Assembly (NCBI RefSeq): GCF_010119195.1 | Contig: NZ_WRXL01000001.1 | Location: forward strand, 682,001 to 746,000 | DNA length: 64,000 nt | Direction of reading: 5' to 3' | Source: Haloarcula salina | GTDB lineage: Archaea > Halobacteriota > Halobacteria > Halobacteriales > Haloarculaceae | Shown here: positions 1 through 64,000 of the stretch, one piece after another | How positions within the stretch are numbered: the first letter of the stretch is position 1 | Layout of the letters: every line of letters begins with the position of its first letter | The notes under the pieces: model-generated | Database searches by the model: none | The model's input: the letters and a program-made list of their open reading frames with translations, nothing else | Told to the model about the DNA's origin: nothing | Program-made: the position numbers and the translations under genes

Positions 1-9
1 TGAGTAACT

Positions 10-1182
10 ATGACCATCCTCATCACAGGCGGCGACGGCTACGTCGGGTGGCCGGCCGCCCTGCGCATCGCTGACCGAACGGACGACCGCGTGCTGCTCG
101 TCGACAACTTCGCGCGACGGGAGTGGGTCGAGGAGGTCGGCGCGACGAGCGCGACGCCGGTCGCGAGCATCGACGCGCGGCTGGAGGCGGCCCGCGAGGT
201 CCACGGCCTGACGAACCTCTCGTTCGTCGAGGGCGACCTGGTCGAGAAGTCCTTCGTCGACGAACTGCTGTCGGTCCACGAGCCCGACGTGGTCGTCCAC
301 ACCGCCGCCCAGCCCTCTGCGCCGTACTCCCAGATCAACGGCGAGCGGGCCAACTACACCCAGCACAACAACCTCCAGGCGACGCGGAACCTCCTGTGGG
401 GCCTCGAAGAGCACGACCTCACGGACACCCACTTCGTCGAGACGACGACGACGGGCGTCTACGGCGCACCGGAGTTCCCCATCCCCGAGGGCGGCGCGAC
501 GATGGAGAACCAGGGCGAGCGCGACGACGTGCCGTTCCCGGCGATGGCCGGCAGCTGGTACCACCTCACGAAGTCTCACGACGCGGCCAACATGCGACTG
601 GCCCACAAGCAGTTCGACATCCCGGTCTCGGACGTGCGCACGGCCATCGTCTACGGGACGGAGACCGAGGAGACCCGCGCCGACGACCGCCTCAAGACCC
701 GCTTCGACTTCGACTACTACTTCGGGACCGTCACGCACCGGTTCTGCGCGCAGGCCGTCGCGGGCTACCCCGTCACCGTCTACGGCAAGGGCGAACAGCG
801 CAAGCCGTTCATCTCCCTGGAAGACACCGTCGAGGGGCTAGCCGAGGTCGCGCTGGCCGACCCCGACGACCGACCGGACGGGCTGACGGTCTACAACCAG
901 GTCACGCGGGCCATCAGCATCGTCGAGATCGCGGAGACCATCGCCGACGTGGGGAGCGAGTTCGACCTCGACGTCGCCGTCGAGCACTTCGAGAACCCCC
1001 GCGACGAAGACGAGACCCACAAGATGGAGATCGAGAACGACCGCTACGCGGACCTCATCGGAGAGCAGTCCCAGTCCTTCGAGGACGGCGTCCACGACAT
1101 CTTCGAGACGCTGACGCGCTACGGCGACACCATCGAGGCCCACGAGGACCGCTTCCTGCCGGGCGTTCTCAGCGAGGACTGA
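10..1182 (+). CDS. UDP-sulfoquinovose synthase-like SDR epimerase
   Basis: Extended short-chain dehydrogenase of 390 aa. The N-terminal Rossmann motif GGDGYVGW, the following DNFARR and TPVASI stretches, AAQPSAPYSQI, TTGVYGAPEFPIPEG and SWYHLTKSHDAANM line up with the diagnostic segments of the SQD1 / Agl3 family, which makes UDP-sulfoquinovose from UDP-glucose and sulfite. The YHLTK segment supplies the SDR YxxxK pair. A nucleotide-sugar role in the cytoplasm is firm; that the product is a sulfosugar is inferred from family resemblance. The stop is followed after 3 bases by the next epimerase gene, so these are co-transcribed. Other members of this branch could act on a different UDP-sugar. 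Confidence 0.85.
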   Translation: MTILITGGDGYVGWPAALRIADRTDDRVLLVDNFARREWVEEVGATSATPVASIDARLEAAREVHGLTNLSFVEGDLVEKSFVDELLSVHEPDVVVHTAAQPSAPYSQINGERANYTQHNNLQATRNLLWGLEEHDLTDTHFVETTTTGVYGAPEFPIPEGGATMENQGERDDVPFPAMAGSWYHLTKSHDAANMRLAHKQFDIPVSDVRTAIVYGTETEETRADDRLKTRFDFDYYFGTVTHRFCAQAVAGYPVTVYGKGEQRKPFISLEDTVEGLAEVALADPDDRPDGLTVYNQVTRAISIVEIAETIADVGSEFDLDVAVEHFENPRDEDETHKMEIENDRYADLIGEQSQSFEDGVHDIFETLTRYGDTIEAHEDRFLPGVLSED

Positions 1183-1185
1183 GCC

Positions 1186-2121
1186 GTGGACGTTCTGGTC
1201 ACCGGTGCCTGTGGCTACATCGGCAGCGCGCTGGTCCCGCTGCTGCGCGCGGACGACCGCGTCGACAGCGTCGTCGTCTTCGACGACCTCTCGACCGGGT
1301 CGCCGCGCGCGCTGCTCGGAACCCTCGGCGACGGCCTCGAATTCCGCCGTGGCGACGTGCGCGAGTACGGCGACGTGGAGAGCGCCATGCGCGGCGTCGA
1401 CCGCGTCATTCACCTCGCCGCCATCACGGGCGCGTCGAGCACCCACGACCGCCGCGAGGAGACGTTCGCCATCAACTACGACGGGACGGAGAACGTCCTG
1501 ACGGCGGCGGGCAAGCTCGGCGTCGACCACGTCGTCTTCGCCTCGTCGTGTAACGTCTACGGCCGCGCGACCAGCACCGACATCGACGAGACGGTCGACC
1601 CGGATCCGATCAACCCCTACGCGGAGACGAAACTGGAGTCAGAGACGCTGCTGTCCGAGTACTGCGACGAGTTCGACATGACCGGGACGGCGCTCCGGAT
1701 GGCCACGAACTTCGGCCACTCGCCGGGCATCCGCTTCAATCTCGTCGTGAACTACTTCGTCTTCCGCGCGCTGACAGGTCGGCCGCTGACGGTGTACGGC
1801 GACGGATCGAACTGGCGACCGTTCGTCCACGTCCGCGACGCCGCCCGCGCCTACGCCGAGGCGATTTGTGATCCCGCGGCGTGGGACGAGCCCGTCTACA
1901 ACGTCGGCTCGGCGGCCGGGAACTACCAGATCGCAGATATCGCCGAGGTCGTCGCCGAGGAGGTCGCGCCGGTCGACGTGACCTACCTCGAAGACGAGCA
2001 CCCCGGCCCGTCCTACCACGTCAGCTTCGACCGCCTCGGCGACACCGGATTCGAGACCGAGTGGACGCTCCGCGAGGGCATCCGCGACCTCGCAGACAGA
2101 TTCACCGCAACCAATGACTGA
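1186..2121 (+). CDS. NAD-dependent sugar-nucleotide epimerase/dehydratase
   Basis: A 311-aa extended SDR starting at GTG (three bases after the upstream stop). It has the GACGYIGS dinucleotide-binding loop, the SSCNVYG strand with the catalytic serine region, and YAETK as the YxxxK catalytic pair, so fold and chemistry class are clear. The end overlaps the start of the next SDR by 8 bases, indicating translational coupling. It is GalE/RfbB-like, but the substrate cannot be read from sequence. Its place between a sulfoquinovose-synthase-like gene and another epimerase, upstream of an oligosaccharyltransferase, suggests a nucleotide sugar for protein glycosylation. Confidence 0.85.
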   Translation: MDVLVTGACGYIGSALVPLLRADDRVDSVVVFDDLSTGSPRALLGTLGDGLEFRRGDVREYGDVESAMRGVDRVIHLAAITGASSTHDRREETFAINYDGTENVLTAAGKLGVDHVVFASSCNVYGRATSTDIDETVDPDPINPYAETKLESETLLSEYCDEFDMTGTALRMATNFGHSPGIRFNLVVNYFVFRALTGRPLTVYGDGSNWRPFVHVRDAARAYAEAICDPAAWDEPVYNVGSAAGNYQIADIAEVVAEEVAPVDVTYLEDEHPGPSYHVSFDRLGDTGFETEWTLREGIRDLADRFTATND

Positions 2122-3100
2122 GACTCACGACTCTCCGCACGTCGCCGTCACCGGCGCAGCGGGCTACATCGGCAGCCGCGTCGTCTCCGAGCTACAGCAG
2201 GCCCACCCCGACTGGGAGATCACCGCCTTCGACAACTTCTACCGCGGAACGGTCCAGTCCATCGGCGACGTGGACGTCGACCACGTCGACCTCCGGAACC
2301 GCGACCGCCTCGAAGCGACCCTGTCGGGCGCGGACGTGGTGATGCACCTCGCCGCCATCTCCGGCGTCGACGACTGCGAGGAGAAGCAGGACCTGGCCTA
2401 CGAGGTGAACGTCCAGGGCACGGAGCACGTCGCCTGGTTCTGTCGCAAGACCGGCGCGGCGATGATCTTCCCGTTCTCGATGGCCGTCATCGGCGACCCG
2501 CGGGAGTTCCCCATCACGGTCGATCACCCGCGCGACCCGCTGAACTGGTACGGGCGGACGAAGCTGCTCAACGAGCGAGCCATCGAAACGTACGCCGACG
2601 GCGCGTTCCCGGCCCACCAGTTCATGATCTCGAACCTCTACGGCGGCCACGAGGTCGGCGGCCAGTCGGTCTCGAAGGGGACCGTCATCAACTTCTTCGT
2701 TCGCCGCGCGCTCGCCGGCGAGACGCTGACCGTCTACGAGCCCGGCACGCAGTCGCGGAACTTCATCCACGTCAAGGACGTTGCCCGCGCCTACGTCGAC
2801 AGCTGCGAGCGCCTGCTGGAGCAACTCGACGCGGGCGAGACCGGCGTCGAGAAGTACGAGATCGCGAGCGACGAGGACCCGAGCGTCCACACCGTGGCCG
2901 AGCTGGTCAGGGACGTCGCCGCCGAGGTCGCCGACATCGACGCCGACGTCGAACTCGTGGAGAACCCCCGGGGCGACGACGAGACGCTCGTCGACTCCTT
3001 CCCCGTCGACACCAGTCGCGCGGCGGACGTGCTCGGCTGGGAGGCGGTCCACGACGTTGAGTCGGCCGTGCGGGACGCGTTCGCCGAGGAAGCGGAGTAG
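2114..3100 (+). CDS. NAD-dependent sugar-nucleotide epimerase/dehydratase
   Basis: A 328-aa extended SDR with the nucleotide-binding loop GAAGYIGS, FPFSMAVIGDP in the active-site strand position and YGRTK as the YxxxK pair. The ATG lies inside the end of the preceding gene, in an 8-base overlap. With the two genes before it, this forms a three-SDR operon feeding the glycosylation locus. Substrate unknown; a 4-epimerase or a dehydratase is equally possible. The gene ends 77 bases before the AglB-like gene, which has its own promoter-like TTTATT. Confidence 0.83.
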   Translation: MTETHDSPHVAVTGAAGYIGSRVVSELQQAHPDWEITAFDNFYRGTVQSIGDVDVDHVDLRNRDRLEATLSGADVVMHLAAISGVDDCEEKQDLAYEVNVQGTEHVAWFCRKTGAAMIFPFSMAVIGDPREFPITVDHPRDPLNWYGRTKLLNERAIETYADGAFPAHQFMISNLYGGHEVGGQSVSKGTVINFFVRRALAGETLTVYEPGTQSRNFIHVKDVARAYVDSCERLLEQLDAGETGVEKYEIASDEDPSVHTVAELVRDVAAEVADIDADVELVENPRGDDETLVDSFPVDTSRAADVLGWEAVHDVESAVRDAFAEEAE

Positions 3101-3147
3101 CCTCTCGAGATTCGCCGACGATTGCGGCGAGAACCGCTCTCGATGGA

Positions 3148-3153
3148 TTTATT
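3148..3153 (+). promoter_or_regulatory. TATA-like box upstream of the AglB-like gene
   Basis: TTTATT lies 25-30 bases before the ATG at 3178 in the 77-base gap after the SDR operon. Such spacing is typical of leaderless haloarchaeal transcripts. Inferred only from spacing and base composition. Confidence 0.4.
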
Positions 3154-3177
3154 CTCCCGTCCGGAAAGAGTCGATAC

Positions 3178-5580
3178 ATGAGCGACAAGCCCGGGGCGCT
3201 GGAAACGCTCGAAGACCGCCCCGAGCTCGAATCCGCCGTGCGGGAGATTCTCCCTGTCGACGACGAACAGGACGGCTGGACGTTCGACGACGTGCCGGTC
3301 GACTCCGGGCGGTTCGGGGAACTCGTCTCGGCGGGCATCGTCGAGAAAGACGACGACCGGTACCGACTCGCCGACCCCGAAGCCGTTCGGGCAGTCCTGG
3401 ACGGCGACGCGTCGGCCGAAACCGTCGGGAGAGACCGCGACGGCGAATCGATCCTCAACGGGGTCAGTCTCGATATCGACACGCGCACCGCGGCCCTGGT
3501 CGCGGGCGTTCTCGCTGTCGTCGTCCTCGCTCGCACGTACGTGATCGGGTCGATCTACCGCGGCGGCGACATCGTGCTGTCGGGGAACGACCCGTACTAC
3601 TACCGATACCACGTCGAGCAAGTCGCGGCGGAGGCGAGCCACGCCGCCGACGTGGGCGCGCTGTCGGTCCTGCCGGAAGGGCTGACGAAAGGCGAGCCCC
3701 TCATGGTCGCGACGCTCTGGTGGGTCGCCAGCCTGTTCGGCGGCAGCGAGGTCGCGATCGGCCACGTCCTCGCGTGGTACCCCGTCGTCTCCGCGCTCGT
3801 CTCCGCAGTACTCCTCTACCTGCTCGCGCTCCGGGTGACGAACGACCGCCGGGTCGGGCTCGCGTCCGTCCTCTTTCTGGCGATCATCCCCGGCCACGCG
3901 TTCCGGACGAGCCTCGGCTTCGCGGACCACCACGCCTTCGACTACCCGTGGCTGGGCCTCACCGCGCTCTCGCTCGCAGTGATACTCACTGCGGCCGTAG
4001 ATCGGGACGCGCTCCGCGAACCACTGCCGTGGCTCGGCGCGGGCGCGCTCGGTGTGGGCGTCGCCGGGCAGGTCCTCGCCTGGGAGGCCGGCCCTCTCTT
4101 GCTGCTCCCCATCGGACTCGCCGTGCTGGGACAGACGCTGCTCGACATCGACGCGAGGCGGTCGTCGATGCGCACGACCGGGCCGGTGCTCGCGGGCGTC
4201 GGCCTCGGTGCGGCGGTGATTGGACTCGTCCACCTCGCCGCCGGCTGGCAGGCGACCCCCGTCGTCGTCGCACCAGCACTGCTCGCGGGTGGAATCGTCG
4301 CCGCGATCGCGGCCGAAGAAGTCCTGCGGCGGGCGGGCGGAACCGCCAGACAGTTGGCGGCGGTCGACGTCGTCGCCGGCGTTCTCGCGGTCGCGGCTTT
4401 CCGGTTCGGGCTCCCTCAGCAGTGGGCGGCGTTCAGCGGCCGGTTCGGGACGCTGCTTCGCTCCGGCGGCGTGGCGGAGACCTACGGGCTGTTCAGTTCC
4501 GACGCGTTCGGTTTCCTGTTCCTGCTCGGGCTAACGCTCCCGCTGGCGCTCCCCGCGATGGCCTGGAGCCTCAAGCTGGCGCGGGACGGACACCGGGGCT
4601 GGCTCGTCGTCGGCAGCTACGGCTGGCTCCTGTTCGGGCTGGCCGTACTGCAGGTCCGCTTCGTCGGCGAACTGGCGGTGTTCCTCGCGCTGTTCGCCGG
4701 CTACACGTTCGTCTGGGTCGCAGCGTGGGTCGACATCGCACGCCCCGTGACAGACGGGGCCACAGAGCGACTGGCCGTGCGCGCCCCGGACGCCAGGACC
4801 GTCGCCTCGCTCGTCGTGTTGTTCCTGCTGTTCGGGTCGCTAGGAATCGTTCAGGTCCCGATCAAGACGAGTCAGGTGACCATCAGCGACGGCGCGTACG
4901 GGGCGGCGAGTACGATCGCGGACGACGCCACGGAACGCCAGCTCGACTATCCGGAGGACTACGTCCTCAGTCGGTGGGGGCGCAACCGCATGTACAACTA
5001 CTTCGTCAACGGAGAGTCGGAGAGCTACGGGTACGCCGAGGTGAACTACGGCGAGTTCCTCTCCTCGCGGTCGCCGAGAGACGCCTACAACGGCGTAATT
5101 GACGGCGACGTGGGCTACGTCGTTCTGGGGGACCTCGACGTCGGCGATCGGACCACGATGTACAGCCGGCTCTACGAATCGTACGGAAGCCGGCGCGGAA
5201 ACGTCTCTGGGCTGGAACACTATCAAGCCCTCTACGTCAGCGATTCGGGGCGGCACAAGGCCTTCACAGTCGTCCCCGGGGCGACGATACGGGGAACGGC
5301 CGCGCCGAATACGACTGTCACGGTGGCGACGAACCGGACTGTCTCGGGAACGTCCTTCGAGTACGTTCGGCAGACTGAGGCCAACGCCACCGGAACGTTC
5401 GCCGTGACCGTCGCCAACCCCGGCACGTACACGATCACCACGGCGGGCCAGGGTGAACGAAGGAGCGTCGACGTGTCGCAGGCGGCCGTCTACGAGGGGG
5501 GCACTGTCGGGATTGGCGAGAGCGCACAGCGGCGGGACGCGGAGCAGCCAGCGAGGACGACGGCGGGGGCGAACCCGTGA
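3178..5580 (+). CDS. AglB/STT3-family oligosaccharyltransferase, divergent
   Basis: An 800-aa protein transferring lipid-linked glycan to asparagine on exported proteins. Residues 1-95 are soluble and resemble a winged helix (GRFGELVSAGIVEKDDDRYRL). About a dozen membrane helices follow from near residue 103. STT3 hallmarks are present: GNDPYYYRYH (acidic D138) in the first external loop, GFADHHAFDY (D250, D255) in the second, and YGLFSSDAFGF in the SVSE/TIXE loop position. In the C-terminal domain the expected WWDYG acceptor-binding motif is replaced by SRWGRNRMYNY (about 598-608). A beta-sandwich-like tail ends the protein. The stop overlaps the next gene. Family membership is solid; the altered motif may mean a different acceptor or a specialised paralogue. 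Confidence 0.85.
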   Translation: MSDKPGALETLEDRPELESAVREILPVDDEQDGWTFDDVPVDSGRFGELVSAGIVEKDDDRYRLADPEAVRAVLDGDASAETVGRDRDGESILNGVSLDIDTRTAALVAGVLAVVVLARTYVIGSIYRGGDIVLSGNDPYYYRYHVEQVAAEASHAADVGALSVLPEGLTKGEPLMVATLWWVASLFGGSEVAIGHVLAWYPVVSALVSAVLLYLLALRVTNDRRVGLASVLFLAIIPGHAFRTSLGFADHHAFDYPWLGLTALSLAVILTAAVDRDALREPLPWLGAGALGVGVAGQVLAWEAGPLLLLPIGLAVLGQTLLDIDARRSSMRTTGPVLAGVGLGAAVIGLVHLAAGWQATPVVVAPALLAGGIVAAIAAEEVLRRAGGTARQLAAVDVVAGVLAVAAFRFGLPQQWAAFSGRFGTLLRSGGVAETYGLFSSDAFGFLFLLGLTLPLALPAMAWSLKLARDGHRGWLVVGSYGWLLFGLAVLQVRFVGELAVFLALFAGYTFVWVAAWVDIARPVTDGATERLAVRAPDARTVASLVVLFLLFGSLGIVQVPIKTSQVTISDGAYGAASTIADDATERQLDYPEDYVLSRWGRNRMYNYFVNGESESYGYAEVNYGEFLSSRSPRDAYNGVIDGDVGYVVLGDLDVGDRTTMYSRLYESYGSRRGNVSGLEHYQALYVSDSGRHKAFTVVPGATIRGTAAPNTTVTVATNRTVSGTSFEYVRQTEANATGTFAVTVANPGTYTITTAGQGERRSVDVSQAAVYEGGTVGIGESAQRRDAEQPARTTAGANP

Positions 5581-6050
5581 GGGCGCGGTATCGCGCGCTC
5601 GTCGCTCTCGTCTTGCTCGCCGGACTCGGTGGGCTCGCGGTCCACGCGGACGTGACCGGAGACGACCGCTGGCCGTACCCGGGCCCCGAAGCTCTGGAGT
5701 CGGACTACGACCGATACGTCGACCAGCGGACGTTCGTCACCGGATCCGTCGCCGCCGTCGACGGGACGGAGATGACGGTCGAAGCCGACACCCCCAATTC
5801 CGTGCTCCGCCTCCGCGTCACCGGAGTGGCCGCCCCGGTCGAACCGGGCGGGGTCGTCCAGGTGTACGGAACGATCAGGCCCGATCGAACGATCGCCGCC
5901 GAACGCGTGGAAGTCGTGAACAGCAGTTTCGGGGCCGAGCTGTACAAGTACGGCGCGTCGGCCGTCGGCGCGCTCGGATTCCTGATGCTATTCTTCCGGT
6001 ATTGGCGTCCCGATACCGATACCTGGACCCTGGAGGCGAGAGATGGCTGA
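5577..6050 (+). CDS. Small membrane-anchored OB-fold-like protein
   Basis: A 157-aa protein whose GTG start overlaps the stop of the AglB-like gene by 4 bases, so it is translationally coupled. It has an N-terminal hydrophobic segment (about 7-24), an extracytoplasmic beta-rich part (about 45-110) with alternating TGSVAAVDGTEMTVEA and VQVYGTIRPDRTIAAERV strands reminiscent of an OB fold, and a second helix near 125-140. Not a recognised named family. The tight coupling suggests it assists the oligosaccharyltransferase at the membrane, but that is inference from position only. Confidence 0.65.
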   Translation: MRARYRALVALVLLAGLGGLAVHADVTGDDRWPYPGPEALESDYDRYVDQRTFVTGSVAAVDGTEMTVEADTPNSVLRLRVTGVAAPVEPGGVVQVYGTIRPDRTIAAERVEVVNSSFGAELYKYGASAVGALGFLMLFFRYWRPDTDTWTLEARDG

Positions 6051-6537
6051 TCTGCTCACCCATCTCCTTGTCCCGTACGTGCTCCTCACGATCGCGAGCT
6101 GGCGAGTCGACTGGCTCGACCGGACGTGGGTCGTCGTCGGGATGGGCGGGGCCGCCATCCCCGACATGGTCAAGCTGAACATCGTCCTCGACTCGAACGC
6201 CGTCGAAGCCGCGCTCGGCATCCCGTTCACGTACGCGCCGCTGTCGTCGCTCGGCGGCGTCCTGCTGATCGGCGGCGTCATTACGATGGCGTTCGACCGA
6301 CGACACTGGTCGCGCGTGTTCGGCCTCGTGACGTTCGGGGGGCTGACCTCGCTCGTCCTCGACGGGATGCGGGTGTACGCCGACGGACGGGCGAGCGCGT
6401 ACCTCTACCCGTTCACGAACTGGCGGCCACCGACGCCGAGCCTCTACGTCTCCTCGGACCCGCGAGTGCTCGTCGTGGCGCTCCTGATTGCCGGAGCGGT
6501 GGCGCTCCTCGACCGGCGACAACGAAGTGCCGTCTGA
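6043..6537 (+). CDS. YdjM/DUF457-like membrane-bound hydrolase family protein
   Basis: A 164-aa protein with four or five hydrophobic segments. The N-terminal DLLTHLLVPY and the following IPDMVKLN resemble the H...PD metal-binding signature of YdjM/DUF457 membrane-bound metal-dependent hydrolases. A second conserved patch, LDGMRVYADGR, resembles the LLD region of that family. It overlaps the preceding gene by 8 bases and completes a three-gene AglB-coupled unit. Activity on lipid or glycan is not demonstrated for most members. Family assignment is moderate. Confidence 0.6.
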   Translation: MADLLTHLLVPYVLLTIASWRVDWLDRTWVVVGMGGAAIPDMVKLNIVLDSNAVEAALGIPFTYAPLSSLGGVLLIGGVITMAFDRRHWSRVFGLVTFGGLTSLVLDGMRVYADGRASAYLYPFTNWRPPTPSLYVSSDPRVLVVALLIAGAVALLDRRQRSAV

Positions 6538-6549
6538 CGGATAGCTAGC

Positions 6550-6581
6550 GGAAGCCTCGCCCTTCAGGGCGGGGTTCAAGC
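6550..6581 (+). repeat. Left-end hairpin of the TnpB element
   Basis: An 8-bp stem (one G-T pair) closed by a TTCA loop, followed by TTCAAGC. It aligns as an imperfect direct copy of the right-end hairpin at 8121-8156, as expected for subterminal structures of IS200/IS605 elements. Confidence 0.6.
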
Positions 6582-6607
6582 GACAGCACACCGCCGCAAG
6601 CCCGATG

Positions 6608-6751
6608 CTACGACTTGTCTGGATGTTCCACGGTTTCAAGCCCCCTCTCTATGATTTCTTGGTAGGCTTCTTCGAGTCCCATATCCTGCTGTTCGGCGTA
6701 GTCTTTCACCCGCCCGTTCAGCGTGTGCGAGATGTTGATGTTCGGTCGCAT
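6608..6751 (-). CDS. Small RHH/antitoxin-like protein inside the TnpB element
   Basis: A 47-aa reading frame starting MRPNINISHTLNGRVKDYAE and ending EHPDKS. A short beta-strand followed by two predicted helices (RVKDYAEQQ and LEEAYQEIIERGLE) gives a ribbon-helix-helix-like pattern. It lies divergently to tnpB with 38 bases between the starts, inside the element's left part. Codon use fits the host. It could be a DNA-binding repressor of the element or a passenger. No experimental family is recognised. Confidence 0.55.
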   Translation of the reverse strand: MRPNINISHTLNGRVKDYAEQQDMGLEEAYQEIIERGLETVEHPDKS

Positions 6752-6789
6752 CGTCTGTGTCCAAAAGACATATAGACATACAGTTATAA

Positions 6790-8103
6790 ATGTCCACCGT
6801 CGTGAGGCGAACCAACACCTTCGTGGTACGTCCGCTATCCGACGCCGACGAGCGGCTACTGCTGAACCTGTTGGACGCCTCTGCCAGCCTGTGGAACGAG
6901 TTAAACTACGAGCGTCGCCAGCAATTCTTCGACGGTGAGAGCGTGTGGGACACTGCTGACTACCGCAAACAGTACGTCGGCGTTCTCGGCTCCGCCACCG
7001 CACAGCAAGTCATACGGAAGAACAAATCGGCGTGGCGGTCGTTTTTCGCCGCCCGCGAGAACGGCGATGACACCGCCCCACCCGGCTACTGGGGCAACGA
7101 GGAGGATGGTCGCGAGCTACGCACGTTCATCCGAAACGACCTGTACACGCTGGAAACTGGTGAGCGGTCACGAATCGAGATACCAGTCGGCCAAACCCTG
7201 AAAGACGAGTACGGGCTGGGCTATCACGACCGCTTGCGGCTGGAAGTCTGCGGCGCTCCGAAATGGGGGGGCGAACAGGGCCGCTTGGAGATACAGTACG
7301 ACGAGATGGACGACACGTTCAGAGCCTTTCAGCCTGTCACCGTACCCGATTCTCGGCAGGATTCACCACTGGCCTCTGAAGAGGCCGCGCTGGACGTGGG
7401 CGCAAACAATCTTGTCGCCTGTACCACCACGACCGGCCAGCAGTACCTCTACGAAGGCCGGGACCTGTTCACCCGCTTCCGCGAGACGACCGAGGAAATC
7501 GCCCGCTTGCAGTCAAAACTCCGAGAGGGTCGATACAGCAGTCAGCGGATACGGCGGCTGTATCGCAAACGGACGCGACGGCGCGACCACGCACAGGACG
7601 CGCTGGTTCGGAACCTGACCGAACGACTGTACGCCGAGGGTGTCGCTACGGTGTTTGTGGGCAACCTCACGGATGTTCTCTCAGCCCATTGGTGCGCCGA
7701 GGTGAACGAGAAAACGCACCATTTCTGGGCGTTCCGGGCGTTCATCGACCGATTGGCGTGTACTGCTGAGGAGTATGGAATCTCTGTCGAAGTTCGGTCG
7801 GAGGCCGACACAACCCGGACGTGCCCGGAGTGCGGTGAACAGGACAACACCGACCGGGACGGCGACGTGTTCCGGTGTCCATGCGGTCACGAAGCCCATG
7901 CCGACCTCTGTGCGTCTCGCACGTTCCTCGAACAGCAGGCTGGCGAACTCGAAGTCGGGTCGATGGCTCGGCCCGTGCGTCTCAAGTGGGACGGCCACTG
8001 TTGGTCGGAGCTATCAGGCTCTCCCGAGAGGGAAAGTCCCAACGAGGAGCGCACAAACCGGAGTACCGGCGACGGGAAATTTGCCTCCGTGGGTACGGCA
8101 TAG
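6790..8103 (+). CDS. tnpB: TnpB RNA-guided endonuclease homologue
   Basis: A 437-aa IS1341-type TnpB. The RuvC-I aspartate is D202 in ALDVGANNL. The zinc ribbon is CPEC (345-348) and CPC (363-365), and the RuvC-III aspartate is D372 in [11 protein letters not shown]. At the RuvC-II strand, where the family usually has Glu in an IxxEdL context, this protein reads VFVGNLTDV (G291). E304 or E307 in [12 protein letters not shown] could substitute as in rearranged TnpBs. The last 30 residues overlap the presumed guide-RNA region. TnpB proteins normally cleave DNA matched by an RNA from the element's right end. Activity here is uncertain. Confidence 0.88.
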
Positions 8104-8156
8104 CCAACATCCCCACCGGAGGAATCCTCGCGCTTTAGCGCGGTGAGGAAGTCAAG
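8000..8156 (+). ncRNA. Putative omega/reRNA region at tnpB 3' end
   Basis: In IS605-group elements the guide RNA scaffold overlaps the 3' end of tnpB and ends in the right-end hairpin. Here the sequence after the catalytic domain codes for a low-complexity tail, and the hairpin CCTCGCGC-TTTA-GCGCGG sits at 8126-8142 with TCAAGC after it. The 5' boundary is arbitrary. RNA existence is inferred from family knowledge. Confidence 0.4.
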
Positions 8157-8157
8157 C

Positions 8158-9459
8158 TTACCAGGTCAGCCCCTCGTAGGTGATCCCGTCGCGAGGCTCG
8201 ACGACGCGACGGCCGTCGACGACCACCGGCTCGGTCATCGCGTCGAACTCGGCGTCGAGCGCCGCGAACTCGTCCCAGTCTGTGACGACGACAGCTCCGG
8301 ACGCGCCGTCTAGCGCCGTCGCGGCGGAGTCCGCGTACTCGATGTCGGGGTAGCGCTCGCGCATGTTCTCGGTCGCGACGGGATCGTACGCGACGATTTC
8401 GGCCCCCCGCTCGCGGAGGCCCTCGATGACCGGGACGGCCCGCGTGTTCCGGATGTCGTCCGTCCCGGGCTTGAACGCGAGGCCGAGGACGGCGACGCGC
8501 TTCCCGGTCACGTCGACGTGGTCGTCGAGCAGCGAGAGCAGGCGTTCGGGCTGGGCGTCGTTCAGTTCGACGGCCGCCGAGAGGACCGCGGGGTCGTACC
8601 CCAGGTCGCGCGCCGCGGCGATGATGGCGTCGGTATCCTTCGGGAAGCAGCTGCCGCCCCAGCCGACGCCGCTGCGGAGGAACCGCTCGCCGATGCGGTC
8701 GTCGAGACCGATGGCGTCGGCCACTTCGTAAGCGTCGACGCAGAGTTCCTTGCAGATGTTCCCGATGTCGTTGATGAGGCTGACCTTGGCCGCGAGGAAC
8801 GTGTTGTTCGCGTACTTGATCATCTCCGCCTCCGGGATGCCGGTTTCGACGACCGGCACGTCGCCGGCGGCGGCTTCACGGAGCGGCTCGTAGAGTTCGT
8901 GTAAGAGCGCCGTCGCGCGCTCGTCGTCCGTCCCGAAGACGAGCTTGTCGGGGTTCAGGAAGTCCTCGACGGCGGTCCCCTCGCGCTGGAACTCTGGGTT
9001 CGAGGCGACGAGGAAGTCCTCGCCGCGCTCCAGTCCGGCCTCCGCGATTCGGGCGGCCAGTCGGTCCTCTGTCGTGTTCGGGACGACCGTCGACTTGGTG
9101 ACGACGAGGTGCGGGCCGTCGTCGTCACCGCCGGCCAGCGCCTCGCCGACCGACGACGCCCCGGCCTCCATGAACTGCAGGTCGATGCTGCCGTCGTCGT
9201 TCGACGGCGTCGGGAGCGCGAGCATCGTCAGGTCCGTCTCCCGAATCACGTCGTAGTCCGTCGTCGCCCGCAGGCGCTCGCCGCCGTGCTCGGCGACCAG
9301 TTCGTCAAGTCCCGGTTCGTGGATCGGCGCGTCGCCGTCGTTGATCGCGTCGACGATGTCCTCGTCGATGTCTACCGTCGTCACCTCGTGTCCGAGGTCG
9401 GCGAGACAGGCCGCGACAGTCGTGCCGACATATCCGCTGCCGACGATGCTGACGTTCAT
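8158..9459 (-). CDS. aglM: UDP-glucose 6-dehydrogenase (AglM-like)
   Basis: A 433-aa member of the UDP-glucose/GDP-mannose dehydrogenase family, oxidising UDP-glucose to UDP-glucuronate with NAD. It has the N-terminal [20 protein letters not shown] Rossmann motif, a KSTVVP segment, the helical middle [16 protein letters not shown], and the catalytic cysteine in [12 protein letters not shown]. The C-terminal domain ([14 protein letters not shown]) is complete. Divergent from the nucleotidyltransferase at 9547, it matches the AglF/AglM pair known from Haloferax N-glycosylation. UDP-glucuronate could feed glycan assembly directly or the UDP-xylose-synthase-like enzyme at 18228. Confidence 0.93.
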
Positions 9460-9483
9460 CGGGCGGGGGTAGTCGATGGGCGG

Positions 9484-9494
9484 ATATTATAATT
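9484..9494 (-). promoter_or_regulatory. TATA-like box for aglM
   Basis: On the minus strand the sequence reads AATTATAATAT, 25-35 bases before the aglM ATG at 9459. It lies in the 87-base divergent gap and fits a leaderless archaeal promoter. Confidence 0.5.
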
Positions 9495-9546
9495 CGGGTC
9501 CTATATTCGACAAGAGTTTTACCGGCCGGCGGACGAGTGGTCTGAT

Positions 9547-10308
9547 ATGAAAGCTGTCGTGCTCGCGGCCGGCGAGGGGACGCGTCTCCGCCCCCTGACC
9601 GAGGACAAGCCCAAAGGGATGGTAGAGGTCGCAGGCAAGCCGATCTTGACCCACTGTTTCGAACAGTTGATCGAGCTAGGCGCCGACGAACTCCTGGTAG
9701 TCGTCGGCTACAAGAAGCAAGTCATCATCAACCACTACGAAGACGAGTTCGAGGGCGTCCCGATCACCTACACGCACCAGCGCGAACAGAACGGACTGGC
9801 CCACGCGCTGTTGACCGTGGAGGAGCACGTCGACGACGACTTCATGCTGATGCTCGGCGACAACATCTTCGAGGCGAACCTCCAGGACGTGGTCAACCGC
9901 CAGCAGGAGGACCGCGCCGACGCCGCCTTCCTCGTCGAGGAAGTCCCGTGGGACGAGGCGAGCCGCTACGGCGTCTGTGACACCAACAAGTACGGCGAGA
10001 TCACCGAAGTGGTCGAGAAGCCCGACGACCCGCCGTCGAACCTCGTGATGACCGGCTTCTACACGTTCACGCCGGCCATCTTCCACGCCTGCCACCTCGT
10101 CCAGCCGTCGAACCGCGGCGAGTACGAGATCAGCGACGCCATCGACCTCCTCTTGCAGTCGGGCCGGACTATCGATGCCATCCGGATGGACGGCTGGCGA
10201 AACGATATTGGCTATCCCGAGGACCGCGACGAAGCCGAACGGCGGTTGCAGGGCGAAGTCGACCCCGAGATGGCCGCCGACGCCATCGAAGCGACCGACG
10301 GCGAGTGA
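9547..10308 (+). CDS. aglF: Sugar-1-phosphate nucleotidyltransferase (AglF-like)
   Basis: A 253-aa single-domain nucleotidyltransferase, probably glucose-1-phosphate uridylyltransferase. It shows GEGTRLRPLTEDKPKGMVEVAGKP (nucleotide-binding loop plus catalytic lysine), LMLGDNIF metal-site aspartate, EVVEKPDDPPS and GYPEDRDEAE. There is no left-handed beta-helix domain, unlike the GlmU-like gene at 36963. The divergent position next to aglM implies that the pair supplies UDP-glucose and then UDP-glucuronate. A dTDP-glucose pyrophosphorylase role cannot be excluded from sequence. Confidence 0.87.
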   Translation: MKAVVLAAGEGTRLRPLTEDKPKGMVEVAGKPILTHCFEQLIELGADELLVVVGYKKQVIINHYEDEFEGVPITYTHQREQNGLAHALLTVEEHVDDDFMLMLGDNIFEANLQDVVNRQQEDRADAAFLVEEVPWDEASRYGVCDTNKYGEITEVVEKPDDPPSNLVMTGFYTFTPAIFHACHLVQPSNRGEYEISDAIDLLLQSGRTIDAIRMDGWRNDIGYPEDRDEAERRLQGEVDPEMAADAIEATDGE

Positions 10309-10443
10309 CGCAGTTCAGCGGGTGCCAGGACACCGGCCCGGAGGCCGTATTCGACTTCCGGTAGGTGCGCCGCTCGTTCGGACGTGTGCGTATCGGCCAC
10401 CTGTCCGCCCGAACGTCTGACGGCGTTAGCGTTCCTCACAGAG

Positions 10444-10451
10444 TTTTTATA
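10444..10451 (+). promoter_or_regulatory. TATA box upstream of the phosphoglycosyl transferase gene
   Basis: TTTTTATA lies 24-31 bases before the ATG at 10475, consistent with a leaderless transcript. Confidence 0.55.
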
Positions 10452-10474
10452 CGGCAGCGACATTCCCACAGGTA

Positions 10475-11896
10475 ATGCAGTCTGGGTGGCGATACCGGCT
10501 AGCTGCAATCTTCGGAGCGGCAGTCTTCGTCACGTCCGCGGTGGCCGTCGCCAACATGCCGCCGATCCAAGCGCTCGTGACGACCGTTCCGCCGCTGCAG
10601 AACCTTCGACCGGAGACGCTGTCACATCGTGACCTCGTCGACCAGACGGCGGTCACCGTCCTCGTCACGCTCGGCGTACTGTGGCCGCTGTTTAAACCTC
10701 GTCCGCGCCGGATTCTCGATACGATATCGCTCACCCACAAGCGGGTGTTCCTCACGGCGGCCGTCCTCGCGACCATCGGCTATTTCGACTGGTCGTCGCG
10801 GCTCCCGCGGCCGACTCTCATCGCGACGATCGCCCTGCTCGCGGTCGTCCTTCCCGTGTGGTTCGTCAGCATTCGTCAGCGTCCGCGGTCCTCTACCCGA
10901 GCGATAATCGTCGGTGACGACACCGAGATCATGCGGACACTCTACGAGAGCGCCGATCTCCCCATCCTGGGTATCGTCTCGCCGCCGGGCGCGTACCCCG
11001 GCCGACCCCGGCAGCGACTCACCGACGGGGGGATGACCATCGAGCGACCGGAGGACCTGCCGCGGCTCGGCGGGCTCTCCCGACTCGACGAGGTGCTCGT
11101 CGAACACGACGTCGACACCGTGTTGCTCGCGTTCGAACACCCCGATCGAGAGGAGTTCTTCGGGACGCTCTCGGCCTGTTTCGAACACGGCGTCGCGGCG
11201 AAGGTCCATCGCGAACACGCGGATAGCGTGCTCGTGACGGACGCAGCCGGCGGCGATCTGGTCGACACGCACCTCGAACCGTGGGACTGGCAGGACTACG
11301 TCGTCAAGCGACTGTTCGACATCTCGTTTGCAGGTCTGGCACTGCTGTGTCTGCTCCCGATCATCGTCGGAATCGCGGCGGGCATCAAGCTCGACTCGTC
11401 CGGGCCGATCCTGTACAGCCAGACCCGGACGGCCGCCTTCGGGGAGACGTTCACCATCTACAAGTTCAGGAGCATGGTGACGGACGCCGAAGCCCGAACC
11501 GGGGCGAAACTGAGCGAGGAGGACGCGGGCAAGACGGACCCGCGGGTGACCCGCATCGGCCGAGTGCTCCGACGGACGCACCTCGACGAGATCCCGCAGT
11601 TGTGGTCGATCCTCGTCGGCGACATGAGCGTCGTCGGGCCACGGCCTGAACGCCCCGAACTCGACGCCGACATCGAAACAGACGTCGACGAGTGGCGGAG
11701 CCGGTGGTTCGTGAAACCTGGGTTGACCGGACTCGCACAGATCAACGGCGTGACCGGCCACCAGCCGGAGCAGAAGATCCGGTACGACATCGAGTACATC
11801 CGTGAGCAATCGTTCTGGTTCGACATGAAAATCGTCGTGCGCCAGATCTACGGCGTCGGCCTGGACGTCGTCGTGTTGCTCGACCCCCGGGAGTGA
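10475..11896 (+). CDS. Polyprenyl glycosylphosphotransferase (WcaJ/WbaP-type)
   Basis: A 473-aa initiating enzyme that moves a sugar-1-phosphate from a nucleotide sugar to a polyprenyl phosphate at the membrane. Four N-terminal helices (about 10-135) precede a nucleotide-binding-like middle domain (RAIIVGDDTEIMRTLYESADLP). The C-terminal monotopic domain begins with a re-entrant hydrophobic helix (LFDISFAGLALLCLLPIIVGI), then IYKFRSM, the catalytic Asp-Glu in THLDEIPQLW, GDMSVVGPRPE and KPGLTGLAQING. This is the bacterial exopolysaccharide/O-antigen type of initiator, different from the AglJ dolichol-phosphate route of Haloferax. Assignment is strong; the sugar is unknown. Confidence 0.92.
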   Translation: MQSGWRYRLAAIFGAAVFVTSAVAVANMPPIQALVTTVPPLQNLRPETLSHRDLVDQTAVTVLVTLGVLWPLFKPRPRRILDTISLTHKRVFLTAAVLATIGYFDWSSRLPRPTLIATIALLAVVLPVWFVSIRQRPRSSTRAIIVGDDTEIMRTLYESADLPILGIVSPPGAYPGRPRQRLTDGGMTIERPEDLPRLGGLSRLDEVLVEHDVDTVLLAFEHPDREEFFGTLSACFEHGVAAKVHREHADSVLVTDAAGGDLVDTHLEPWDWQDYVVKRLFDISFAGLALLCLLPIIVGIAAGIKLDSSGPILYSQTRTAAFGETFTIYKFRSMVTDAEARTGAKLSEEDAGKTDPRVTRIGRVLRRTHLDEIPQLWSILVGDMSVVGPRPERPELDADIETDVDEWRSRWFVKPGLTGLAQINGVTGHQPEQKIRYDIEYIREQSFWFDMKIVVRQIYGVGLDVVVLLDPRE

Positions 11897-11915
11897 GCGA
11901 ACGCAGCGGCGGCCA

Positions 11916-13175
11916 TCACTGCGCCTCTCGGACCGGAATCCAGTCGGAGTGCGCCGACGCCACGAGCAGGAGGACGAGCAGGAACATGATCCGCGGCACC
12001 CGCGCGTAGGCCCCGCCGATGCCGGCACAGAGGAGGCCGACGAGCCAGCCCGCACCCGCTGCGCCCAGTACGTACGACCCGCGATAGCGGTTCCGGACGA
12101 ACGTGCGAACGAGCGCGAGATAGAAGCCGGCGAGGATTACCACGCCGACGATACCAACGTCCACCAGTATCTGGGAGTAGAACACGTCGAGGTAGCCGAC
12201 CGTTTCCGGGGACGCGAACCAGCCGTACCCGAAGATGGGCTGGTCCTTCCACAGGTCAATCGCCCGTAGCGCCAGGTCGTATCTGGAGTAGATCGCTCCG
12301 GTCCCTTTCCCCGTGAGAACGATCGTCCCGCCTTCGAACGTCACGGTCGGGAGGAACCGCTGGAATATCGTCGCGTTGAGGACCGACGCGAGACCGAGTC
12401 CCGCGAGCAAGCCGCACCCGGCGACGCCCGCGACGAGCGGCTTCGAGAGATGTCGATAGGAGAGCGCCGAACCGACGACGATACCCGAAAGAAGCGTTAT
12501 CAGACCGGATCGGGACCCGCTCATGACGACGCCCACGGCGACCAAGAGGCCGCCTGCGAGGAGCCAAACGGCCCGCCGCCGCTGAAACGAGAACGAACAG
12601 GCACCGGCGAGGACGCTCATGATCGCGACGAGTGCGAGAAACACGGCGAGGCCGTTCGGGTTCTGCCAGAACACGGTCGGTTGCCCGTACGTGGACAGGA
12701 ATGGCAGAACGGTGATACGGTCGTATCCGGTCAAAAGCGGCGTGATACTGATCGCGACGACCGCCTGAAGCGTCCCCCCCACGAGTACCGTCCAGACGAC
12801 GGGGTTCCAGTCCACCCGCTCCGCGTACTGCTGAGCGAGCAGGAAGAACACGGCGATTTCGAACCACTTGAGCGTCCAGAGCGTGTTCGGAAGCATCGAG
12901 ACTTCGGAGCGGATCGTGGCCACGACGACGGTGACGACGATCCAGGCCCCGGCGACGAGGAACCAGGCCATCGGCCGGGGCAACGAAAGGTCGATTTCCC
13001 AGTCGTCTCGCCGCTGGCGCTCCTCGACGAACAGCACGAAGATCAAAAGCAGTGCGAAGTCCGAGCTGTTGATCGAGGCGAATTTCGAACCGACTCCGGG
13101 GAGCGGTATCTGGATCGAGAAGAGGATAGCCAGCGCGAAGAGGACGAACAGCCACGTATCACGGTTCAACGACAT
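11916..13175 (-). CDS. O-antigen ligase/polymerase-like (Wzy/WaaL) membrane protein
   Basis: A 419-aa protein with about ten to twelve predicted helices. A GSRSG segment lies after the central helices, and a long extracytoplasmic loop near residues 280-345 contains YSRYDLALRAIDLWKDQPIFGYGW, the pattern of the Wzy_C/O-antigen ligase family (helix before a conserved arginine/histidine-rich loop). It would polymerise or transfer lipid-linked oligosaccharide outside the membrane. Only 4 bases separate it from the upstream GT2 gene on the same strand. Both face the phosphoglycosyl transferase, with a convergent 19-base gap. Confidence 0.82.
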   Translation of the reverse strand: MSLNRDTWLFVLFALAILFSIQIPLPGVGSKFASINSSDFALLLIFVLFVEERQRRDDWEIDLSLPRPMAWFLVAGAWIVVTVVVATIRSEVSMLPNTLWTLKWFEIAVFFLLAQQYAERVDWNPVVWTVLVGGTLQAVVAISITPLLTGYDRITVLPFLSTYGQPTVFWQNPNGLAVFLALVAIMSVLAGACSFSFQRRRAVWLLAGGLLVAVGVVMSGSRSGLITLLSGIVVGSALSYRHLSKPLVAGVAGCGLLAGLGLASVLNATIFQRFLPTVTFEGGTIVLTGKGTGAIYSRYDLALRAIDLWKDQPIFGYGWFASPETVGYLDVFYSQILVDVGIVGVVILAGFYLALVRTFVRNRYRGSYVLGAAGAGWLVGLLCAGIGGAYARVPRIMFLLVLLLVASAHSDWIPVREAQ

Positions 13176-13179
13176 GTAG

Positions 13180-13980
13180 TTAGAGATGCGCCAGGGCTTC
13201 TGGACGGCCGTCCGTGAGGTGATACAGGCCCTGTAGCCCCATCGCCGCCCCGCTGAGAATCGGTTTCGGGAGGAGAGTTTCGATAGCTGACGTCGGGTAG
13301 TCCGCTTCGAGCCGGGCGATCTCTCGCCGTCGTTCTGCGGGGGGCTCTCCAGTAGTCTTCGCCGCTTCGTGAAGTCGCCGGGCCCCGAAGAAGACTGGGA
13401 CGTGGGTCAAGGTGAAATCGGTCTCCAGCAGTCGCCAGAAGAGGTCGGTATCCATCGCGTAGTCGTAATCCTCGTCGACGCCGCCGAGAGCGTCCATGAC
13501 CTCGCGTTTGAAGAAACTGCTGTGGTTGCCGGTGAACTGATACCAGTACTTGTGAACGAACTTCGAGGGCTTCGTGTTGTACTTCTTGCCGATTTCGTTC
13601 CCGTCGGCGTCGACGAACACGAAATCGCCGTAGATGAAGTCGCTCCGCGGGTTCGCCTCCCGGGCCTGGGCGAACGATTCGATGGCCCCAAGCAGGAGGT
13701 AATCGTCGGAGTTGATCCAGCAGAGCCACTCGCCGGTCGCCATCTCGATGCCCTTGTTGACCGCGTCGGATTGCCCCTCGTCCGGTTCCGAGACCCATCG
13801 GAGATTGTACTGGTCCTCGTACTCTTCCAGCAGTTCGACCGAACCGTCGGTCGAGCCGCCGTCGACGACGACGTGTTCGACTGGTGGGCCGGACTGTTCG
13901 AGGACGGAGACGAGCGTGTCTTCCAGGAACTCCGCCTGGTTGTAGGACGGCGTTACGACAGTGACGAGTGGAGATGACAT
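13180..13980 (-). CDS. Glycosyltransferase family 2
   Basis: A 266-aa GT-A fold glycosyltransferase. The N-terminus VTVVTPSYNQAEFLEDTLVSV, the donor-site HVVVDGGSTDGS, EPDEGQSDAVNKGI and the metal-binding WINSDDY are typical of WcaA/WfgS-like GT2 enzymes. A hydrophobic end is lacking, so it is a cytoplasmic or peripheral enzyme. It is first gene of a two-gene minus-strand operon with the Wzy-like gene. Sugar specificity is not deducible. Confidence 0.9.
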   Translation of the reverse strand: MSSPLVTVVTPSYNQAEFLEDTLVSVLEQSGPPVEHVVVDGGSTDGSVELLEEYEDQYNLRWVSEPDEGQSDAVNKGIEMATGEWLCWINSDDYLLLGAIESFAQAREANPRSDFIYGDFVFVDADGNEIGKKYNTKPSKFVHKYWYQFTGNHSSFFKREVMDALGGVDEDYDYAMDTDLFWRLLETDFTLTHVPVFFGARRLHEAAKTTGEPPAERRREIARLEADYPTSAIETLLPKPILSGAAMGLQGLYHLTDGRPEALAHL

Positions 13981-14145
13981 CGTTCCATATTCGGAGAGAG
14001 TCGTTCGTTGGCCGACGCGCGAGACGGACGGTAGTGGCGCGTTGAAACGGTGTTATCGCCGTGAATAGATAGTGGTTGCGCAATCGCTCACCGATGGAAG
14101 GCTAACCAGAAGATACAAACAGTGAAATCGTGTTCCAACGGATAG

Positions 14146-15207
14146 ATGAATATCGAATCCGCGTTCGCCGAGCGCCCAGTGTTTGTCACTGGAGCTGATG
14201 GATTTGTCGGATCACATTTGACCGAGCGACTCGTCGACATCGGAGCGAACGTTCACGTGTTCGTCCGGGCGACGTCGAGCGGAGAGCTCCGGAACATCCG
14301 ACACCTTCGGGACGAAGTTACGGTCCACCGCGGCGACCTCCGAGATAAGCACTCGGTTTCGAACGCACTGAGTGCGCTCTCCGAGTACAGCGACAGCATC
14401 GTCTTCCACCTCGCCGCACAGGCCCACGTCGGAGAGTCCTGGGATCGGCCGTACGAGACCATCGACACGAACGTGACCGGGACACTGAACCTCCTCCAGA
14501 GTATCGTCGACCTGGACCTGGACATCGCGAAGTTCGACACCGCAGGGACCTCGGAGGAGTACGGGAACGTCGACAGCCAAGTCGCCGACAAACACGACTA
14601 CCACGAGGAGGGACAGGTCATCCTCAACGAGCGCTCACCGGTCAATCCGAAGTCGATCTACGCGACCTCGAAACTGGCCGCCGACTTCCTGACGATGAAC
14701 TTCTACGACGCCTACGGCGTTCCCGGCGTCACGACGCGGATGTTCAACAACTACGGTCCGCGACAGAATCCCCGATACATCACGGGGACCATCATCACGC
14801 AGGCCCTCGAACGCGACATCGTTGAACTCGGGAACCTCCAGCCGAAACGCGACATGTGTTACGTCACGGACGGCGTCCGCGGACACATGTACGTAGCTCT
14901 AGACGGGAATCCCGGCGAAGAGTACGTCTACGGCTACGGCGAGAACATCTCGATGCGCGAGTGGACGGAGACGATCCTCGAGGTCGGAACGGAAGAGGGG
15001 TACTGGAACGATCCCGAAATCGTGCAGGCCGATGACCGCTATCGGCCGGGCGATAGCGACGTGGAAGAGCTCCTCGTCGGGTACGAGAAACTCCACGAGG
15101 AAACCGGCTGGGAGCCGGAAGTCGAGTGGCGAGACGGGATCCGGGCGACCATCGAGTGGTACGCCAAGAACAAGCCGTCGTGGTATGGACGAGTCGACTG
15201 GCAATGA
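14146..15207 (+). CDS. GDP-mannose 4,6-dehydratase-like SDR
   Basis: A 353-aa extended SDR with [33 protein letters not shown] and the YATSK catalytic pair. [18 protein letters not shown] parallels the GNLDAKRDWGY segment of GDP-mannose dehydratases, which supports GDP-mannose 4,6-dehydration over dTDP-glucose. The stop overlaps the ATG of the following GDP-fucose-synthase-like gene by 4 bases, so the two consecutive steps of GDP-L-fucose formation appear coupled. A CDP- or dTDP-hexose dehydratase is the main alternative. Confidence 0.78.
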
Positions 15208-16172
15208 ACGGAGCCGAGGGCTTCTGGGACGGCCGAACCGTGATGGTAACCGGCGGCGCGGGCTTCCTCGGCAGCCACCTCGTCGAGGACCTCCGGACGC
15301 GGTCGGACGACGTAGAGATATTCGTCCCCCGGAGTCGAGAGTACGATCTCCGGGGGAAATCGGACATCCGACGGGCGTTCGAGGATTCGGGAGCAGATAC
15401 AGTGATCCACCTCGCGGCGTCGGTCGGCGGCATCGGCGCGAACCGCGACAATCCGGGACGGTACTTCTACGACAACGCGATCATGGGCGTCGAACTCATC
15501 GAACAGGCCCGTCAGTTCGGCGTGGACAAGTGCACCATCCTCGGGACGATCTGTTCGTACCCGAAACACACGCCGGTCCCGTTCTCTGAGGAAGACCTGT
15601 TCGACGGCTACCCCGAAGAGACGAACGCGCCGTACGGCATCGCGAAGAAGGCGCTGCTGACTCAGTCGAAGGCGTATCGGAAGCAGTGGGACTTCGACAG
15701 CATCTATCTCCTGCCGGTGAATCTGTACGGACCACGCGACGACTTCGATCTCGAGACGAGTCACGTGATTCCCGCGATCATTCGCAAAGCCATCGAAGCC
15801 CGCGAGCGGGGCGACGACGCCATCACCGCGTGGGGGACCGGCGAGCCGACGCGCGAGTTCCTGTACGTCAAAGACGCCGCCGAGGGGATCCTGGACGCGA
15901 CAGAGCAGTACAACAGGAGCGACCCGGTGAACCTCGGGAGCGGCGACGAGATCAGTATCCGGGACCTGATCGAGACCATCGTCGACCTGACCGGGTTCGA
16001 CGGCGACGTCGAGTGGGACACGTCGAAACCGGACGGGCAGCCGCGCCGACGGCTCGATACGTCCCGCGCCAGAGAGCGGTTCGGCTGGGAGGCGACGACC
16101 GAACTGGAAGACGGACTCCGGCGGACGATCGAGTGGTACGAGGAACAGCGGATCGACGAGGGCGGAGACTGA
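15204..16172 (+). CDS. GDP-L-fucose synthase-like epimerase/reductase
   Basis: The ATG at 15204 overlaps the preceding stop (ATGA) and gives 322 aa beginning [18 protein letters not shown]; an upstream in-frame start would run into the previous gene and is unlikely. Family signs are [50 protein letters not shown] (YxxxK) and LLPVNLYGP, all characteristic of GMER/Fcl proteins that convert the 4-keto-6-deoxy-mannose intermediate to GDP-L-fucose. With the GT11 gene at 21424 it suggests fucose in the surface glycan. Related enzymes exist for other deoxysugars. Confidence 0.78.
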
Positions 16173-16272
16173 TGGCAGGTGTCACCGTTCGAGAAGAAGT
16201 GACTGTGCCCCGACGGGCGGGTGTCAACGAGATCATCCGGTTCCCGTCGTCTGGGCTTCTTAGCAGAGACAC

Positions 16273-18072
16273 ATGAGTGAGAAGCTATCACGTCGAGACC
16301 GATTCACTGCGTTGCTACGAGCAGGAGGATATCGACCGAAGTTAGCAGTCGTTGCTATCGCTCTGAGCGTCTTTTCAGCCGCCTTCGAGGGAGTCGGACT
16401 CGGGTTCATCTTACCGATCATCGAACTCGCGAGAGGGGACATCGACCCCACCGAAGCGAGCGGAATTCTGGGCACCTTCGCAGAGGCCTATCTAGCTCTG
16501 GGACTCCCGTTCACGCTGGGGTATCTCATCGTGGGCGTCGCAGCGATACTATCCATTCGATACGTCACGAGTTTCCTCGTAGGGTGGTTACGCGGAGCGA
16601 TCCGTACGTACTACACCGCATATCTTCAGGAACAGGCGTTCACGCGAGCCACAGTCGCCGAAACCTCGTATTTCGATCAAGAGGGGTCAGACGATATCCT
16701 GAACGCCATCGTCACACAGGCGGAGTACGCGGGACAGAGCCTGAACGCGATTATCAGAATCATCCAGGAAACGCTGCTCTCGTTGATGTACTTCTCGATT
16801 GCCCTGTACGTCGCCCCTCGTCTTACCCTCGTAACGACGGTCCTGTTCGGAGCGATTAGCTACCTCTTCAACAACGTCCTCGAATCGGGCTACAACCTCG
16901 GTGGAAAGGTCGCCGACGCCAACGAACGAATCCAACAGGCGGCACAGGCCGGTACGCAGGGAATTCGCGACGTGAAACTGTTTCGGCTCCGTTCCGAACT
17001 GCTGGACTCGTTCACAGGAGCGGTCACTCAGTTTCGGACGGCCTCGGTCAAGTCGGCACGCAACGCGGCAGCCATCCAGAACTTCTATCAGCTCCTCACG
17101 GCGATCGCGATATTCGTTCTCATCTACGTGGGACTGACGTACTCCTCGTTGTCGCTGAGTTCGCTCGGCGTATTTCTCTTCGCACTCTTCAGGCTCGGTC
17201 CGCGTGTGAGCACGCTCAACCACCTCTTCTACAACCTCGACACGAGGTTGCCACATCTCGTTCGCACACAGGAGTTCATCGACGAACTGGAACGAAACCA
17301 AGAAATGCAGGCGGGAGGCTCGTCGGTTCCAGATCGTATCCATTCCGTTCGCTTCGAAGACGTCACCTTCGCCTACGAGGTGGGAGACGAGACAGTTCTC
17401 GAAGAGGTGAGTTTCGGGGTCGAACGGGGAGAGTTCGTCGCGTTCGTCGGCCCGTCGGGCGCAGGGAAGTCGACCATCGTCTCGTTGCTCGCCCGACTGT
17501 ACAGCCCGGACGCGGGACAGATTACGGCGAACGAGACCGACATCTCCGAATTCGATGTCGACGAGTGGCGGTCGAAAGTGGCCGTGGTTCGGCAGGACCC
17601 GCATATCTTCAACGAGTCTCTCCGACGGAACCTGACGATCGGGAATCGAGACGCGTCACAGGCCGAGATCGACCGCGCCTGTGAAATCGCCCACGTCTCG
17701 GAGTTTTTCGATTCCCTCCCCAACGGATACGAAACCCGACTCGGTGACGACGGCGTCCGACTCTCTGGCGGACAGCGCCAACGTGTGGCACTGGCCCGGG
17801 CCTTACTCGTCGATGCCGACGTGCTCGTACTCGACGAAGCGACGAGCGACCTCGACATCGGAATCGAGCGGAACGTCCAGGAAGCGATCGAGTCGATGGA
17901 TCGGGACTACGCGCTGCTCACCATCGCACACAGACTGTCGACGGTCCGCAACGCGGACCGAATCTACAGTATGGACGACGGCCGAATCACAGAAGTGGGA
18001 CGGCACGACGAACTCATCGACGCCGACGGGACGTACGCCGAACTCTACTCGTCACAGCGAGAGAACCTATAG
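16273..18072 (+). CDS. ABC transporter, fused permease-ATPase (PglK/MsbA-like)
   Basis: A 599-aa half-transporter. Six membrane helices fill about residues 20-320. The ATPase shows Walker A GPSGAGKST, the Q loop VVRQDPHIFN, signature LSGGQRQRVALARAL, Walker B VLVLDEATSDLD and switch IAHRLSTVRNAD. It probably acts as a homodimer. Its position inside a polyprenyl-linked glycan locus that lacks a Wzx-type flippase makes it a candidate lipid-linked oligosaccharide flippase, as PglK in Campylobacter. A general lipid or peptide exporter role cannot be ruled out. Confidence 0.88.
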   Translation: MSEKLSRRDRFTALLRAGGYRPKLAVVAIALSVFSAAFEGVGLGFILPIIELARGDIDPTEASGILGTFAEAYLALGLPFTLGYLIVGVAAILSIRYVTSFLVGWLRGAIRTYYTAYLQEQAFTRATVAETSYFDQEGSDDILNAIVTQAEYAGQSLNAIIRIIQETLLSLMYFSIALYVAPRLTLVTTVLFGAISYLFNNVLESGYNLGGKVADANERIQQAAQAGTQGIRDVKLFRLRSELLDSFTGAVTQFRTASVKSARNAAAIQNFYQLLTAIAIFVLIYVGLTYSSLSLSSLGVFLFALFRLGPRVSTLNHLFYNLDTRLPHLVRTQEFIDELERNQEMQAGGSSVPDRIHSVRFEDVTFAYEVGDETVLEEVSFGVERGEFVAFVGPSGAGKSTIVSLLARLYSPDAGQITANETDISEFDVDEWRSKVAVVRQDPHIFNESLRRNLTIGNRDASQAEIDRACEIAHVSEFFDSLPNGYETRLGDDGVRLSGGQRQRVALARALLVDADVLVLDEATSDLDIGIERNVQEAIESMDRDYALLTIAHRLSTVRNADRIYSMDDGRITEVGRHDELIDADGTYAELYSSQRENL

Positions 18073-18227
18073 AACGGGCGACTTGGGCTTACGTGCTTGC
18101 ACACCCGTTCCGGGGAGGGGAGATAACACTGGAGCAGTCCGAGAATGTCAGCAGTGGTGAGACTCTGGTATTCAGAATCGGAGAACCGAAGCAATTAATC
18201 CCACAAAGATAGTGTGACTGAACTACG

Positions 18228-19166
18228 ATGCCACGGGTACTCGTCACCGGCGGAGCCGGATTTCTGGGCTCACATCTCTGTGAATCTCTCCTCGAAGACG
18301 GCTACGAAGTCATCGCCATGGACAACCAGATTAGCGGGCAAGCGGAGAACCTCGAGCCGATCTTCTACCACGACAACTTCACGTACTACGAACACGACGT
18401 AACCAACTTCATCCACTCGACAGGTGACCTGGACTGGGTTCTACATCTGGCCAGTCTCGCGTCTCCCGTGTTCTACCAGGAGAACCCCATCAAGACGTTG
18501 AAAGTGGGTGCGCTCGGGACACACAAGACGCTCGGACTCGCGAAAGAGAAGAACGCGAAGTACCTCTTTACCTCGACCAGCGAGGTGTACGGCGACCCAG
18601 AGGTCAATCCACAGCCCGAGAGTTATCGGGGGAACGTCGACCCCTACGGCCCGCGGTCGTGTTACGACGAATCGAAGCGCTACGGCGAGGCCCTCGTCAG
18701 AGCCTACCGCGACAAGCACGACATCGACGTCCGAATCGCGAGGCTGTTCAACACGTACGGTCCCCGAATGCGGCTCGACGACGGCCGTGTAATCCCGACC
18801 TTCATGCGACAAGCGCTGCAGGGCGAACCACTGACGGTCCACGGCGAGGGAAAACAGACACGTAGCTTCTGTTACGTCAGTGATCTCATCGACGGACTGC
18901 GAGCGCTAATGAAGGCAGAGGTCCAATCGCCCGTCAATATCGGCAATCCAGACGAGTGGTCGATCCGTGAGCTCGCCGAACTAATCATCGACGTGACCGA
19001 TAGTTCGAGTGAGATCGTATACGAAGAGCGACCGAAACAGGATCCACAGGTCCGGAAACCGGATATTACGAAGGCAAAACGCCATCTCAACTGGACTCCA
19101 ACGATCACACTACGTGAAGGACTACAGGAGTTGCCGGAGTATTATAAGCGACGAATGCAAGATTAA
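18228..19166 (+). CDS. UDP-glucuronate decarboxylase (UDP-xylose synthase)-like SDR
   Basis: A 312-aa extended [68 protein letters not shown] (catalytic pair) and RLFNTYGPRMRLDDGRV follow the UXS pattern closely, including the ASPxxY and NTYGPRM segments. The expected reaction is NAD-dependent decarboxylation of UDP-glucuronate, product of aglM, to UDP-xylose. It is the last high-GC gene before the AT-rich island. Bacterial homologues sometimes make a 4-keto-pentose instead. Confidence 0.82.
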   Translation: MPRVLVTGGAGFLGSHLCESLLEDGYEVIAMDNQISGQAENLEPIFYHDNFTYYEHDVTNFIHSTGDLDWVLHLASLASPVFYQENPIKTLKVGALGTHKTLGLAKEKNAKYLFTSTSEVYGDPEVNPQPESYRGNVDPYGPRSCYDESKRYGEALVRAYRDKHDIDVRIARLFNTYGPRMRLDDGRVIPTFMRQALQGEPLTVHGEGKQTRSFCYVSDLIDGLRALMKAEVQSPVNIGNPDEWSIRELAELIIDVTDSSSEIVYEERPKQDPQVRKPDITKAKRHLNWTPTITLREGLQELPEYYKRRMQD

Positions 19167-19494
19167 AGTGAAGACAATTAGGGGTTGACATTTTGTAAGC
19201 AGTTTGGATTCAGTGCCTTGTTCGGCTATTTTCGGTTCAGCGTGCTTGGAGTCAAAATCAGTATCTCGGGAGCGTTCTGACCTTGTGGCGACACTTCGCC
19301 AATTGAGCGGTATTATAATAATATATTGCTTGGAGTTTAGTCACCGCACTGGTAAAATCCCCCATGTGAAAATAAAGCTGAATATGGAAACAACACCGAA
19401 TATCTATAATTTCTGGCTGTTGCTTCAGATTGTGAAAGCGGATTTAAACCACAGGTATAATTATATGTTTTAAACTGAATGTTTTGAATGAAAT
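19167..19494. other. Intergenic stretch at the edge of the AT-rich island
   Basis: This 328-base stretch begins the change to AT-rich sequence. An open frame of 89 codons exists on the plus strand but has no ATG start, no recognisable motif and a composition unlike its neighbours. The minus strand reads an arginine- and serine-rich peptide across 19200-19310 that may be debris of a former gene. No structured RNA recognised. Confidence 0.4.
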
Positions 19495-20403
19495 TCAATT
19501 CCACCTTCCGGTCTCAACAGAATAAAATTTCTCTCTTCCACATTCAGAAAGTTTATCGCGATCTATAGAGACATTTAGTTTCTCTTCAAGTTCCGGCAAC
19601 GTATAGGTAAGCGATGGTTGTCTCCGGTCGCGTTCTTTCCAGTCTCTGAATTCATCAGGTACGCTATAGCTTTGTTTTGGTAGCGAGAACAGGTATGCCA
19701 ACGGCAATATTATGAAATTAACTAATTTATCTTTGGTTTCCAATCTATCATCACAGACTACCATATGTTTGAAGAGGCTTTCAAACGTGATACCCATCTG
19801 GAATCGTGAGACAGTTGCTCGAAAAGAACGTTTAAATCCATAAGTTTTCTTTTGCTTTCGATCTGGCTTATCTATCTCTTCAGAAAATGGAGTATGATCT
19901 AAATAGATGATGTCGTTGTTATATAACAGGCGGATGGCAAAATCCTCCTCGGCGGCAGCAATCGGGAGATTTCGATGAGGTACTTCATTAAGAAGGAAAT
20001 CTTTGGATGAGATTTTGATGTTGGCACCATCAATATAGAAGTCTTTTCCAAGCTTCTCGCTTAGTTGTTCATAGATTTTAGCAAAATCAACTATTCCGCA
20101 CTCATATCGATCGTCTGCATCAACATAAATCAGGACAAATTCGCCATTAGCTTCTCGAATACCGATGTTCCTCATCATACCAAGATTACGGCCAGGATCT
20201 TGCTGAACTTCAACTAAGCGAAGGTTATCATGTTTTTCCTGCAACTTCTTGATGATCTTTCTGCTATTATCTGTTGACTCATCAACAACCAATACTTCAA
20301 AATCATCATTGACATTATTTAGAATGCTTAATAAAGATTCTTTTATCGTATTCTCCATATTATAATTACATATTGATACTGTGTATTTATATTCTTCACT
20401 CAT
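19495..20403 (-). CDS. Glycosyltransferase family 2
   Basis: A 302-aa GT-A enzyme with VSICNYNMENTIKESLLSI, the donor-site VLVVDESTDNS and the metal-binding YVDADDRYE in the order expected of GT2. The AT-rich codon use (many AAA, ATA, TTA) contrasts with the upstream genes, pointing to recent transfer. The C-terminal half has no recognised motif. Acceptor and sugar unknown. It is transcribed towards the UXS-like gene. Confidence 0.85.
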   Translation of the reverse strand: MSEEYKYTVSICNYNMENTIKESLLSILNNVNDDFEVLVVDESTDNSRKIIKKLQEKHDNLRLVEVQQDPGRNLGMMRNIGIREANGEFVLIYVDADDRYECGIVDFAKIYEQLSEKLGKDFYIDGANIKISSKDFLLNEVPHRNLPIAAAEEDFAIRLLYNNDIIYLDHTPFSEEIDKPDRKQKKTYGFKRSFRATVSRFQMGITFESLFKHMVVCDDRLETKDKLVNFIILPLAYLFSLPKQSYSVPDEFRDWKERDRRQPSLTYTLPELEEKLNVSIDRDKLSECGREKFYSVETGRWN

Positions 20404-20625
20404 GAGTTTAGCCGTGGTAATTCATACACTCAATTAAATATATCGTTCCGCTACTGTCTCAAATCAACGAAAAGAGTGTCATACAGTAGTTTAATCCTCT
20501 AATCAGAGGATTAAAACTCCAAGTCACAGTATAAGTATTGGAATAATCAGGCCATATATTACTTGGCATTAATTACCATCAGAGATAACCAAAGTTTTAT
20601 TTTTCTAACACACTTGGGAGAGATA

Positions 20626-21402
20626 ATGACAAAAATGGAAGTAGTACGAGATATATTTCAGAAAATCAAACTAGAGTTGAAAGATCCATATTCTTTTACT
20701 GTCGATAGTCTGACGACGGAACTCCGCGTTATCGAACCCGGCGACCTCATTCATTATCAATCTACTTTAACTTCGGAACAACCGGTTTACGAAGATTTTG
20801 TTAATTCAATTGAGAACAACGATATTGTCTGGGATATTGGGGCAAACCTTGGCATCTATGGATTACTTGCAACTGAGACCGGATGTGATGTCTCGTTTTT
20901 TGAACCACATCCAGAAAGTGTTGAGCGGATCTTTCAGAATATTGCTCATAATGAATACGACGCAACAGTTTATGAAGCGGCTCTCTCAAACGAATCGGGT
21001 ACTGTAGATTTTGTTACCGGGCTACAGTGGTCTGGAGCAGGGGTAAATGCGATTAATAGTGGCAATCTAGCAGAAAATTATGACAAGAGATACGACAATT
21101 CCAAGATAATTACTGTCGATACTCAGCGAGCAGATGCTATTCGCGACAACGGTGCTACCCCACCGACCGTTGCTAAAATAGATGTTGAGGGAGCTGAGAT
21201 GGATGTTTTACTCGGTGGTCCGTCTGTGTTTGATCCCTCTACATGCCGATTGATATACTGCGAAGTCCACTCACAGGTAACGGAATACGGTTATTCAATG
21301 GAGGATGTTAGGACAGAGTTGGCAGAGCGCGGATACTCTCTCGAAATGTTGGGAGAGGAAGAAGGCAACTGGAATCTCAAAGCGACAGCAGATCAAGAAT
21401 AG
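20626..21402 (+). CDS. FkbM-family methyltransferase
   Basis: A 258-aa SAM-dependent methyltransferase. The ATG at 20626 is preceded by GGGAG seven bases upstream, whereas the longer frame would need a TTG start, so the shorter form is chosen. The SAM motif VWDIGANLGIYGLLA, the acidic loop FFEPHPESVERI and KIDVEGAEMDVLLGG match FkbM O-methyltransferases. In haloarchaeal glycan loci these enzymes plausibly methylate sugar hydroxyls or acids (AglP in Haloferax methylates a hexuronate), which is inference here. Codons are AT-rich like the neighbours. Confidence 0.88.
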   Translation: MTKMEVVRDIFQKIKLELKDPYSFTVDSLTTELRVIEPGDLIHYQSTLTSEQPVYEDFVNSIENNDIVWDIGANLGIYGLLATETGCDVSFFEPHPESVERIFQNIAHNEYDATVYEAALSNESGTVDFVTGLQWSGAGVNAINSGNLAENYDKRYDNSKIITVDTQRADAIRDNGATPPTVAKIDVEGAEMDVLLGGPSVFDPSTCRLIYCEVHSQVTEYGYSMEDVRTELAERGYSLEMLGEEEGNWNLKATADQE

Positions 21403-21423
21403 CATCGTCTGCCAGTGCAGACG

Positions 21424-22425
21424 TTATTTTATAGACTGACTCATGTGTTCATCATCCAAAGAATCCAACAGCGGACGGTCAAGTTGTTCAAATCCATGAT
21501 CCACGACAGAGTCATACAACGGGACAAGTGGACAATCTCCAAGAAAGGCGGCGAAGGTACTGAACGTACTGGGAGGTGTGAGAACTGCATCGCAGAGCGA
21601 TAGCTCGGCGAAATTTTCGAGATAGTGACCGGAGCCAAAGGGATCACCAGTCGCAAACCGATACGACTCCGCCTTGAATAAGTCGTCATCCTGTGACTCG
21701 TCTGATGCGATTACGAAACAAACATCCTTTTCAGCGTGTTGCTGTTCAAACTTCTGCAGCAACTCTCGATACTCCGGTGAGGTGAAAAAGTATCGTCCAT
21801 CGTTCCATGTTCGATAGTCCCCTTGTCGAATTAGTACACCAACCACGAAGTCATGCGACGATTGAAGAGAGTCAATGTAGCTACGTGCCGTATCGAGATA
21901 TACCGGGGCGGGCTGAAGGTGATCCCGTATTCGGTCTCTGTATTTTTCGACCAGTGACCAGCAGCGGACTCCCCATCCAGCTAGCACAGAGACACGTTTT
22001 GACTTGAGTTGTCGGATCATTTGCGCGTCATCAAGATCTACACGATCAAGCGAATCACCTGCAACAGAGAATGGAGCATGAGTGTTACCTCCGATCATAC
22101 TTTGTGCATCGGTACGCAAATTTGCTACCCGGTGTAACATCTGATATTGAAGCCCGTTGAGCGGACGGTGCTTGAGGATTCGTTCCACTACACCGTCTCC
22201 CCATCCATATCTGATGATCGCCTGCCAGAGTCCGTCAGGACTCTTCTCACGAATATCGCCAAGTGGTAAAACTGGTGATCCATACTGGTCTATATGCGGA
22301 TGAATTGCGAGGTCCAGCACATCGACGTCGGGATTTTCAAGTTCAAATGCGAGCAAATTCGCGTAGTTGACAAGTTGATTTCCTAACCGCCCGCCACCGT
22401 GAGTGTAGATTAAATGCTTAGTCAT
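21424..22425 (-). CDS. Alpha-1,2-fucosyltransferase-like (GT11)
   Basis: A 333-aa GT11 protein. The N-terminal GGGRLGNQLVNYANLLAF corresponds to the GGLGNQMFQYA signature. VGVLIRQGDYRTWNDGRYF corresponds to the HxRRGDY donor-binding motif, with a Gln in place of the second Arg. C-terminal CFVIASDES and LCDAVLTPPSTFSTFAAFLG match the remaining conserved blocks. It would transfer fucose from GDP-fucose, consistent with the dehydratase/reductase pair at 14146-16172. GT11 also includes galactosyl-type enzymes, so the sugar is inferred. Confidence 0.8.
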   Translation of the reverse strand: MTKHLIYTHGGGRLGNQLVNYANLLAFELENPDVDVLDLAIHPHIDQYGSPVLPLGDIREKSPDGLWQAIIRYGWGDGVVERILKHRPLNGLQYQMLHRVANLRTDAQSMIGGNTHAPFSVAGDSLDRVDLDDAQMIRQLKSKRVSVLAGWGVRCWSLVEKYRDRIRDHLQPAPVYLDTARSYIDSLQSSHDFVVGVLIRQGDYRTWNDGRYFFTSPEYRELLQKFEQQHAEKDVCFVIASDESQDDDLFKAESYRFATGDPFGSGHYLENFAELSLCDAVLTPPSTFSTFAAFLGDCPLVPLYDSVVDHGFEQLDRPLLDSLDDEHMSQSIK

Positions 22426-22794
22426 CTGTAGAGCAAACTCCTAGTCAATATTCCAAATCAGTCTACTCAGCAATTTCAACTGTTCGGTCCAGTTCTACCC
22501 ACTTCAGAATATTCTGGAAAAGATTCCGTAATCCGTGAGTCATTTGCCAGTCAGGGGGCCACATCGAACCTTCAAGAATTCGGTTTCTAGCCACTGATTG
22601 TCAATTATGCGTTGTGTTCCGTGTGCGAACTCAGCACCTCACCTAAGAAGTCCAGATCCAAGAAGTAAATCCGATCGTGGTCTAAGTTGGCAGCAATGTT
22701 CAATTCCGTGTCGCACTCGGTCCCGAAGATATCTCCACGCCCGTAGTTGTCGATACTTTTTTGCGATTTCACGACCTCTGTAACATACCCTCCA
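22426..22794. other. Non-coding stretch beside the IS remnant
   Basis: Between the start of the GT11 gene and the transposase remnant. Only short frames with arginine- and cysteine-rich translations are present, likely more of the decayed insertion. No promoter or RNA recognised. Confidence 0.35.
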
Positions 22795-23010
22795 GACGGA
22801 GGGTGTCCGGCCGCTGATCAAACATCTGCTGGTCGCGCACATGGCCAAGTCCAAAACGTACAGTTGGACAGCGAAATGTACGGGCAGCGCATGGAAGTCG
22901 AAACAGTGCTTTCCGCCGTCAAGCACCGATCCGGTTCGGAGCCATGCGCCAAGTACTACCAGTTCCGTGAGCCGGTCGTGACCGCTGCGGTCACAACCCC
23001 GAATAAGCCA
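22795..23010 (+). pseudogene. Remnant of IS5-group transposase, C-terminal part
   Basis: One frame reads EGVRPLIKH; after a shift of frame near 22840, the next reads LDSEMYGQRMEVETVLSAVK and YYQFREPVV. These match, in order, the PLIKHR, MYxQRxMxETVxSxxKRR and WYxEFRE blocks near the C-terminus of haloarchaeal IS5-group DDE transposases, including the catalytic Glu (ET). Both the frame change and the lost C-terminal consensus show it is dead. Upstream bases from 22426 to 22795 show no further recognisable gene. Confidence 0.6.
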
Positions 23011-23098
23011 TCAAGGAGTGATCGTTACCCCTTTCGTGGATTTAATAGAGTCGGTGAAAAGGGAAACAACCTAATGATATCGTTATCAAGACGGATTA

Positions 23099-23803
23099 AT
23101 GAACCCAATAAAATCCATAGCCAAAGAGATCGTCACAACAGATATAGCACACCATTACATCTCAAAAGCGTATCATTTGAAATATCCTGGCTCACGTCAA
23201 TATTGGGAAGATCGGTATCAAAGAGGAGATAACTCTGGTGCTGGCTCATACGGAAAATTAGCTAGATTCAAATCAAATGTCCTTGAGAACTTTATTGATC
23301 AAAACGAAGTGAAAGATGTAATCGAGTTCGGTTGTGGAGACGGAAACCAATTATCTATGACTGAGTTTCCACCATATATTGGATTAGATGTCTCATCGAC
23401 TGCAATCCAAATGTGTATAAATAAATTTGAGGATGAGGAATATAAGAGTTTCTTTCTATATAATCCCGAATCTTTCGTTGACAACCGCGGAATATTCAAA
23501 TCTGATCTAGGCCTCTCGTTAGATGTAATCTATCATTTGACGGAAGACGATATATATCAAAAATATATGGAAGATTTGTTTTCGAGTTCTAGGAAGTATG
23601 TTATTATTTATTCATCAAATACTACTAAAAAGTATGTCGACGACAAACATGTTAAACACAGAAAATTCACTAATTGGGTAGAAAATAATGCAAGGGATTG
23701 GGAACTTGATAGAGTGATTGATAACAAGTATTCATATGACCCTTCAAATCCCGAAAACACTTCTTGGTCCGACTTTTATATATTCAAGCACACGTCACAT
23801 TGA
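23099..23803 (+). CDS. Class I SAM-dependent methyltransferase
   Basis: A 234-aa protein with YWEDRYQRGDNSGAGSYG near the N-terminus, the SAM-binding VIEFGCGDGNQLS and the following acidic IGLDVSSTAI, and the LGLSLDVIYHLTEDDIYQKYM segment typical of sugar or lipopolysaccharide methyltransferases. Very AT-rich codons set it apart from the host average. It sits between two decayed transposase fragments, so it is probably part of an imported cassette. Substrate unknown. Confidence 0.82.
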   Translation: MNPIKSIAKEIVTTDIAHHYISKAYHLKYPGSRQYWEDRYQRGDNSGAGSYGKLARFKSNVLENFIDQNEVKDVIEFGCGDGNQLSMTEFPPYIGLDVSSTAIQMCINKFEDEEYKSFFLYNPESFVDNRGIFKSDLGLSLDVIYHLTEDDIYQKYMEDLFSSSRKYVIIYSSNTTKKYVDDKHVKHRKFTNWVENNARDWELDRVIDNKYSYDPSNPENTSWSDFYIFKHTSH

Positions 23804-23829
23804 ATAGCCGTAGAAAATTGCGAGGTATA

Positions 23830-23960
23830 ACTTGATTTCACGATCGCTTAGACACCTTGGTGTTTTGAGCCGTACATATCAAGACGAGTTCGTGAAATTC
23901 ACCGACCGGATTCCTGCGCGCACGGCATCGGAAAAAGTGATTACAGTTCGCTCGCTGGCA
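23830..23960 (-). pseudogene. Possible transposase C-terminal fragment
   Basis: The minus strand reads ARRNPVGEFHELVLICTAQN, resembling the xEFRELVLxCxxxN block at the end of IS4/IS5-type transposases. Only about 40 codons are recognisable. It may belong to the same or another insertion as the remnant at 22795. Weak assignment. Confidence 0.3.
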
Positions 23961-24032
23961 CGACACCCCAAACTAAACACTACTATTTAAATATCCGATA
24001 TTTGACTACAGAGCTGATAGGATAGTGCTCAT

Positions 24033-25043
24033 CTATTCCAGATATCCCAAAGACTTCAATGTCTCTTTAACCGACTGTTCAGAATAGTCACCATCATCGT
24101 CAGGCGAAAAAGAAGGGATATAAGACCTTGTGTCTTCTGCGGAAGTCTCCGCCCACGGGACTCGTCTTATCTGAGGATGTAAACTCCCAGCATGATGGTA
24201 AAAAACACCAAACTCCCCAAAGGCTTCGCCATGATCAGCTGAGATTGCAACGTTTCGATAGTTAGAATTTTCCAACAAGAGTTCGATTTCCTCTAACACC
24301 CACCGCAGCATATTCAAATAAGACCGAAAAACTTCGTCCCTGTTTCCGGTTCTTTCTAAATAGCCGAACTCGTCCCCCTGGTGGTCTTTTAAATTACTTC
24401 CTTCAGGAATGCACTCTAGAGTATATGGTCCGTGTGGTGGCATATAATGGAGAATGGTCTTGTCGAAATCATGTTCTCTTGAAAGAGTAATACCTCGATC
24501 GGTCACATACCTCGGCGGACAATATTTGTACCCACGCCCCTCGTATTTCCACAGTCCTTCGTAATGGCCAAGATCGTCTTTGCTTGCCAAGTTCCAGTCA
24601 CCGCGGCTACGCATTTGGGAGACGTCTTTATTTTCTGTTTCCGGATCCCAATTTGATTCAATACCGTTTCCAAGAACCGTCTCAGAATGGGGGTTTGCGG
24701 ATATGTATGCTGTATTTTCAATGTCGTCCTCATAGTCTAAATCGAAGGTTTTCGCAATCCACTCTGGAGAAGAACCGCCAACTGAGTAGATAGATCCGAC
24801 TTCTGGGATACACGAAAATTCCGACGAAACTGTCCTTAATGCATCTACACGGCATGTGTCGAGAATAATAAGCAAATCCCAATTTTGATTGAACACGTTG
24901 GTCCCGATCGTTTTCCTTGAATTGAACGCAATAGACTGATTTCTGTATGTGGCAAGAGCATTTTGAAAGCCCTTTGCCTTTATATAAGATAGCGCCTTCT
25001 GAGGATTTTTGACTCCTCGTCTAACTTTATTCGCGAGTCTCAT
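24033..25043 (-). CDS. Sulfatase/alkaline-phosphatase-fold hydrolase, AT-rich paralogue
   Basis: A 336-aa member of the alkaline phosphatase superfamily. Metal-site Asp is in LLIILDTCRVDALR, and HYMPPHGPY and AISADHGEAFGEFG carry the histidines and second Asp-His pair of sulfatases and phosphoglycerol transferases. SSPEWIAKTF about 40 residues after the first motif sits where the nucleophile (Ser/Thr or formylglycine) lies. No CxPxR formylglycine motif is seen. There is no signal peptide, so action may be cytoplasmic. A second copy is at 29512. It may hydrolyse or transfer phosphate or sulfate groups of the glycan. Confidence 0.8.
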   Translation of the reverse strand: MRLANKVRRGVKNPQKALSYIKAKGFQNALATYRNQSIAFNSRKTIGTNVFNQNWDLLIILDTCRVDALRTVSSEFSCIPEVGSIYSVGGSSPEWIAKTFDLDYEDDIENTAYISANPHSETVLGNGIESNWDPETENKDVSQMRSRGDWNLASKDDLGHYEGLWKYEGRGYKYCPPRYVTDRGITLSREHDFDKTILHYMPPHGPYTLECIPEGSNLKDHQGDEFGYLERTGNRDEVFRSYLNMLRWVLEEIELLLENSNYRNVAISADHGEAFGEFGVFYHHAGSLHPQIRRVPWAETSAEDTRSYIPSFSPDDDGDYSEQSVKETLKSLGYLE

Positions 25044-25210
25044 CTATGTCGCCAGTTTCTCTCATTCATATTAGTCACTTCGACTGGTAGGAACAGCCAC
25101 CCATTTTCTATTTACGAGTACTCCACACATCAACTGATTCAATTCTTTGTCTGAAACATATATAATCTCTTCCGCGGTATGATAGTAGTATCAAAAAAAA
25201 AAGTTTCGAA
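25044..25210. other. AT-rich non-coding stretch
   Basis: Between the sulfatase-fold gene and the IS6 remnant. It includes a run of nine or more A near 25193-25202 and no gene. Confidence 0.35.
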
Positions 25211-25763
25211 CTAGTCGTCAACGATTTCTTTCTCAGCGCTGTAAAAAAACAGTTTGAAATCGAAGAGGTTCATCGGTCTTTTCCCTGCCAAAGACACGTT
25301 CGAGACTGGTCTGATTTCCGTGGAATTCCTATCTGAAATCGAGGCCGTGTCGCTACAGGTGTCTTTCAGCGGGGCGGCACCGTAGAAGAGAGCCACGGAG
25401 TCTGCCACATCATGTCTCCGCGGAATTCGGCGAAGAGCACATGAGCGAGGTCGTTGATTCACGTCGGTTCAATCCGTGCATCAGTAATTCACGGTGTCTG
25501 GGTCGACGGAAGCAGACAGCTAGTAGCACTCATCTTTGAGTTGGATCACGGCTTCGTCGACCGCAACGTGATCCGGGCTGCGTCCATCGCTGGGTTATAA
25601 ATCAGCATTGTGGACCCAGTTGTTAACAATAGAGCGAGTGCATTGGACACTGGATATTACAAGAAGCGTACCAGTATTCGAGAGCGATAGTTCAGTAAGA
25701 TGCAGTTGAATACGGAGTTTCACTATCAGCCGTAGTATCTCTTCGCTCTCCACAAATTCTAAC
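25211..25763 (-). pseudogene. Decayed IS6-family transposase
   Basis: A single minus-strand frame reads LEFVESEEILRLIVKLRIQL, SIVNNWVHNADL, PDHVAVDEAVIQLKDECY, VDPDTVNY, RRHDVADSVALFYGAAPLKD and LFFYSAEKEIVDD. These are the ordered blocks of haloarchaeal IS6-group DDE transposases. Four in-frame stops interrupt it, between ADL and PSDG, after DECY and twice after VNY. The second catalytic Asp of the LVDGA block is replaced (LFYGAA). No terminal repeats or target duplication were found by eye. Confidence 0.75.
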
Positions 25764-25996
25764 TTAGTCTTGTCTAAACAATAGTTAAGATAGATAAGAA
25801 GCTTTTTATGTAGATGAACCTATTTCCGTCTTTTTCAATCTTATCTGGAAGTGCTCCCTTCCCAAGGAAAAAAGAATAACTATAATAATTAGTTAAGCGA
25901 AAAGCAGAGTCAGACTGTGTTTCCAAAGCAGTGGTTTATTTGCCCGACACACATTAAGTAGGACTAAGCGATCTATAAAAATCAAAATAGTCTAGC
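25764..25996. other. AT-rich stretch before the GT4 gene
   Basis: The first bases extend the transposase frame a few codons. The remainder is non-coding and ends in a TATA-like element at 25974-25980. Confidence 0.35.
25974..25980 (+). promoter_or_regulatory. TATA box upstream of the GT4 gene
   Basis: TATAAAA lies 17-23 bases before the ATG at 25997, within AT-rich sequence. Plausible leaderless or near-leaderless promoter; base composition makes chance matches likely. Confidence 0.35.
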
Positions 25997-27181
25997 ATGG
26001 ATATATTATACGTATTAGAACGGTTTCCACAGATTTCAGAGAGTTTTATCGTTAATGAACTGTATGAATTATCTCGTAGAGGGCATAATGTGTATGTGTT
26101 TTCATTTGATGAAAGTAATGAAGACATTGAACATGACGAATTAAGTAAAGTACAAATACCTATCGAGTACGGGAGTACACCATCATTATCCTCATATAGC
26201 GAGTTATCGCTCGGAAAATTGTCCATTCACAAATTCTGGAAAGAATTGATATTTATTGATCATCCAGTCCGTCATCTAAATAGGTTATGCTACAGTAAAC
26301 AGATATTAGATTATATAAGAGATTGTGGCGGTGTGGATGTTATCCATGCACATTTTGCAACGACATCAAAATTGAGTGCAGTCTACGCATCGAGATCATA
26401 TGGCATACCATGTACTGTAACGGCACATGCAACCGAGATTTTTGCAGATCCGAATTTTCGGTTATTACGACAAGTTCTGCAAAGCTATGATGGTATTTTA
26501 ACACCTTCAAAGTACAATAAAAGCTATTTGAAGGACAATTGTGGAGAGGATCTCGATATTCGAGTGGTTCCGGCTACTACTAGAGTCGACAAATTCAAGC
26601 CTTCAAATGAACATGTTCCTGGGCGGGTTTTGACAGTAGCAAGGCTCGTTGAGAAGAAAGGGCATAAATACGCCATTGAAGGAATTTCCGAGTTACTTGA
26701 CCGAGGATATAACCTTAAGTACCATATTGTAGGGACTGGAAGGCTTGAGTCCGATCTACGACAGCAAGTAAATGAGAATTGTATCGAGGACCATGTAGAG
26801 TTCTTGGGTCATGTGACAGATTCCCAACTCCAACAAGAGTTCAATGAAGCAGAATTGTTTATTCTTCCTTGCGTAATTGCCTCGAACGGAGACAGAGATG
26901 TAGCACCAGTTTCGTTGAAGGAAGCCATGGCAACACAAACAGCTTGCATCTCTACGACAGTATCGGCAATACCCGAATTAATAACCGACGAATACGACGG
27001 ATTATTAGTTGAGCCGCGACATTCGGATAAACTAGCAGACTCAATCGCCCATCTGATTGATAATCCGACATATCGTGAGGAAATTGCAAAAAATGGAAGA
27101 GATACAGTGAGAAAACAGTTTGATATTTCCACATCAGTAGATGCAATGGTGGAGTATTTCAAAGAGATAGATGATAGATAA
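25997..27181 (+). CDS. Glycosyltransferase family 4
   Basis: A 394-aa GT-B enzyme. The N-terminal half has YVLERFPQISESFIVNEL, a signature of the colanic-acid WcaL/AmsK-like GT4 group, and AHFATTSKLSAVYASRSYGIP. The C-terminal domain has VARLVEKKGHKYAIEGISEL, FLGHV and the phosphate-binding EAMATQTACISTTVSAIPELI (E-x7-E region). It overlaps the next gene by 11 bases, so the two are coupled. Codons are AT-rich. Donor and acceptor unknown. Confidence 0.9.
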   Translation: MDILYVLERFPQISESFIVNELYELSRRGHNVYVFSFDESNEDIEHDELSKVQIPIEYGSTPSLSSYSELSLGKLSIHKFWKELIFIDHPVRHLNRLCYSKQILDYIRDCGGVDVIHAHFATTSKLSAVYASRSYGIPCTVTAHATEIFADPNFRLLRQVLQSYDGILTPSKYNKSYLKDNCGEDLDIRVVPATTRVDKFKPSNEHVPGRVLTVARLVEKKGHKYAIEGISELLDRGYNLKYHIVGTGRLESDLRQQVNENCIEDHVEFLGHVTDSQLQQEFNEAELFILPCVIASNGDRDVAPVSLKEAMATQTACISTTVSAIPELITDEYDGLLVEPRHSDKLADSIAHLIDNPTYREEIAKNGRDTVRKQFDISTSVDAMVEYFKEIDDR

Positions 27182-28193
27182 GGATAATAATCGAACGGAT
27201 CGAGTTTCATCCAATTCAGACATCGCTAGCGGTTCAATTGAAGGACACGTCTCAACAGACGACCAAAACAAAAAAGAATTTACGCTTGATAAACCTATAG
27301 CATTATTCATATATAATCGGCCCTCACACACAGACCAGGTATTAAACCGCATTAAGCAAGTTAAACCTCCAAAGCTACTAGTGGTTGCTGATGGTCCTAA
27401 AAACAAATCAGACCAAGAGATGTGTCGCCAGACACGCCAGCTGATTTCTCAGAGGGAGTGTCAATTTCCCGTAGAAAAGAACTTTGCATCTACGAATCTT
27501 GGTTTACCGGACCGTTTTACTACCGGTCTAGACTGGGTTTTTGATAAGGTTCCAGAGGCAATAATATTAGAAGACGATATTATACCAGAACCCAGTTTTT
27601 TTCGTTTCTGTCAGGTACTACTTGACCGATTTCGAGATGACAATCGAGTTATGGAGATCACGGGCCGAAACCAACTTGAAAGGTGGAAATCAGGGGAGTA
27701 TGACTATCATTTTTCATACTACGGTGGTATTTGGGGATGGGCAACCTGGAGAGAGGATTGGGAGAAGTACGAGCAGGAAATCAGCCTCTGGAACGACACG
27801 ACAGTCAAAAATCGAATTCGAGATGTTATTGCCGATGAAGATCAATTCAGATACCTTCAACGGATATACGATATGACGCAGTCAGACGAAATCAATTCTT
27901 GGGCCTATAGATGGGGATTCGCTCGTCACATCAACAACGGGCTTTCCGTGGTTCCTTCAAAAAACTTAGTCAAGAATATCGGCTTTGGAGAGGGTGCGAC
28001 AAATACCACAAGTACGTCTAATGGGTTTGCAAATAAAGAGACGTATGAAATGTCCTTCCCGCTTACTCACCCGCCATTCGTTGCCCCAGACCGAGAATAC
28101 GACAGGCGCTTCCACGAACTCAGGCAAACACGCTCGAAGCCGAGACGAATTCTCGATGCGCTCTTGGACACTACCGGAATCAAAAAACTGTGA
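27171..28193 (+). CDS. GT-A fold glycosyltransferase, HlpA-like/GNT-I-like
   Basis: A 340-aa protein of the group often annotated hemolytic protein HlpA-like. ALFIYNRPSHTDQVLNRI begins the GT-A domain. LLVVADGPKNKSDQEMC and EAIILEDDIIPEPSFFRF (metal-binding EDD) follow, then YYGGIWGWATWREDWEKY. These resemble the beta-1,2-GlcNAc-transferase I-like nucleotide-diphospho-sugar transferases. About 35 N-terminal residues are not part of the domain. The start lies within the previous gene. This is the last clearly AT-rich gene of the island. Confidence 0.8.
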   Translation: MIDKDNNRTDRVSSNSDIASGSIEGHVSTDDQNKKEFTLDKPIALFIYNRPSHTDQVLNRIKQVKPPKLLVVADGPKNKSDQEMCRQTRQLISQRECQFPVEKNFASTNLGLPDRFTTGLDWVFDKVPEAIILEDDIIPEPSFFRFCQVLLDRFRDDNRVMEITGRNQLERWKSGEYDYHFSYYGGIWGWATWREDWEKYEQEISLWNDTTVKNRIRDVIADEDQFRYLQRIYDMTQSDEINSWAYRWGFARHINNGLSVVPSKNLVKNIGFGEGATNTTSTSNGFANKETYEMSFPLTHPPFVAPDREYDRRFHELRQTRSKPRRILDALLDTTGIKKL

Positions 28194-28232
28194 CATCACC
28201 GTATTTTTGTAACGGCTTCGTCTGTATCCAGC

Positions 28233-29471
28233 ATGACTTCTGTTGACCCGCTCCTCCTCACCGAACGCGATTCGGGAGGTGCCGGGACTGCGGCCAGACG
28301 GATACACAGGGGACTTCGTGCAATCGGGGTGGATTCGAAGATGCTGGTCAGGCGGAAGTCGTCCGACGACCCAACGGTTCTGGGACCCGAGACGAAAGGC
28401 TCGAAAGCGCTGGCGAGACTTCGTCCCCTCGTCGACGGCCTCCCGCTGTCGTTTTACGACGCCGCGAGCGAGTTCTCGCTCAGTTGGCTTCCGGATCGGC
28501 TCGGGCCCCGAATCGAGGCCGTGGACCCCGACGTCGTCCATCTCAACTGGGTCGCTGGCGGGTTCATGGGACCGGAACGGATATCGTCACTGGATCGCCC
28601 TATCGTCTGGCGTCTGCCCGACATGTGGCCGATGACGGGCGGGTGTCACTACACGAACGGGTGTGCTAGATACCAGTCTTCGTGCGGGGCTTGCCCGAAG
28701 CTCCAGAGTACGAGCGAGTGGGACCCGTCCCGCATCACCCTCGGCCGGAAGCGTCGTGCCGTGGCTCGATCGGACGTGACCGTCGTCGCGACGACATCGT
28801 GGCTCGCCGAGCACGCCCGATCGAGTTCGATCTTCGAGGGATGCCCTGTCCAGGTGATACCGAACGGTCTGGATACGAGCGTCTACAAGCCGTTCGATCA
28901 GCACATCGGTCGTGACCTCTTCGAGTTACCGGAGGAGAAGCCGCTCGTCCTGTTCGGCTCTGTCGGACCACTCAGCAACGAGCGAAAGGGGTTCGATCTT
29001 CTGCGAGACGCGCTCCGCCATCTCGCGGCGGAGTTCGATACGGACGCCGAACTAGTCGTCTTCGGAACGCGCCGTCCGGAATCCGAACCCGAGTTCGGAC
29101 TGCCGACGCATTACACCGGATACATCAACGACGACGAGAGCTTATCACTTCTTTACTCGGCCGCAGACGTGATGGTCGTCCCGTCCCGTTACGAGGGGTT
29201 CGGACAGACGGTCACTGAAGCGATGGCGTGTGGAACGCCGGTGGCCGCCTTCGACGCGTCAGGCCCCGCCGATACGATCGTCCATCGTGAAACGGGGTAT
29301 CTCGCTGATTCGTACGACCCCGTAGATCTCGCCGCCGGGATCCACTGGCTGCTTTCCGAGACGGCAGTCGACGACTCCCTCGGCACCAAAGCGCGCGCTC
29401 GGACGGTCGAGAAGTACGATTATCTCGACATCGCAACGCAATATCGGGAACTCTACGAAGGGCTCGTATAG
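28233..29471 (+). CDS. Glycosyltransferase family 4
   Basis: A 412-aa GT-B enzyme, host-like GC-rich codons. N-terminal ERDSGGAGTAARRIHRGLRA, the VHLNWVAGGFM strand and MTGGCHYTNGCARYQSSCGACP, a cysteine-bearing loop found in WcaC/WcfI-like GT4 proteins. C-terminal VIPNGLDTSVYKP, VVPSRYEGFGQTVTEAMACG (E-x7-E) confirm the donor domain. It sits alone between the AT-rich island and the convergent sulfatase-fold gene. Sugar unknown. Confidence 0.9.
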   Translation: MTSVDPLLLTERDSGGAGTAARRIHRGLRAIGVDSKMLVRRKSSDDPTVLGPETKGSKALARLRPLVDGLPLSFYDAASEFSLSWLPDRLGPRIEAVDPDVVHLNWVAGGFMGPERISSLDRPIVWRLPDMWPMTGGCHYTNGCARYQSSCGACPKLQSTSEWDPSRITLGRKRRAVARSDVTVVATTSWLAEHARSSSIFEGCPVQVIPNGLDTSVYKPFDQHIGRDLFELPEEKPLVLFGSVGPLSNERKGFDLLRDALRHLAAEFDTDAELVVFGTRRPESEPEFGLPTHYTGYINDDESLSLLYSAADVMVVPSRYEGFGQTVTEAMACGTPVAAFDASGPADTIVHRETGYLADSYDPVDLAAGIHWLLSETAVDDSLGTKARARTVEKYDYLDIATQYRELYEGLV

Positions 29472-29511
29472 TCTGTCGTCTGTGCGATACGGAGGAGGTC
29501 AGTCGACTTGA

Positions 29512-30456
29512 TTACGCCACGTAACCGAGCGATTCGAGTCGACTCCGAGTATCGGTATCGGTCACCGCGTCGGGACGGGAGTCAGGACAGTACGTGCCGG
29601 AATCCGTCGTTTCGACCTCGATCCACGGAACCTCTCGGAGGAACGGAAACGGCATACTGCCGGGGTGACCGTAGATGCCGTACTCGCCGATGGCGTTCCC
29701 GTGGTCCGAACTGACCACTGCGTGGTCGGCGTCGAGATTCTCCAGGAGGAGAGTCAGTTCGTCCATGACCAGTTCGAGGTTCTCCCGATAGTTCGTCCAG
29801 ACCTCGTTCGCGTCGAGTTCGCCGTAGCTCAGTTGTGTCCAGACGTCGCCGTCCGGAGTGACGGGCCACGAATCCAGCGACTTTCCCTCCTCCATGGGAC
29901 TGTCGGTCAAAAACGGGCTGTGAGGCTGCATGTAGTGAACGATGAGGCGACCGTCGTCCATCGCTCGCCCCTGACGGATAGCCTCGTCAGTGACCGGTCT
30001 CGGAGGCTGCGTTCCAGTCCCGTCGTCCCAGCCGTATCGCCAGACTTCGATCAGTTCCCGAAACCAGTCCGCGTCGAGTTTCTGCTCCGAGAAGGGATTG
30101 CCACAGACGTAGACGGTGTCTTCCATCTCCGGAGCGTATCTCGGGACGAAGTTTCGCTCCATCCAATCCGGCGTCATCGAAGCCACAGACGTGGACGAGT
30201 CGCGCGTCCGAACGTACGAGTACTCCGTCGAGGTCAGGAGCTCTCGCATCAGATCGACACGACAGGCGTCGAGGATAATGAGGACGTCCCAGTCCAGTTC
30301 ATAGATCGGGTCGCCGATCGGTTCGAGCAGTCCGTCGCTAAGTGTCTGCAGAGATTTAATGTACGGGCGATAGAAGAACTCGAAGGCACCAGCCCTGAGG
30401 CTCCGTTCATGCCCCGCTCGAATAGCACGCTTGATCCAACTCTCGTAGAGTCCCAT
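29512..30456 (-). CDS. Sulfatase/alkaline-phosphatase-fold hydrolase, GC-rich paralogue
   Basis: A 314-aa paralogue of the protein at 24033. LIILDACRVDLMRE is the metal site, MTPDWMERNF the probable nucleophile region, HYMQPHSPF and VSSDHGNAIGEYG the remaining metal ligands. Shared arrangement and the same lack of signal peptide suggest the same job on a different glycan or an older, native copy. It is encoded between GT genes on the opposite strand, so it may have its own regulation. No formylglycine motif is seen. Confidence 0.8.
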   Translation of the reverse strand: MGLYESWIKRAIRAGHERSLRAGAFEFFYRPYIKSLQTLSDGLLEPIGDPIYELDWDVLIILDACRVDLMRELLTSTEYSYVRTRDSSTSVASMTPDWMERNFVPRYAPEMEDTVYVCGNPFSEQKLDADWFRELIEVWRYGWDDGTGTQPPRPVTDEAIRQGRAMDDGRLIVHYMQPHSPFLTDSPMEEGKSLDSWPVTPDGDVWTQLSYGELDANEVWTNYRENLELVMDELTLLLENLDADHAVVSSDHGNAIGEYGIYGHPGSMPFPFLREVPWIEVETTDSGTYCPDSRPDAVTDTDTRSRLESLGYVA

Positions 30457-30606
30457 CTTACACCCTACTCACTCACGAGAATATAATTGTCTGTCCCTCC
30501 CACGATCCGGCGTACCGACGCAGTTCTATCACGGAACACGGGCAGTCGGCGCCACGTAGTAATGTTTTACTCCGTCGAAATCGTTCGCTGGGTCACAGCA
30601 TCCCAG

Positions 30607-31521
30607 ATGCCACGAGTCAGCGTCGTCACCCCTACCTATAATCACACTGAAGAGCTCGACAGGGCGATTCAAAGCGTCGTGGACCAGACGTTCGACGATT
30701 TAGAGCACATCGTCGTCGACGACGCGTCCGACGAGTGCGATCCACGTACAATCGTAAATCGATTCGACGACGACCGACTCGAATATGTCTCCCACGAGGA
30801 GAACAAAGGAGCAGGTGCCGCTCGGAATACCGGGATAGCAGCGGCGGAGGGAGACCTGATCGCGTTTTTGGATTCGGACGATTTCTGGACGGAGCAGAAA
30901 CTCGAACGTCAGGTTTCCGAGATTGAGTCACTGAATGATGAGTGGGTCGGGGTGTACTGCGGCGTACAGACAGATAGAAAGCGCCTGTTCAAGCACGTTG
31001 CTGGGAGAGTACTCGGAGATCGGCCCGCTGTCACTGGCGATACAGAGGTTCTGAGACGACTCCTCTATCCGAACTCCGGGTTCGCACTTGGTTCGACGTT
31101 TCTGGTGAAGCGAGACGCTATCGAACGAGCCGGTCTCTTCGACGAGTCGTTGAGTCGATACGAGGAGGTCGAACTGGCAACGCGGATAGTTGAAGTCGGG
31201 AAAATCGGCTACGTCGACGAAGACCTAGCCGTTATCGGACGGTCAGGCTACCCCAGGGCGACAGCGGTCGCTCGCTCCGGAGAACGTCTCTTCGAGAGAT
31301 ACCGGGACGCATATTCGGAGACTGATCTCGATGTCGAAGCCGCCATTCGATCGCATCACTTTCTCATCGCACGGTCGTTCTTTCGAGAGGGGAAATTCGC
31401 CGCCGGATATCGGTATCTGAAGCGGGCGGAGCCCCACGACGTACGTCAGTATCCGCGCCTAGGCTATTGCCTGTTTCTCGGTGCGCTGGAGTTGGGGAAA
31501 GGGGTGTCACAGAGTTCGTGA
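30607..31521 (+). CDS. Glycosyltransferase family 2
   Basis: Starting at ATG 30607 (MPRVSVVTPTYNHTEELDRA) gives 304 aa with the GT2 domain right at the N-terminus. Longer in-frame starts at 30487 or 30562 add residues with no family match. HIVVDDASDE (nucleotide-binding), GAGAARNTGI and AFLDSDDFWTEQKLE (metal-binding) are typical. The C-terminal SRYEEVELATRIVEVGKIGYVD resembles the acceptor region. The next GT2 gene starts within its stop codon, showing coupling. Sugar unknown. Confidence 0.88.
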   Translation: MPRVSVVTPTYNHTEELDRAIQSVVDQTFDDLEHIVVDDASDECDPRTIVNRFDDDRLEYVSHEENKGAGAARNTGIAAAEGDLIAFLDSDDFWTEQKLERQVSEIESLNDEWVGVYCGVQTDRKRLFKHVAGRVLGDRPAVTGDTEVLRRLLYPNSGFALGSTFLVKRDAIERAGLFDESLSRYEEVELATRIVEVGKIGYVDEDLAVIGRSGYPRATAVARSGERLFERYRDAYSETDLDVEAAIRSHHFLIARSFFREGKFAAGYRYLKRAEPHDVRQYPRLGYCLFLGALELGKGVSQSS

Positions 31522-32345
31522 CAGAGACAGACTTCTCCGTCCTCCTCCCGACGTACGGCGGCGACGATGCCACGGAACTCGATCAGTCTCTCCGCAGCTG
31601 CTTCGAACAGACGCGACTACCGAGTGAGGTCCTCATCGTTGAGGACGGTCCGTTGACCGAGGAACTGACCGCGACGCTCACAGACTGGAAGAAGCAGTAT
31701 CCGGACCGGCTTCGACGGATCCGTATTCCAGAGAATCGAGGCCTTGGAAACGCTCTCAATAGGGGAGTGAAAGAGTGTACGTATTCGCTGATCGCTCGCC
31801 ACGACTCGGACGACATCAATGTACGGACCCGTTTCGAGAGACAGATAGCGTACTTCAACGACCATCCAGACGTCGACATCGTCGGCGGCTACATTGGTGA
31901 GTTCTCCAGAGACCCTTCGGCCGTGAAAACGGTGAGAAAAGTGCCAACGGATCACGACAGTATCGAGGCGATGGCTCGGTTCAGGAGTCCGATGAACCAC
32001 GGAACGGTCATGTTTCGGAAGGGCGCTGTCCTCGCCGCCGGCAACTATCGAGCCGTCACAAGAATCGAAGACTACGACCTCTGGGTTCGCATGTTTTGCT
32101 CGGATGCGACGTTCGCGAATATCCCCGACATCCTCGTCAAGGTTCGGGCAGGAGCGGGACTCGCAGAGCGACGCGGCGGTGCTGAATACGCCAGAGCGGA
32201 AGTTCGCCGACAGGTGGAGTTCTATCGCCGTGGGTTCATCGGTTTCCCGGTCTTCGTGTTCAACGTCGTGAGTCGAGTCGGACTCAGGTTCCTCCCGAAT
32301 CGCATCCGTCGCTGGGTGTATCGAACCGTCGCACGTGAGTCGTAA
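31518..32345 (+). CDS. Glycosyltransferase family 2
   Basis: A GTG start at 31518 overlaps the preceding stop by 4 bases and yields 275 aa beginning TETDFSVLLPTYGGDDATEL; an upstream ATG would lie well inside the previous gene. LIVEDGPLTEE, NRGLGNALNRGVKE, IARHDSDDINVRTRFERQ and FRSPMNHGTVMFRK match the GT2 subgroup with RxDSDD metal motif (LgtF/WaaE-like galactosyl- or glucosyltransferases). The acceptor cannot be inferred. Together with the previous gene it forms a two-GT unit. Confidence 0.88.
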   Translation: MTETDFSVLLPTYGGDDATELDQSLRSCFEQTRLPSEVLIVEDGPLTEELTATLTDWKKQYPDRLRRIRIPENRGLGNALNRGVKECTYSLIARHDSDDINVRTRFERQIAYFNDHPDVDIVGGYIGEFSRDPSAVKTVRKVPTDHDSIEAMARFRSPMNHGTVMFRKGAVLAAGNYRAVTRIEDYDLWVRMFCSDATFANIPDILVKVRAGAGLAERRGGAEYARAEVRRQVEFYRRGFIGFPVFVFNVVSRVGLRFLPNRIRRWVYRTVARES

Positions 32346-32538
32346 TTCATTGCACTGCAGGCCCGGACTGGAAGATCACCCGACGTGACACCGATCCGAA
32401 TCCGTGAGTAAACGACGAAACCTAACGGATTCTGGAAGGGCGAACTGGAGACTACCAAACACAGGCAAACAGCCCTTCTAGCAATGGCAAAACTTAATGA
32501 AGGCGTCAGAATAGAACACGTAGCTACGCTCTACGAGT

Positions 32539-33753
32539 ATGAGTCGATTGTCTCACCCATCTACACTCCGTCACGTTCGCCAACGACCGGTGTACGGAGC
32601 CGTCGTCGTCTTCGTGGTCGCGCTGGCGGTCCGCTTGGGATATCTCTCTCGGATTCTTCAGGGATCGTTACGAACGCCACCCGATACAGGCTCATATCTC
32701 CAGGCATGTGAGGTTCTGTTCACCGATCCCCTCGTGATCCACGAACAGACTAAGGGACTCACCTATCTCGGATTTACGCTCCCATTTTGTAGCGTCCGTT
32801 ACTTGAGTGGCGGATCAGGGGTCGCATGGGCCGTCGTCCAAGTGTTCCTGTCCACGGTCACCGCTGTTCTCGTGTACTACGCAGGCGTCCGAGTCGTCAA
32901 CGTCGTCGCCGGGTTCGTCGCCGGAATCTCCTTCGGGTTGTTGTTCGAGGCACTTCGGTTCGTGGTATACATGCTCTCCGAAACGGTGTTCATCCTCGCA
33001 CTCGTCCTGTCCCTCTACGCTATTATCCGGTACAAGGACCGGCCATCGAAGTGGAATCTCTTGCTCCTCTTGGGAAGTTTTACGTGGCTCATCACGTCTC
33101 GTCCGTTCGGGTTTCCTATCGTCGCCGGGTGGTTAGCGTTCGACCTGTTCCCACGGGATAGCGGCTACCGTATCGGATTCCTCCCGCAGAAGGCGGCAAT
33201 CGCTGGGGTCATCGGAGTACCAATCGTCGTGCAACTATTCACAGATGTGGCACGTAAACTGAGACAGGTGGAAGATTCGTGGAAAGATGGCTGGATTTAC
33301 TGGCACGGGCGGTGGGATTCACCACTGGCTTCGTACGATTACACGCCACGTGCAGCCGACAGCCTCCTTGAGTTCTTCATTGTGAACCTCGACCACGTGT
33401 TGGTGATGATGTTCATGCGACTGTTCGTGTTCTTCATTCCGCTGGTCCCACGGTTGGAGCGCGGCGCGATAATATACACAGTGGGTAATGCGGTGATCTT
33501 GATTCCACTGCTGATCGGAAGCCTCCTCGGGATCGTTCGTGCTCTCAGGGAGCGGCCGATCGTTTTCAGCCTGTTCGCGACGCCGATTCTGGTCGTCGTC
33601 GGAATTACGATGGTGACGTTCGTCAGTTCCTCCTGGCGGTATCGCGCGCCCTTAGCGCCCTTCTTTGCGTTGCTGACAGGATACTTCGTCGCAACGAATC
33701 CGCAAATCAGTCGCGTAACTGAGAAACTGAGTGACTCGTTCGGGGCCAAGTGA
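32539..33753 (+). CDS. GT39/ArnT-like multi-span membrane glycosyltransferase
   Basis: A 404-aa protein with about nine to eleven membrane helices. After the first helix PPDTGSYLQACEVLF supplies the acidic D in the first external loop, as in PMT/ArnT-like GT-C enzymes. FVVYMLSETVFILALVL has the SE motif seen in this fold. It probably transfers a sugar from a polyprenyl-phosphate donor on the outer face. No close named family. About 190 bases upstream hold no gene. Confidence 0.7.
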   Translation: MSRLSHPSTLRHVRQRPVYGAVVVFVVALAVRLGYLSRILQGSLRTPPDTGSYLQACEVLFTDPLVIHEQTKGLTYLGFTLPFCSVRYLSGGSGVAWAVVQVFLSTVTAVLVYYAGVRVVNVVAGFVAGISFGLLFEALRFVVYMLSETVFILALVLSLYAIIRYKDRPSKWNLLLLLGSFTWLITSRPFGFPIVAGWLAFDLFPRDSGYRIGFLPQKAAIAGVIGVPIVVQLFTDVARKLRQVEDSWKDGWIYWHGRWDSPLASYDYTPRAADSLLEFFIVNLDHVLVMMFMRLFVFFIPLVPRLERGAIIYTVGNAVILIPLLIGSLLGIVRALRERPIVFSLFATPILVVVGITMVTFVSSSWRYRAPLAPFFALLTGYFVATNPQISRVTEKLSDSFGAK

Positions 33754-33880
33754 CGGAAAAGACGTTCAACACCGGAGAGACGAGAATGATACAGTGTATT
33801 TATCGACGGACCGAAACGCGGTTTGAGTCCGCGCCCAAACTGATCGAACAATCAGAGACACCGCGGTACAAAGACAATCG

Positions 33881-34705
33881 ATGAACGTTATCGACGAAAA
33901 CGGAAATCTGTTTGGCGTCGTCAACGCGATAGACGCATTGGCTATATTGGTAGTACTCACGGTTCTCACTGCGGGTGCCACGCTCGTCTTGAGTGGCTCA
34001 AACGACAGGACACAGACGTCCGAGCCAGAACCGATCAGGTACGCGACGGTTTCGTATACCGTCCCCCTCACCAGTGATGCAGCGGCGATCGACACCGGAA
34101 CTATGATCTCCCCCTCGGGAAGCGACGAAACGTTTCAGGTTGAGGACGTCCACCGGAGCTTCTCGAACTCGTCGGCTCACATCGTCGCACGCGTCTCGTA
34201 TCGGGGGACGCCGAGAGCGAACGGAGGGAGAATATACGGTGGAGACACGATAGCGATGGTCACGAACTCGTATCGGTTCCGTACGACCGTTCTCTCCGTC
34301 AACGATACCGCGAAAGAGATTCGGCGGACGACGGTTCCGGTTGTCGTTCGCGCCAGTGTCGACGAAGCCGTCGCACGGGCGATCAGGTCCGGCCAGCAGG
34401 TCGAAATACAGAATCAAACAGTAGCCAGCATACAGTCGGTGTCGAGACGCTCGGGAACCGGGAATGAGCAGGTCGTTCGTGTCGAGATCGAACTCGCCGC
34501 ACGGACTCAGAAACAGGTACCAATGTTCGGAGGCAACCAGATCCGCCTCGGAAGCCGAATCTCGATTGTCACCGACAATTTCATGATGCGAGGAAGTGTC
34601 ATCTCGGTTGAATCACGCGCGTCCGAAGAACTGTCAGATCGGCACACGGCTGGAAACGAAGAACGATCGTCAGACAACCCACCAGACACGATAGAACAGC
34701 AATAA
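33881..34705 (+). CDS. DUF4330 family membrane-anchored protein
   Basis: A 274-aa protein with N-terminal ENGNLFGVVNAIDALAILVV, the DUF4330 signature followed by a single membrane helix (about 18-40). The remainder is soluble and beta-rich: repeated VVVRASVDEAVARAIRSGQQVE-type and RISIVTDNFMMRGSVISVE elements. Function of the family is unknown. Here, as in cyanobacteria, it follows glycan genes, so a role in envelope polysaccharide assembly or export is inferred. Gap to the next gene is 10 bases. Confidence 0.75.
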   Translation: MNVIDENGNLFGVVNAIDALAILVVLTVLTAGATLVLSGSNDRTQTSEPEPIRYATVSYTVPLTSDAAAIDTGTMISPSGSDETFQVEDVHRSFSNSSAHIVARVSYRGTPRANGGRIYGGDTIAMVTNSYRFRTTVLSVNDTAKEIRRTTVPVVVRASVDEAVARAIRSGQQVEIQNQTVASIQSVSRRSGTGNEQVVRVEIELAARTQKQVPMFGGNQIRLGSRISIVTDNFMMRGSVISVESRASEELSDRHTAGNEERSSDNPPDTIEQQ

Positions 34706-34715
34706 CTCGCAGATA

Positions 34716-35054
34716 ATGTTACGAAGCCGCCTCACTAGCGCCTACTCTGCGTCACGCCTTGGTGACACTACAGAACGACTGCAGACAGCGATCGATCAGT
34801 CGCAATTGGTGGCCTGGTTCACCAGGGAGACAGAGCCGAAGAGTGCGACAATTGACCTCAAGGGGACTGCGGTAGGGAAACCGGGAATTTACCTAATCAC
34901 TATTGCTGGGACGTTGCTTCGTCAGTCGTGGACACAGTCGACGGTCCAGCGAATAGCCACCACGGTACGGAGCGTCCTGTTCCGATCCCCGAGAACCAGT
35001 ATAGTAGTCGGGTTGCTCGCCGTTCTTGTGATTGGACTCGTTTCGTCGTTCTGA
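34716..35054 (+). CDS. Small tail-anchored membrane protein, unknown
   Basis: A 112-aa protein with a basic amphipathic N-terminus and one C-terminal helix (RTSIVVGLLAVLVIGLVSSF, residues 93-112) of tail-anchor type. It begins 10 bases after DUF4330 and is presumably co-expressed with it. Residues 50-75 are moderately hydrophobic (GIYLITIAGTLLRQ). No recognised family. The pair may form a complex at the membrane. Confidence 0.55.
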   Translation: MLRSRLTSAYSASRLGDTTERLQTAIDQSQLVAWFTRETEPKSATIDLKGTAVGKPGIYLITIAGTLLRQSWTQSTVQRIATTVRSVLFRSPRTSIVVGLLAVLVIGLVSSF

Positions 35055-35172
35055 CTGGACTCCAGTGAGACAGAGAGAGCACGCCGGCAGACTTGATTCA
35101 CGAACCACGCAATAGGCATATCTGCCGCAGCTCGCTGTCATCGGTTCGCCTGAACGACTCGACGTGCAATCG

Positions 35173-36963
35173 TTACTCCACCGTCACGCTCTTCGCCAGG
35201 TTCCGCGGTTTGTCGATGTTCCGACCCAGCAGCGCGGCGGTGTGATACGACACGAGCTGGAGGTGGATGTTCGCGAGCACCGCGGCAGCGCGGGGATGGG
35301 TTTCGGGCAGTTCGAGCACGTGGTCGGCGTAGCGGGACACGTCGCTCTGGCCGTCGGTGATGGCGACGACGGGCGCGTCGCGGGCCTCGACTTCCTTGAC
35401 GTTACCGACGGTCTTGCGGGCGCGTTCGTCGTCGCCGGTGACGATGGCGAACACGGGCGTGTTCTCGGTCACGAGCGCGAGCGGTCCGTGCTTGAGTTCG
35501 CCGGCGGCGAAGCCCTCGGCGTGCTTGTAGGTGATCTCCTTCATCTTCAGCGCGCCCTCGAGGGCGACCGGTTCGTGGTAGCCGCGACCGATGAAGAAGT
35601 AGGCGTCGGCGTCCTGGTAGATTTCGGCGATTTCCTGCGCGGCGGACTCGTCGAGGATCTCCTGGACGTGGCCCGGGAGGTCGCGGAGCGCGCTGATGAC
35701 CTGGCGGGCGTCGCCGGTCGAAGACGTGCCGAGCGCGAGGAGGTTCAGCGCGGCCAGCTGGGAGGCGAAGGTCTTGGTCGCGGCGACGCCGATCTCGGGG
35801 CCGGCACGGATGTACAGCGCGTGGTCGCACTCGCGGGCCGCGGTCGAGCCGACGACGTTCGTGACGGCGAGGGTGCGCGCGCCGCGCCGACGGGCCGCTC
35901 GGAGCGCCGAGAGCGTGTCGGCGGTCTCCCCGCTCTGGGTGACGCCGACGACGAGCGCGTCGCCGATGGGAGGCGTCGCGGTGGCGTACTCGCTGGCGAG
36001 GAACGCCTGCGAGGGGATGCCGGCCTCGCGGAACAGTTGCGCTCCGTGGAGGGCGGCGTGATAGGAAGTTCCGCAGGCGACGAACTGGACGCCCGTCGGC
36101 GAGAGGTCACCGAGGTCGCCGATGTCGACCGTGCCGGAGAGTTCGTCGACGCGGCCCCGGAGACACTGTCGCAGGGCGCGGGGCTGTTCGTGGATCTCCT
36201 TGAGCATGTAGTGTTCGTAGCCGCTCTTGCCCGTCTCCTCGGGGTCCCACTCGACGGTGTCGACGTCCTTCTCGACGACCGATCCGTCGCTGTCGGTGAC
36301 CGTCCAGCCGTCGGCGTCGAGCCGGGCGAACTCGCCGTCCGCGAGGTAGACGACCTGGTCGGTGAAGTCCCGGAAGGCCGGCACGTCGCTGGCCAGGAAC
36401 GTCGCGTCCTCGGCGAGTCCGAGGACGAGCGGGGAGTCGTTTCGAGCCGCGAAGACGGCGTCACAGCCGGCGACGACGGCGGCGACGGCGTAACTCCCCT
36501 CCAGCCTGGAGATCGCCTCCCGGACCGCGTCCTCGGGGTCCGAACCCGCCTCCAGTGCGTCCTCGATGAGGTGTGGCACGACCTCCGTGTCAGTGTCGGA
36601 GGTGAAGGTGTGGCCGGCGGCGACCAGTTCGTCGCGCAGGGACTGGTAGTTCTCGATGATGCCGTTGTGGACGACCGCCACGTCGCCGTGGCAGTCCTGG
36701 TGCGGGTGGGCGTTCGCGTCGGTCGGCGGGCCGTGCGTGCTCCAGCGGGTGTGGCCGATTCCGACCGAGCCGGAGAGCGTGCGGTCCGACAGCGCCTCGC
36801 GGAGGTCGTCGATCTTGCCGGAGTTCTTGCAGATCTCGACGTGGTCGCTCGAAAGCGCGACGCCGGCGGAGTCGTAGCCGCGGTATTCGAGCTTCGAGAG
36901 CCCGTGAACCAGCGTGTCGAGCGTCTCGTCGCCGCGGCCGACGCAGCCGATGATGCCACACAT
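35173..36963 (-). CDS. glmS: Glutamine-fructose-6-phosphate aminotransferase (GlmS)
   Basis: The start at 36963 gives 596 aa beginning MCGIIGCVGRG, with Cys2 as amidotransferase nucleophile; longer in-frame forms lose this terminus. The glutaminase domain shows GIGHTRWSTHGPPTDANAHP. Two SIS isomerase domains follow, with FVACGTSYHAALHGAQL, VGVTQSGETADTLSAL and FIGRGYHEPVALEGALKMKE. The C-terminus ends KSVTVE, as in family members. It makes glucosamine-6-phosphate. The start shares one base with the stop of the GlmU-like gene, so both are one operon. Confidence 0.96.
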   Translation of the reverse strand: MCGIIGCVGRGDETLDTLVHGLSKLEYRGYDSAGVALSSDHVEICKNSGKIDDLREALSDRTLSGSVGIGHTRWSTHGPPTDANAHPHQDCHGDVAVVHNGIIENYQSLRDELVAAGHTFTSDTDTEVVPHLIEDALEAGSDPEDAVREAISRLEGSYAVAAVVAGCDAVFAARNDSPLVLGLAEDATFLASDVPAFRDFTDQVVYLADGEFARLDADGWTVTDSDGSVVEKDVDTVEWDPEETGKSGYEHYMLKEIHEQPRALRQCLRGRVDELSGTVDIGDLGDLSPTGVQFVACGTSYHAALHGAQLFREAGIPSQAFLASEYATATPPIGDALVVGVTQSGETADTLSALRAARRRGARTLAVTNVVGSTAARECDHALYIRAGPEIGVAATKTFASQLAALNLLALGTSSTGDARQVISALRDLPGHVQEILDESAAQEIAEIYQDADAYFFIGRGYHEPVALEGALKMKEITYKHAEGFAAGELKHGPLALVTENTPVFAIVTGDDERARKTVGNVKEVEARDAPVVAITDGQSDVSRYADHVLELPETHPRAAAVLANIHLQLVSYHTAALLGRNIDKPRNLAKSVTVE

Positions 36964-38153
36964 CAGCGGACCACCTCCGCGTCCTCCGGGACGGTCCCAT
37001 CGACCGTGACACCGGTGGCGATCCGGGCGTTCGGTCCGACGAGCGAGCCCGGGACGAAACTCACGTCCCCGCGGGCGTCGGCCCGGTCGGCGACGACGGC
37101 CCCGAGCTGCTGGTCTTCGAACACCTCTGTCCCGACCTGCACGTCGGCCGGACCGCCTGGGGCGACGGTGGCGGCGCCCAGTGTCACGTCCTGACCGGTC
37201 ACGGTGTCGATAAGTGTCGAGCTCGGATCCACGCGCGTGTCGGCGTCGAGGACGGAGTGCTGGACGACGGTGTTCGCGCCGACGGTGACGTTCCGGCCGA
37301 GCGCCACGTCCGGCCCGATGACCGCGTCGGGTCCGATCTCGCAGTCGGGACCGACGACGACGGGCGCCTGCAGGACCGCATCGTCGTGGACGCGTGCCGA
37401 GTCGTCGACCCAGACCCGTTCGTCGCGGGCCGATTCGACGACGCGACCGCGCGCGAGAACCTCGCAGGCGACGGTCAGCAGGTCCCAGGGGTAGGTCGCA
37501 TCGACCCACATCCCGTCGACCTCGACCGCCCTGACGCGGTCGGTCTCGAGCAGGAGCTCGATGGTGTCGGTCAGCGCCAGTTCGCCCGCGTGGCGCGTCG
37601 TTTCGTCGATGGCGTCGAACACGTCGGCGTCGAACGCGTAGACACCGCCGTTGATGAGGCGGTAGTCGTCCTCCTGGGGCTTCTCGACGATCTCGACGAT
37701 GTCTCTGTCGCGGACCTGCACCGCGCCGTAGCGACTCGTGTCCTGGCGCTCGACGACGGCGATGCTCGTGTCGCCCGTCTCGTCGTAGGAGGCGTCGACT
37801 GCCTCGATAGTTCCGGCGTCGACGAGTCGGTCGCCGTTCATCACGAGCAGCGGCCCGTCGACAGCGGCGCGGGCCTGGAGGAGCGCGTGCCCGCTGCCGA
37901 GCTGTTTGTGCTGCGTGACGTAGGTGATCGGGACGCCGCGGTACGTCGGACCGAAGTGGTCCTGGACGCGGTCGCGCTTGAAGCCGACGACGGCGACCAG
38001 CTGCTCGATGCCGGCCTCGACCAGCGCGTCGAAGACGTGTTCGAGGATTGGGCGGTTCGCGGCCGGCAACATCGGCTTTGGGCGGTTGCGCGTCAGCGGC
38101 CGCAGGCGAGTCCCCTCGCCCGCGGCGAGGACCACAGCCGTGTCGATGTGCAT
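36963..38153 (-). CDS. Bifunctional sugar-1-phosphate nucleotidylyltransferase (GlmU-like)
   Basis: A 396-aa protein with an N-terminal nucleotidyltransferase domain (AAGEGTRLRPLTRNRPKPML, VVGFKRDRVQDHF, GDRLVDAGTI) and a C-terminal left-handed beta-helix with hexapeptide repeats (VVGPDCEIGPDAVIGPDVAL). This matches the archaeal bifunctional GlcN-1-P acetyltransferase/GlcNAc-1-P uridyltransferase type. TGA/ATG overlap with glmS supports a UDP-GlcNAc pathway operon. A glucose-1-phosphate thymidylyltransferase with beta-helix cannot be ruled out, but glmS linkage favours amino sugars. Confidence 0.88.
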   Translation of the reverse strand: MHIDTAVVLAAGEGTRLRPLTRNRPKPMLPAANRPILEHVFDALVEAGIEQLVAVVGFKRDRVQDHFGPTYRGVPITYVTQHKQLGSGHALLQARAAVDGPLLVMNGDRLVDAGTIEAVDASYDETGDTSIAVVERQDTSRYGAVQVRDRDIVEIVEKPQEDDYRLINGGVYAFDADVFDAIDETTRHAGELALTDTIELLLETDRVRAVEVDGMWVDATYPWDLLTVACEVLARGRVVESARDERVWVDDSARVHDDAVLQAPVVVGPDCEIGPDAVIGPDVALGRNVTVGANTVVQHSVLDADTRVDPSSTLIDTVTGQDVTLGAATVAPGGPADVQVGTEVFEDQQLGAVVADRADARGDVSFVPGSLVGPNARIATGVTVDGTVPEDAEVVR

Positions 38154-38547
38154 ACGGGGTGCAGGCGGAGGAGGGGTTTCAATATGGCGGCCCTAACGCG
38201 ATTGGACGGTGGCTACTCTCGAACGACCGTCCAGATTCGTTCGAAGAAACCGAACGACTGGGCCAGGGAGCGGCGTGTTATGTCACGTCGTCCCGTCGAA
38301 CTGCACGACGCAATCCGATCCGGGAGGCGAGCCGGGACGCCTCCTGGCACGCGTCTCGCTCCCCCCTCGCGGGCCGCTATCGGTCACCGCTCGCATTCGG
38401 CGGCCCGTGCTTCGCGAGCCCCGCTCGCGGGTCACTACCGTTCCCCGCTCGCATTCGAGGCCCACGCCATGCGTGCGCCTCGCTCACGGATCGCTGTCGC
38501 TCTCCGTTCGCTCATCCGGCGGGCCGCGCTTCGCGCGCCCCGCCCGG
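38154..38547. other. 394-base gap with tandem repeats
   Basis: Lies upstream of glmU and downstream of the CheF-like gene. The half near glmU has no feature; the other half holds three imperfect ~59-base repeats (38367-38543). No ORF with host-like coding signal. Confidence 0.5.
38367..38543. repeat. Three imperfect ~59-bp tandem repeats
   Basis: Units at 38367-38424, 38425-38483 and 38484-38543 share the frame CTCGCGGGnC...CCGCTCGCATTCG...CTTCGCG. The third is the most diverged. It contains the near-dyad GGCGGGCCGCGC-TTC-GCGCGCCCCGCC. A further partial unit may follow at 38544. The function is unknown; they could form transcript-end structures or be decayed repeats. Confidence 0.6.
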
Positions 38548-39408
38548 CTACTGCTCTCCCATCCGCTCACCCGCAACCCGACGGCCTTTCGTCGTCAGAT
38601 TCACCTCGGTCCGTTCGCGGAGGACGCTGATGACGTCGAGTTCGATGAGGCGGTCGAAGATCTCCTCGGTCTTCTCGACGGAGATGCCGACGAAGTTGGG
38701 GATGTCGAACGGCGAGACGCCGGAGTGGAGCGCCATGATGACCCGTTTCTCCGTCGAGCTCAGGTCGAGGTCGGCGCGGTTCTGCTCGGCGCTGTCTTCG
38801 AGCATCGTCCGCAGGACCGTCGCGTGGAACTCCTCGCCGGCGAGGTGGGTCTCGACGCTGATGTCGGCCTCGCTGTGTTCGACCTGGATGACCGTCCGCT
38901 CCTCGCCGGTGACCTGCTTCTCCTCGACTTCGAGGTCGCCGATGTCGGCCCGCTCGATGTCGACGGCCTGGCCGTCGGCCAGGGCGAGGCGGAGCGCCTC
39001 GTCGGTCACTTTCAGTCGGCCCTTCGTCCACTCGGCCGACTGGACGACGCCGCCTTTCAGCGCGGGGTGTTGCACGAGGACGATCGCGCCGTCGAGACTC
39101 GCCCGGTAGAAGTCGGTCACGAAGGTCTCGTGGTCCGAGGCCGACACCAGGACGACGTCGTCGCCGATGTGGAGCGCGACGTACTCGGAGACGCCGGCGC
39201 TCTGCTGGTTCACGTCGAACCGGTCGGCGATGCGGTCGATATCAGCGAGTGAAATCTGTCGCTTGCTGTCGCCGAGCAGCGCGAGCCGTTCGGTCGTGAG
39301 GACGATGCGGCAGTTCCGCCACTCGGCGTCGGTGAGGCGCTGTCCCTGCGAGACCGCCTGCAGGTACTGTCCCTTCGTATCGGCGATCTTCTTCTCGGTG
39401 TCGCTCAT
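38548..39408 (-). CDS. CheF-like taxis protein
   Basis: A 286-aa protein similar to CheF, the archaeal adaptor between the chemotaxis system and the archaellum. Marks are the N-terminal KIADTKGQYLQAVSQG and the RIVLTTERLAL strand in a beta-rich domain. The C-terminal STEKRVIMALHSGVSPFDIPNF segment and two-helix end have a winged-helix-like pattern. A second copy is at 48888 and neither has che or arl genes next to it. Family assignment from a consistent pattern over its full length; function in this position is inferred. Confidence 0.72.
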   Translation of the reverse strand: MSDTEKKIADTKGQYLQAVSQGQRLTDAEWRNCRIVLTTERLALLGDSKRQISLADIDRIADRFDVNQQSAGVSEYVALHIGDDVVLVSASDHETFVTDFYRASLDGAIVLVQHPALKGGVVQSAEWTKGRLKVTDEALRLALADGQAVDIERADIGDLEVEEKQVTGEERTVIQVEHSEADISVETHLAGEEFHATVLRTMLEDSAEQNRADLDLSSTEKRVIMALHSGVSPFDIPNFVGISVEKTEEIFDRLIELDVISVLRERTEVNLTTKGRRVAGERMGEQ

Positions 39409-39529
39409 GCCCTCACCGGCCTCCTGTGACTCCGTTGTCCGCAGGCTGGAATATAACTTCCGCCGCGAGTGTCGCTACCGATAACGGTGGCGCGGGTGCG
39501 GGCCCAAGTCGGGCTGGTTAGATGGAACG

Positions 39530-39537
39530 TTTTTAAA
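39530..39537 (+). promoter_or_regulatory. TATA-like box upstream of the first acs gene
   Basis: TTTTTAAA lies 23-30 bases before the ATG at 39560, matching a leaderless archaeal promoter. Confidence 0.5.
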
Positions 39538-39559
39538 CGGCCCGACGTATTGTCAACCG

Positions 39560-41500
<1,941 letters not shown>

Positions 41501-41684
41501 CTGTTTCGTAGATTCGAATATTTTCGAAATAGCAATGACAGGAGAAGCTCCGCACTACCGACGGGTCGGCAAGCCGGTATCTCACACTCGGTACTGAGCC
41601 GGGCTTCCGGTGCACCTCCCGTCCGATACCAGGTGCAACCGTATCCGAACACTTATTTCGATATTCTTTGTATTTCCGAAATAT

Positions 41685-43376
41685 ATGGACGAACCGGCGG
41701 ACGAACTCGGCGAGTGCGGGTACGAGCGCCTCCGACGCGCAGCCGAGACGCACCGCTCGGACCTCGTACTCCGGCTCGGCGCGGAGGTCGGACTCCGACC
41801 GACTGAGATGACGGCCCTGCGGCCGGCCGATATCACCGAGTTCGAGGGTCACTACCTGCTCTCCGTCCGTGGGGGTGACGAGGTCACGCGCGATGCGTAC
41901 CTCCCCGAATCCGTCGAGCACGACGTGCGCAAGTACGCGAACGCGGCCGGAATCGCCGACGGCGAGCCGCTGTTCTCCGTCTCCGCGCGCCGCCTCCAGA
42001 TGCTCGTCAGGGAAGTCGCCGAGCGCGCGGCCGAGTCCGCGCCGCGGCTTGCGGACGTGTCCTCCCGCGACCTCCGGTGGCGATTCGCCGCGAGCCTACT
42101 CGACGACGGCGTTCCGCCGGACGTGGTCTGTGCGCTCGGCGGCTGGGACCGGCTGGACCGCCTCGTGCCCCTCCTCGACGATCCCGACCGCGAGGGGATC
42201 GTGGCGGCGCTCGGCGACGCCGACGGGGGCGAGGTCTCGGCGCGCCTCCAGCAGGTCATCGCCGCCACGTCGACCGTCGGCGAGGGGCTCACGGACGCCG
42301 CGACGGCGTCGGAAATCGCCGCGACGGTCTGCGACCGCCTCGCGGCGACCGAGGGCTACCGGTTCGCGTGGCTGGCCGAGCGGACCGGCGACGGCCTCAC
42401 GCCCGACGCGGCGACGGACGTGGCCGACGCCGCCGTCGAGCGACACCTCGACGATCACGCGGAGACGCTCAGCGCCGCGCTCGACGCCCGCGAAGTGCAC
42501 GTGCGCGAGGCGGCCGGCGGGCCCGTGGCGTTCGTCCCGATCGTCAGAGAGGGCGCGACCGCGGGCGTCGTCGGCGTCGGCCCGACCGACGACGTGACCG
42601 ACGCCGAGCGGGACCTGCTCTCGGCGCTCGGCACGCAGGTGGGCCACGCCCTCGCCGCGGTCGAGCGCAAGCGCCTCCTGCTGGCCGACACCGTCACCGA
42701 ACTGGAGTTCGACTGTGGCGACGCGCGAGCGTTCACCGTCGGGCTGTCGCGCGCGCTCGACTGCGCGCTCGAGTTGTCGGGCATCGTCCCCGTCGGCGGG
42801 CAGTCGCTGCTGTACTACCTCGTGGTCGACGGCGCGTCGGCGGACGCAGTGCTGTCCTACGCGGCCGACGACGACGCCGTCGCCGACGCGCGGCTCATCG
42901 AGGACTACGGGGACGGCGCGCTGCTCGAAGCGGTCGTGACCGACGCCCCCGCGCTGAAACTGGTCCGGAGCGGCGGGCGCGTCAGCGACCTGACCGCTGC
43001 GAACGGAACGGCGACGATCGCCGTCGAGATGCCCGGTGAGGTCGACATCAGACCGCTCGTCGACGCGGTCGTCGACGCCTACCCGGAGACCTCGCTGACG
43101 GCGAAACGCCAGACCGAACGCCCGGTCGAGACGGACGCCGGCTTCCGCGAGCGCCTGACCGACCGGCTCTCGGACCGCCAGGAGACGGTCCTCCGGGCGG
43201 CCTACCACAGCGGCTACTTCGAGTGGCCGCGCGGGACGACCGCGGAGGAGCTGGCCGACTCGCTCGACGTGTCCTCGCCGACGCTCCACAACCACCTCAG
43301 AAAGGCCCAGCAGAAGGTCCTGACGGCGTTCTTCGACGACAACCCGGCGGATCCCAGACACCCCCTCGGCGACTGA
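41685..43376 (+). CDS. Bat-type HTH regulator with recombinase-like N-terminal domain
   Basis: The ATG at 41685 (MDEPADELGECGYER) gives 563 aa. Residues about 1-170 resemble a tyrosine recombinase catalytic core (LGAEVGLRPTEMTALRPADI, SSRDLRWRFAASLLDDG, LGGWDRLDR). The active-site His of the LRHTF block reads Arg, the GH position reads GW and no tyrosine nucleophile follows. A GAF-like region (about 180-330) and a bat-like domain come next. The C-terminus has the HTH_10 domain LSDRQETVLRAAYHSGYFEW, SSPTLHNHLRKAQQKVL. It probably senses a ligand and controls acs genes on both sides. The longer N-terminal frame from 41610 looks unlikely. Confidence 0.85.
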   Translation: MDEPADELGECGYERLRRAAETHRSDLVLRLGAEVGLRPTEMTALRPADITEFEGHYLLSVRGGDEVTRDAYLPESVEHDVRKYANAAGIADGEPLFSVSARRLQMLVREVAERAAESAPRLADVSSRDLRWRFAASLLDDGVPPDVVCALGGWDRLDRLVPLLDDPDREGIVAALGDADGGEVSARLQQVIAATSTVGEGLTDAATASEIAATVCDRLAATEGYRFAWLAERTGDGLTPDAATDVADAAVERHLDDHAETLSAALDAREVHVREAAGGPVAFVPIVREGATAGVVGVGPTDDVTDAERDLLSALGTQVGHALAAVERKRLLLADTVTELEFDCGDARAFTVGLSRALDCALELSGIVPVGGQSLLYYLVVDGASADAVLSYAADDDAVADARLIEDYGDGALLEAVVTDAPALKLVRSGGRVSDLTAANGTATIAVEMPGEVDIRPLVDAVVDAYPETSLTAKRQTERPVETDAGFRERLTDRLSDRQETVLRAAYHSGYFEWPRGTTAEELADSLDVSSPTLHNHLRKAQQKVLTAFFDDNPADPRHPLGD

Positions 43377-43411
43377 GTTCGTGACTGCCGTTACCATAGT
43401 TAGACCCCCAG

Positions 43412-43419
43412 TTTATATG
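43412..43419 (+). promoter_or_regulatory. TATA box upstream of the second acs gene
   Basis: TTTATATG lies 28-35 bases before the ATG at 43447. Confidence 0.5.
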
Positions 43420-43446
43420 CCCGCTGTGGATTATCGATGATAGACC

Positions 43447-45441
43447 ATGGCAGATGATGATGTACAACTGGAGGCGCGACTCGAGGAGCAGGAGGTATTC
43501 GAGCCGCCGGAGTCGTTCGTCGAACAGGCGAACGTCAGCGACGAGTCGATCTACGAGGAGTTCGAGGAGAACTGGCCGGAGTGCTGGGAGGCGGCCGCCG
43601 ACCTCCTCGACTGGGACGAGGACTACGACCAGGTGCTGGACGATTCGAACCCGCCGTTCTACAAGTGGTTCACCGACGGGTCGCTGAACGCGTCGGCCAA
43701 CTGCCTGGACCGCCACCTCGACGAGCGGGGTGACGAGGCCGCCATCGAGTGGGTCGGGGAACCGGTCGACGAAGACAACGTCACGTACACCTACGAGGAG
43801 CTCCACCGCGAGGTCAACGAGTTCGCGGCCGGACTGCGGGAGATGGGCGTCGGCGAGGACGACGTGGTCACGATGTACATGCCGATGATCCCGCAGCTGC
43901 CCATCGCCATGCTGGCCTGCGCCCGCATCGGCGCGCCCCACTCCGTGGTGTTCGCCGGGTTCTCCGCGGACGCGCTCGCGACGCGGATGAACTCCGCGGA
44001 CTCCGAGTACCTCGTCACCTGCGACGGCTACTACCGGCGCGGCGACCCGCTCGACCACCTCGACAAAGCCAACGAGGGCCTCGACGGGGTCGAGCACGAG
44101 GTCGAGCGCGCCATCGTCGCCGAGCGCCTGATGGACGGCGACGGCTTCGGCCACGACTACGCCGACAACCAGGTCGCCTTCGACGACGTGGTCGCGGACA
44201 ACGAGGGCGCGACGGTCGACCCGGTCGAGCGCGACGCCGAGGACATGCTGTTCCTGATGTACACGTCGGGAACGACCGGCCAGCCGAAAGGGGTCAAGCA
44301 CACCACCGGCGGCTACCTCGCCTGGTCGGCCTGGACCTCACAGGCGGTGCTGGACATCAAGCCCGAGGACACGTACTTCTGCTCGGCGGACATCGGCTGG
44401 ATCACCGGCCACTCCTACATCGTCTACGGCCCGCTCGCGCTCGGGACCACGACGATGATGTACGAGGGGACGCCGGACTACCCGGACAACGACCGCCTGT
44501 GGGAGATCGTCGAAGACTACGAGGCAGACCAGTTGTACACCGCGCCGACGGCCATCCGGGCGTTCATGAAGTGGGGCAAGGAGTACCCCGAGCGTCACGA
44601 CCTCTCCAGCCTGCGCCTGCTGGGCACGGTCGGGGAGCCGATCAACCCCCGCGCCTGGAAGTGGTACTACAAGCACATCGGCAACGAGGAGTGCCCGGTG
44701 GTCGACACGTGGTGGCAGACCGAGACGGGCGGCATGATGATCACGACGCTCCCGGGCGTCAAGGACATGAAGCCCGGGTCCGCCGGGCCGCCGCTGCCGG
44801 CCAACGACGTCCGCATCGTCGACACAGAAGGCGAGCAAGTCCAGCCCGGCCGCGCCGGCTATCTGACGGTCAACAAGCCCTGGCCCGGGATGCTCCGGAC
44901 GCTGTACAAGAACGACGAGCGCTTCATCGAGGAGTACTGGGCGGAGTACTCCGACACCGACAGCGACGACCCCGACGACTGGGTGTACTTCCCCGAAGAC
45001 GGCGCGAAGATCGACGAGGACGGCTACATCACCGTCCTCGGTCGCGTCGACGACGTGATCAACGTCTCCGGCCACCGCCTCGGGACGATGGAGATCGAGA
45101 GCGCCATCGTCGGCGTCGAGGGCGTCGCCGAAGCCGCGGTCGTCGGCGGCGACCACGAACTCAAGGGCGAGGCGGTGTACGCCTACGTCATCACTGAGGA
45201 CGGCTACGAGGAGAACGACGACCTCCGACAGCAGATCATCGACGGCGTCGAGGACGCGATCGGGCCCATCGCCCGCCCCGAGCAGGTCATCTTCACGCCG
45301 GAACTGCCGAAGACCCGCTCCGGGAAGATCATGCGTCGGCTACTCGAAGACATCGCCAACGGCGAGGAACTCGGTGACACGAGCACGCTCCGCAACCCCG
45401 ATGTCGTGAGCGACATCGAACGAAAGGTCCAGGGAGACTGA
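43447..45441 (+). CDS. acs: Acetyl-CoA synthetase (AMP-forming), copy 2
   Basis: A 664-aa ACS similar to the copy at 39560, with YTSGTTGQPKGVKHTTGGY, DIGWITGHSYIVYGPL, TWWQTETGGMM and TRSGKIMRRLLE. An acidic extra loop near residues 495-520 (EEYWAEYSDTDSDDPDDW) distinguishes it from copy 1. The 58-base gap to the DUF4212 gene suggests coupled expression with the symporter. One copy might act on propionate or serve under different growth conditions. Confidence 0.95.
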   Translation: MADDDVQLEARLEEQEVFEPPESFVEQANVSDESIYEEFEENWPECWEAAADLLDWDEDYDQVLDDSNPPFYKWFTDGSLNASANCLDRHLDERGDEAAIEWVGEPVDEDNVTYTYEELHREVNEFAAGLREMGVGEDDVVTMYMPMIPQLPIAMLACARIGAPHSVVFAGFSADALATRMNSADSEYLVTCDGYYRRGDPLDHLDKANEGLDGVEHEVERAIVAERLMDGDGFGHDYADNQVAFDDVVADNEGATVDPVERDAEDMLFLMYTSGTTGQPKGVKHTTGGYLAWSAWTSQAVLDIKPEDTYFCSADIGWITGHSYIVYGPLALGTTTMMYEGTPDYPDNDRLWEIVEDYEADQLYTAPTAIRAFMKWGKEYPERHDLSSLRLLGTVGEPINPRAWKWYYKHIGNEECPVVDTWWQTETGGMMITTLPGVKDMKPGSAGPPLPANDVRIVDTEGEQVQPGRAGYLTVNKPWPGMLRTLYKNDERFIEEYWAEYSDTDSDDPDDWVYFPEDGAKIDEDGYITVLGRVDDVINVSGHRLGTMEIESAIVGVEGVAEAAVVGGDHELKGEAVYAYVITEDGYEENDDLRQQIIDGVEDAIGPIARPEQVIFTPELPKTRSGKIMRRLLEDIANGEELGDTSTLRNPDVVSDIERKVQGD

Positions 45442-45492
45442 GCGCTCCCCTCTCGAACCGCGATTTAGACACACCAGAATTCGACGCTGACC

Positions 45493-45954
45493 ATGACAGA
45501 TACCGATATTCACGACGGCAGTAGCGACCGCTCTCTCGCTCCCGACGGCGGGACGACGACCGACGCGGCGCGAGAGCACCAGAACACGAACTACCTCGAA
45601 GAGGAGGTGAACCTCCTGAGCCCCAGCACGGCGTACATGCGGGACCACCTGCGCATCGTCTGGTCCGGCTTCATCGTCTGGGCGCTCATCGTCTTTGGAC
45701 CGGTGACGTTGACGGTCATCGCCCCCGAGACGATGACGTCGATAACGGTGCCACCGGGCTTCCCGCTGCACTACTTCACGGTGGCCTTCGGGGGCCCGAC
45801 CGGGGCGCTGGTACTCGCCTTCTGGTACGCTCGCAAGCGCGATTCGCTCGACGAGAAGTACGGCATCGACCACAGCGTCGTCGAAACCGACGCCGAGTCC
45901 GACGGCGGTGAGCGGGGCGACGCCGCCGCGACCGACGGGGGTGTCGAGCAGTGA
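45493..45954 (+). CDS. DUF4212 small subunit of sodium/solute symporter
   Basis: A 153-aa protein with two hydrophobic helices (about 55-78 and 93-115). DYLEEEVNLL-like YLEEEVNLLSPSTAYMRDHLRIV and FGGPTGALVLAFWYARKRDSLDEKYGID are diagnostic of DUF4212, which accompanies VC_2705-type symporters. The long disordered, acidic N-terminus is typical of haloarchaea. Its stop overlaps the GTG start of the large subunit by 4 bases. Expected to form an acetate uptake system with it. Confidence 0.9.
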   Translation: MTDTDIHDGSSDRSLAPDGGTTTDAAREHQNTNYLEEEVNLLSPSTAYMRDHLRIVWSGFIVWALIVFGPVTLTVIAPETMTSITVPPGFPLHYFTVAFGGPTGALVLAFWYARKRDSLDEKYGIDHSVVETDAESDGGERGDAAATDGGVEQ

Positions 45955-47633
45955 CGGTCCCGCTGCAGGCCGAGGCGCTCGACATCTCCTTCAAGCTCGT
46001 CCCGGCGATCATCGTCTTCCTGATGATGGCCTCGTTCCTCGTCATCGGCTACGTGTTCAAGGTGGCCGACACCGAGGGCATGTGGGTCGCCGGCCGCGGC
46101 ATCGGTAACATCGAGAACGGGATGGCGATCGGCGCGAACTGGATGTCGGCCGCCTCGTATCTCGGGCTGGCCGGGCTGGTCGCCCTCTCCGGGTTCTACG
46201 GCCTGGCGTTCATCGTCGGCTGGACGACCGGCTACTTCGTGTTGCTCATCTTCCTCGCCGCGCAGATGCGCCGGTTCGGGAAGTACACCGCGCCCGACTT
46301 CGTCGGCGACCGGTTCAATTCCCCGACCGCTCGCGCGCTCGGGGCGTTCACCACGCTGCTCATCGCGTACGTCTACTCCGTCGGGCAGGCCCGCGGCATG
46401 GGGCTGGTCGGCCAGTACGTCTTCGGGCTGGAGATCATCCCGATGATCGTCGTGATGATGACCATCACCGTCGGCTACCTCGCGCTCTCGGGCATGCTGG
46501 GCGCGACGAAGAACATGGCCGTCCAGTACGTCATCCTCATCGTCGCGTTCCTCGCGGGCGTCTACGTCGTCGGCTGGTCGCAGGGTTACTCGACGATCCT
46601 GCCCCAGATCGAGTACGGCGCGCTCTTTGGCGAACTCAGCCGCCAGTTCTCGGCTCCGTTCCGGACGGGGTCCTACTACATCTGGGTCGCGACGGCGTTC
46701 TCGCTCATCGTCGGGACCTGCGGCCTCCCGCACGTGCTGGTGCGGTTCTACACGGTCGAGAACGAGCGGACCGCGCGCTGGTCCTGCGTCTGGGGCCTGT
46801 TCTTCATCATGCTGCTGTACTGGGCCGCGCCCGCGATGGCGGCCTTCGGCGTCGACCTCTTCGCGGCGGTGAACGACATCACCCCCGACGCGGTCTACAA
46901 CGGTCAGCAGGCCATGTCCGGTGCCGAGGGCGACGTGATCGTCGTTCTCGCGGCGCAGTTCGCGGACCTCCCGCGCTGGTTCGTCGGCCTCGTCGCCGCC
47001 GGCGCGATGGCCGCGGCGATCGCGACCACCGCGGGGCTGTTCATCACGGCCTCCTCGGCGGTCGCCCACGACATCTACACGGAGCTCGTCAACCCCGACG
47101 CGACCCAGCGCCAGCAGGTGCTCATCGGTCGGGCCACCATCATCGCCATCGGCGCGCTGGTGACCGTGACCGCGTTCAACCCGCCGGCACTCATCGGCGA
47201 ACTGGTCGCCTACGCGTTCTCGCTGGCCGGCACCGTGCTGTTCCCGATGTTCTTCCTCGGCCTCTGGTGGGAGAACACCAACCGACAGGGCGCACTCGCC
47301 GGGATGACGGTCGGGCTGTTGCTGTGGATCGGCTCCGTCGTCAACAGCGTCCTGCCGAGCTACATCGGCGCGCTCGGTGCGGCGGCGGGCGAGAGCGGCG
47401 CGCTCGTTCCCATCTACGCCCAGTACGTCCCGCCGATCGGCGCGGCGCTCATCGGCACGCCGCTGGTGTTCCTCGTGACCATCGCCGTGTCGCTCGTCAC
47501 GCCCGAACCCCCGATGGAGACCAAGCGGATGGTCAGGCAGTGTCACAGCCCCGAACCGATGGGCCAGCAACAGACCGCCGAAGACATCGTGAGCGATAGC
47601 GGCGGCAGCGGCGGTACCCCCGCAGACGACTAA
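45951..47633 (+). CDS. Sodium:solute symporter (acetate-type, VC_2705 group)
   Basis: A GTG start overlapping the small subunit gives 560 aa with about 13 helices. The N-terminal WVAGRGIGNIENGMAIGANWMSAASYLGLAGL is the SSF substrate/sodium-binding region. GLPHVLVRFYTV and NPPALIGELVAYAFSLAGTV are further family segments. Downstream of acs and with its DUF4212 partner, acetate or a related monocarboxylate is the likely substrate. The C-terminal 60 residues are an acidic tail. The Usp gene starts 4 bases after its stop. Confidence 0.93.
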   Translation: MTVPLQAEALDISFKLVPAIIVFLMMASFLVIGYVFKVADTEGMWVAGRGIGNIENGMAIGANWMSAASYLGLAGLVALSGFYGLAFIVGWTTGYFVLLIFLAAQMRRFGKYTAPDFVGDRFNSPTARALGAFTTLLIAYVYSVGQARGMGLVGQYVFGLEIIPMIVVMMTITVGYLALSGMLGATKNMAVQYVILIVAFLAGVYVVGWSQGYSTILPQIEYGALFGELSRQFSAPFRTGSYYIWVATAFSLIVGTCGLPHVLVRFYTVENERTARWSCVWGLFFIMLLYWAAPAMAAFGVDLFAAVNDITPDAVYNGQQAMSGAEGDVIVVLAAQFADLPRWFVGLVAAGAMAAAIATTAGLFITASSAVAHDIYTELVNPDATQRQQVLIGRATIIAIGALVTVTAFNPPALIGELVAYAFSLAGTVLFPMFFLGLWWENTNRQGALAGMTVGLLLWIGSVVNSVLPSYIGALGAAAGESGALVPIYAQYVPPIGAALIGTPLVFLVTIAVSLVTPEPPMETKRMVRQCHSPEPMGQQQTAEDIVSDSGGSGGTPADD

Positions 47634-47637
47634 AGAC

Positions 47638-48111
47638 ATGTACGATCACATCCTCGTTCCGACTGACGGTAGCGACACCGCGGAGAACGCGGTCGACCAG
47701 GCGATCGACATCGCCTCGAAGTACGGGTCGACGGTCCACGCGCTGTACGTGGTCGACGTCGACGCCACTAGCTACTCGCTGGGCACGGAGCAGGTCGACC
47801 GCATCCGCCAGGGCCACCTCGACGAGATGACCGAGGTGAAAGAAGACGCAGACGAGGCCACCGGCTACGTCGCCGACCGCGGCGCGGAACACGGCGTCGA
47901 GGTGGTCGAACACGTCACCGCCGGCGAGCCCGCGCGGGCCATCCGGAAGTTCGTCGACGACAACGACATCGACCTCGTCGTGATGGGGTCCCACGGCCGC
48001 TCGGGCCTCAAGCGCGTCATCCTCGGCAGCGTGACCGAGAAGGTGCTGCGCCGGACCCGCCTGCCCGTCCTCGTCGTCGACGTCCACGGCGACACCGACG
48101 TGGAGGAGTGA
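47638..48111 (+). CDS. Universal stress protein (UspA family)
   Basis: A 157-aa single-domain Usp. It starts MYDHILVPTDGSDTAENAV, and VVMGSHGRSGLKRVILGSVTEKVLRRTRLPVLVV holds the ATP-binding GxxGRSG motif with the usual GSVTEKV. Four bases after the symporter gene, it is likely co-expressed. Usp linked to SSS transporters recurs in haloarchaea, but its role is unknown. Confidence 0.93.
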   Translation: MYDHILVPTDGSDTAENAVDQAIDIASKYGSTVHALYVVDVDATSYSLGTEQVDRIRQGHLDEMTEVKEDADEATGYVADRGAEHGVEVVEHVTAGEPARAIRKFVDDNDIDLVVMGSHGRSGLKRVILGSVTEKVLRRTRLPVLVVDVHGDTDVEE

Positions 48112-48195
48112 CCGGACCGACGGGCTACCGCCTCGCGACACGACACCACGAATGATACCCACGAACCCACTGCCGACCGCCCCGGGAGGAGCGCG

Positions 48196-48417
48196 ATGAG
48201 CGTCGTCGACACCATCCGCGAACACGTCCGCGACCACCAGCGAGGCATGGTCGTCGACCTCGTGTTCGCCATCGCCTGGGTGACGGTGGTCAGCGTCGTC
48301 TTCGACGTGCTCCAGGGCCCGCAGTGGGCGTACTACCTGACGCTGGCCGGCGGCGTCGTCGCGTACTACGGCTTCTTCTGGTCGCTGGAGATCGCACGCG
48401 AACAGCAAAAGACGTAG
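48196..48417 (+). CDS. Small two-helix membrane protein, unknown
   Basis: A 73-aa protein with helices at about 20-38 (VDLVFAIAWVTVVSVVFDVL) and 45-66 (YYLTLAGGVVAYYGFFWSL), charged termini. No catalytic motif. Conserved-looking length and codon use support a real gene. Lies after the acetate operon, possibly independent. Confidence 0.6.
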   Translation: MSVVDTIREHVRDHQRGMVVDLVFAIAWVTVVSVVFDVLQGPQWAYYLTLAGGVVAYYGFFWSLEIAREQQKT

Positions 48418-48581
48418 GCGGCCACCGCGGCCCGTTTTCTCGACGCGCTCCGAGCGGGCACTCACGGCTGCTCGGACTGCCACCCGCGATATTCAGGTGT
48501 GCGATATCTACACTCACCGGTACTAATAAGCCAATGTAGTTCGATTGACTTTTTCACGGAACCACCCGCTGTGGAGCCACA

Positions 48582-48809
48582 ATGATATACGAAAGTTCCT
48601 CGGGAGAGTACTACAGTGGCCTCGATATCTGGATGCGCTTCGAATCCGGTCTGTGGACCCCACACGACTGGGACGACGAGACCGGACAGGAGTGGGTCCG
48701 GGCCGACGACGGGACGGTCATCACGCTGACGCCGATCACGGAAGCCGAGCTGCCGGAGGGAGTTTCGGTCACGGAGATCCGCGACGTAGAAGCGGTCGAG
48801 GACGCCTGA
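48582..48809 (+). CDS. Small acidic soluble protein, unknown
   Basis: A 75-aa acidic protein (MIYESSSGEYYSGLDIWM...). The aromatic-rich middle (GLWTPHDWDDETGQEW) and host-like third-position GC support a real gene. No family recognised. The intergenic region before it holds a short AT-rich patch that could be a promoter. Confidence 0.5.
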   Translation: MIYESSSGEYYSGLDIWMRFESGLWTPHDWDDETGQEWVRADDGTVITLTPITEAELPEGVSVTEIRDVEAVEDA

Positions 48810-48887
48810 GCGAGCTCCCGTACAGAGCAGCTCACAACCCGCACACGGCACCAACAGCGACCAGTACGCGTCTGGAGGCCGTCGGTC

Positions 48888-49751
48888 TTACTTCTCGCTC
48901 ATCGCCTCGCTCGCCATGTTCCGCCCCTGGGCGTTCAGCGCGACCTCTGTCCGCACGCGAACCTCGTCGACCGCGCCGATGTCGAGCAGTCGCTGGTAGA
49001 TCTCCTCGACCTCGTCGGGGGTCGTCCCGACGAAGTCGGACATCTCGAACGGAGACACGCCCGAGTACAGCGCCATCAGTACCTGACTCTCCATCTCGGA
49101 GAGTTCGTAGTCGTCCTCGCGGCCCTCGACGACCCGGGTGAACAGCGTCTCCAGCGCGCGGGTGTGGTGGTCCATGCCCGAGAGATGCGTCTCGACGCTG
49201 CGGTCCTGGTCGTCGGTGTGCTCGACCTCGATGACCGTCCGCTGCTGGCCCATCACGGTGCTGGTCCCGGTCTCGATGGTCCCCACGTCCTCAACCTCGA
49301 AGGAGAGCCCGCCGCCGCCGGGGAACTGGAGGCGGACGACGCCGTCGTCGAGCTGGAAGCGCGCCTTGCTCCACGCCGCGTCGTCCTGGACGACCCCGCC
49401 GACGACGGCCTGCTCGCGCGCGAGGATGACCTGTCCCTGCAGGGCCGCGCGGACGTACTCCGTCTCGAAGTCGTCGACGTTCGGGGCGTCGACGAGCAGG
49501 ACGTTGTCGCCCACCTCCAGCGCGGTCGCGCCGCTCGCGGCGTCCGGGACCAGTTCCGCTGCGTCGTCAGCGAGCCTGATCTTCGAGTGCGCGATGGGCT
49601 GTTTCGACCCGTTCGTCGCCAGGACGAGGCGCTTGTTGGTGACGATGAGCCGGCACGAGCGCCACTGCGGGTCGGCCACGTCCTCGCCGTTCCGGACGAC
49701 GTACTGGAAGTCCCCCGACGTGTCGACCAGCTTGCGTTCGTCACCACTCAT
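48888..49751 (-). CDS. CheF-like taxis protein, second copy
   Basis: A 287-aa paralogue of the protein at 38548. ERKLVDTSGDFQYVVRNGED, RLIVTNKRLVLA and MESQVLMALYSGVSPFEMSDFVGTTPDEVEEIYQRLLDIG align with the first copy throughout, including the C-terminal helical domain. A TATA-like CTTATATATC precedes the start. CheF links CheY signals to the archaellum switch in Halobacterium; two copies far from che genes suggest diverged roles. Family assignment good, exact role inferred. Confidence 0.72.
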   Translation of the reverse strand: MSGDERKLVDTSGDFQYVVRNGEDVADPQWRSCRLIVTNKRLVLATNGSKQPIAHSKIRLADDAAELVPDAASGATALEVGDNVLLVDAPNVDDFETEYVRAALQGQVILAREQAVVGGVVQDDAAWSKARFQLDDGVVRLQFPGGGGLSFEVEDVGTIETGTSTVMGQQRTVIEVEHTDDQDRSVETHLSGMDHHTRALETLFTRVVEGREDDYELSEMESQVLMALYSGVSPFEMSDFVGTTPDEVEEIYQRLLDIGAVDEVRVRTEVALNAQGRNMASEAMSEK

Positions 49752-49782
49752 GGCCCCTGATACACGTGATTTGGCCCCGAGC

Positions 49783-49792
49783 GATATATAAG
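49783..49792 (-). promoter_or_regulatory. TATA box for the second CheF-like gene
   Basis: CTTATATATC on the minus strand, 32-41 bases before the ATG at 49751. Confidence 0.5.
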
Positions 49793-49805
49793 TTCCAGCA
49801 CGGTA

Positions 49806-50618
49806 TCACAGCGCGACGAGGAGACCGCCGAGGACGCCGAGGCCGCCGAAGACCGTACAGACCGCCCAGAACGGCACGCGGCGGACGAGTCGGACCAGCG
49901 CGTCGACGGTCAAATAGCCGACGACGGCGCTGACGGCCAGGGCGACCACGGCCGGCAGCGGGTCGATGACGGGCACGCCGTCGTCGACCAGCACCAGCGC
50001 GTTCGCCGCGAGCGCGGCCGGAATCGACAGGAGAAAGGAGAGGCGAAGCGACGACTCGCCCTCGTGGCCGCGCAGCAACAGGGCGCTCACGGTCGTCCCG
50101 GAGCGGGAGACGCCCGGTAGAATCGCGAGGCCCTGCAGCGCGCCGACGAGGAGAGCGTCGGCCCAGTCCGGCACGTCGCGCTCGCCCAGCGACAGCGCCG
50201 CGGCGAAGCGCTGGAGCAGGCCCGTCAATACGAGCAGACCGCCGACCAGCGCGAGAAAGAGCCCGCCTTCCAGTTCCGAGACGGCGGCGTCGAGAGCCAG
50301 GTAGGCCGGGAGGCCGGTGACGGCCGTCGCCAGCGTCGCCACGACGAGAAAGGAGAGGTCGGCCGTCTCGTCGGCGAAGGGACGCCGGGAGAGGCGGCGG
50401 GCGGAGTCGAGGATGTCGCGGACCTCGCCGCGGTAGTACGCCAGCGCGGCGACGGCCGTCCCGGCGTGCAGAAACAGCGCGAGTCGGGTGGCCGCGGCGG
50501 GCGAGACCCCGGTGACCACCGTCGACGCGAGCGCCACGCCGCCCTCGCTCGACACGGGAATCCACTCCAGCACCCCCTGGAGCAGGCCCAGCAAGATCGC
50601 GACGAGAATCGGGTTCAT
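49806..50618 (-). CDS. uppP: Undecaprenyl-diphosphatase-like (UppP/BacA)
   Basis: The start at 50618 (MNPILVAILLGLLQGVLEWIPVSSEG) yields 270 aa; longer in-frame forms run into the adjacent divergent gene. The two signature blocks are EWIPVSSEGG and PGVSRSGTTVSALLL. It dephosphorylates polyprenyl diphosphate, recycling the lipid carrier, which in archaea is probably dolichol-type. Though 12 kb from the glycan locus it may serve it. The start faces mscS across an 85-base divergent gap. Confidence 0.9.
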   Translation of the reverse strand: MNPILVAILLGLLQGVLEWIPVSSEGGVALASTVVTGVSPAAATRLALFLHAGTAVAALAYYRGEVRDILDSARRLSRRPFADETADLSFLVVATLATAVTGLPAYLALDAAVSELEGGLFLALVGGLLVLTGLLQRFAAALSLGERDVPDWADALLVGALQGLAILPGVSRSGTTVSALLLRGHEGESSLRLSFLLSIPAALAANALVLVDDGVPVIDPLPAVVALAVSAVVGYLTVDALVRLVRRVPFWAVCTVFGGLGVLGGLLVAL

Positions 50619-50673
50619 ATCCACGGAGCGAACGGCGGACGACAAAGGCCGTTCGGTTCGGTGGAGGCAACCG

Positions 50674-50682
50674 TATATATAA
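50674..50682 (+). promoter_or_regulatory. TATA box upstream of mscS
   Basis: TATATATAA lies 22-30 bases before the ATG at 50704, indicating a leaderless transcript. Confidence 0.6.
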
Positions 50683-50703
50683 TCTCGCTGACCAACAGAC
50701 GGT

Positions 50704-51813
50704 ATGCAACTGGATAGTGGGCTGGTGTCGCTCCTGGCGGGGCTCCCGCCCTGGCAGGGCTTTCTCGTCCTGATCGGAAGCGGTCTCCTCGTGGCGGCCG
50801 CCGTTCGCGTCCTCGGCGACCGACTGCTTGTGCAGGTCACTCCACACATCAAGGGCGACGTCGACGACATCGTCTTCCGCGGCGTCCACACGGCGCTGTA
50901 CGTCTCGATCGGTCTCGCCGGTGCGTACGTCGGCGCGCGGCTGTACGACATCCGGCCGGCGATCGCCGTCTCGCTCGAAGCGGGGACGCTGTCAGTCATC
51001 GTGGTGGTCTGGATGACGACCCTGCTGCGCGTCGGCCGGCAGGCGTCCGCGGCCGCGACCGACTCGGCGTACATCGACCGGCAGATGGTCCCCATCCTCC
51101 AGAACGTCTGGAGCGCGCTCGTCGCCGGCGGCGGGATCGTCCTCTTGCTGGTGCTGTGGGACATCGACGTGACGCCGCTGCTGGCCTCGGCCGGCATCAT
51201 GGGTATCATCGTCGGCCTGGCGGCCCGCGACACGCTCTCGAACTTCTTCGGGTCGCTGTCGCTGTACCTCGACGGGACCTACAAGGTCGGCGACTTCGTC
51301 GTCCTGGAGACCGGCGAGCGCGGCCGCGTCGAGGACATCTCGGTCCGCTCGACGGTCATCCGCACTCGCGACGACATCCTCGTCACGGTCCCGAACTCGA
51401 AGCTCAACAGCGCCGCCATCGTCAACGAGTCGACCCCCAAGCGCAAGCGCCGCATCCGCGTCCCCGTCGGCGTCGCCTACGGCACCGACATCGACGCCGT
51501 CGAGGAGCTGCTGCTGGACATCGCCGAGGCGGAGGACCTCGTACAGGAGCGTCCGCGCCCGCGGGTCCGCTTTCGCTCCTTCGGCGACTCGGCGCTGAAC
51601 CTCGAACTGCTGTGCTGGGTCGGAAACCCGGCGCTGACCGCCCGCGCCACCCACAAACTCAACCGAGCCATCTACAAGCACTTCCAAGCGGAGGGCGTCG
51701 AGATCCCGTTCCCGAAGCGGTCTATCTCCGTCTCGGCCGAGACGGTCCCGGGCGACCTATTCGGGGAGCACACGGCGGGATTCCCGACCGACGGCGGCCA
51801 CCGGCCGGAGTGA
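50704..51813 (+). CDS. mscS: Small-conductance mechanosensitive channel (MscS family)
   Basis: A 369-aa protein with four or five helices. The pore helix is TPLLASAGIMGIIVGLAARDTLSNFFGSLSLYLDGTYKVGDFV, followed by the beta-domain ERGRVEDISVRSTVIRTRDDILVTVPNSKLNSAAIVNES. The mixed C-terminal domain ends KLNRAIYKHFQAEGVEIPFP. It releases osmolytes under hypo-osmotic stress, which fits a halophile. Alternative longer channels of the family are not needed. Confidence 0.94.
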   Translation: MQLDSGLVSLLAGLPPWQGFLVLIGSGLLVAAAVRVLGDRLLVQVTPHIKGDVDDIVFRGVHTALYVSIGLAGAYVGARLYDIRPAIAVSLEAGTLSVIVVVWMTTLLRVGRQASAAATDSAYIDRQMVPILQNVWSALVAGGGIVLLLVLWDIDVTPLLASAGIMGIIVGLAARDTLSNFFGSLSLYLDGTYKVGDFVVLETGERGRVEDISVRSTVIRTRDDILVTVPNSKLNSAAIVNESTPKRKRRIRVPVGVAYGTDIDAVEELLLDIAEAEDLVQERPRPRVRFRSFGDSALNLELLCWVGNPALTARATHKLNRAIYKHFQAEGVEIPFPKRSISVSAETVPGDLFGEHTAGFPTDGGHRPE

Positions 51814-51886
51814 CGAACGCCGACGGCGGACCGCCAAAGCGGTGAGGTCGAAACGCAGTTAGGGGGGCGTCGCGTCGCCTCACACA

Positions 51887-53164
51887 ATGACTGTACTCGA
51901 GGACGCCCGCGCGGCGCTCGCGACCGGGCCGCTGTGCGATTCCTGCCTCGGCCGGCTGTTCGCCGATCGGAGTTTCGGGCTGGCCAACGCCGAGCGCGGC
52001 CACGCCCTGCGGGTGACGCTCGCGCTCGCCGACGACGATCCCTTCGAGGAGAGCGAGGACTGCTGGGTCTGCGAGGGCGAGTGCGACCGCTTCGACTGGT
52101 GGGCCGAGCAGGCCGCCAGCGCCGTCCGCGGCTACGAGTTCGACACGTACCAGGTCGGGACGAAGGTCCCGCCGCTGCTCGAAGAGAACGACGACCTGCT
52201 GCGCGAGGACGTTGGCCTCGACGCCGACGCCGGCGAGGCGCTGAAGACGGAGCTCAACCGCGAGGTCGGCAAGCGCATCGGCGACCTGACCGGCGCGGAG
52301 GTGGACTTCGGCCGGCCGGAGGTCCAGTTCACGCTCGACCTCTCCACGGACGAGATAGACGTTCAGGTCAACTCCGCGTTCGTCTACGGCCGCTACCGCA
52401 AACTGGAGCGCGACATCCCGCAGACGAAGTGGCCCTGCAACGACTGCAACGGGACGGGGCTGTGGCAGGGCGAGCCCTGCGACGGCTGTGACGGCACCGG
52501 CTACCGCTACGACGAGAGCGTCGAGCAACTGTCCGCGCCGGTCGTACTGGAGGCGATGGACGGCGAGGAGGCGGTGTTCCACGGCGCGGGGCGCGAGGAC
52601 GTCGACGCGCTGATGCTCGAATCCGGTCGCCCGTTCGTCATCGAAGTGATGGAACCGCGAACGCGAGACGTGGACACGGAGCAGTTGGAGGCCGATATCA
52701 ACGCCTTCGCCGACGGGAAGGTCGAGGTCGAGGGGCTCGAACCGGCGACTCACGAGATGGTCGAGCGCGTCAAGGAACTGGACGCCTCGAAGACCTACCG
52801 GATGGACATCGAGTTCGACGAGTCGGTCGACGCGGCGGACTTCGACGATGCGCTGGCAGAACTCGACGGCGCGACGATCCAGCAGGAGACGCCCCAGCGA
52901 GTCGCCCACCGCCGCGCGGACCTGACGCGGACGCGCAGCGTCTACGGGGCGACGGGCGAACTCACCGACGACCGCCGCGCCGAGCTCCGGGTCCACGGCG
53001 AGGGCGGCCTCTACGTGAAGGAACTCGTCTCCAGCGACGAGGGGCGGACAGAGCCGAGTCTGTCCGGCCTGCTCGGCGTCGACGCCGAGGTGACCGCCCT
53101 CGACGTGGTCGACGTGGAGGGCGAAGACGAGCCGTTCGCGACGGACGAGTACCTGAAAGAGTAG
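51887..53164 (+). CDS. pus10: tRNA pseudouridine(54/55) synthase Pus10
   Basis: A 425-aa archaeal Pus10. The N-terminal THUMP-like region has CDSC and CWVCEGECDRF, and CNDCNGTGLWQGEPCDGCDGTG is a zinc cluster. The catalytic domain contains GREDVDALMLESGRPFVIEV, whose Asp corresponds to the catalytic residue in this family, and TRSVYGATGELTDDRR. It makes pseudouridine 54 and 55 in the tRNA T arm. The expected rnhB gene follows after about 107 bases. Confidence 0.94.
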   Translation: MTVLEDARAALATGPLCDSCLGRLFADRSFGLANAERGHALRVTLALADDDPFEESEDCWVCEGECDRFDWWAEQAASAVRGYEFDTYQVGTKVPPLLEENDDLLREDVGLDADAGEALKTELNREVGKRIGDLTGAEVDFGRPEVQFTLDLSTDEIDVQVNSAFVYGRYRKLERDIPQTKWPCNDCNGTGLWQGEPCDGCDGTGYRYDESVEQLSAPVVLEAMDGEEAVFHGAGREDVDALMLESGRPFVIEVMEPRTRDVDTEQLEADINAFADGKVEVEGLEPATHEMVERVKELDASKTYRMDIEFDESVDAADFDDALAELDGATIQQETPQRVAHRRADLTRTRSVYGATGELTDDRRAELRVHGEGGLYVKELVSSDEGRTEPSLSGLLGVDAEVTALDVVDVEGEDEPFATDEYLKE

Positions 53165-53271
53165 GCGGTGCGGGTCGGCGCGGGTTCGACGTGGCGGACC
53201 GGGCCGCGCCGCCGACCGGAATCGGAACTGCGACCGGAACCGGTTTGTCCGACGGCGAACACCGACCAGCC

Positions 53272-53904
53272 ATGCGATTCGGTGTCGACGAGGCCGGCAA
53301 GGGACCGGTGCTGGGGTCGATGTTCGCCGCCGCGGTCCGCGCCGAGCCGTCGGCGCTCCCCGACGGGGTCGGCGACTCGAAGGACATTCTCCCCCAGCGC
53401 CGCGAGCGGTTAGACCGCGAAATCCGGGAGTGCGCGACGGTCGGCGTCGCCGAGATCCCCGTCGAGCGCATCGACGACGATGAGACGGACATGAACGCGC
53501 TCACCGTCGCGGCGCAGGCCGAAGCGCTGGCACAGATCGCTTGCGATGGCCTCGCAGGCACCGTCGACGCCGGCGACACCGACGCCGAGCGGTTCGGCCG
53601 CCGCGTCGCCGCCGCCGTCGAGGCCGACGTGCGCGTGACTTCGGCACACGGGGCCGACGAGACGGACCCGCTGGTGGGCGCGGCCTCGATCGTCGCGAAA
53701 GTCGCCCGGGACGCGCACGTCGACGCGCTGGCCGCCGAGTACGGCGCGGTCGGGTCCGGGTATCCCAGCGACCCGACGACGCGGGCGTTCCTGGCCGACC
53801 ACGTCGAGCGCCACGGCGACCTGCCGGCCTGTGCCCGCCGGTCGTGGTCGACGTGCGACGACGTGCTCGCGGCGGCGGAACAGTCGACGCTGGGCGAGTT
53901 CTGA
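53272..53904 (+). CDS. rnhB: Ribonuclease HII
   Basis: The ATG at 53272 gives 210 aa beginning MRFGVDEAGKGPVLGSM, with the metal-binding Asp and Glu of the DEAGKG motif at the usual distance; upstream in-frame starts add unmatched residues. SAHGADETDPLVGAASIVAKVARDAHV includes the other conserved acidic residue and the AKV(A)RD block. GSGYPSDPTTRAFL is also typical. It cleaves RNA-DNA hybrids. Confidence 0.93.
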   Translation: MRFGVDEAGKGPVLGSMFAAAVRAEPSALPDGVGDSKDILPQRRERLDREIRECATVGVAEIPVERIDDDETDMNALTVAAQAEALAQIACDGLAGTVDAGDTDAERFGRRVAAAVEADVRVTSAHGADETDPLVGAASIVAKVARDAHVDALAAEYGAVGSGYPSDPTTRAFLADHVERHGDLPACARRSWSTCDDVLAAAEQSTLGEF

Positions 53905-53997
53905 AACGCGTAAAATCCCCGCAGACGCGGCTTGGAGTCGGACGGGAGATGTTTTCCGCAGTCCGTACGGCCGTGCCGGCGATACGTGCCGCCTGTA

Positions 53998-54080
53998 GCC
54001 GGACTCTCACCGACCTTGCCCTGACGGGCTTTAGCTGGGCTTTCACCAGCGTTTGACGGCGTGCCGGGTTCCCGAACGCC
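53998..54080 (-). ncRNA. Candidate structured RNA: four consecutive hairpins
   Basis: Stems read on the minus strand: ACGCC/GGCGT... reversed (54058-54080), GCTGG/CCAGC (54034-54050), GCCC/GGGC (54018-54029) and GTCGG/CCGGC (53998-54014, a G-U pair in RNA). The minus strand keeps the last stem, the plus strand does not, which favours minus transcription. No named RNA family is recognised: SRP, RNase P and cobalamin hallmarks were looked for and not found. Confidence 0.3.
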
Positions 54081-54215
54081 CCTCGCGCGGCGTCCGGTAC
54101 TTGGCCTTGGCACCGATCCTGCCGGCCGGACCGGCGGTGGACTGGTGTGGTTCTCCTTCAGAGCGTTAACCTCGGAACCGTGTTACCGGTCGCTTGGTTG
54201 TTGCCCCCAACGCGT

Positions 54216-54235
54216 TCCGTTCCGTCCCGAACGGA
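54216..54235. terminator. Hairpin between convergent rnhB and secD
   Basis: TCCGTTC-CGTCCC-GAACGGA, a 7-bp perfect stem with 6-base loop, downstream of secD and rnhB. There is no T-run, so intrinsic-terminator function is a guess. Confidence 0.3.
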
Positions 54236-54385
54236 CAGTCTGAAGCGCGTCGTCCGATGGCTCCCCGCATCTATCGGGATGTGAACATACGACACGAGAG
54301 ATAATAAGTCATTCGGTACCATGTGCCAAGGACTGGGAGACGGTCCAGTAGACCCAGAGTGCGACGGTGAGAAACGTCGACGCCT

Positions 54386-55972
54386 TCAGTCCTCGTCCAG
54401 CACGAGGTTCCGCAGGATGTCGCCGTAGGCCGGGCGCGTCACCAGTACGCCGATGAGGACGCCCACGATGGTGATGATGGCGAACCCGGAGAGGTCGCCG
54501 AGCGGGAGGACCATCAGCGGGCTCATCGCCATGATGGTCGTCGCCGCCGCCGCGCCGATGACCCAGAACGCTTTGCGGAAGCGGCTCTGGAAGACCCGTC
54601 CCGTCTCGACCTTACCCTGCTGGAGGATCTCGTCGGCGATGATGATGAGGTCGTCCACCCCCGTCCCGATGACGGCGATGAAGCCGGCCAGGTGCGAGAG
54701 GTTCAGCGGGTACTGGACGAACGCCACGAACCCGAGGAGGATGAACACCTCGGAGAGCGCGGTGGCGACCATCGGGACGACCACTTCCACCCGCTGGTAG
54801 CGCACGTAGACGACGAGGCTGACCATGAGGACCGCGATCAGGCCCGTCAGCAGCGAGTTCTGCTTGAAGCGCTCGGCCAGCGCCGGGTCGAGCGACGCGC
54901 CGGAGTCCTCCGAGAGGTCGAGCGGCGCGGGCAGCTGTCCCGCCTCGAGGTTCAGTTCGATCTCGTTTGCCTGCTCGGAGCCGTTGGTTTGCATCACGTA
55001 CACGGGGTCGTTGGCGAACTCGCCGTTCGCGAAGCTCCCACCGAGGTCAGGCGTCACCCCGCGGGCGGTGACGACCTCGCCGTTCAGCGTGTGGACCAGA
55101 CAGCCGTCGCCGGTGGTCTGCTGGATGTCCGAGTGGTTGTAGTTCCCGCAGGACGCGCCGTCGTCGAAGCCGGCGTCGACCATCCGCTGTGCGAAGGCGT
55201 CCGCGGCGTCCTGCCTGACGGTGATGTATACCGCCCAGCCGATGCCCTCCCTGTTCGCTGAGGAGATGTCGTCCATCTGGGAGCGCTGGAGGACCTCCTC
55301 GCGGACGTACGAGCCGTTCTCCCCGCCCGGATACACGGCGTAGATCTTGACCACACCGCGCTCGTTCAGGATGTCGACGAGGTCCTCGCGGTCTCGGTCG
55401 GGGGCGGTGATGCTGACGAAGTGCTCACCGCCGGGGACGTTGACGATCTGAACCGACGCGCCGCTGAGCGCCGAGGTCCGGAGCTTCTCGTCGATGGTCT
55501 CGACCATCTCCTGGCGGGTCTCCCGCGTCACGCCGTCGCGGACGGTGTCCGGCTGATAGCCGTTGGCTTCGAGCGCGGCGCGCAGTTCCTGCTGGGTGAC
55601 GTTCTCGATGACGACCTCGACGGCCCCTGTCTGGCGGTCGTTGCTGATGGGGCGAACTCGAACGTCGATGGTGTCGACGCCGAGTTCGTCGGCGACCGTC
55701 TGTTCGAGCTGGGTCGCTTCCGTCGCCTGCACGTCGACGCCTTCGGCGGTGATGCCCACGATGGGCGCTCGGAGACGGGTCCCGCCGCTGAGCTGGATGC
55801 CGTAGTTGAGGTTCGTCAGCTGGCTCGCGCTCTCCGCTTCCGGGCCGCCGGCGTCAGTTCCGCCGTCGGCGCTCGTTCCCGGCGGAACCCCGGGAACGAA
55901 CAGGGCCGTGGCGCTGGCGACGAGGAGGACGACCAGCGCGACGATGCGCCAGTTCTCACGGAGGGCGCTCAT
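54386..55972 (-). CDS. secD: Protein-export membrane protein SecD
   Basis: The start at 55972 (MSALRENWRIVALVVLLV) gives 528 aa and overlaps the stop of secF by 4 bases. One N-terminal helix, a large periplasmic-equivalent domain with NYGIQLSGGTRLR and GQLPAPLDL-like EAGQLPAPLDLSE, then five helices with GTGVDDLIIIADEI, as in archaeal SecD. With SecF it assists Sec-dependent secretion. The N-terminal domain is longer than in bacteria, consistent with archaea. Confidence 0.93.
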   Translation of the reverse strand: MSALRENWRIVALVVLLVASATALFVPGVPPGTSADGGTDAGGPEAESASQLTNLNYGIQLSGGTRLRAPIVGITAEGVDVQATEATQLEQTVADELGVDTIDVRVRPISNDRQTGAVEVVIENVTQQELRAALEANGYQPDTVRDGVTRETRQEMVETIDEKLRTSALSGASVQIVNVPGGEHFVSITAPDRDREDLVDILNERGVVKIYAVYPGGENGSYVREEVLQRSQMDDISSANREGIGWAVYITVRQDAADAFAQRMVDAGFDDGASCGNYNHSDIQQTTGDGCLVHTLNGEVVTARGVTPDLGGSFANGEFANDPVYVMQTNGSEQANEIELNLEAGQLPAPLDLSEDSGASLDPALAERFKQNSLLTGLIAVLMVSLVVYVRYQRVEVVVPMVATALSEVFILLGFVAFVQYPLNLSHLAGFIAVIGTGVDDLIIIADEILQQGKVETGRVFQSRFRKAFWVIGAAAATTIMAMSPLMVLPLGDLSGFAIITIVGVLIGVLVTRPAYGDILRNLVLDED

Positions 55973-56856
55973 CGGTTCACCCCCTCGTACTTGTACCACC
56001 GAAGCAGCGTCACGTTGAGCATGTAGGTGTTCATGAGGTCGGCGGTCAGTCCGAGCACCAGAATCAGACCGATATCGGCCATCAGACCGATTCCGAAGAA
56101 CGTCGCCGAGATCGCCATCACGGCCATCGCCGCGATCGAGGTCAGAGTCATCGTCACACCGGTCCGCATCGCGCGGTACGTCGACTCGTAGAACCCACCC
56201 GAGCGCCTGAGGACGTGGTTGTTCAACAGGATGTCGGAGTCGACGGAGTACCCGATCAGCATGAGGAAGGCCGCGACGATGCCGAGCGAGAGCTGGATTC
56301 CCAGCAGGTTCATGATCGCGAGCGGGATCATGATGTCTGAGAACGCCGAGATGACGATGGCGATGCTCGGCACGAACGTGCGGAAGAACGCGAAGGCGAG
56401 CAGGCTCATGCCCACGAACGCGACGCCGACACCCATGACGGCGAGCCGTTGGTTCTGTGCGCCGAAGAGCGGCGACGTGGTCCCGCTCCCGAGCAGCGTC
56501 ATCCCGTCGGCCGACTGGACGGCGGACCGGACCGCCGACACGTCGGTCGAGTTGTCGAACGTGACGACGTACTGGTTCTCGTAGGTGGAGTCCGAGGTGG
56601 TGGTGATGCCCTGAATCGAGACCACCGGTTCCTCGAAGGTTCCGGCGATCTCGTCGTTCGTGAGCGTGGAGTTCGACCCGATCGTCAGTTCCGTCCCGCC
56701 GGTGAAGTCGATGCCCCGGTCGACGGGCGCGCCGGTGACGACCCACCAGCCGCCGACGACGGCGAGCGAGAGCACCAGCACCGCCAGCGGAACCGCCACC
56801 AGTTGGCGGTTCGAATACCGGGTGTAATCGACTTCCGGGACCTCGAACTCGAACAT
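55969..56856 (-). CDS. secF: Protein-export membrane protein SecF
   Basis: A 295-aa protein with six helices. VDRGIDFTGGTEL is the conserved DFTGG block after the first helix, and LIGYSVDSDILLNNHVLRRSGGFYESTYRAMRTGVTMTLTSI contains the Sec-family RND-like helix motif. Archaeal order is secF before secD, and here the two overlap by 4 bases. No secY/E is in the window. Confidence 0.94.
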   Translation of the reverse strand: MFEFEVPEVDYTRYSNRQLVAVPLAVLVLSLAVVGGWWVVTGAPVDRGIDFTGGTELTIGSNSTLTNDEIAGTFEEPVVSIQGITTTSDSTYENQYVVTFDNSTDVSAVRSAVQSADGMTLLGSGTTSPLFGAQNQRLAVMGVGVAFVGMSLLAFAFFRTFVPSIAIVISAFSDIMIPLAIMNLLGIQLSLGIVAAFLMLIGYSVDSDILLNNHVLRRSGGFYESTYRAMRTGVTMTLTSIAAMAVMAISATFFGIGLMADIGLILVLGLTADLMNTYMLNVTLLRWYKYEGVNR

Positions 56857-56958
56857 GAGCGAACGGTGTGAGACGGGTCCGAATAAGCCTTCTCAATCGG
56901 CCCGGGCAGCACCCCCGCCTCCCGCAGTGATTTGGTGTATGAGCACGTACGTCACACC

Positions 56959-57273
56959 ATGACTGGCGAGGCACGGACGGTCGAGCTCTCCTACCCGGCG
57001 GACCTCAGCGGCTGGGGTCGCCAGAAAGTCGAGGGGTCGCCGTTCCGCGCGTACCTCCGGAAGGTCCACGAGACCGCCGCGCACGGCGACGTGTGGACGG
57101 AGTTCGTCGGCGTGGGGTGTTGCGGCGACACGCTCGATTTCCCGCTCCGCGTCGAGTCCGTCGAGGGCGGTGAGCGGGTAACCGACGACACGGCGTTCGC
57201 CTTCAGCGAGCGCGAGGCCTGCGGCGTCGCCGGCGGCTGGCGAGTCCAGAGCGCCGCCGGGCCGACGGAGTAG
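56959..57273 (+). CDS. Small cysteine-containing protein, unknown
   Basis: An ATG at 56959 gives 104 aa. The core VWTEFVGVGCCGDTLDFPLRV carries a CC pair and EREACGVAGGW a third cysteine, suggesting metal or cluster binding or a modification target. A start nine codons earlier is possible but adds a poorly conserved-looking extension. No named family recognised. Isolated between secF and a DUF5812-like gene. Confidence 0.6.
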   Translation: MTGEARTVELSYPADLSGWGRQKVEGSPFRAYLRKVHETAAHGDVWTEFVGVGCCGDTLDFPLRVESVEGGERVTDDTAFAFSEREACGVAGGWRVQSAAGPTE

Positions 57274-57302
57274 ACCGGTGGGGCCGCTTGCGGGTCCGAA
57301 GC

Positions 57303-57770
57303 TCAGTCCGGCAGGTAGCGAACGCTGACGACGCCGCGCTCGGTGCGCACCTCGACGCGGTCGACGCCGAGGCGCGCCGCCCGCGCGACGGTCGACTCGT
57401 CCTCGACCACGTCGGCCGCGGCCGCCTCCGTCTCGTCTTCGGGCACGGTCAGCACGTGAATCTCGCCCTCGCCGGCTCGCTCGACCGTCGTCAGTTCGCC
57501 CGTCGGCTGCTCGGCGGCGATGTCGGTGGCCTGCGTCGTCGGCGCGAGGTCGACCGCCTCGACCGGGATGGTGCGGCGCTCGACGATTTCGGTGACGGTG
57601 TAGGTCACCTCCATCGGCGGCTCCGGTTCGACCGTCCCCTCGAGCACCTCGCCGGCCTCGACGCCGGGGTTGGCAGCGAGCGTGAGCACCTGCGAGTCGC
57701 TGACGTTCCGGAGCGTCGCCGAGTCCTCGTCGGCGTGCGTGACCAGGAACGTCCCCTCGATGGCTGTCAT
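57303..57770 (-). CDS. DUF5812 family protein
   Basis: A 155-aa haloarchaeal protein beginning MTAIEGTFLVTHADEDSATLRNVSD, which matches the DUF5812 start. The middle EPPMEVTYTVTEI is beta-rich, and the end VEVRTERGVVSVRYLPD closes the fold. Cytoplasmic, function unknown. It is 70 bases from the membrane protein gene upstream on the same strand, so co-transcription is possible. Confidence 0.75.
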   Translation of the reverse strand: MTAIEGTFLVTHADEDSATLRNVSDSQVLTLAANPGVEAGEVLEGTVEPEPPMEVTYTVTEIVERRTIPVEAVDLAPTTQATDIAAEQPTGELTTVERAGEGEIHVLTVPEDETEAAAADVVEDESTVARAARLGVDRVEVRTERGVVSVRYLPD

Positions 57771-57840
57771 ACCCCCGGCTTGGCGACGGGCGTTTTTCCC
57801 CGTTTCGACCGCGGGAGCGCGCCGCCGGTGAGACGCGGCG

Positions 57841-58407
57841 CTACTTCAGCAGGCGGTGAGCGAGGTACATCCCACCCACGGCCAGCAGCGGCGGGACCAG
57901 TCCCGCGAGCGGCGGGAGCGAGTAGAAGAAGCCGACGACGGCGCTCTCCGTGGGGTCGCGTAGCTCGGCCGGCGCGGAGACGAGCAGCGCGAGGTACAGC
58001 GATCCGACGAACAGCAGCGCCGAGAACGCGATGCCCCGGTCGTAGGCCACCGAGGACCCCGTCCGGCGGTGGCGGCGGGCCACGGCCAGCACCGGCGCGA
58101 GCAGCGGCGCGACGACGAGCAGGCCGACGAACAGGAAGAACGTCCGCGAGAAGGTGAACGTCCCGCCCCTGACCGACCCGGTGGCCGCCAGCTGGACGAC
58201 CAGGCCGAACGCGAAGACGATAGCGATGGCCGCCGACAGGAACAGGGCGACGGGGACGTACGCCTTGCACAGCAGCGAGTCCGTCGCGCGGAAGGCGTAC
58301 AGAAACGCGCCGGGCAGGCCGCGGTACGGCTCCGATCCGTCGTCCTGGCCGTCCCCCGCGGCGGACCCGTCTCCCGGAACTGACTCCGCGGCCGTCGCGT
58401 CTGTCAT
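57841..58407 (-). CDS. Integral membrane protein, unknown
   Basis: The start at 58407 gives 188 aa (MTDATAAESVPGDG...), an acidic N-terminal tail and about five helices (YVPVALFLSAAIAIVFAFGL, TFFLFVGLLVVAPLL, IAFSALLFVGSLYLALLV, VVGFFYSLPPLAGLV). No catalytic motif or family recognised. The pgi gene on the other strand begins 140 bases away. Confidence 0.7.
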   Translation of the reverse strand: MTDATAAESVPGDGSAAGDGQDDGSEPYRGLPGAFLYAFRATDSLLCKAYVPVALFLSAAIAIVFAFGLVVQLAATGSVRGGTFTFSRTFFLFVGLLVVAPLLAPVLAVARRHRRTGSSVAYDRGIAFSALLFVGSLYLALLVSAPAELRDPTESAVVGFFYSLPPLAGLVPPLLAVGGMYLAHRLLK

Positions 58408-58547
58408 GACCGGTGGTACGGACACCGCGCCGTTAAGCGTCCCGTTGTCGCGTCGTCGGTCCGGGTCAACCGGGGAGCCGCCATCCAGGTTCGACCGACC
58501 CGCAGCCGTTCGGGAGTTGTTTGTACCCGCCCCCCGACAGCCCGAGT

Positions 58548-59858
58548 ATGCACGTCGATATCGGGGCCGCACTCGCGAGCGCCGCCGACCCGGGCGTCGA
58601 GCGAGCGGCGCTGGACGACCTGGACGAGCGCGTCGCCGACGCCCACGAGCGAATCGAACGGGGACGAGCCGAGGGGGAGTTCGGCTACGCCGCGTTGAAC
58701 CTCCCGGAGACGACCGACGCCGACGAGATCCGGGACGCCGTCGCGCCGGTGACCGACGCCGAGTCGGTCGTCACCGTCGGCATCGGCGGCTCAGCGCTCG
58801 GCGCGCGGACCGTCACCGAGGCGCTGGCCGACGACCCCGGCCGACACGTCGTCCTCGACAACGTCGACCCGGAACACGTCGAGCGGACGCTCGCAGGGCT
58901 CTCGCTCGCCGACACCGCCATCAACGTCGTCTCGCGCTCCGGGACCACCGCGGAGACGCTGGCGAACTTCCTCGTCGTCCGCGCGGCCTACGAGGACGCG
59001 GGCGTCGACTGGACCGAGCGCATCGTCGTCACGACGGGCGAGTCCGGCCCGCTGCGGGCGCTCGCCGACGAGCACGGCCTGCCGACGCTGCCGGTCCCGG
59101 AGGGCGTCCCCGGCCGCTTCAGCGCGCTCTCGGCGGTGGGGCTCGTTCCGCCGGCGATCCTCGGGCTCGACATCGAAGGGCTGCTGGCGGGCGGACGTGC
59201 CGCGGCGGACGACCTCGCGCCGTCGCTGTACGACTCGCCGGCCTACGCCTACGGCGCGATGTGCTACGCGCTCGAAGAAGAGGGCGCCTCGGTCAACGCG
59301 TTCATGCCCTACGCCGAGCGCCTGGAGTCCTTCGGCGAGTGGTTCGCACAGCTCTGGGCCGAGAGCCTCGGGAAGGACGGGCGTGGCCAGACGCCGGCCC
59401 GCGCGCTCGGCGCGACCGATCAGCACTCCCAGCTCCAGCTGTACCGCGCCGGCCCCCGCGACAAGGTGGTCACGTTCGTCAGGCCCCGCGAGCGCGCCGA
59501 CGTGGCGATTCCCGACCCGGACCACGACGACCTGTCGTACCTCTCCGGGACCGACCTCGGCGACCTCATCGACGCCGAGTACGAGGCGACGGTCGCCAGC
59601 CTCCCGGCGGCCGATCGACCGGCCCTCGAAGTCGAGATCGACCGGCTCGACGCTCGCAGCGTCGGCGAACTGCTGTACGCGATGGAGGCGGCCTGCGTCC
59701 TCGTCGGCGAACTCGCGGGCGTGGAGACGTTCACCCAGCCCGCCGTCGAGTGGGGGAAAAACGCCACGCGAGCGCTCGTCCGTGGTGAGGAAACCGAGGA
59801 GACCGCTGTCGTCGACGACCGCGAGCGGCTCCGAATCGGCGAAGCGGAGTCCCTTTAG
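58548..59858 (+). CDS. pgi: Glucose-6-phosphate isomerase
   Basis: The ATG at 58548 (MHVDIGAALASA) gives 436 aa of the bacterial-type PGI fold. VVTVGIGGSALGARTV, SRSGTTAETLANFLV and TPARALGATDQHSQLQLYRAGPRDKVVTFV are the conserved SIS and active-site blocks, the last containing the catalytic His region. It interconverts glucose-6- and fructose-6-phosphate and provides fructose-6-phosphate to glmS. A start nine codons upstream is less likely. Confidence 0.94.
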   Translation: MHVDIGAALASAADPGVERAALDDLDERVADAHERIERGRAEGEFGYAALNLPETTDADEIRDAVAPVTDAESVVTVGIGGSALGARTVTEALADDPGRHVVLDNVDPEHVERTLAGLSLADTAINVVSRSGTTAETLANFLVVRAAYEDAGVDWTERIVVTTGESGPLRALADEHGLPTLPVPEGVPGRFSALSAVGLVPPAILGLDIEGLLAGGRAAADDLAPSLYDSPAYAYGAMCYALEEEGASVNAFMPYAERLESFGEWFAQLWAESLGKDGRGQTPARALGATDQHSQLQLYRAGPRDKVVTFVRPRERADVAIPDPDHDDLSYLSGTDLGDLIDAEYEATVASLPAADRPALEVEIDRLDARSVGELLYAMEAACVLVGELAGVETFTQPAVEWGKNATRALVRGEETEETAVVDDRERLRIGEAESL

Positions 59859-59881
59859 GACGCCGACCCCGACTGCCGACA

Positions 59882-61018
59882 ATGGACGACACTGCCGCGG
59901 AGTGGGGCGTTCTCACGGCCGGTCTCGGCCTCGTGGCCGTCGCCGCGACCGAGAGCGGTCTCGTCAGTTGGGTGTCGCCGGCGACGACGGTCGGCCCGGT
60001 GAGCGCTCGCGCCGTCGCGGGCGTCGGATTCCTCGCGGCGGTCCTGGCGTTCTCGCTCGCCCGCCACGGGACCGTCACGTCGCGCCAGAGCGGTCTCGGC
60101 GCGGCGGCCGCGAGCGCCGTCGCGGTGCTCGCCACGCTGGCGGCGTTCTTCGGCCCGACGTTCCAGGCCGGCGGCGAAACGGCCATTGGAGCGGGTCCCT
60201 ATCTGGCCGTCCTCATCGGCGCGGTGTCGGTCGCGCTCGGTCGCGCGCTCGCGACGGGCGTCCCGACCGACCGGCTGTACACGGTCGCCCGGGCGCTGTC
60301 CGTCGCGACGCTCGTCGGCCTCGTCGGCTACGTCGTGGGCGCGCTCGTCGCGCAGTTCGCACTCCTCGGGGCGATGCTGGCCGGCCTCGTCAGCGCCGGT
60401 GCGCTCGAAGGCGGGACGGTCACCGGCCCCGCGTACCTCGTCATCACCGTCGGGAGCGGCGTCGGCTTCATCGCCTTCGGGGCGGCGGTCGCCTGGCGAC
60501 TCGAGCGGACGTGGGACGACCTGGACCTGACCGTGCCCACGCTGCGCGACGCGGGCTACGCCGTCGGCGGCGTCGTCGTGCTCCTGGTGGCGCTGGTCGC
60601 GTTCAGTCAGGCGCTCCGGCTCCTCGGCCTGGAAGCGGCCACCAGCAGCGTCGAGGAACTGGCCCGGCAGAACCCCTCGTTCCTGCTCCTGATGGTCCCG
60701 CTGTCCTTTCTCACCATCGGGCCGAGCGAGGAGTTCCTCTACCGGAACCTGATCCAGAAGTACCTCTACGACGGCTTCGGCGAGGTCCGCGCCGTCGTCC
60801 TCACCAGCGCCGTCTTCGGCGTCGTGCACTTCAGCCAGTACAGCACCGGGACGCCGACGCAAACGCTCCTCTCGCTGTTGCTCGTGTTCGTCCTCTCGAC
60901 GCTGCTCGGCGCGAGCTACCTCAAGACCGAGAACCTCCTCGTCCCCGTCTTCATCCACGGCGCGTTCAACGCGATCCAGTTCCTCACGCTGTACCTGGAG
61001 ATTACGGGCGGACTGTGA
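59882..61018 (+). CDS. CPBP family intramembrane metalloprotease
   Basis: A 378-aa protein with about ten helices. The C-terminal Abi/CAAX domain has PSEEFLYRNLIQKYL (EExxxR), SAVFGVVHFSQ (FxxxH) and IHGAFNAIQFL (HxxxN/B), the three catalytic motifs in order. Archaeal CPBP proteases may process prenylated or membrane proteins. The N-terminal half has no known domain. Starts 23 bases after pgi, possibly co-transcribed. Confidence 0.9.
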   Translation: MDDTAAEWGVLTAGLGLVAVAATESGLVSWVSPATTVGPVSARAVAGVGFLAAVLAFSLARHGTVTSRQSGLGAAAASAVAVLATLAAFFGPTFQAGGETAIGAGPYLAVLIGAVSVALGRALATGVPTDRLYTVARALSVATLVGLVGYVVGALVAQFALLGAMLAGLVSAGALEGGTVTGPAYLVITVGSGVGFIAFGAAVAWRLERTWDDLDLTVPTLRDAGYAVGGVVVLLVALVAFSQALRLLGLEAATSSVEELARQNPSFLLLMVPLSFLTIGPSEEFLYRNLIQKYLYDGFGEVRAVVLTSAVFGVVHFSQYSTGTPTQTLLSLLLVFVLSTLLGASYLKTENLLVPVFIHGAFNAIQFLTLYLEITGGL

Positions 61019-61151
61019 GACGGGCCGTCACATCGTTCCGGGGACCGTCGGCCGAGCCGACGACCACCGATGCACAGCGACAACCGCCCGTCTGGGTCGT
61101 CTGACTGCCGTCTGACGGGTGTTTATGCGAGCGGATAGCAAACGGTTGGCC

Positions 61152-61298
61152 ATGTCTCGGCGGTTCACGGTCGTCTGCGACGAAGACCAGACGCGGGCCA
61201 TCGAAACGCTTGCCCGCCGGTACGGTATCACCGAGGAGGAGGTCCTCAAGCAGCTTCTCGACCTCGGTCTCGAAGCCAGGGACGGCCAGACCGCCTAA
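61152..61298 (+). CDS. Small ribbon-helix-helix (CopG-like) protein
   Basis: A 48-aa protein: MSRRFTVVCDEDQTRAIETL, then ARRYGITEEEVLKQLLDLG. A short strand and two helices match RHH antitoxin or regulator architecture. The stop TAA overlaps the stop of convergent nob1. Could be a regulator of its own or neighbouring gene. Below usual annotation length limits. Confidence 0.7.
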   Translation: MSRRFTVVCDEDQTRAIETLARRYGITEEEVLKQLLDLGLEARDGQTA

Positions 61299-61753
61299 GC
61301 GGGGTTCTTCCGCGAGAGCTGGCTTCCGCAGATCGGACAGCGGTCGTGGTTGTCGTCGAACTCCCGACCGCAGCCGGCACACTGGAACCGCCAGTCGCGC
61401 TGCTCGGTGATGCCGTCGCGGGCGATGACCTCGACGCTCACGTCGAGTTTCTCGGCCACGTTCTGCATGGCGTAGTCGTCCGTCACCAGCCGGCTGTCGA
61501 GTTCGAAGGCGGCCGCGATCAGGCGAACGTCGGTCTCGGAGAGCTCCGCCAGGTCGCCCGTTTCCCGGGCGGCGCGCTCGATGCGCTCGACGGTGTTCTC
61601 CTCGGGGATGTGGAGGTGCATCCCCGACCCTTCGAGCGCGTCGAAGCGGTAGGCCGCCTCGTCTTCGAGCTCCTCGCGGACGAGCGGAATCGTCGCGATC
61701 TGCTCGTCGGTGTGATACTCGTTGATAAACGCCGAGGAATCCAGAACGTACAT
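61295..61753 (-). CDS. nob1: rRNA maturation endonuclease Nob1
   Basis: A 152-aa protein. The PIN domain starts MYVLDSSAFINEY (acidic metal site) and continues LSETDVRLIAAAFELDSRLVTDDYAMQNVA with the further acidic residues. The C-terminal zinc ribbon is CAGCGREFDDNHDRCPICG. Nob1 trims the 3' end of 16S rRNA precursors. Its start immediately follows the stop of the PRC-barrel gene (no gap), so both form one operon. Confidence 0.93.
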   Translation of the reverse strand: MYVLDSSAFINEYHTDEQIATIPLVREELEDEAAYRFDALEGSGMHLHIPEENTVERIERAARETGDLAELSETDVRLIAAAFELDSRLVTDDYAMQNVAEKLDVSVEVIARDGITEQRDWRFQCAGCGREFDDNHDRCPICGSQLSRKNPA

Positions 61754-61993
61754 CTAACGCTGAACGATCATGTGGTCTTTCACGGCCTTGACCCGCCCGA
61801 CGGGGACGAGCAGGCGGCCCTGGTCGCTGTACTCGAAGTCTGTGTTGCGAAGCGAGTCCGCGGGGTCGATAACGAGGTTGTGCAACGCGCCCGAGGAGAA
61901 GTCCATCGTGATGTTGTAGAGGCTACCGATCTCCGCGCCGTCGGTGCCCATCACGTCTTTCCCCGAGAGGTTCTCTGCGAGTATCGCAGCCAT
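61754..61993 (-). CDS. PRC-barrel domain protein
   Basis: A 79-aa protein with LAENLSGKDVMGTDGAEIGSLYNITMDFSSGALHNLVIDP and LLVPVGRVKAVKDHMIVQR, the two halves of a PRC beta-barrel. Archaeal stand-alone copies may bind ribosome-related partners, and its operon with nob1 supports a role in rRNA processing. Not demonstrated. Confidence 0.88.
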   Translation of the reverse strand: MAAILAENLSGKDVMGTDGAEIGSLYNITMDFSSGALHNLVIDPADSLRNTDFEYSDQGRLLVPVGRVKAVKDHMIVQR

Positions 61994-62129
61994 ACCCCCT
62001 TGTTCCGAACGCGGTTACATAAACGCCACGGGGACGTCTGACGGAGAGAGCGCCCCGCTGCGTCCGTGACCGACGGAATCCGGATCGAGTTCGGGGCAAT
62101 ACTAAGCGGGAGGCGTCCGAGGACCGGGC

Positions 62130-62693
62130 ATGGAGCAGACCAGACGGCAGCTACTCGGCGTCCTCGGGGCCGCAATCGCGGGATCGACCGCGGGCTGTTC
62201 CGGCGACGGCGGTGACGGCGCGACACCGACGGACGCTGCGACGCCGACCGACGCCGGTACGGAGTCGCCGACCGCCACGGACACGCCGACGGAGACGGCG
62301 ACACCCACAGCCACGCCGACGGCTACGCCGACGGAGACGGCGACACCCACAGCCACGCCGACGGCTACGCCGACCGAGACACCGACGCCCACACCGACTC
62401 CGGTCGACGCCGCCCAGACGGTCGCGGTCGGCCCGGGCGACTTCGTCTTCGACCCGGAGACGTTCGAGGTCCCCGTCGGAAGCACCGTACGCTGGGTCTG
62501 GAAAAGCGGGGGGCACAACGTCAAGGCGACCGCGACACCGGAGGGCAGCGACTGGGCGGGGACGCCCGGAGACGACACGTATCCCGGCGGCCACGAGTAC
62601 ACTTACACGTTCGAGGTCGCGGGCGAGTACGAGTACCACTGCGTCCCCCATCAGAAGGCTGGGATGACGGGATCGTTCACCGTCACCGAATGA
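62130..62693 (+). CDS. Halocyanin-like blue copper lipoprotein
   Basis: A 187-aa secreted protein. A twin-arginine start (TRRQLLGVLGAAIAG) is followed by a lipobox STAGC, then a Thr-Pro-rich linker (about 30-90) encoded by a DNA tandem repeat. The plastocyanin domain has VGPGDFVFDPETFEVPVGSTVRWVW, GGHNV (His ligand) and YHCVPHQKAGM (Cys, His, Met ligands). It should be an electron carrier on the outer face, anchored by lipid. Confidence 0.92.
   Translation: MEQTRRQLLGVLGAAIAGSTAGCSGDGGDGATPTDAATPTDAGTESPTATDTPTETATPTATPTATPTETATPTATPTATPTETPTPTPTPVDAAQTVAVGPGDFVFDPETFEVPVGSTVRWVWKSGGHNVKATATPEGSDWAGTPGDDTYPGGHEYTYTFEVAGEYEYHCVPHQKAGMTGSFTVTE
62289..62372 (+). repeat. Perfect 42-bp tandem duplication in halocyanin linker
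   Basis: Units 62289-62330 and 62331-62372 are identical, starting ACGGAGACGGCGACACCCAC. They encode repeated TETATPTATPTATP segments. Copy-number change would lengthen the linker in frame. Confidence 0.9.
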
Positions 62694-62808
62694 CGCACGC
62701 GTCGGGTTTCAGAGGGCGTCTCGTCGCGCCGCCGGGGCGCACGCGTCGCCATTACGACGAACTTAACTGCGACGGCCGACTCCGTTCTGACAACTTCTGG
62801 AGCCATCT

Positions 62809-64000
62809 ATGTCTGACACGGATGCCACCCCACCCACCGACACCCTTCGGACACCGATCGTCGCCGTTCTCGGCCACGTCGACCACGGGAAGACGAGCCT
62901 GCTCGACAAGATCCGCGGCTCGGCCGTGACCGCCGGCGAGTCGGGCGCGATCACCCAGCACATCGGCGCGACCGCCGTCCCGCTGGACGTGATCTCCGAG
63001 ATCGCGGGCGAACTGGTCGATCCGACGGACTTCGACCTGCCCGGCCTGCTGTTCATCGACACGCCGGGCCACCACTCGTTCTCGACGCTCCGCTCACGCG
63101 GCGGCGCGCTCGCGGACATCGCCATCCTGGTCGTCGACGTGAACGACGGCTTCCAGCCCCAGACGCTGGAGGCCATCGACATCCTCAAGCGGACCCAGAC
63201 GCCGTTCATCGTCGCCGCCAACAAGATCGACACCGTCCCCGGCTGGAACCCCACCGAGGGCGCGCCGGTCCAGCAGACGATGGAGTCCCAGTCCGACCGC
63301 GTGCAGTCCGACCTGAACGAGAAGCTCTACGAGATCATCGGCGAACTCTCGGACAACGGCTTCTCCGCCGACATGTACTGGCGGGTCCAGAACTTCCAGG
63401 GCAACATCGGCGTCGTGCCCGTCTCCGCCGAGACCAGCGAGGGCATCCCGGACCTGCTGACCGTCATGATGGGGCTGTCCCAGCGTTACATGAAAGAGGA
63501 GATGGAGATCGACACCGCCGGCCCCGGCGTCGGGACCGTGCTCGAAGTGAAGGACACGCAGGGCTTCGGGACGACGCTCGACGCCATCATCTACGACGGG
63601 ACGATCCGCAACGACGACACCATCGTCGTCGGCGGCCTGCAGGGGCCCATCGTCACCGAGGTGCGCGCGCTCCTCCGGCCGCGCCCGCTGGAGGAGATCC
63701 GGACCGAACAGGAGTTCGAGCAGGTCGACGAAGTCGTCGCCGCCGACGGCGTCAAGATCGCCGCGCCGGACCTCGACGACGCGATGGCGGGCGCGCCGAT
63801 CCGCGTCATCCGGAACCGCGAGCGCAGCGAGGTCATCGCCGAGGTCGAGGAGGAACTCGCCGAGATCGAGGTGCGGACACAGGAGGAGGGCGTCGTCATC
63901 AAGGCCGACACGCTCGGCTCGCTGGAAGCCCTCTCCAGCACGCTCGCGGAGGAGGAGATTCCGGTCATGCGCGCCGAGGTCGGGGCCGTCGCCCCGCGGG
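62809..64000 (+). CDS. infB: Translation initiation factor aIF5B (InfB), 5' part
   Basis: Partial: 397 codons, cut by the window end. [22 protein letters not shown] (P-loop G1), [28 protein letters not shown] (G3), VAANKIDTV (NKID, G4) and [10 protein letters not shown] (G5) define the GTPase domain. The domain II beta barrel ([21 protein letters not shown]) follows. aIF5B joins ribosomal subunits at initiation. Start is chosen at ATG 62809 with [12 protein letters not shown]. Confidence 0.96.

Follow-up and report, generated by a model that had tools for sequence, protein, structure and literature searches.

A gene of Haloarcula salina probably encodes a second haloarchaeal oligosaccharyltransferase, which would transfer a Dol-PP glycan onto the N-terminal asparagine of surface glycoproteins with no need for an NxS/T sequon; its catalysis, donor and acceptor, and the role of an altered motif, are what we infer in this reading. 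The sequon is treated as a near-universal rule of N-glycosylation, to which Asn-2 of the Halobacterium S-layer is one exception. The gene lies in a stretch of 64,000 nucleotides (contig NZ_WRXL01000001.1), the whole of which was analysed and is referred to below as the window. The chances are about even that its entire clade, found in about half of the Halobacteriales genomes sampled, gave up NxS/T and N-glycosylates surface proteins on an asparagine selected by position, at the mature N terminus, with Dol-PP donors and a rebuilt W-R-Y-N pocket.

The reading frame begins with ATG, encodes 800 amino acids and is uninterrupted (Table 1). The product belongs to the STT3 superfamily (Pfam PF02516, 39.3 bits, cut-off 24.5) and matches AglB_L1 (27.5 bits, cut-off 23.6); with TIGR04154, the model of canonical AglB, it scores 139.7 bits, below the cut-off of 450. 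A preliminary description of this DNA had noted an intact frame, the stretches GNDPYYYRYH and GFADHHAFDY, and the absence of WWDYG, with SRWGRNRMYNY at residues 598-608, and all of this was borne out. Residues 1-75 form an N-terminal extension that is predicted, by DSSP of the model, to fold as helix-helix-helix-strand-strand, a winged-helix-like arrangement; no Pfam match to these residues was found. No counterpart of this strongly conserved DSGxFGELV domain was found in the genome's canonical AglB.

Table 1. Features of the paralogue gene and its surroundings (positions in the window)
Feature	Position	Strand	Basis
Three NAD-dependent epimerase/dehydratase genes, directly upstream	10-1182, 1186-2121, 2114-3100 (10..3100)	+	
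WWDYG-less STT3/AglB-fold paralogue, 800 aa	3178..5580	+	ORF, Pfam, fold model
Conserved N-terminal extension, residues 1-75, DSGxFGELV	3178..3402	+	DSSP of model, conservation
First DXD motif GND, residues 136-138	3583..3591	+	Equivalent of A. fulgidus Asp47 metal ligand
Second DXD motif DHH, residues 250-252	3925..3933	+	Equivalents of A. fulgidus Asp161/His163
TIXE-equivalent GVAE, residues 431-434, Glu434	4468..4479	+	Conservation, hhalign
Arg494, aligned with QRRF arginine region of canonical AglB	4657..4659	+	75/75, hhalign
Family signature VLSRWGRNRMYNYFVNGES, residues 596-614, replacing WWDYG	4963..5019	+	Homologue conservation
Strand YVVLG and variable loop 647-664, where canonical AglB has the DK-motif helix	5116..5169	+	Alignment, model secondary structure
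UDP-sugar dehydrogenase	8158..9459	-	
NTP_transferase (sugar nucleotidyltransferase)	9547..10308	+	
Bac_transf polyprenyl-phosphate glycosylphosphotransferase	10475..11896	+	PF02397 206 bits; linkage, co-occurrence
Wzy_C-type O-antigen ligase/polymerase-like membrane protein	11916..13175	-	PF04932 40 bits

Two DXD-type motifs, on EL1 and EL2, and the TIXE/SVSE glutamate on EL5 are all present, the former within GNDPYYYRYH (136-145) and GFADHHAFDY (247-256), and the latter as E434, which hhalign pairs with TVGE of canonical AglB. Over 75 sequences (alignment A2), N137, D138, Y140, G247, H251, E434, R494 and F495 are invariant; D250 is found in 67, with Glu in the other eight, and H252 in 59. 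The metal ligands of Archaeoglobus fulgidus AglB are Asp47, in Gly-Asn-Asp, and Asp161 and His163, in Asp-His-His, and Glu360 of its TIXE motif acts via waters (PMC8342417). Five members (L095, L097, L099, L100 and L101) have GF[LVI][ED]H[RQ]xHQY as their second DXD motif instead of GFADHHAFDY; given this change, metal binding may differ in that group.

Structure prediction, called for in the preliminary description, gave an AlphaFold model (pLDDT 91.2, pTM 0.84) whose top match in the PDB is 3waj, a structure of A. fulgidus AglB (Z 40.3 over 600 residues, rmsd 4.4). Further matches were to 5gmy and 7e9s, which like 3waj are AglB-L structures, the three giving Z 36-40 over 600-646 residues, and to 3wai (Z 14.1 over 153 residues), AglB-L being the closest structural match overall. 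As modelled, the protein has the overall AglB fold with its C-terminal globular domain. DPY19 C-mannosyltransferase and other GT-C enzymes have a related fold and match at Z about 24, lower than AglB. The donor of DPY19 is Dol-P-Man, and its target residue is Trp.

At the WWDYG position, residues 598-608 are encoded by nucleotides 4969-5001, and a scan for WWD.G found no such pattern anywhere in the 800-residue protein, so that a WWDYG located elsewhere is ruled out by sequence. The replacement is itself a family-wide signature, [VF][LF]SxWGxNRxYNYFVNGES. V596, R604 and N607 were found in all 75 rows of alignment A2, Y617 in 74, W600 in 73, G612 in 71, and S598 and Y606 in 68 each. WWD was found in none of 47 diverse homologues, 79 intact named homologues and the 75 aligned sequences, three sets that overlap. 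That such a variant might be common in ordinary haloarchaeal AglB, which the preliminary description had named as fatal to its proposal, was rejected, since canonical copies retain WWDYG at 30 of the 30 loci from which an ORF was extracted.

Where canonical AglB has its DK motif, region 645-671 is variable and its loop has no conserved Lys, the DK position being assigned by alignment rather than by residue-level superposition. The DK/MI motif is hard to place without the latter, and all three A. fulgidus paralogues (AglB-L, AglB-S1 and AglB-S2) keep both WWDYG and the DK motif (PMC3703281), WWDYG setting all three apart from the window protein. With GND, DHH and VAE at matching places and a new conserved motif beside them, the catalytic half of the enzyme appears to have been kept and the half that reads a +2 Ser/Thr to have been replaced. 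Judged from conservation, a new pocket made of W600, R604, Y606 and N607 may have taken over from the Ser/Thr pocket of WWDYG and DK.

Compared with haloarchaeal AglB (TIGR04154; VNG1068G of H. salinarum, AglB of Haloferax volcanii), to which hhalign aligns it at 100% over 423 columns, the paralogue shares the STT3 N-terminal domain, GND and DHx, a TIXE-type Glu, the QxRF arginine and AglB_L1. Unlike haloarchaeal AglB, it carries SxWGxNRxYNYFVNGES and no WWDYG, has the conserved 75-residue N-terminal domain, is linked to Bac_transf and, as far as alignment without residue-level superposition can place it, has no conserved DK lysine.

Relatives at E <= 1e-15 were found in 208 of 392 Halobacteriales genomes, about half of the sample. 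The canonical enzyme, which the preliminary description had proposed to seek in the rest of the genome, was found there (939 aa, SWWDYGHWI, adjoining a GT2-like gene; C1:16416-17741) and is the only other STT3 protein of the window genome; a canonical WWDYG AglB is likewise retained in the same genomes as the paralogue. Paralogues and canonical proteins separate with support 1.0 (FastTree, 47 paralogues and 18 canonical proteins), and this split, together with the kept active-site residues, upholds the earlier suggestion of a specialised paralogue, whose acceptor use would be altered. A phylum sample outside Halobacteriales gave weak matches alone (under 65 bits, 24-32% identity), which are presumed to be AglB, and no Haloferax was seen among the best 80 of 131 named loci. 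A viral origin was rejected, with no relative among IMG/VR viral contigs. The paralogue was found on six plasmids and is annotated as STT3 domain-containing, LamG-like or hypothetical. Two copies occur in Halorientalis regularis (L149/L152), in Salinibaculum sp. KK48 (L151/L159), where one of the two is plasmid-borne, and in genomes G296, G212 and G304.

The proposed acceptor site was read from surface glycoproteins found by the TIGR04207 signal-peptide model, which was chosen because TIGR04216 on its own does not single out S-layer proteins in most families or in the genus of the window. The first polar residue (one of DENQKRHY) after the hydrophobic core was recorded, with signal cleavage sites deduced from sequence. 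In the discovery set this residue was Asn in 17 of 22 genomes with the paralogue and in 4 of 24 without. With the rule fixed beforehand and one top protein taken per genome, fresh genomes gave 24/30 versus 4/24 (p = 6e-6). All genomes together gave 46/59 versus 8/48 (p = 1.5e-10), and the association holds when stratified by family (p = 6e-8), which controls in part for relatedness; it is weakest in the window's own family (8/15 versus 2/8). Examples of such mature starts are ANAD, ANAS, ANEV, VNER, VNAD, NHAD and NQDD, and the +1 residue was never Pro among the 52 N-terminal asparagines of paralogue genomes. Thirteen genomes with the paralogue lack an N-terminal Asn and eight show the reverse; incomplete genomes, other substrates or a match that is not the main S-layer protein may account for these. 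In 21 of 61 genomes, with about 3 expected, no more than 60 kb separates the paralogue from a surface glycoprotein gene, and among 37 genomes where both positions are known such proximity was seen for the paralogue in 11 and for canonical AglB in 3. Some lineages show this linkage strongly, and many lack it.

To our knowledge, Asn-2 of the Halobacterium S-layer has lacked an assigned enzyme since 1998. H. salinarum DSM 3754 carries both canonical AglB and a paralogue (L111; G064:C1:932302-934623), the latter scoring 141.1 bits with TIGR04154 (cut-off 450). The genome also encodes a bacteriorhodopsin identical to that of H. salinarum. Its S-layer gene (TIGR04216, 1181 bits) is followed at 3.3 kb by the start of the paralogue, and a Bac_transf gene lies 4.3 kb from the latter. 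The predicted mature start of the S-layer protein (L104:13446-15986) is Ala-Asn-Ala-Asp, so that, with cleavage as predicted, Asn-2 is kept and the sequon is not. An Asn-Ala-Ser sequon has been described for the H. halobium S-layer, relative to which Ala-Asn-Ala-Asp is a natural exchange of Ser-4. Asn-2 of the H. salinarum S-layer bears a repeating-unit glycan built on Dol-PP in a bacitracin-sensitive manner, and is still glycosylated after Ser-4 is changed to Val, Leu or Asn (PMC2952790). Genome sequencing was taken to give a single oligosaccharyltransferase gene, which left the Asn-2 case without a suitable explanation (PMC2952790), and whether AglB handles the repeating-unit glycan at all was still described as unclear later (PMC6591318). 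Dol-PP donor, N-terminal Asn and a dispensable +2 Ser are established for this site by biochemistry (PMC2952790); the paralogue beside the S-layer gene would tie them to an enzyme, and is the best candidate yet for the missing one.

It is unlikely, in our estimate, that the paralogue still acts on NxS/T, with other residues reading the +2 position, as a back-up AglB or one specialised for Dol-PP glycans. Donor-specialised oligosaccharyltransferase paralogues do exist in other organisms, the AglB fold and active site are kept here, and in 10 of 52 surface proteins the N-terminal Asn does lie within NxS/T. Those 10 of 52, on the other hand, equal the background rate of Ser/Thr at +2 (0.20), and the motif of the Ser/Thr pocket has been swapped in every member of the family. 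The dispensability of Ser-4 in H. salinarum (PMC2952790) argues against a sequon enzyme as well.

Bac_transf enzymes make polyprenyl-PP-sugars, and the donor of haloarchaeal AglB is Dol-P. A Bac_transf gene occurs in 198 of the 208 genomes with the paralogue and in 51 of the 184 without (odds ratio 52, uncorrected for relatedness); across the 392 genomes, 198 have both, 10 the paralogue alone, 51 Bac_transf alone and 133 neither. The two genes lie within about 5 kb of each other at 22 of 42 loci. This co-occurrence, given the product of Bac_transf, points to a Dol-PP donor for the paralogue, unlike the Dol-P of haloarchaeal AglB. Besides the genes in Table 1, the window cluster holds several glycosyltransferases, an ABC transporter and an FkbM methyltransferase. 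Other genes recur near the paralogue. Two small genes directly after it (5577-6537), one with weak DUF5666 similarity and one encoding a YdjM-like membrane protein, recur at 7 of 42 loci. An OrfB_IS605/TnpB-like protein with a Cas12f1-like TNB domain is encoded within the sugar cluster at 6790-8103, 1.2 kb after the paralogue, and such genes lie near the paralogue at 6 of 42 loci. A DUF4330 protein (33881-34705, not adjacent in the window), whose N-terminal pattern was found near the paralogue at 11 of 42 loci, is possibly an accessory of the pathway.

A cluster with a polymerase-like protein and many sugar genes also fits exopolysaccharide, and the paralogue might instead serve exopolysaccharide or a lipid as glycan ligase or polymerase and not modify protein, with a sugar or lipid as acceptor and no call for a peptide pocket. 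Bac_transf, the Wzy_C-like protein and the glycosyltransferases all suit such a role, for which Haloarcula hispanica offers a precedent: there, a glycosyltransferase of the oligosaccharyltransferase gene cluster served exopolysaccharide and not S-layer glycans (PMC9943897). We nevertheless regard this explanation as improbable, for the TIXE glutamate and the AglB C-terminal domain are retained, and S-layer genes lie near the paralogue. The N-terminal Asn, moreover, tracks the paralogue and not Bac_transf, being found in none of 10 genomes with Bac_transf but without the paralogue, a pattern that a ligase does not predict.

Less probable still is that another residue or type of site is used, such as Thr or an internal non-sequon Asn, with the association of N-terminal Asn being indirect. 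Haloarchaeal S-layers do carry O-glycans of unexplained origin. Non-sequon N-glycosites have been reported in Haloferax volcanii (PMC8241124); against such a reading stand the strength of the N-terminal Asn association, its replication on fresh genomes and within families, and Asn-2 of H. salinarum, a case settled by biochemistry (PMC2952790). That the gene is a decayed AglB copy without catalytic activity, as the lost sequon-binding WWDYG and the DK lysine that was not found might suggest, is hardly credible, since the family spans hundreds of genomes with frames intact in nearly all inspected, and DXD, the TIXE Glu and the replacement motif have been conserved across 75 diverse sequences; the preliminary description, which had argued from the uninterrupted frame against decay, thus finds further backing in a family of 208/392 genomes with its own conserved signature.

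None of these alternatives predicts the N-terminal Asn pattern as directly as does a second oligosaccharyltransferase. As in AglB, the active site, made of DXD and TIXE with bound metal and placed outside the membrane, would move the lipid-linked glycan onto the asparagine amide. With the Ser/Thr pocket of WWDYG and DK rebuilt around W600, R604, Y606 and N607, a +2 hydroxy amino acid would not be read. Once the signal peptide is removed, S-layer proteins and related surface glycoproteins would present the main substrate, an Asn at around position 1-3 of the mature chain, and the donor would be a Dol-PP glycan whose synthesis the Bac_transf phosphoglycosyltransferase initiates. In H. salinarum, the paralogue would be the missing enzyme that places the repeating-unit glycan on Asn-2.

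The superfamily has been described before; neither the variant, nor its link to Dol-PP, nor its association with N-terminal Asn was found in the open-access literature searched, and to that extent the variant and the role proposed for it are new. Compared with the preliminary description, the altered acceptor use proposed here is tied to a Dol-PP route, to Halobacterium Asn-2 and to the sequon-less N-terminal Asn of S-layer proteins. A specific H. salinarum gene can thereby be named, together with a family that about half of the Halobacteriales genomes sampled possess, and the predicted acceptor site can be read from S-layer sequences. If true, nature would offer an oligosaccharyltransferase that follows another acceptor code, of use both to studies of how sequons are recognised and to the engineering of glycoproteins.

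Follow-up and report, generated by a model that had tools for sequence, protein, structure and literature searches.

A recombinase-like domain and lox-like repeats in a likely regulator of haloarchaeal acetate genes

The gene described here lies in a window of 64,000 nucleotides (the whole stretch of DNA that was analysed) from Haloarcula salina. Its neighbors are two genes for acetyl-CoA synthetase, acs1 and acs2, and the latter is followed by genes for a DUF4212 small protein, a symporter, and a universal stress protein (Usp) (Table 1). Matches to ACAS_N and AMP-binding identify the acs genes on both sides of the regulator, in agreement with the initial annotation, which had placed it between two of them. 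Papers are cited by PMC number for their accessible portions. In its make-up, the cluster resembles the Haloferax volcanii operon acs7-HVO_A0155-ssf-uspA28, which is transcribed on acetate, not on glucose or casamino acids (PMC7746861); the accessible portion of that paper names no regulator for the operon. CheF-arch (PF04283) genes flank the acetate cluster at 38548-39408 and 48888-49751, both on the minus strand.

Table 1 Features of the acetate cluster, with positions counted in the window
Feature	Position	Strand	Remarks
Activator-like element of acs1	39517..39534	+	GTTAGA-N7-TTTTT
acs1	39560..41500	+	AMP-forming acetyl-CoA synthetase
Inverted repeat 1	41504..41529	.	TTTCG-N16-CGAAA, just after the acs1 stop codon
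Inverted repeat 2	41656..41681	.	TTTCG-N16-CGAAA, beside a TATA-like run, immediately ahead of the regulator start
Regulator gene	41685..43376	+	563 aa: recombinase-like domain + GAF + BAT + HTH_10
Degenerate tyrosine-recombinase catalytic domain (predicted)	41706..42209	+	Residues ~8-175; from fold search, Cre residue mapping, conservation
RRLQM	41988..42002	+	Residues 102-106; corresponds to Cre helix J (R259, E262, G263)
GAF domain	42300..42656	+	Residues ~206-324; presumed signal input
BAT domain	42687..43148	+	Residues 335-488; E 1.1e-44
HTH_10 DNA-binding domain	43167..43322	+	Residues 495-546; E 2.3e-21
Activator-like element of acs2	43399..43416	+	GTTAGA-N7-TTTAT
acs2	43447..45441	+	AMP-forming acetyl-CoA synthetase
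DUF4212 small protein	45493..45954	+	
Sodium:solute symporter	45951..47633	+	Likely acetate carrier
Universal stress protein	47638..48111	+	

The regulator frame ends with the stop codon at 43376 and can start at ATG 41685, which was the choice of the initial annotation, or at GTG 41610. If the in-frame GTG is the start, inverted repeat 2 would fall within the regulator gene. BAT, HTH_10, GAF_2, and GAF_3 all scored above their cut-offs in a domain profile search, which bears out the earlier description of a regulator with GAF and a bat-type HTH. At the N-terminus, residues 14-157 match Phage_integrase (E 1.7e-5) with 25.1 bits, slightly below the cut-off of 27.1, and NF040815, the model of archaeal XerA, recognizes residues 13-151 (E 1.3e-9) with 38 bits, the cut-off for a true XerA being far higher at 220. 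Phage_integrase, BAT, and HTH_10 were each matched in all 13 members of alignment A1, and GAF_2 in 11 of them (E <= 0.001). At two other loci, the regulator frame stops early, after about 180 aa in L197 (G319) and about 220 aa in L131 (G189); in L197, the sequence takes on a foreign appearance.

Residues 1-186 were predicted with a pLDDT of 86.8 and a pTM of 0.82. The model of the full-length protein is poor over HTH_10 (pLDDT under 50). A structure search with the N-terminal model gave two Xer structures, including XerA (VIA), as the closest solved folds (Z 17.5), followed by integrases, XerH, lambda Int, and Cre (Z about 14). The phage regulators SroF, YopR, and MrpR match as well (Z 12.3-14.8). 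In this model, the N-terminal domain has the tyrosine-recombinase catalytic fold, which begins near residue 8; an N-terminal core-binding domain is absent from the model. Residues 1-170 had been annotated as a recombinase core, with structure prediction proposed as the check, and the prediction returned the fold of XerA, Cre, lambda Int, and XerH rather than a different one.

A profile alignment to P1 Cre equates R38 with R173, E41 with E176, R128 with H289, R131 with R292, W154 with W315, and L163 with Y324. As the hhalign probability was 49% (E 2.7e-5), the fold and the motifs serve as further grounds for these equivalences. Residues were counted over 133 family members, among them the window protein and the members at L131 and L132. 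The catalytic Lys (Cre K201 in the beta2-beta3 hairpin) was found in none of the 133 members, the window protein included. The His of HxxR is kept in 4 of 133 and replaced with Arg in 74, as in the window protein, where R128 occupies the position for which the loss of the H of HxLR had been noted before. Both catalytic arginines are present in the window protein, and in the family R38 occurs in 115/133 and R131 in 133/133.

The W154 position holds Trp in 117 members, Tyr in 11, and Phe in 5. A change from GH to GW had been taken as damage, which does not hold: Cre itself has Trp at this position, and a Trp substituting for the second His is therefore no sign of death. The reported lack of a Tyr nucleophile is correct for the window protein, which has Leu163, but does not extend to the family, as Tyr is found in 77/133 members. 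The steady losses in the family are those of Lys and His, not that of Tyr. Judged from the missing residues, the window protein is probably catalytically dead.

The nearest relatives found for the regulator N-terminus are 20 single-domain integrases from other haloarchaeal genomes (L244-L263). Arg, Arg, His, and Trp as well as the hairpin Lys are each present in 20/20, and Tyr stands at the aligned position in 15 and one residue later in the remaining 5. Because these relatives keep Lys and His, the loss of catalytic residues goes with the fusion. Their open frames comprise 195-251 aa (182-225 aa from the chosen starts), which leaves scant room for a core-binding domain beside the catalytic residues. 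On family-profile scores, the cell's own XerA was rejected as the nearest source: a single-domain integrase of 240 aa from the same genome scored 79.5 bits, and XerA and Cre about 15 each. The genome has a separate XerA at G000:C7:62124-62972 (253 bits, above the cut-off).

R102 and R103 are invariant in the family (133/133), and Q105 and M106 nearly so (129/133 and 132/133). They lie in the helix that reads the major groove, in which R102 corresponds to Cre R259 and Q105 to Cre E262. Cre R259 contacts the G opposite the C of loxP TTCG through a bidentate bond, and E262 guards selectivity (PMC7438526). The complete R-R-x-Q-M is found in 71/73 fusions versus 0/20 single-domain relatives, in which R102 occurs in 10, R103 in 2, Q105 in 3, and M106 in none. 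In the fusion family, the recognition helix became fixed as catalysis decayed.

The genomic context was followed across the class. We searched 391 Halobacteria genomes with residues 1-205 and obtained matches in 308 at E <= 1e-5, with 83 genomes giving no match; as some matches are single-domain integrases, 308 is an upper bound for the fusion. Loci were examined from 60 of the best-scoring matches, about one or two per genus, and from 13 others, giving 72 distinct loci. An acs gene lies directly upstream on the same strand in 71/72 and downstream within 5 kb in 68/72, where it mostly precedes genes for DUF4212, symporter, and Usp. Upstream of the regulator in L132, no acs gene was found in 3.7 kb of sequence on a short contig, and in L228, one of 60 held-out loci, none was found in its 3 kb.

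The motif TTCG-N15/16-CGAA was first read from the gap before the regulator and then counted over spacers from 4 to 30. The counts cover 71 loci from 45 genera, L001-L013 being placed in genera by their names; L074 (which shares its genome with L012), L131 (whose frame is broken), and L132 (in which no acs was found) were left out. The acs1-regulator gaps of these loci (12.3 kb) contain 123 sites, 43 with spacer 15 and 80 with spacer 16, and every other spacer gave at most 9. In coding DNA, 267 kb contain 36 sites with these two spacers, and 2 were counted in the 34.6 kb made up of the regulator-acs2 gaps plus the 300 bp before acs1. Because the repeat is so rare at acs promoters, the recombinase domain may not act directly on acs. 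At least one repeat is present in 69/71 loci and exactly two in 60/71, with none in L112 and L122; these counts are not independent, as the genera are related. In held-out loci from other species of those genera, the repeat was found in 58/59 with acs upstream, and overall three of 130 loci lack an exact repeat. For the two repeats of spacer 16 in the window, 0.08 were expected in 64 kb, and 1/100 shuffles had two.

The loxP site, read from AF234172, is TTCG-N16-CGAA, with arm and spacing common to the haloarchaeal repeat, in which spacer 15 occurs besides the loxP-like 16. The single-domain integrases do not share the repeat, as within 160 nt upstream of them spacer 15 was seen in 1/20 and spacer 16 in 0/20. 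L245 carries a perfect inverted repeat, TTCGTAGTTATC-C-GATAACTACGAA (TTCG-N17-CGAA), about 120 bp upstream of its single-domain integrase.

A promoter flanked by two similar sites is also what an active recombinase or topoisomerase would use, cutting at the paired repeats and, for example, excising the promoter between them. Such an enzyme would agree with the arginines R38 and R131, Trp154, and Tyr being mostly kept and with the His being replaced by Arg, not by a neutral residue. We regard this as highly improbable, since the hairpin Lys is lost throughout the family, Leu stands at the Tyr position here, the core-binding domain is absent, and the paired sites enclosing the promoter have been kept across the class.

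Elsewhere in the Haloarcula genome, TTTCG-N15/16-CGAAA occurs at five further places besides the two in the window. Four of these were examined, and one lies clearly between genes of interest, namely a TctA-type transporter gene and a Usp gene (TTTCG-N16-CGAAA, L152 1501-1526, G000:C10:85532-85557), which makes it a possible further target. The form TTTCG-N15/16-CGAAR gave 35 rows in the whole genome, a symmetric site being counted twice, versus 7 for the backward control. The repeat was rejected as a general BAT/HTH_10 site, as the symmetric genome sites are not at the other listed BAT/HTH_10 matches.

In 111 loci with exactly two copies, the distance between their centers is 95-98 bp in 55 and 105-110 bp in 30, with 4 in between. 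The 152 bp of the window was found in none of the other loci of this set. In a phasing test on the median per genus (42 genera), 0/5000 jittered sets reached the observed value. With unique distances, p was 0.014, with merged classes 0.32, and the best period was about 11.6, not 10.5. Phasing was therefore dropped as proof of looping on account of the merged classes, and it remains a hint.

Before the acs genes stands a different element. At acs2, it lies 9 bp before a TATA-like box. Bat, the bacterio-opsin activator, acts through the bop UAS, which adjoins the TATA box. TAG-N9-TTA was found in the regulator-acs2 gap of 58/67 loci and then of 52/57 further loci, in which other spacings from 4 to 15 gave at most 8; the regulator coding DNA (117.6 kb) contains none. 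A slightly wider TTAG pattern occurs in 117/124 acs2 promoters versus 1/130 regulator promoters, at a shuffled rate of 0.03. Where acs2 is missing (L079, L089, and L103), the TTAG element precedes whatever gene follows. The element is present at acs1 in 11/11 loci of the window's genus and in 5/118 elsewhere. The initial suggestion that both acs genes are regulated thus fits this genus, but elsewhere acs1 would rarely be included.

RTTAGA-N7-TTTWT has three occurrences in the Haloarcula genome, two of them at the acs genes, and the backward control has none. As this pattern was shaped on both acs sites, their recovery is no test, and only the scarcity of other matches is one; no clear gene follows the third match. 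An initial TTAG pattern that was looser was discarded: it gave 12 matches versus 14 for the control in this genome, and its first letter excluded both acs sites.

Regulator-less genomes served as a further control. We took 17 of the 83 genomes without a match, of which 16 have a close acs gene. The TTAG element stands at 1/16 of these genes (L268, probably by chance) and the inverted repeat at 0/16. In L264 and L265 (G003 and G012; one genus, regulator-less), a TTAG run precedes acs with a spacing of 11 instead of 9, and this run may be a relic or belong to another factor. That other factors bind the repeats and the TTAG element in general, the adjacency to acs reflecting operon structure only, is conceivable insofar as both elements were deduced from DNA. 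It finds little credence with us, because both elements are nearly absent from the acs genes of regulator-less genomes and because the repeat accompanies the regulator even where acs1 was not found (once each in L132 and L228).

We propose, with a probability of about 0.7, a one-component acetate regulator in which the recombinase domain would bind the repeats for autoregulation and the HTH would activate acs. Its N-terminus would be a relative of haloarchaeal single-domain tyrosine integrases, with catalysis lost and the recognition helix kept and fixed. Two recombinase-like domains would occupy TTCG-N15/16-CGAA in the manner of two recombinase subunits on a core site; the arm, the spacing, and the frozen helix are the reasons for which the repeat fits this domain. 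Occupation of both copies would probably cover the regulator's own promoter, possibly by bridging of the copies. As repeat 2 adjoins the TATA-like run before the start codon, a protein bound there should close the promoter. GAF and BAT would respond to a signal that reflects acetate or the energy state, a metabolite bound by GAF being our guess. The C-terminal Bat-type HTH would bind the TTAG element upstream of the TATA-like box and activate the acs2-transporter operon and, in the window's genus, acs1 as well. The element fits this domain because Bat has GAF and HTH and a UAS 5' of bop. What the analysis shows is the predicted fold, the missing catalytic residues, the position beside acs, and two conserved DNA elements linked to the regulator; the pairing of domains with elements, the direction of control, and the signal are inferred from these. 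Conversion of the recombinase core to DNA binding, one of the two roles first suspected for it, is the best-supported reading in view of the kept fold, the lost Lys and His, the frozen helix, the lox-like repeats, and the adjacency to acs.

The roles could be distributed otherwise. HTH_10 might be what binds the repeats, with or without the TTAG element as well, leaving the recombinase fold to serve only oligomerization or signal transfer. The predicted DNA-binding part of Bat-type regulators is the C-terminal HTH (PMC1447603), dimeric HTH proteins likewise favor inverted repeats, and the old active-site pocket drifts, with W154 replaced by Tyr in 8/73 and Phe in 2/73 members. We consider this distribution unlikely, as R102, R103, and the phosphate-binding R131 are the most constant parts and are needless for oligomerization alone. 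Moreover, the repeat matches loxP in arm and spacing, and none of the other BAT/HTH_10 matches listed has a symmetric TTTCG-N15/16-CGAAA genome site within 4 kb. Within the proposed one-component regulator, a frozen synapse is a tentative extension, in which the dead domains would bridge both lox-like repeats as a tetramer and loop out the promoter without cutting. The GAF/BAT part would then set whether the loop forms.

If correct, this reading supplies a likely function for recombinases that are listed as a family by domains alone in a review (PMC8371274, accessible portion) and names a likely regulator for haloarchaeal acetate genes. It would also be a clear class-wide case, with catalytically complete relatives, of a DNA-cutting enzyme turned transcription factor. 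Both elements are short and named, so each step is directly testable in Haloferax or Haloarcula. The frozen synapse, if true, would mean that an archaeal class uses a former recombination complex as its metabolic switch.

Our literature search found nothing in print on the function, context, or sites of the regulator, supplements and most subscription journals being outside its coverage. What looks new is the link between four things: the acetate setting throughout the class, the decay of catalysis compared with catalytically complete relatives, the paired lox-like repeats, and the further element before acs. Already known, in the portions of the papers accessible, are the domain architecture (fam30-04) and dead recombinases as repressors (MrpR). 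Among archaeal tyrosine recombinases, fam30-04 combines Phage_integrase, BAT, and HTH_10, some members with GAF_2 (Badel et al. 2021, PMC8371274), and judged on this architecture, it is very likely the same family as the regulator. It is classed there as a recombinase family, and the accessible portion of the review gives no catalytic decay, context, sites, or regulatory role.

XerA is the closest solved fold to the N-terminus. Cre has the fold, the GGW motif, the base-reading Arg, and TTCG-N16-CGAA in its site in common with the regulator, but also a full active site and a core-binding domain, and the regulator has neither. Between the haloarchaeal repeat and loxP, the arm core and the spacing alone are common. 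Bat of Halobacterium has GAF and a C-terminal HTH, its predicted DNA-binding part (PMC1447603), and the UAS is located 5' of bop (PMC1447603, PMC3184054). Whereas Bat has PAS, no recombinase domain, and acts on bop genes, according to the portions of these papers available, the regulator has a recombinase domain.

SroF of phage phi3T is, like the regulator, a recombinase fold by structural match, its description being taken from PDB titles alone. MrpR (YopR) of prophage SPbeta has a tyrosine-recombinase fold, lost its recombinase function, and is a DNA-binding repressor (PMC10516654). MrpR keeps the core-binding domain, Lys, and Tyr and lost the crucial Arg and His, whereas the regulator lost Lys and His (PMC10516654 for MrpR). 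Identity of the regulator to MrpR and SroF is 8-11%. MrpR acts in phage lysogeny on a 15 bp motif, and no sensor or second HTH is described for it in the accessible portion of that paper. By its predicted model and its residues, the regulator resembles the MrpR type in being a recombinase fold without a complete active site.
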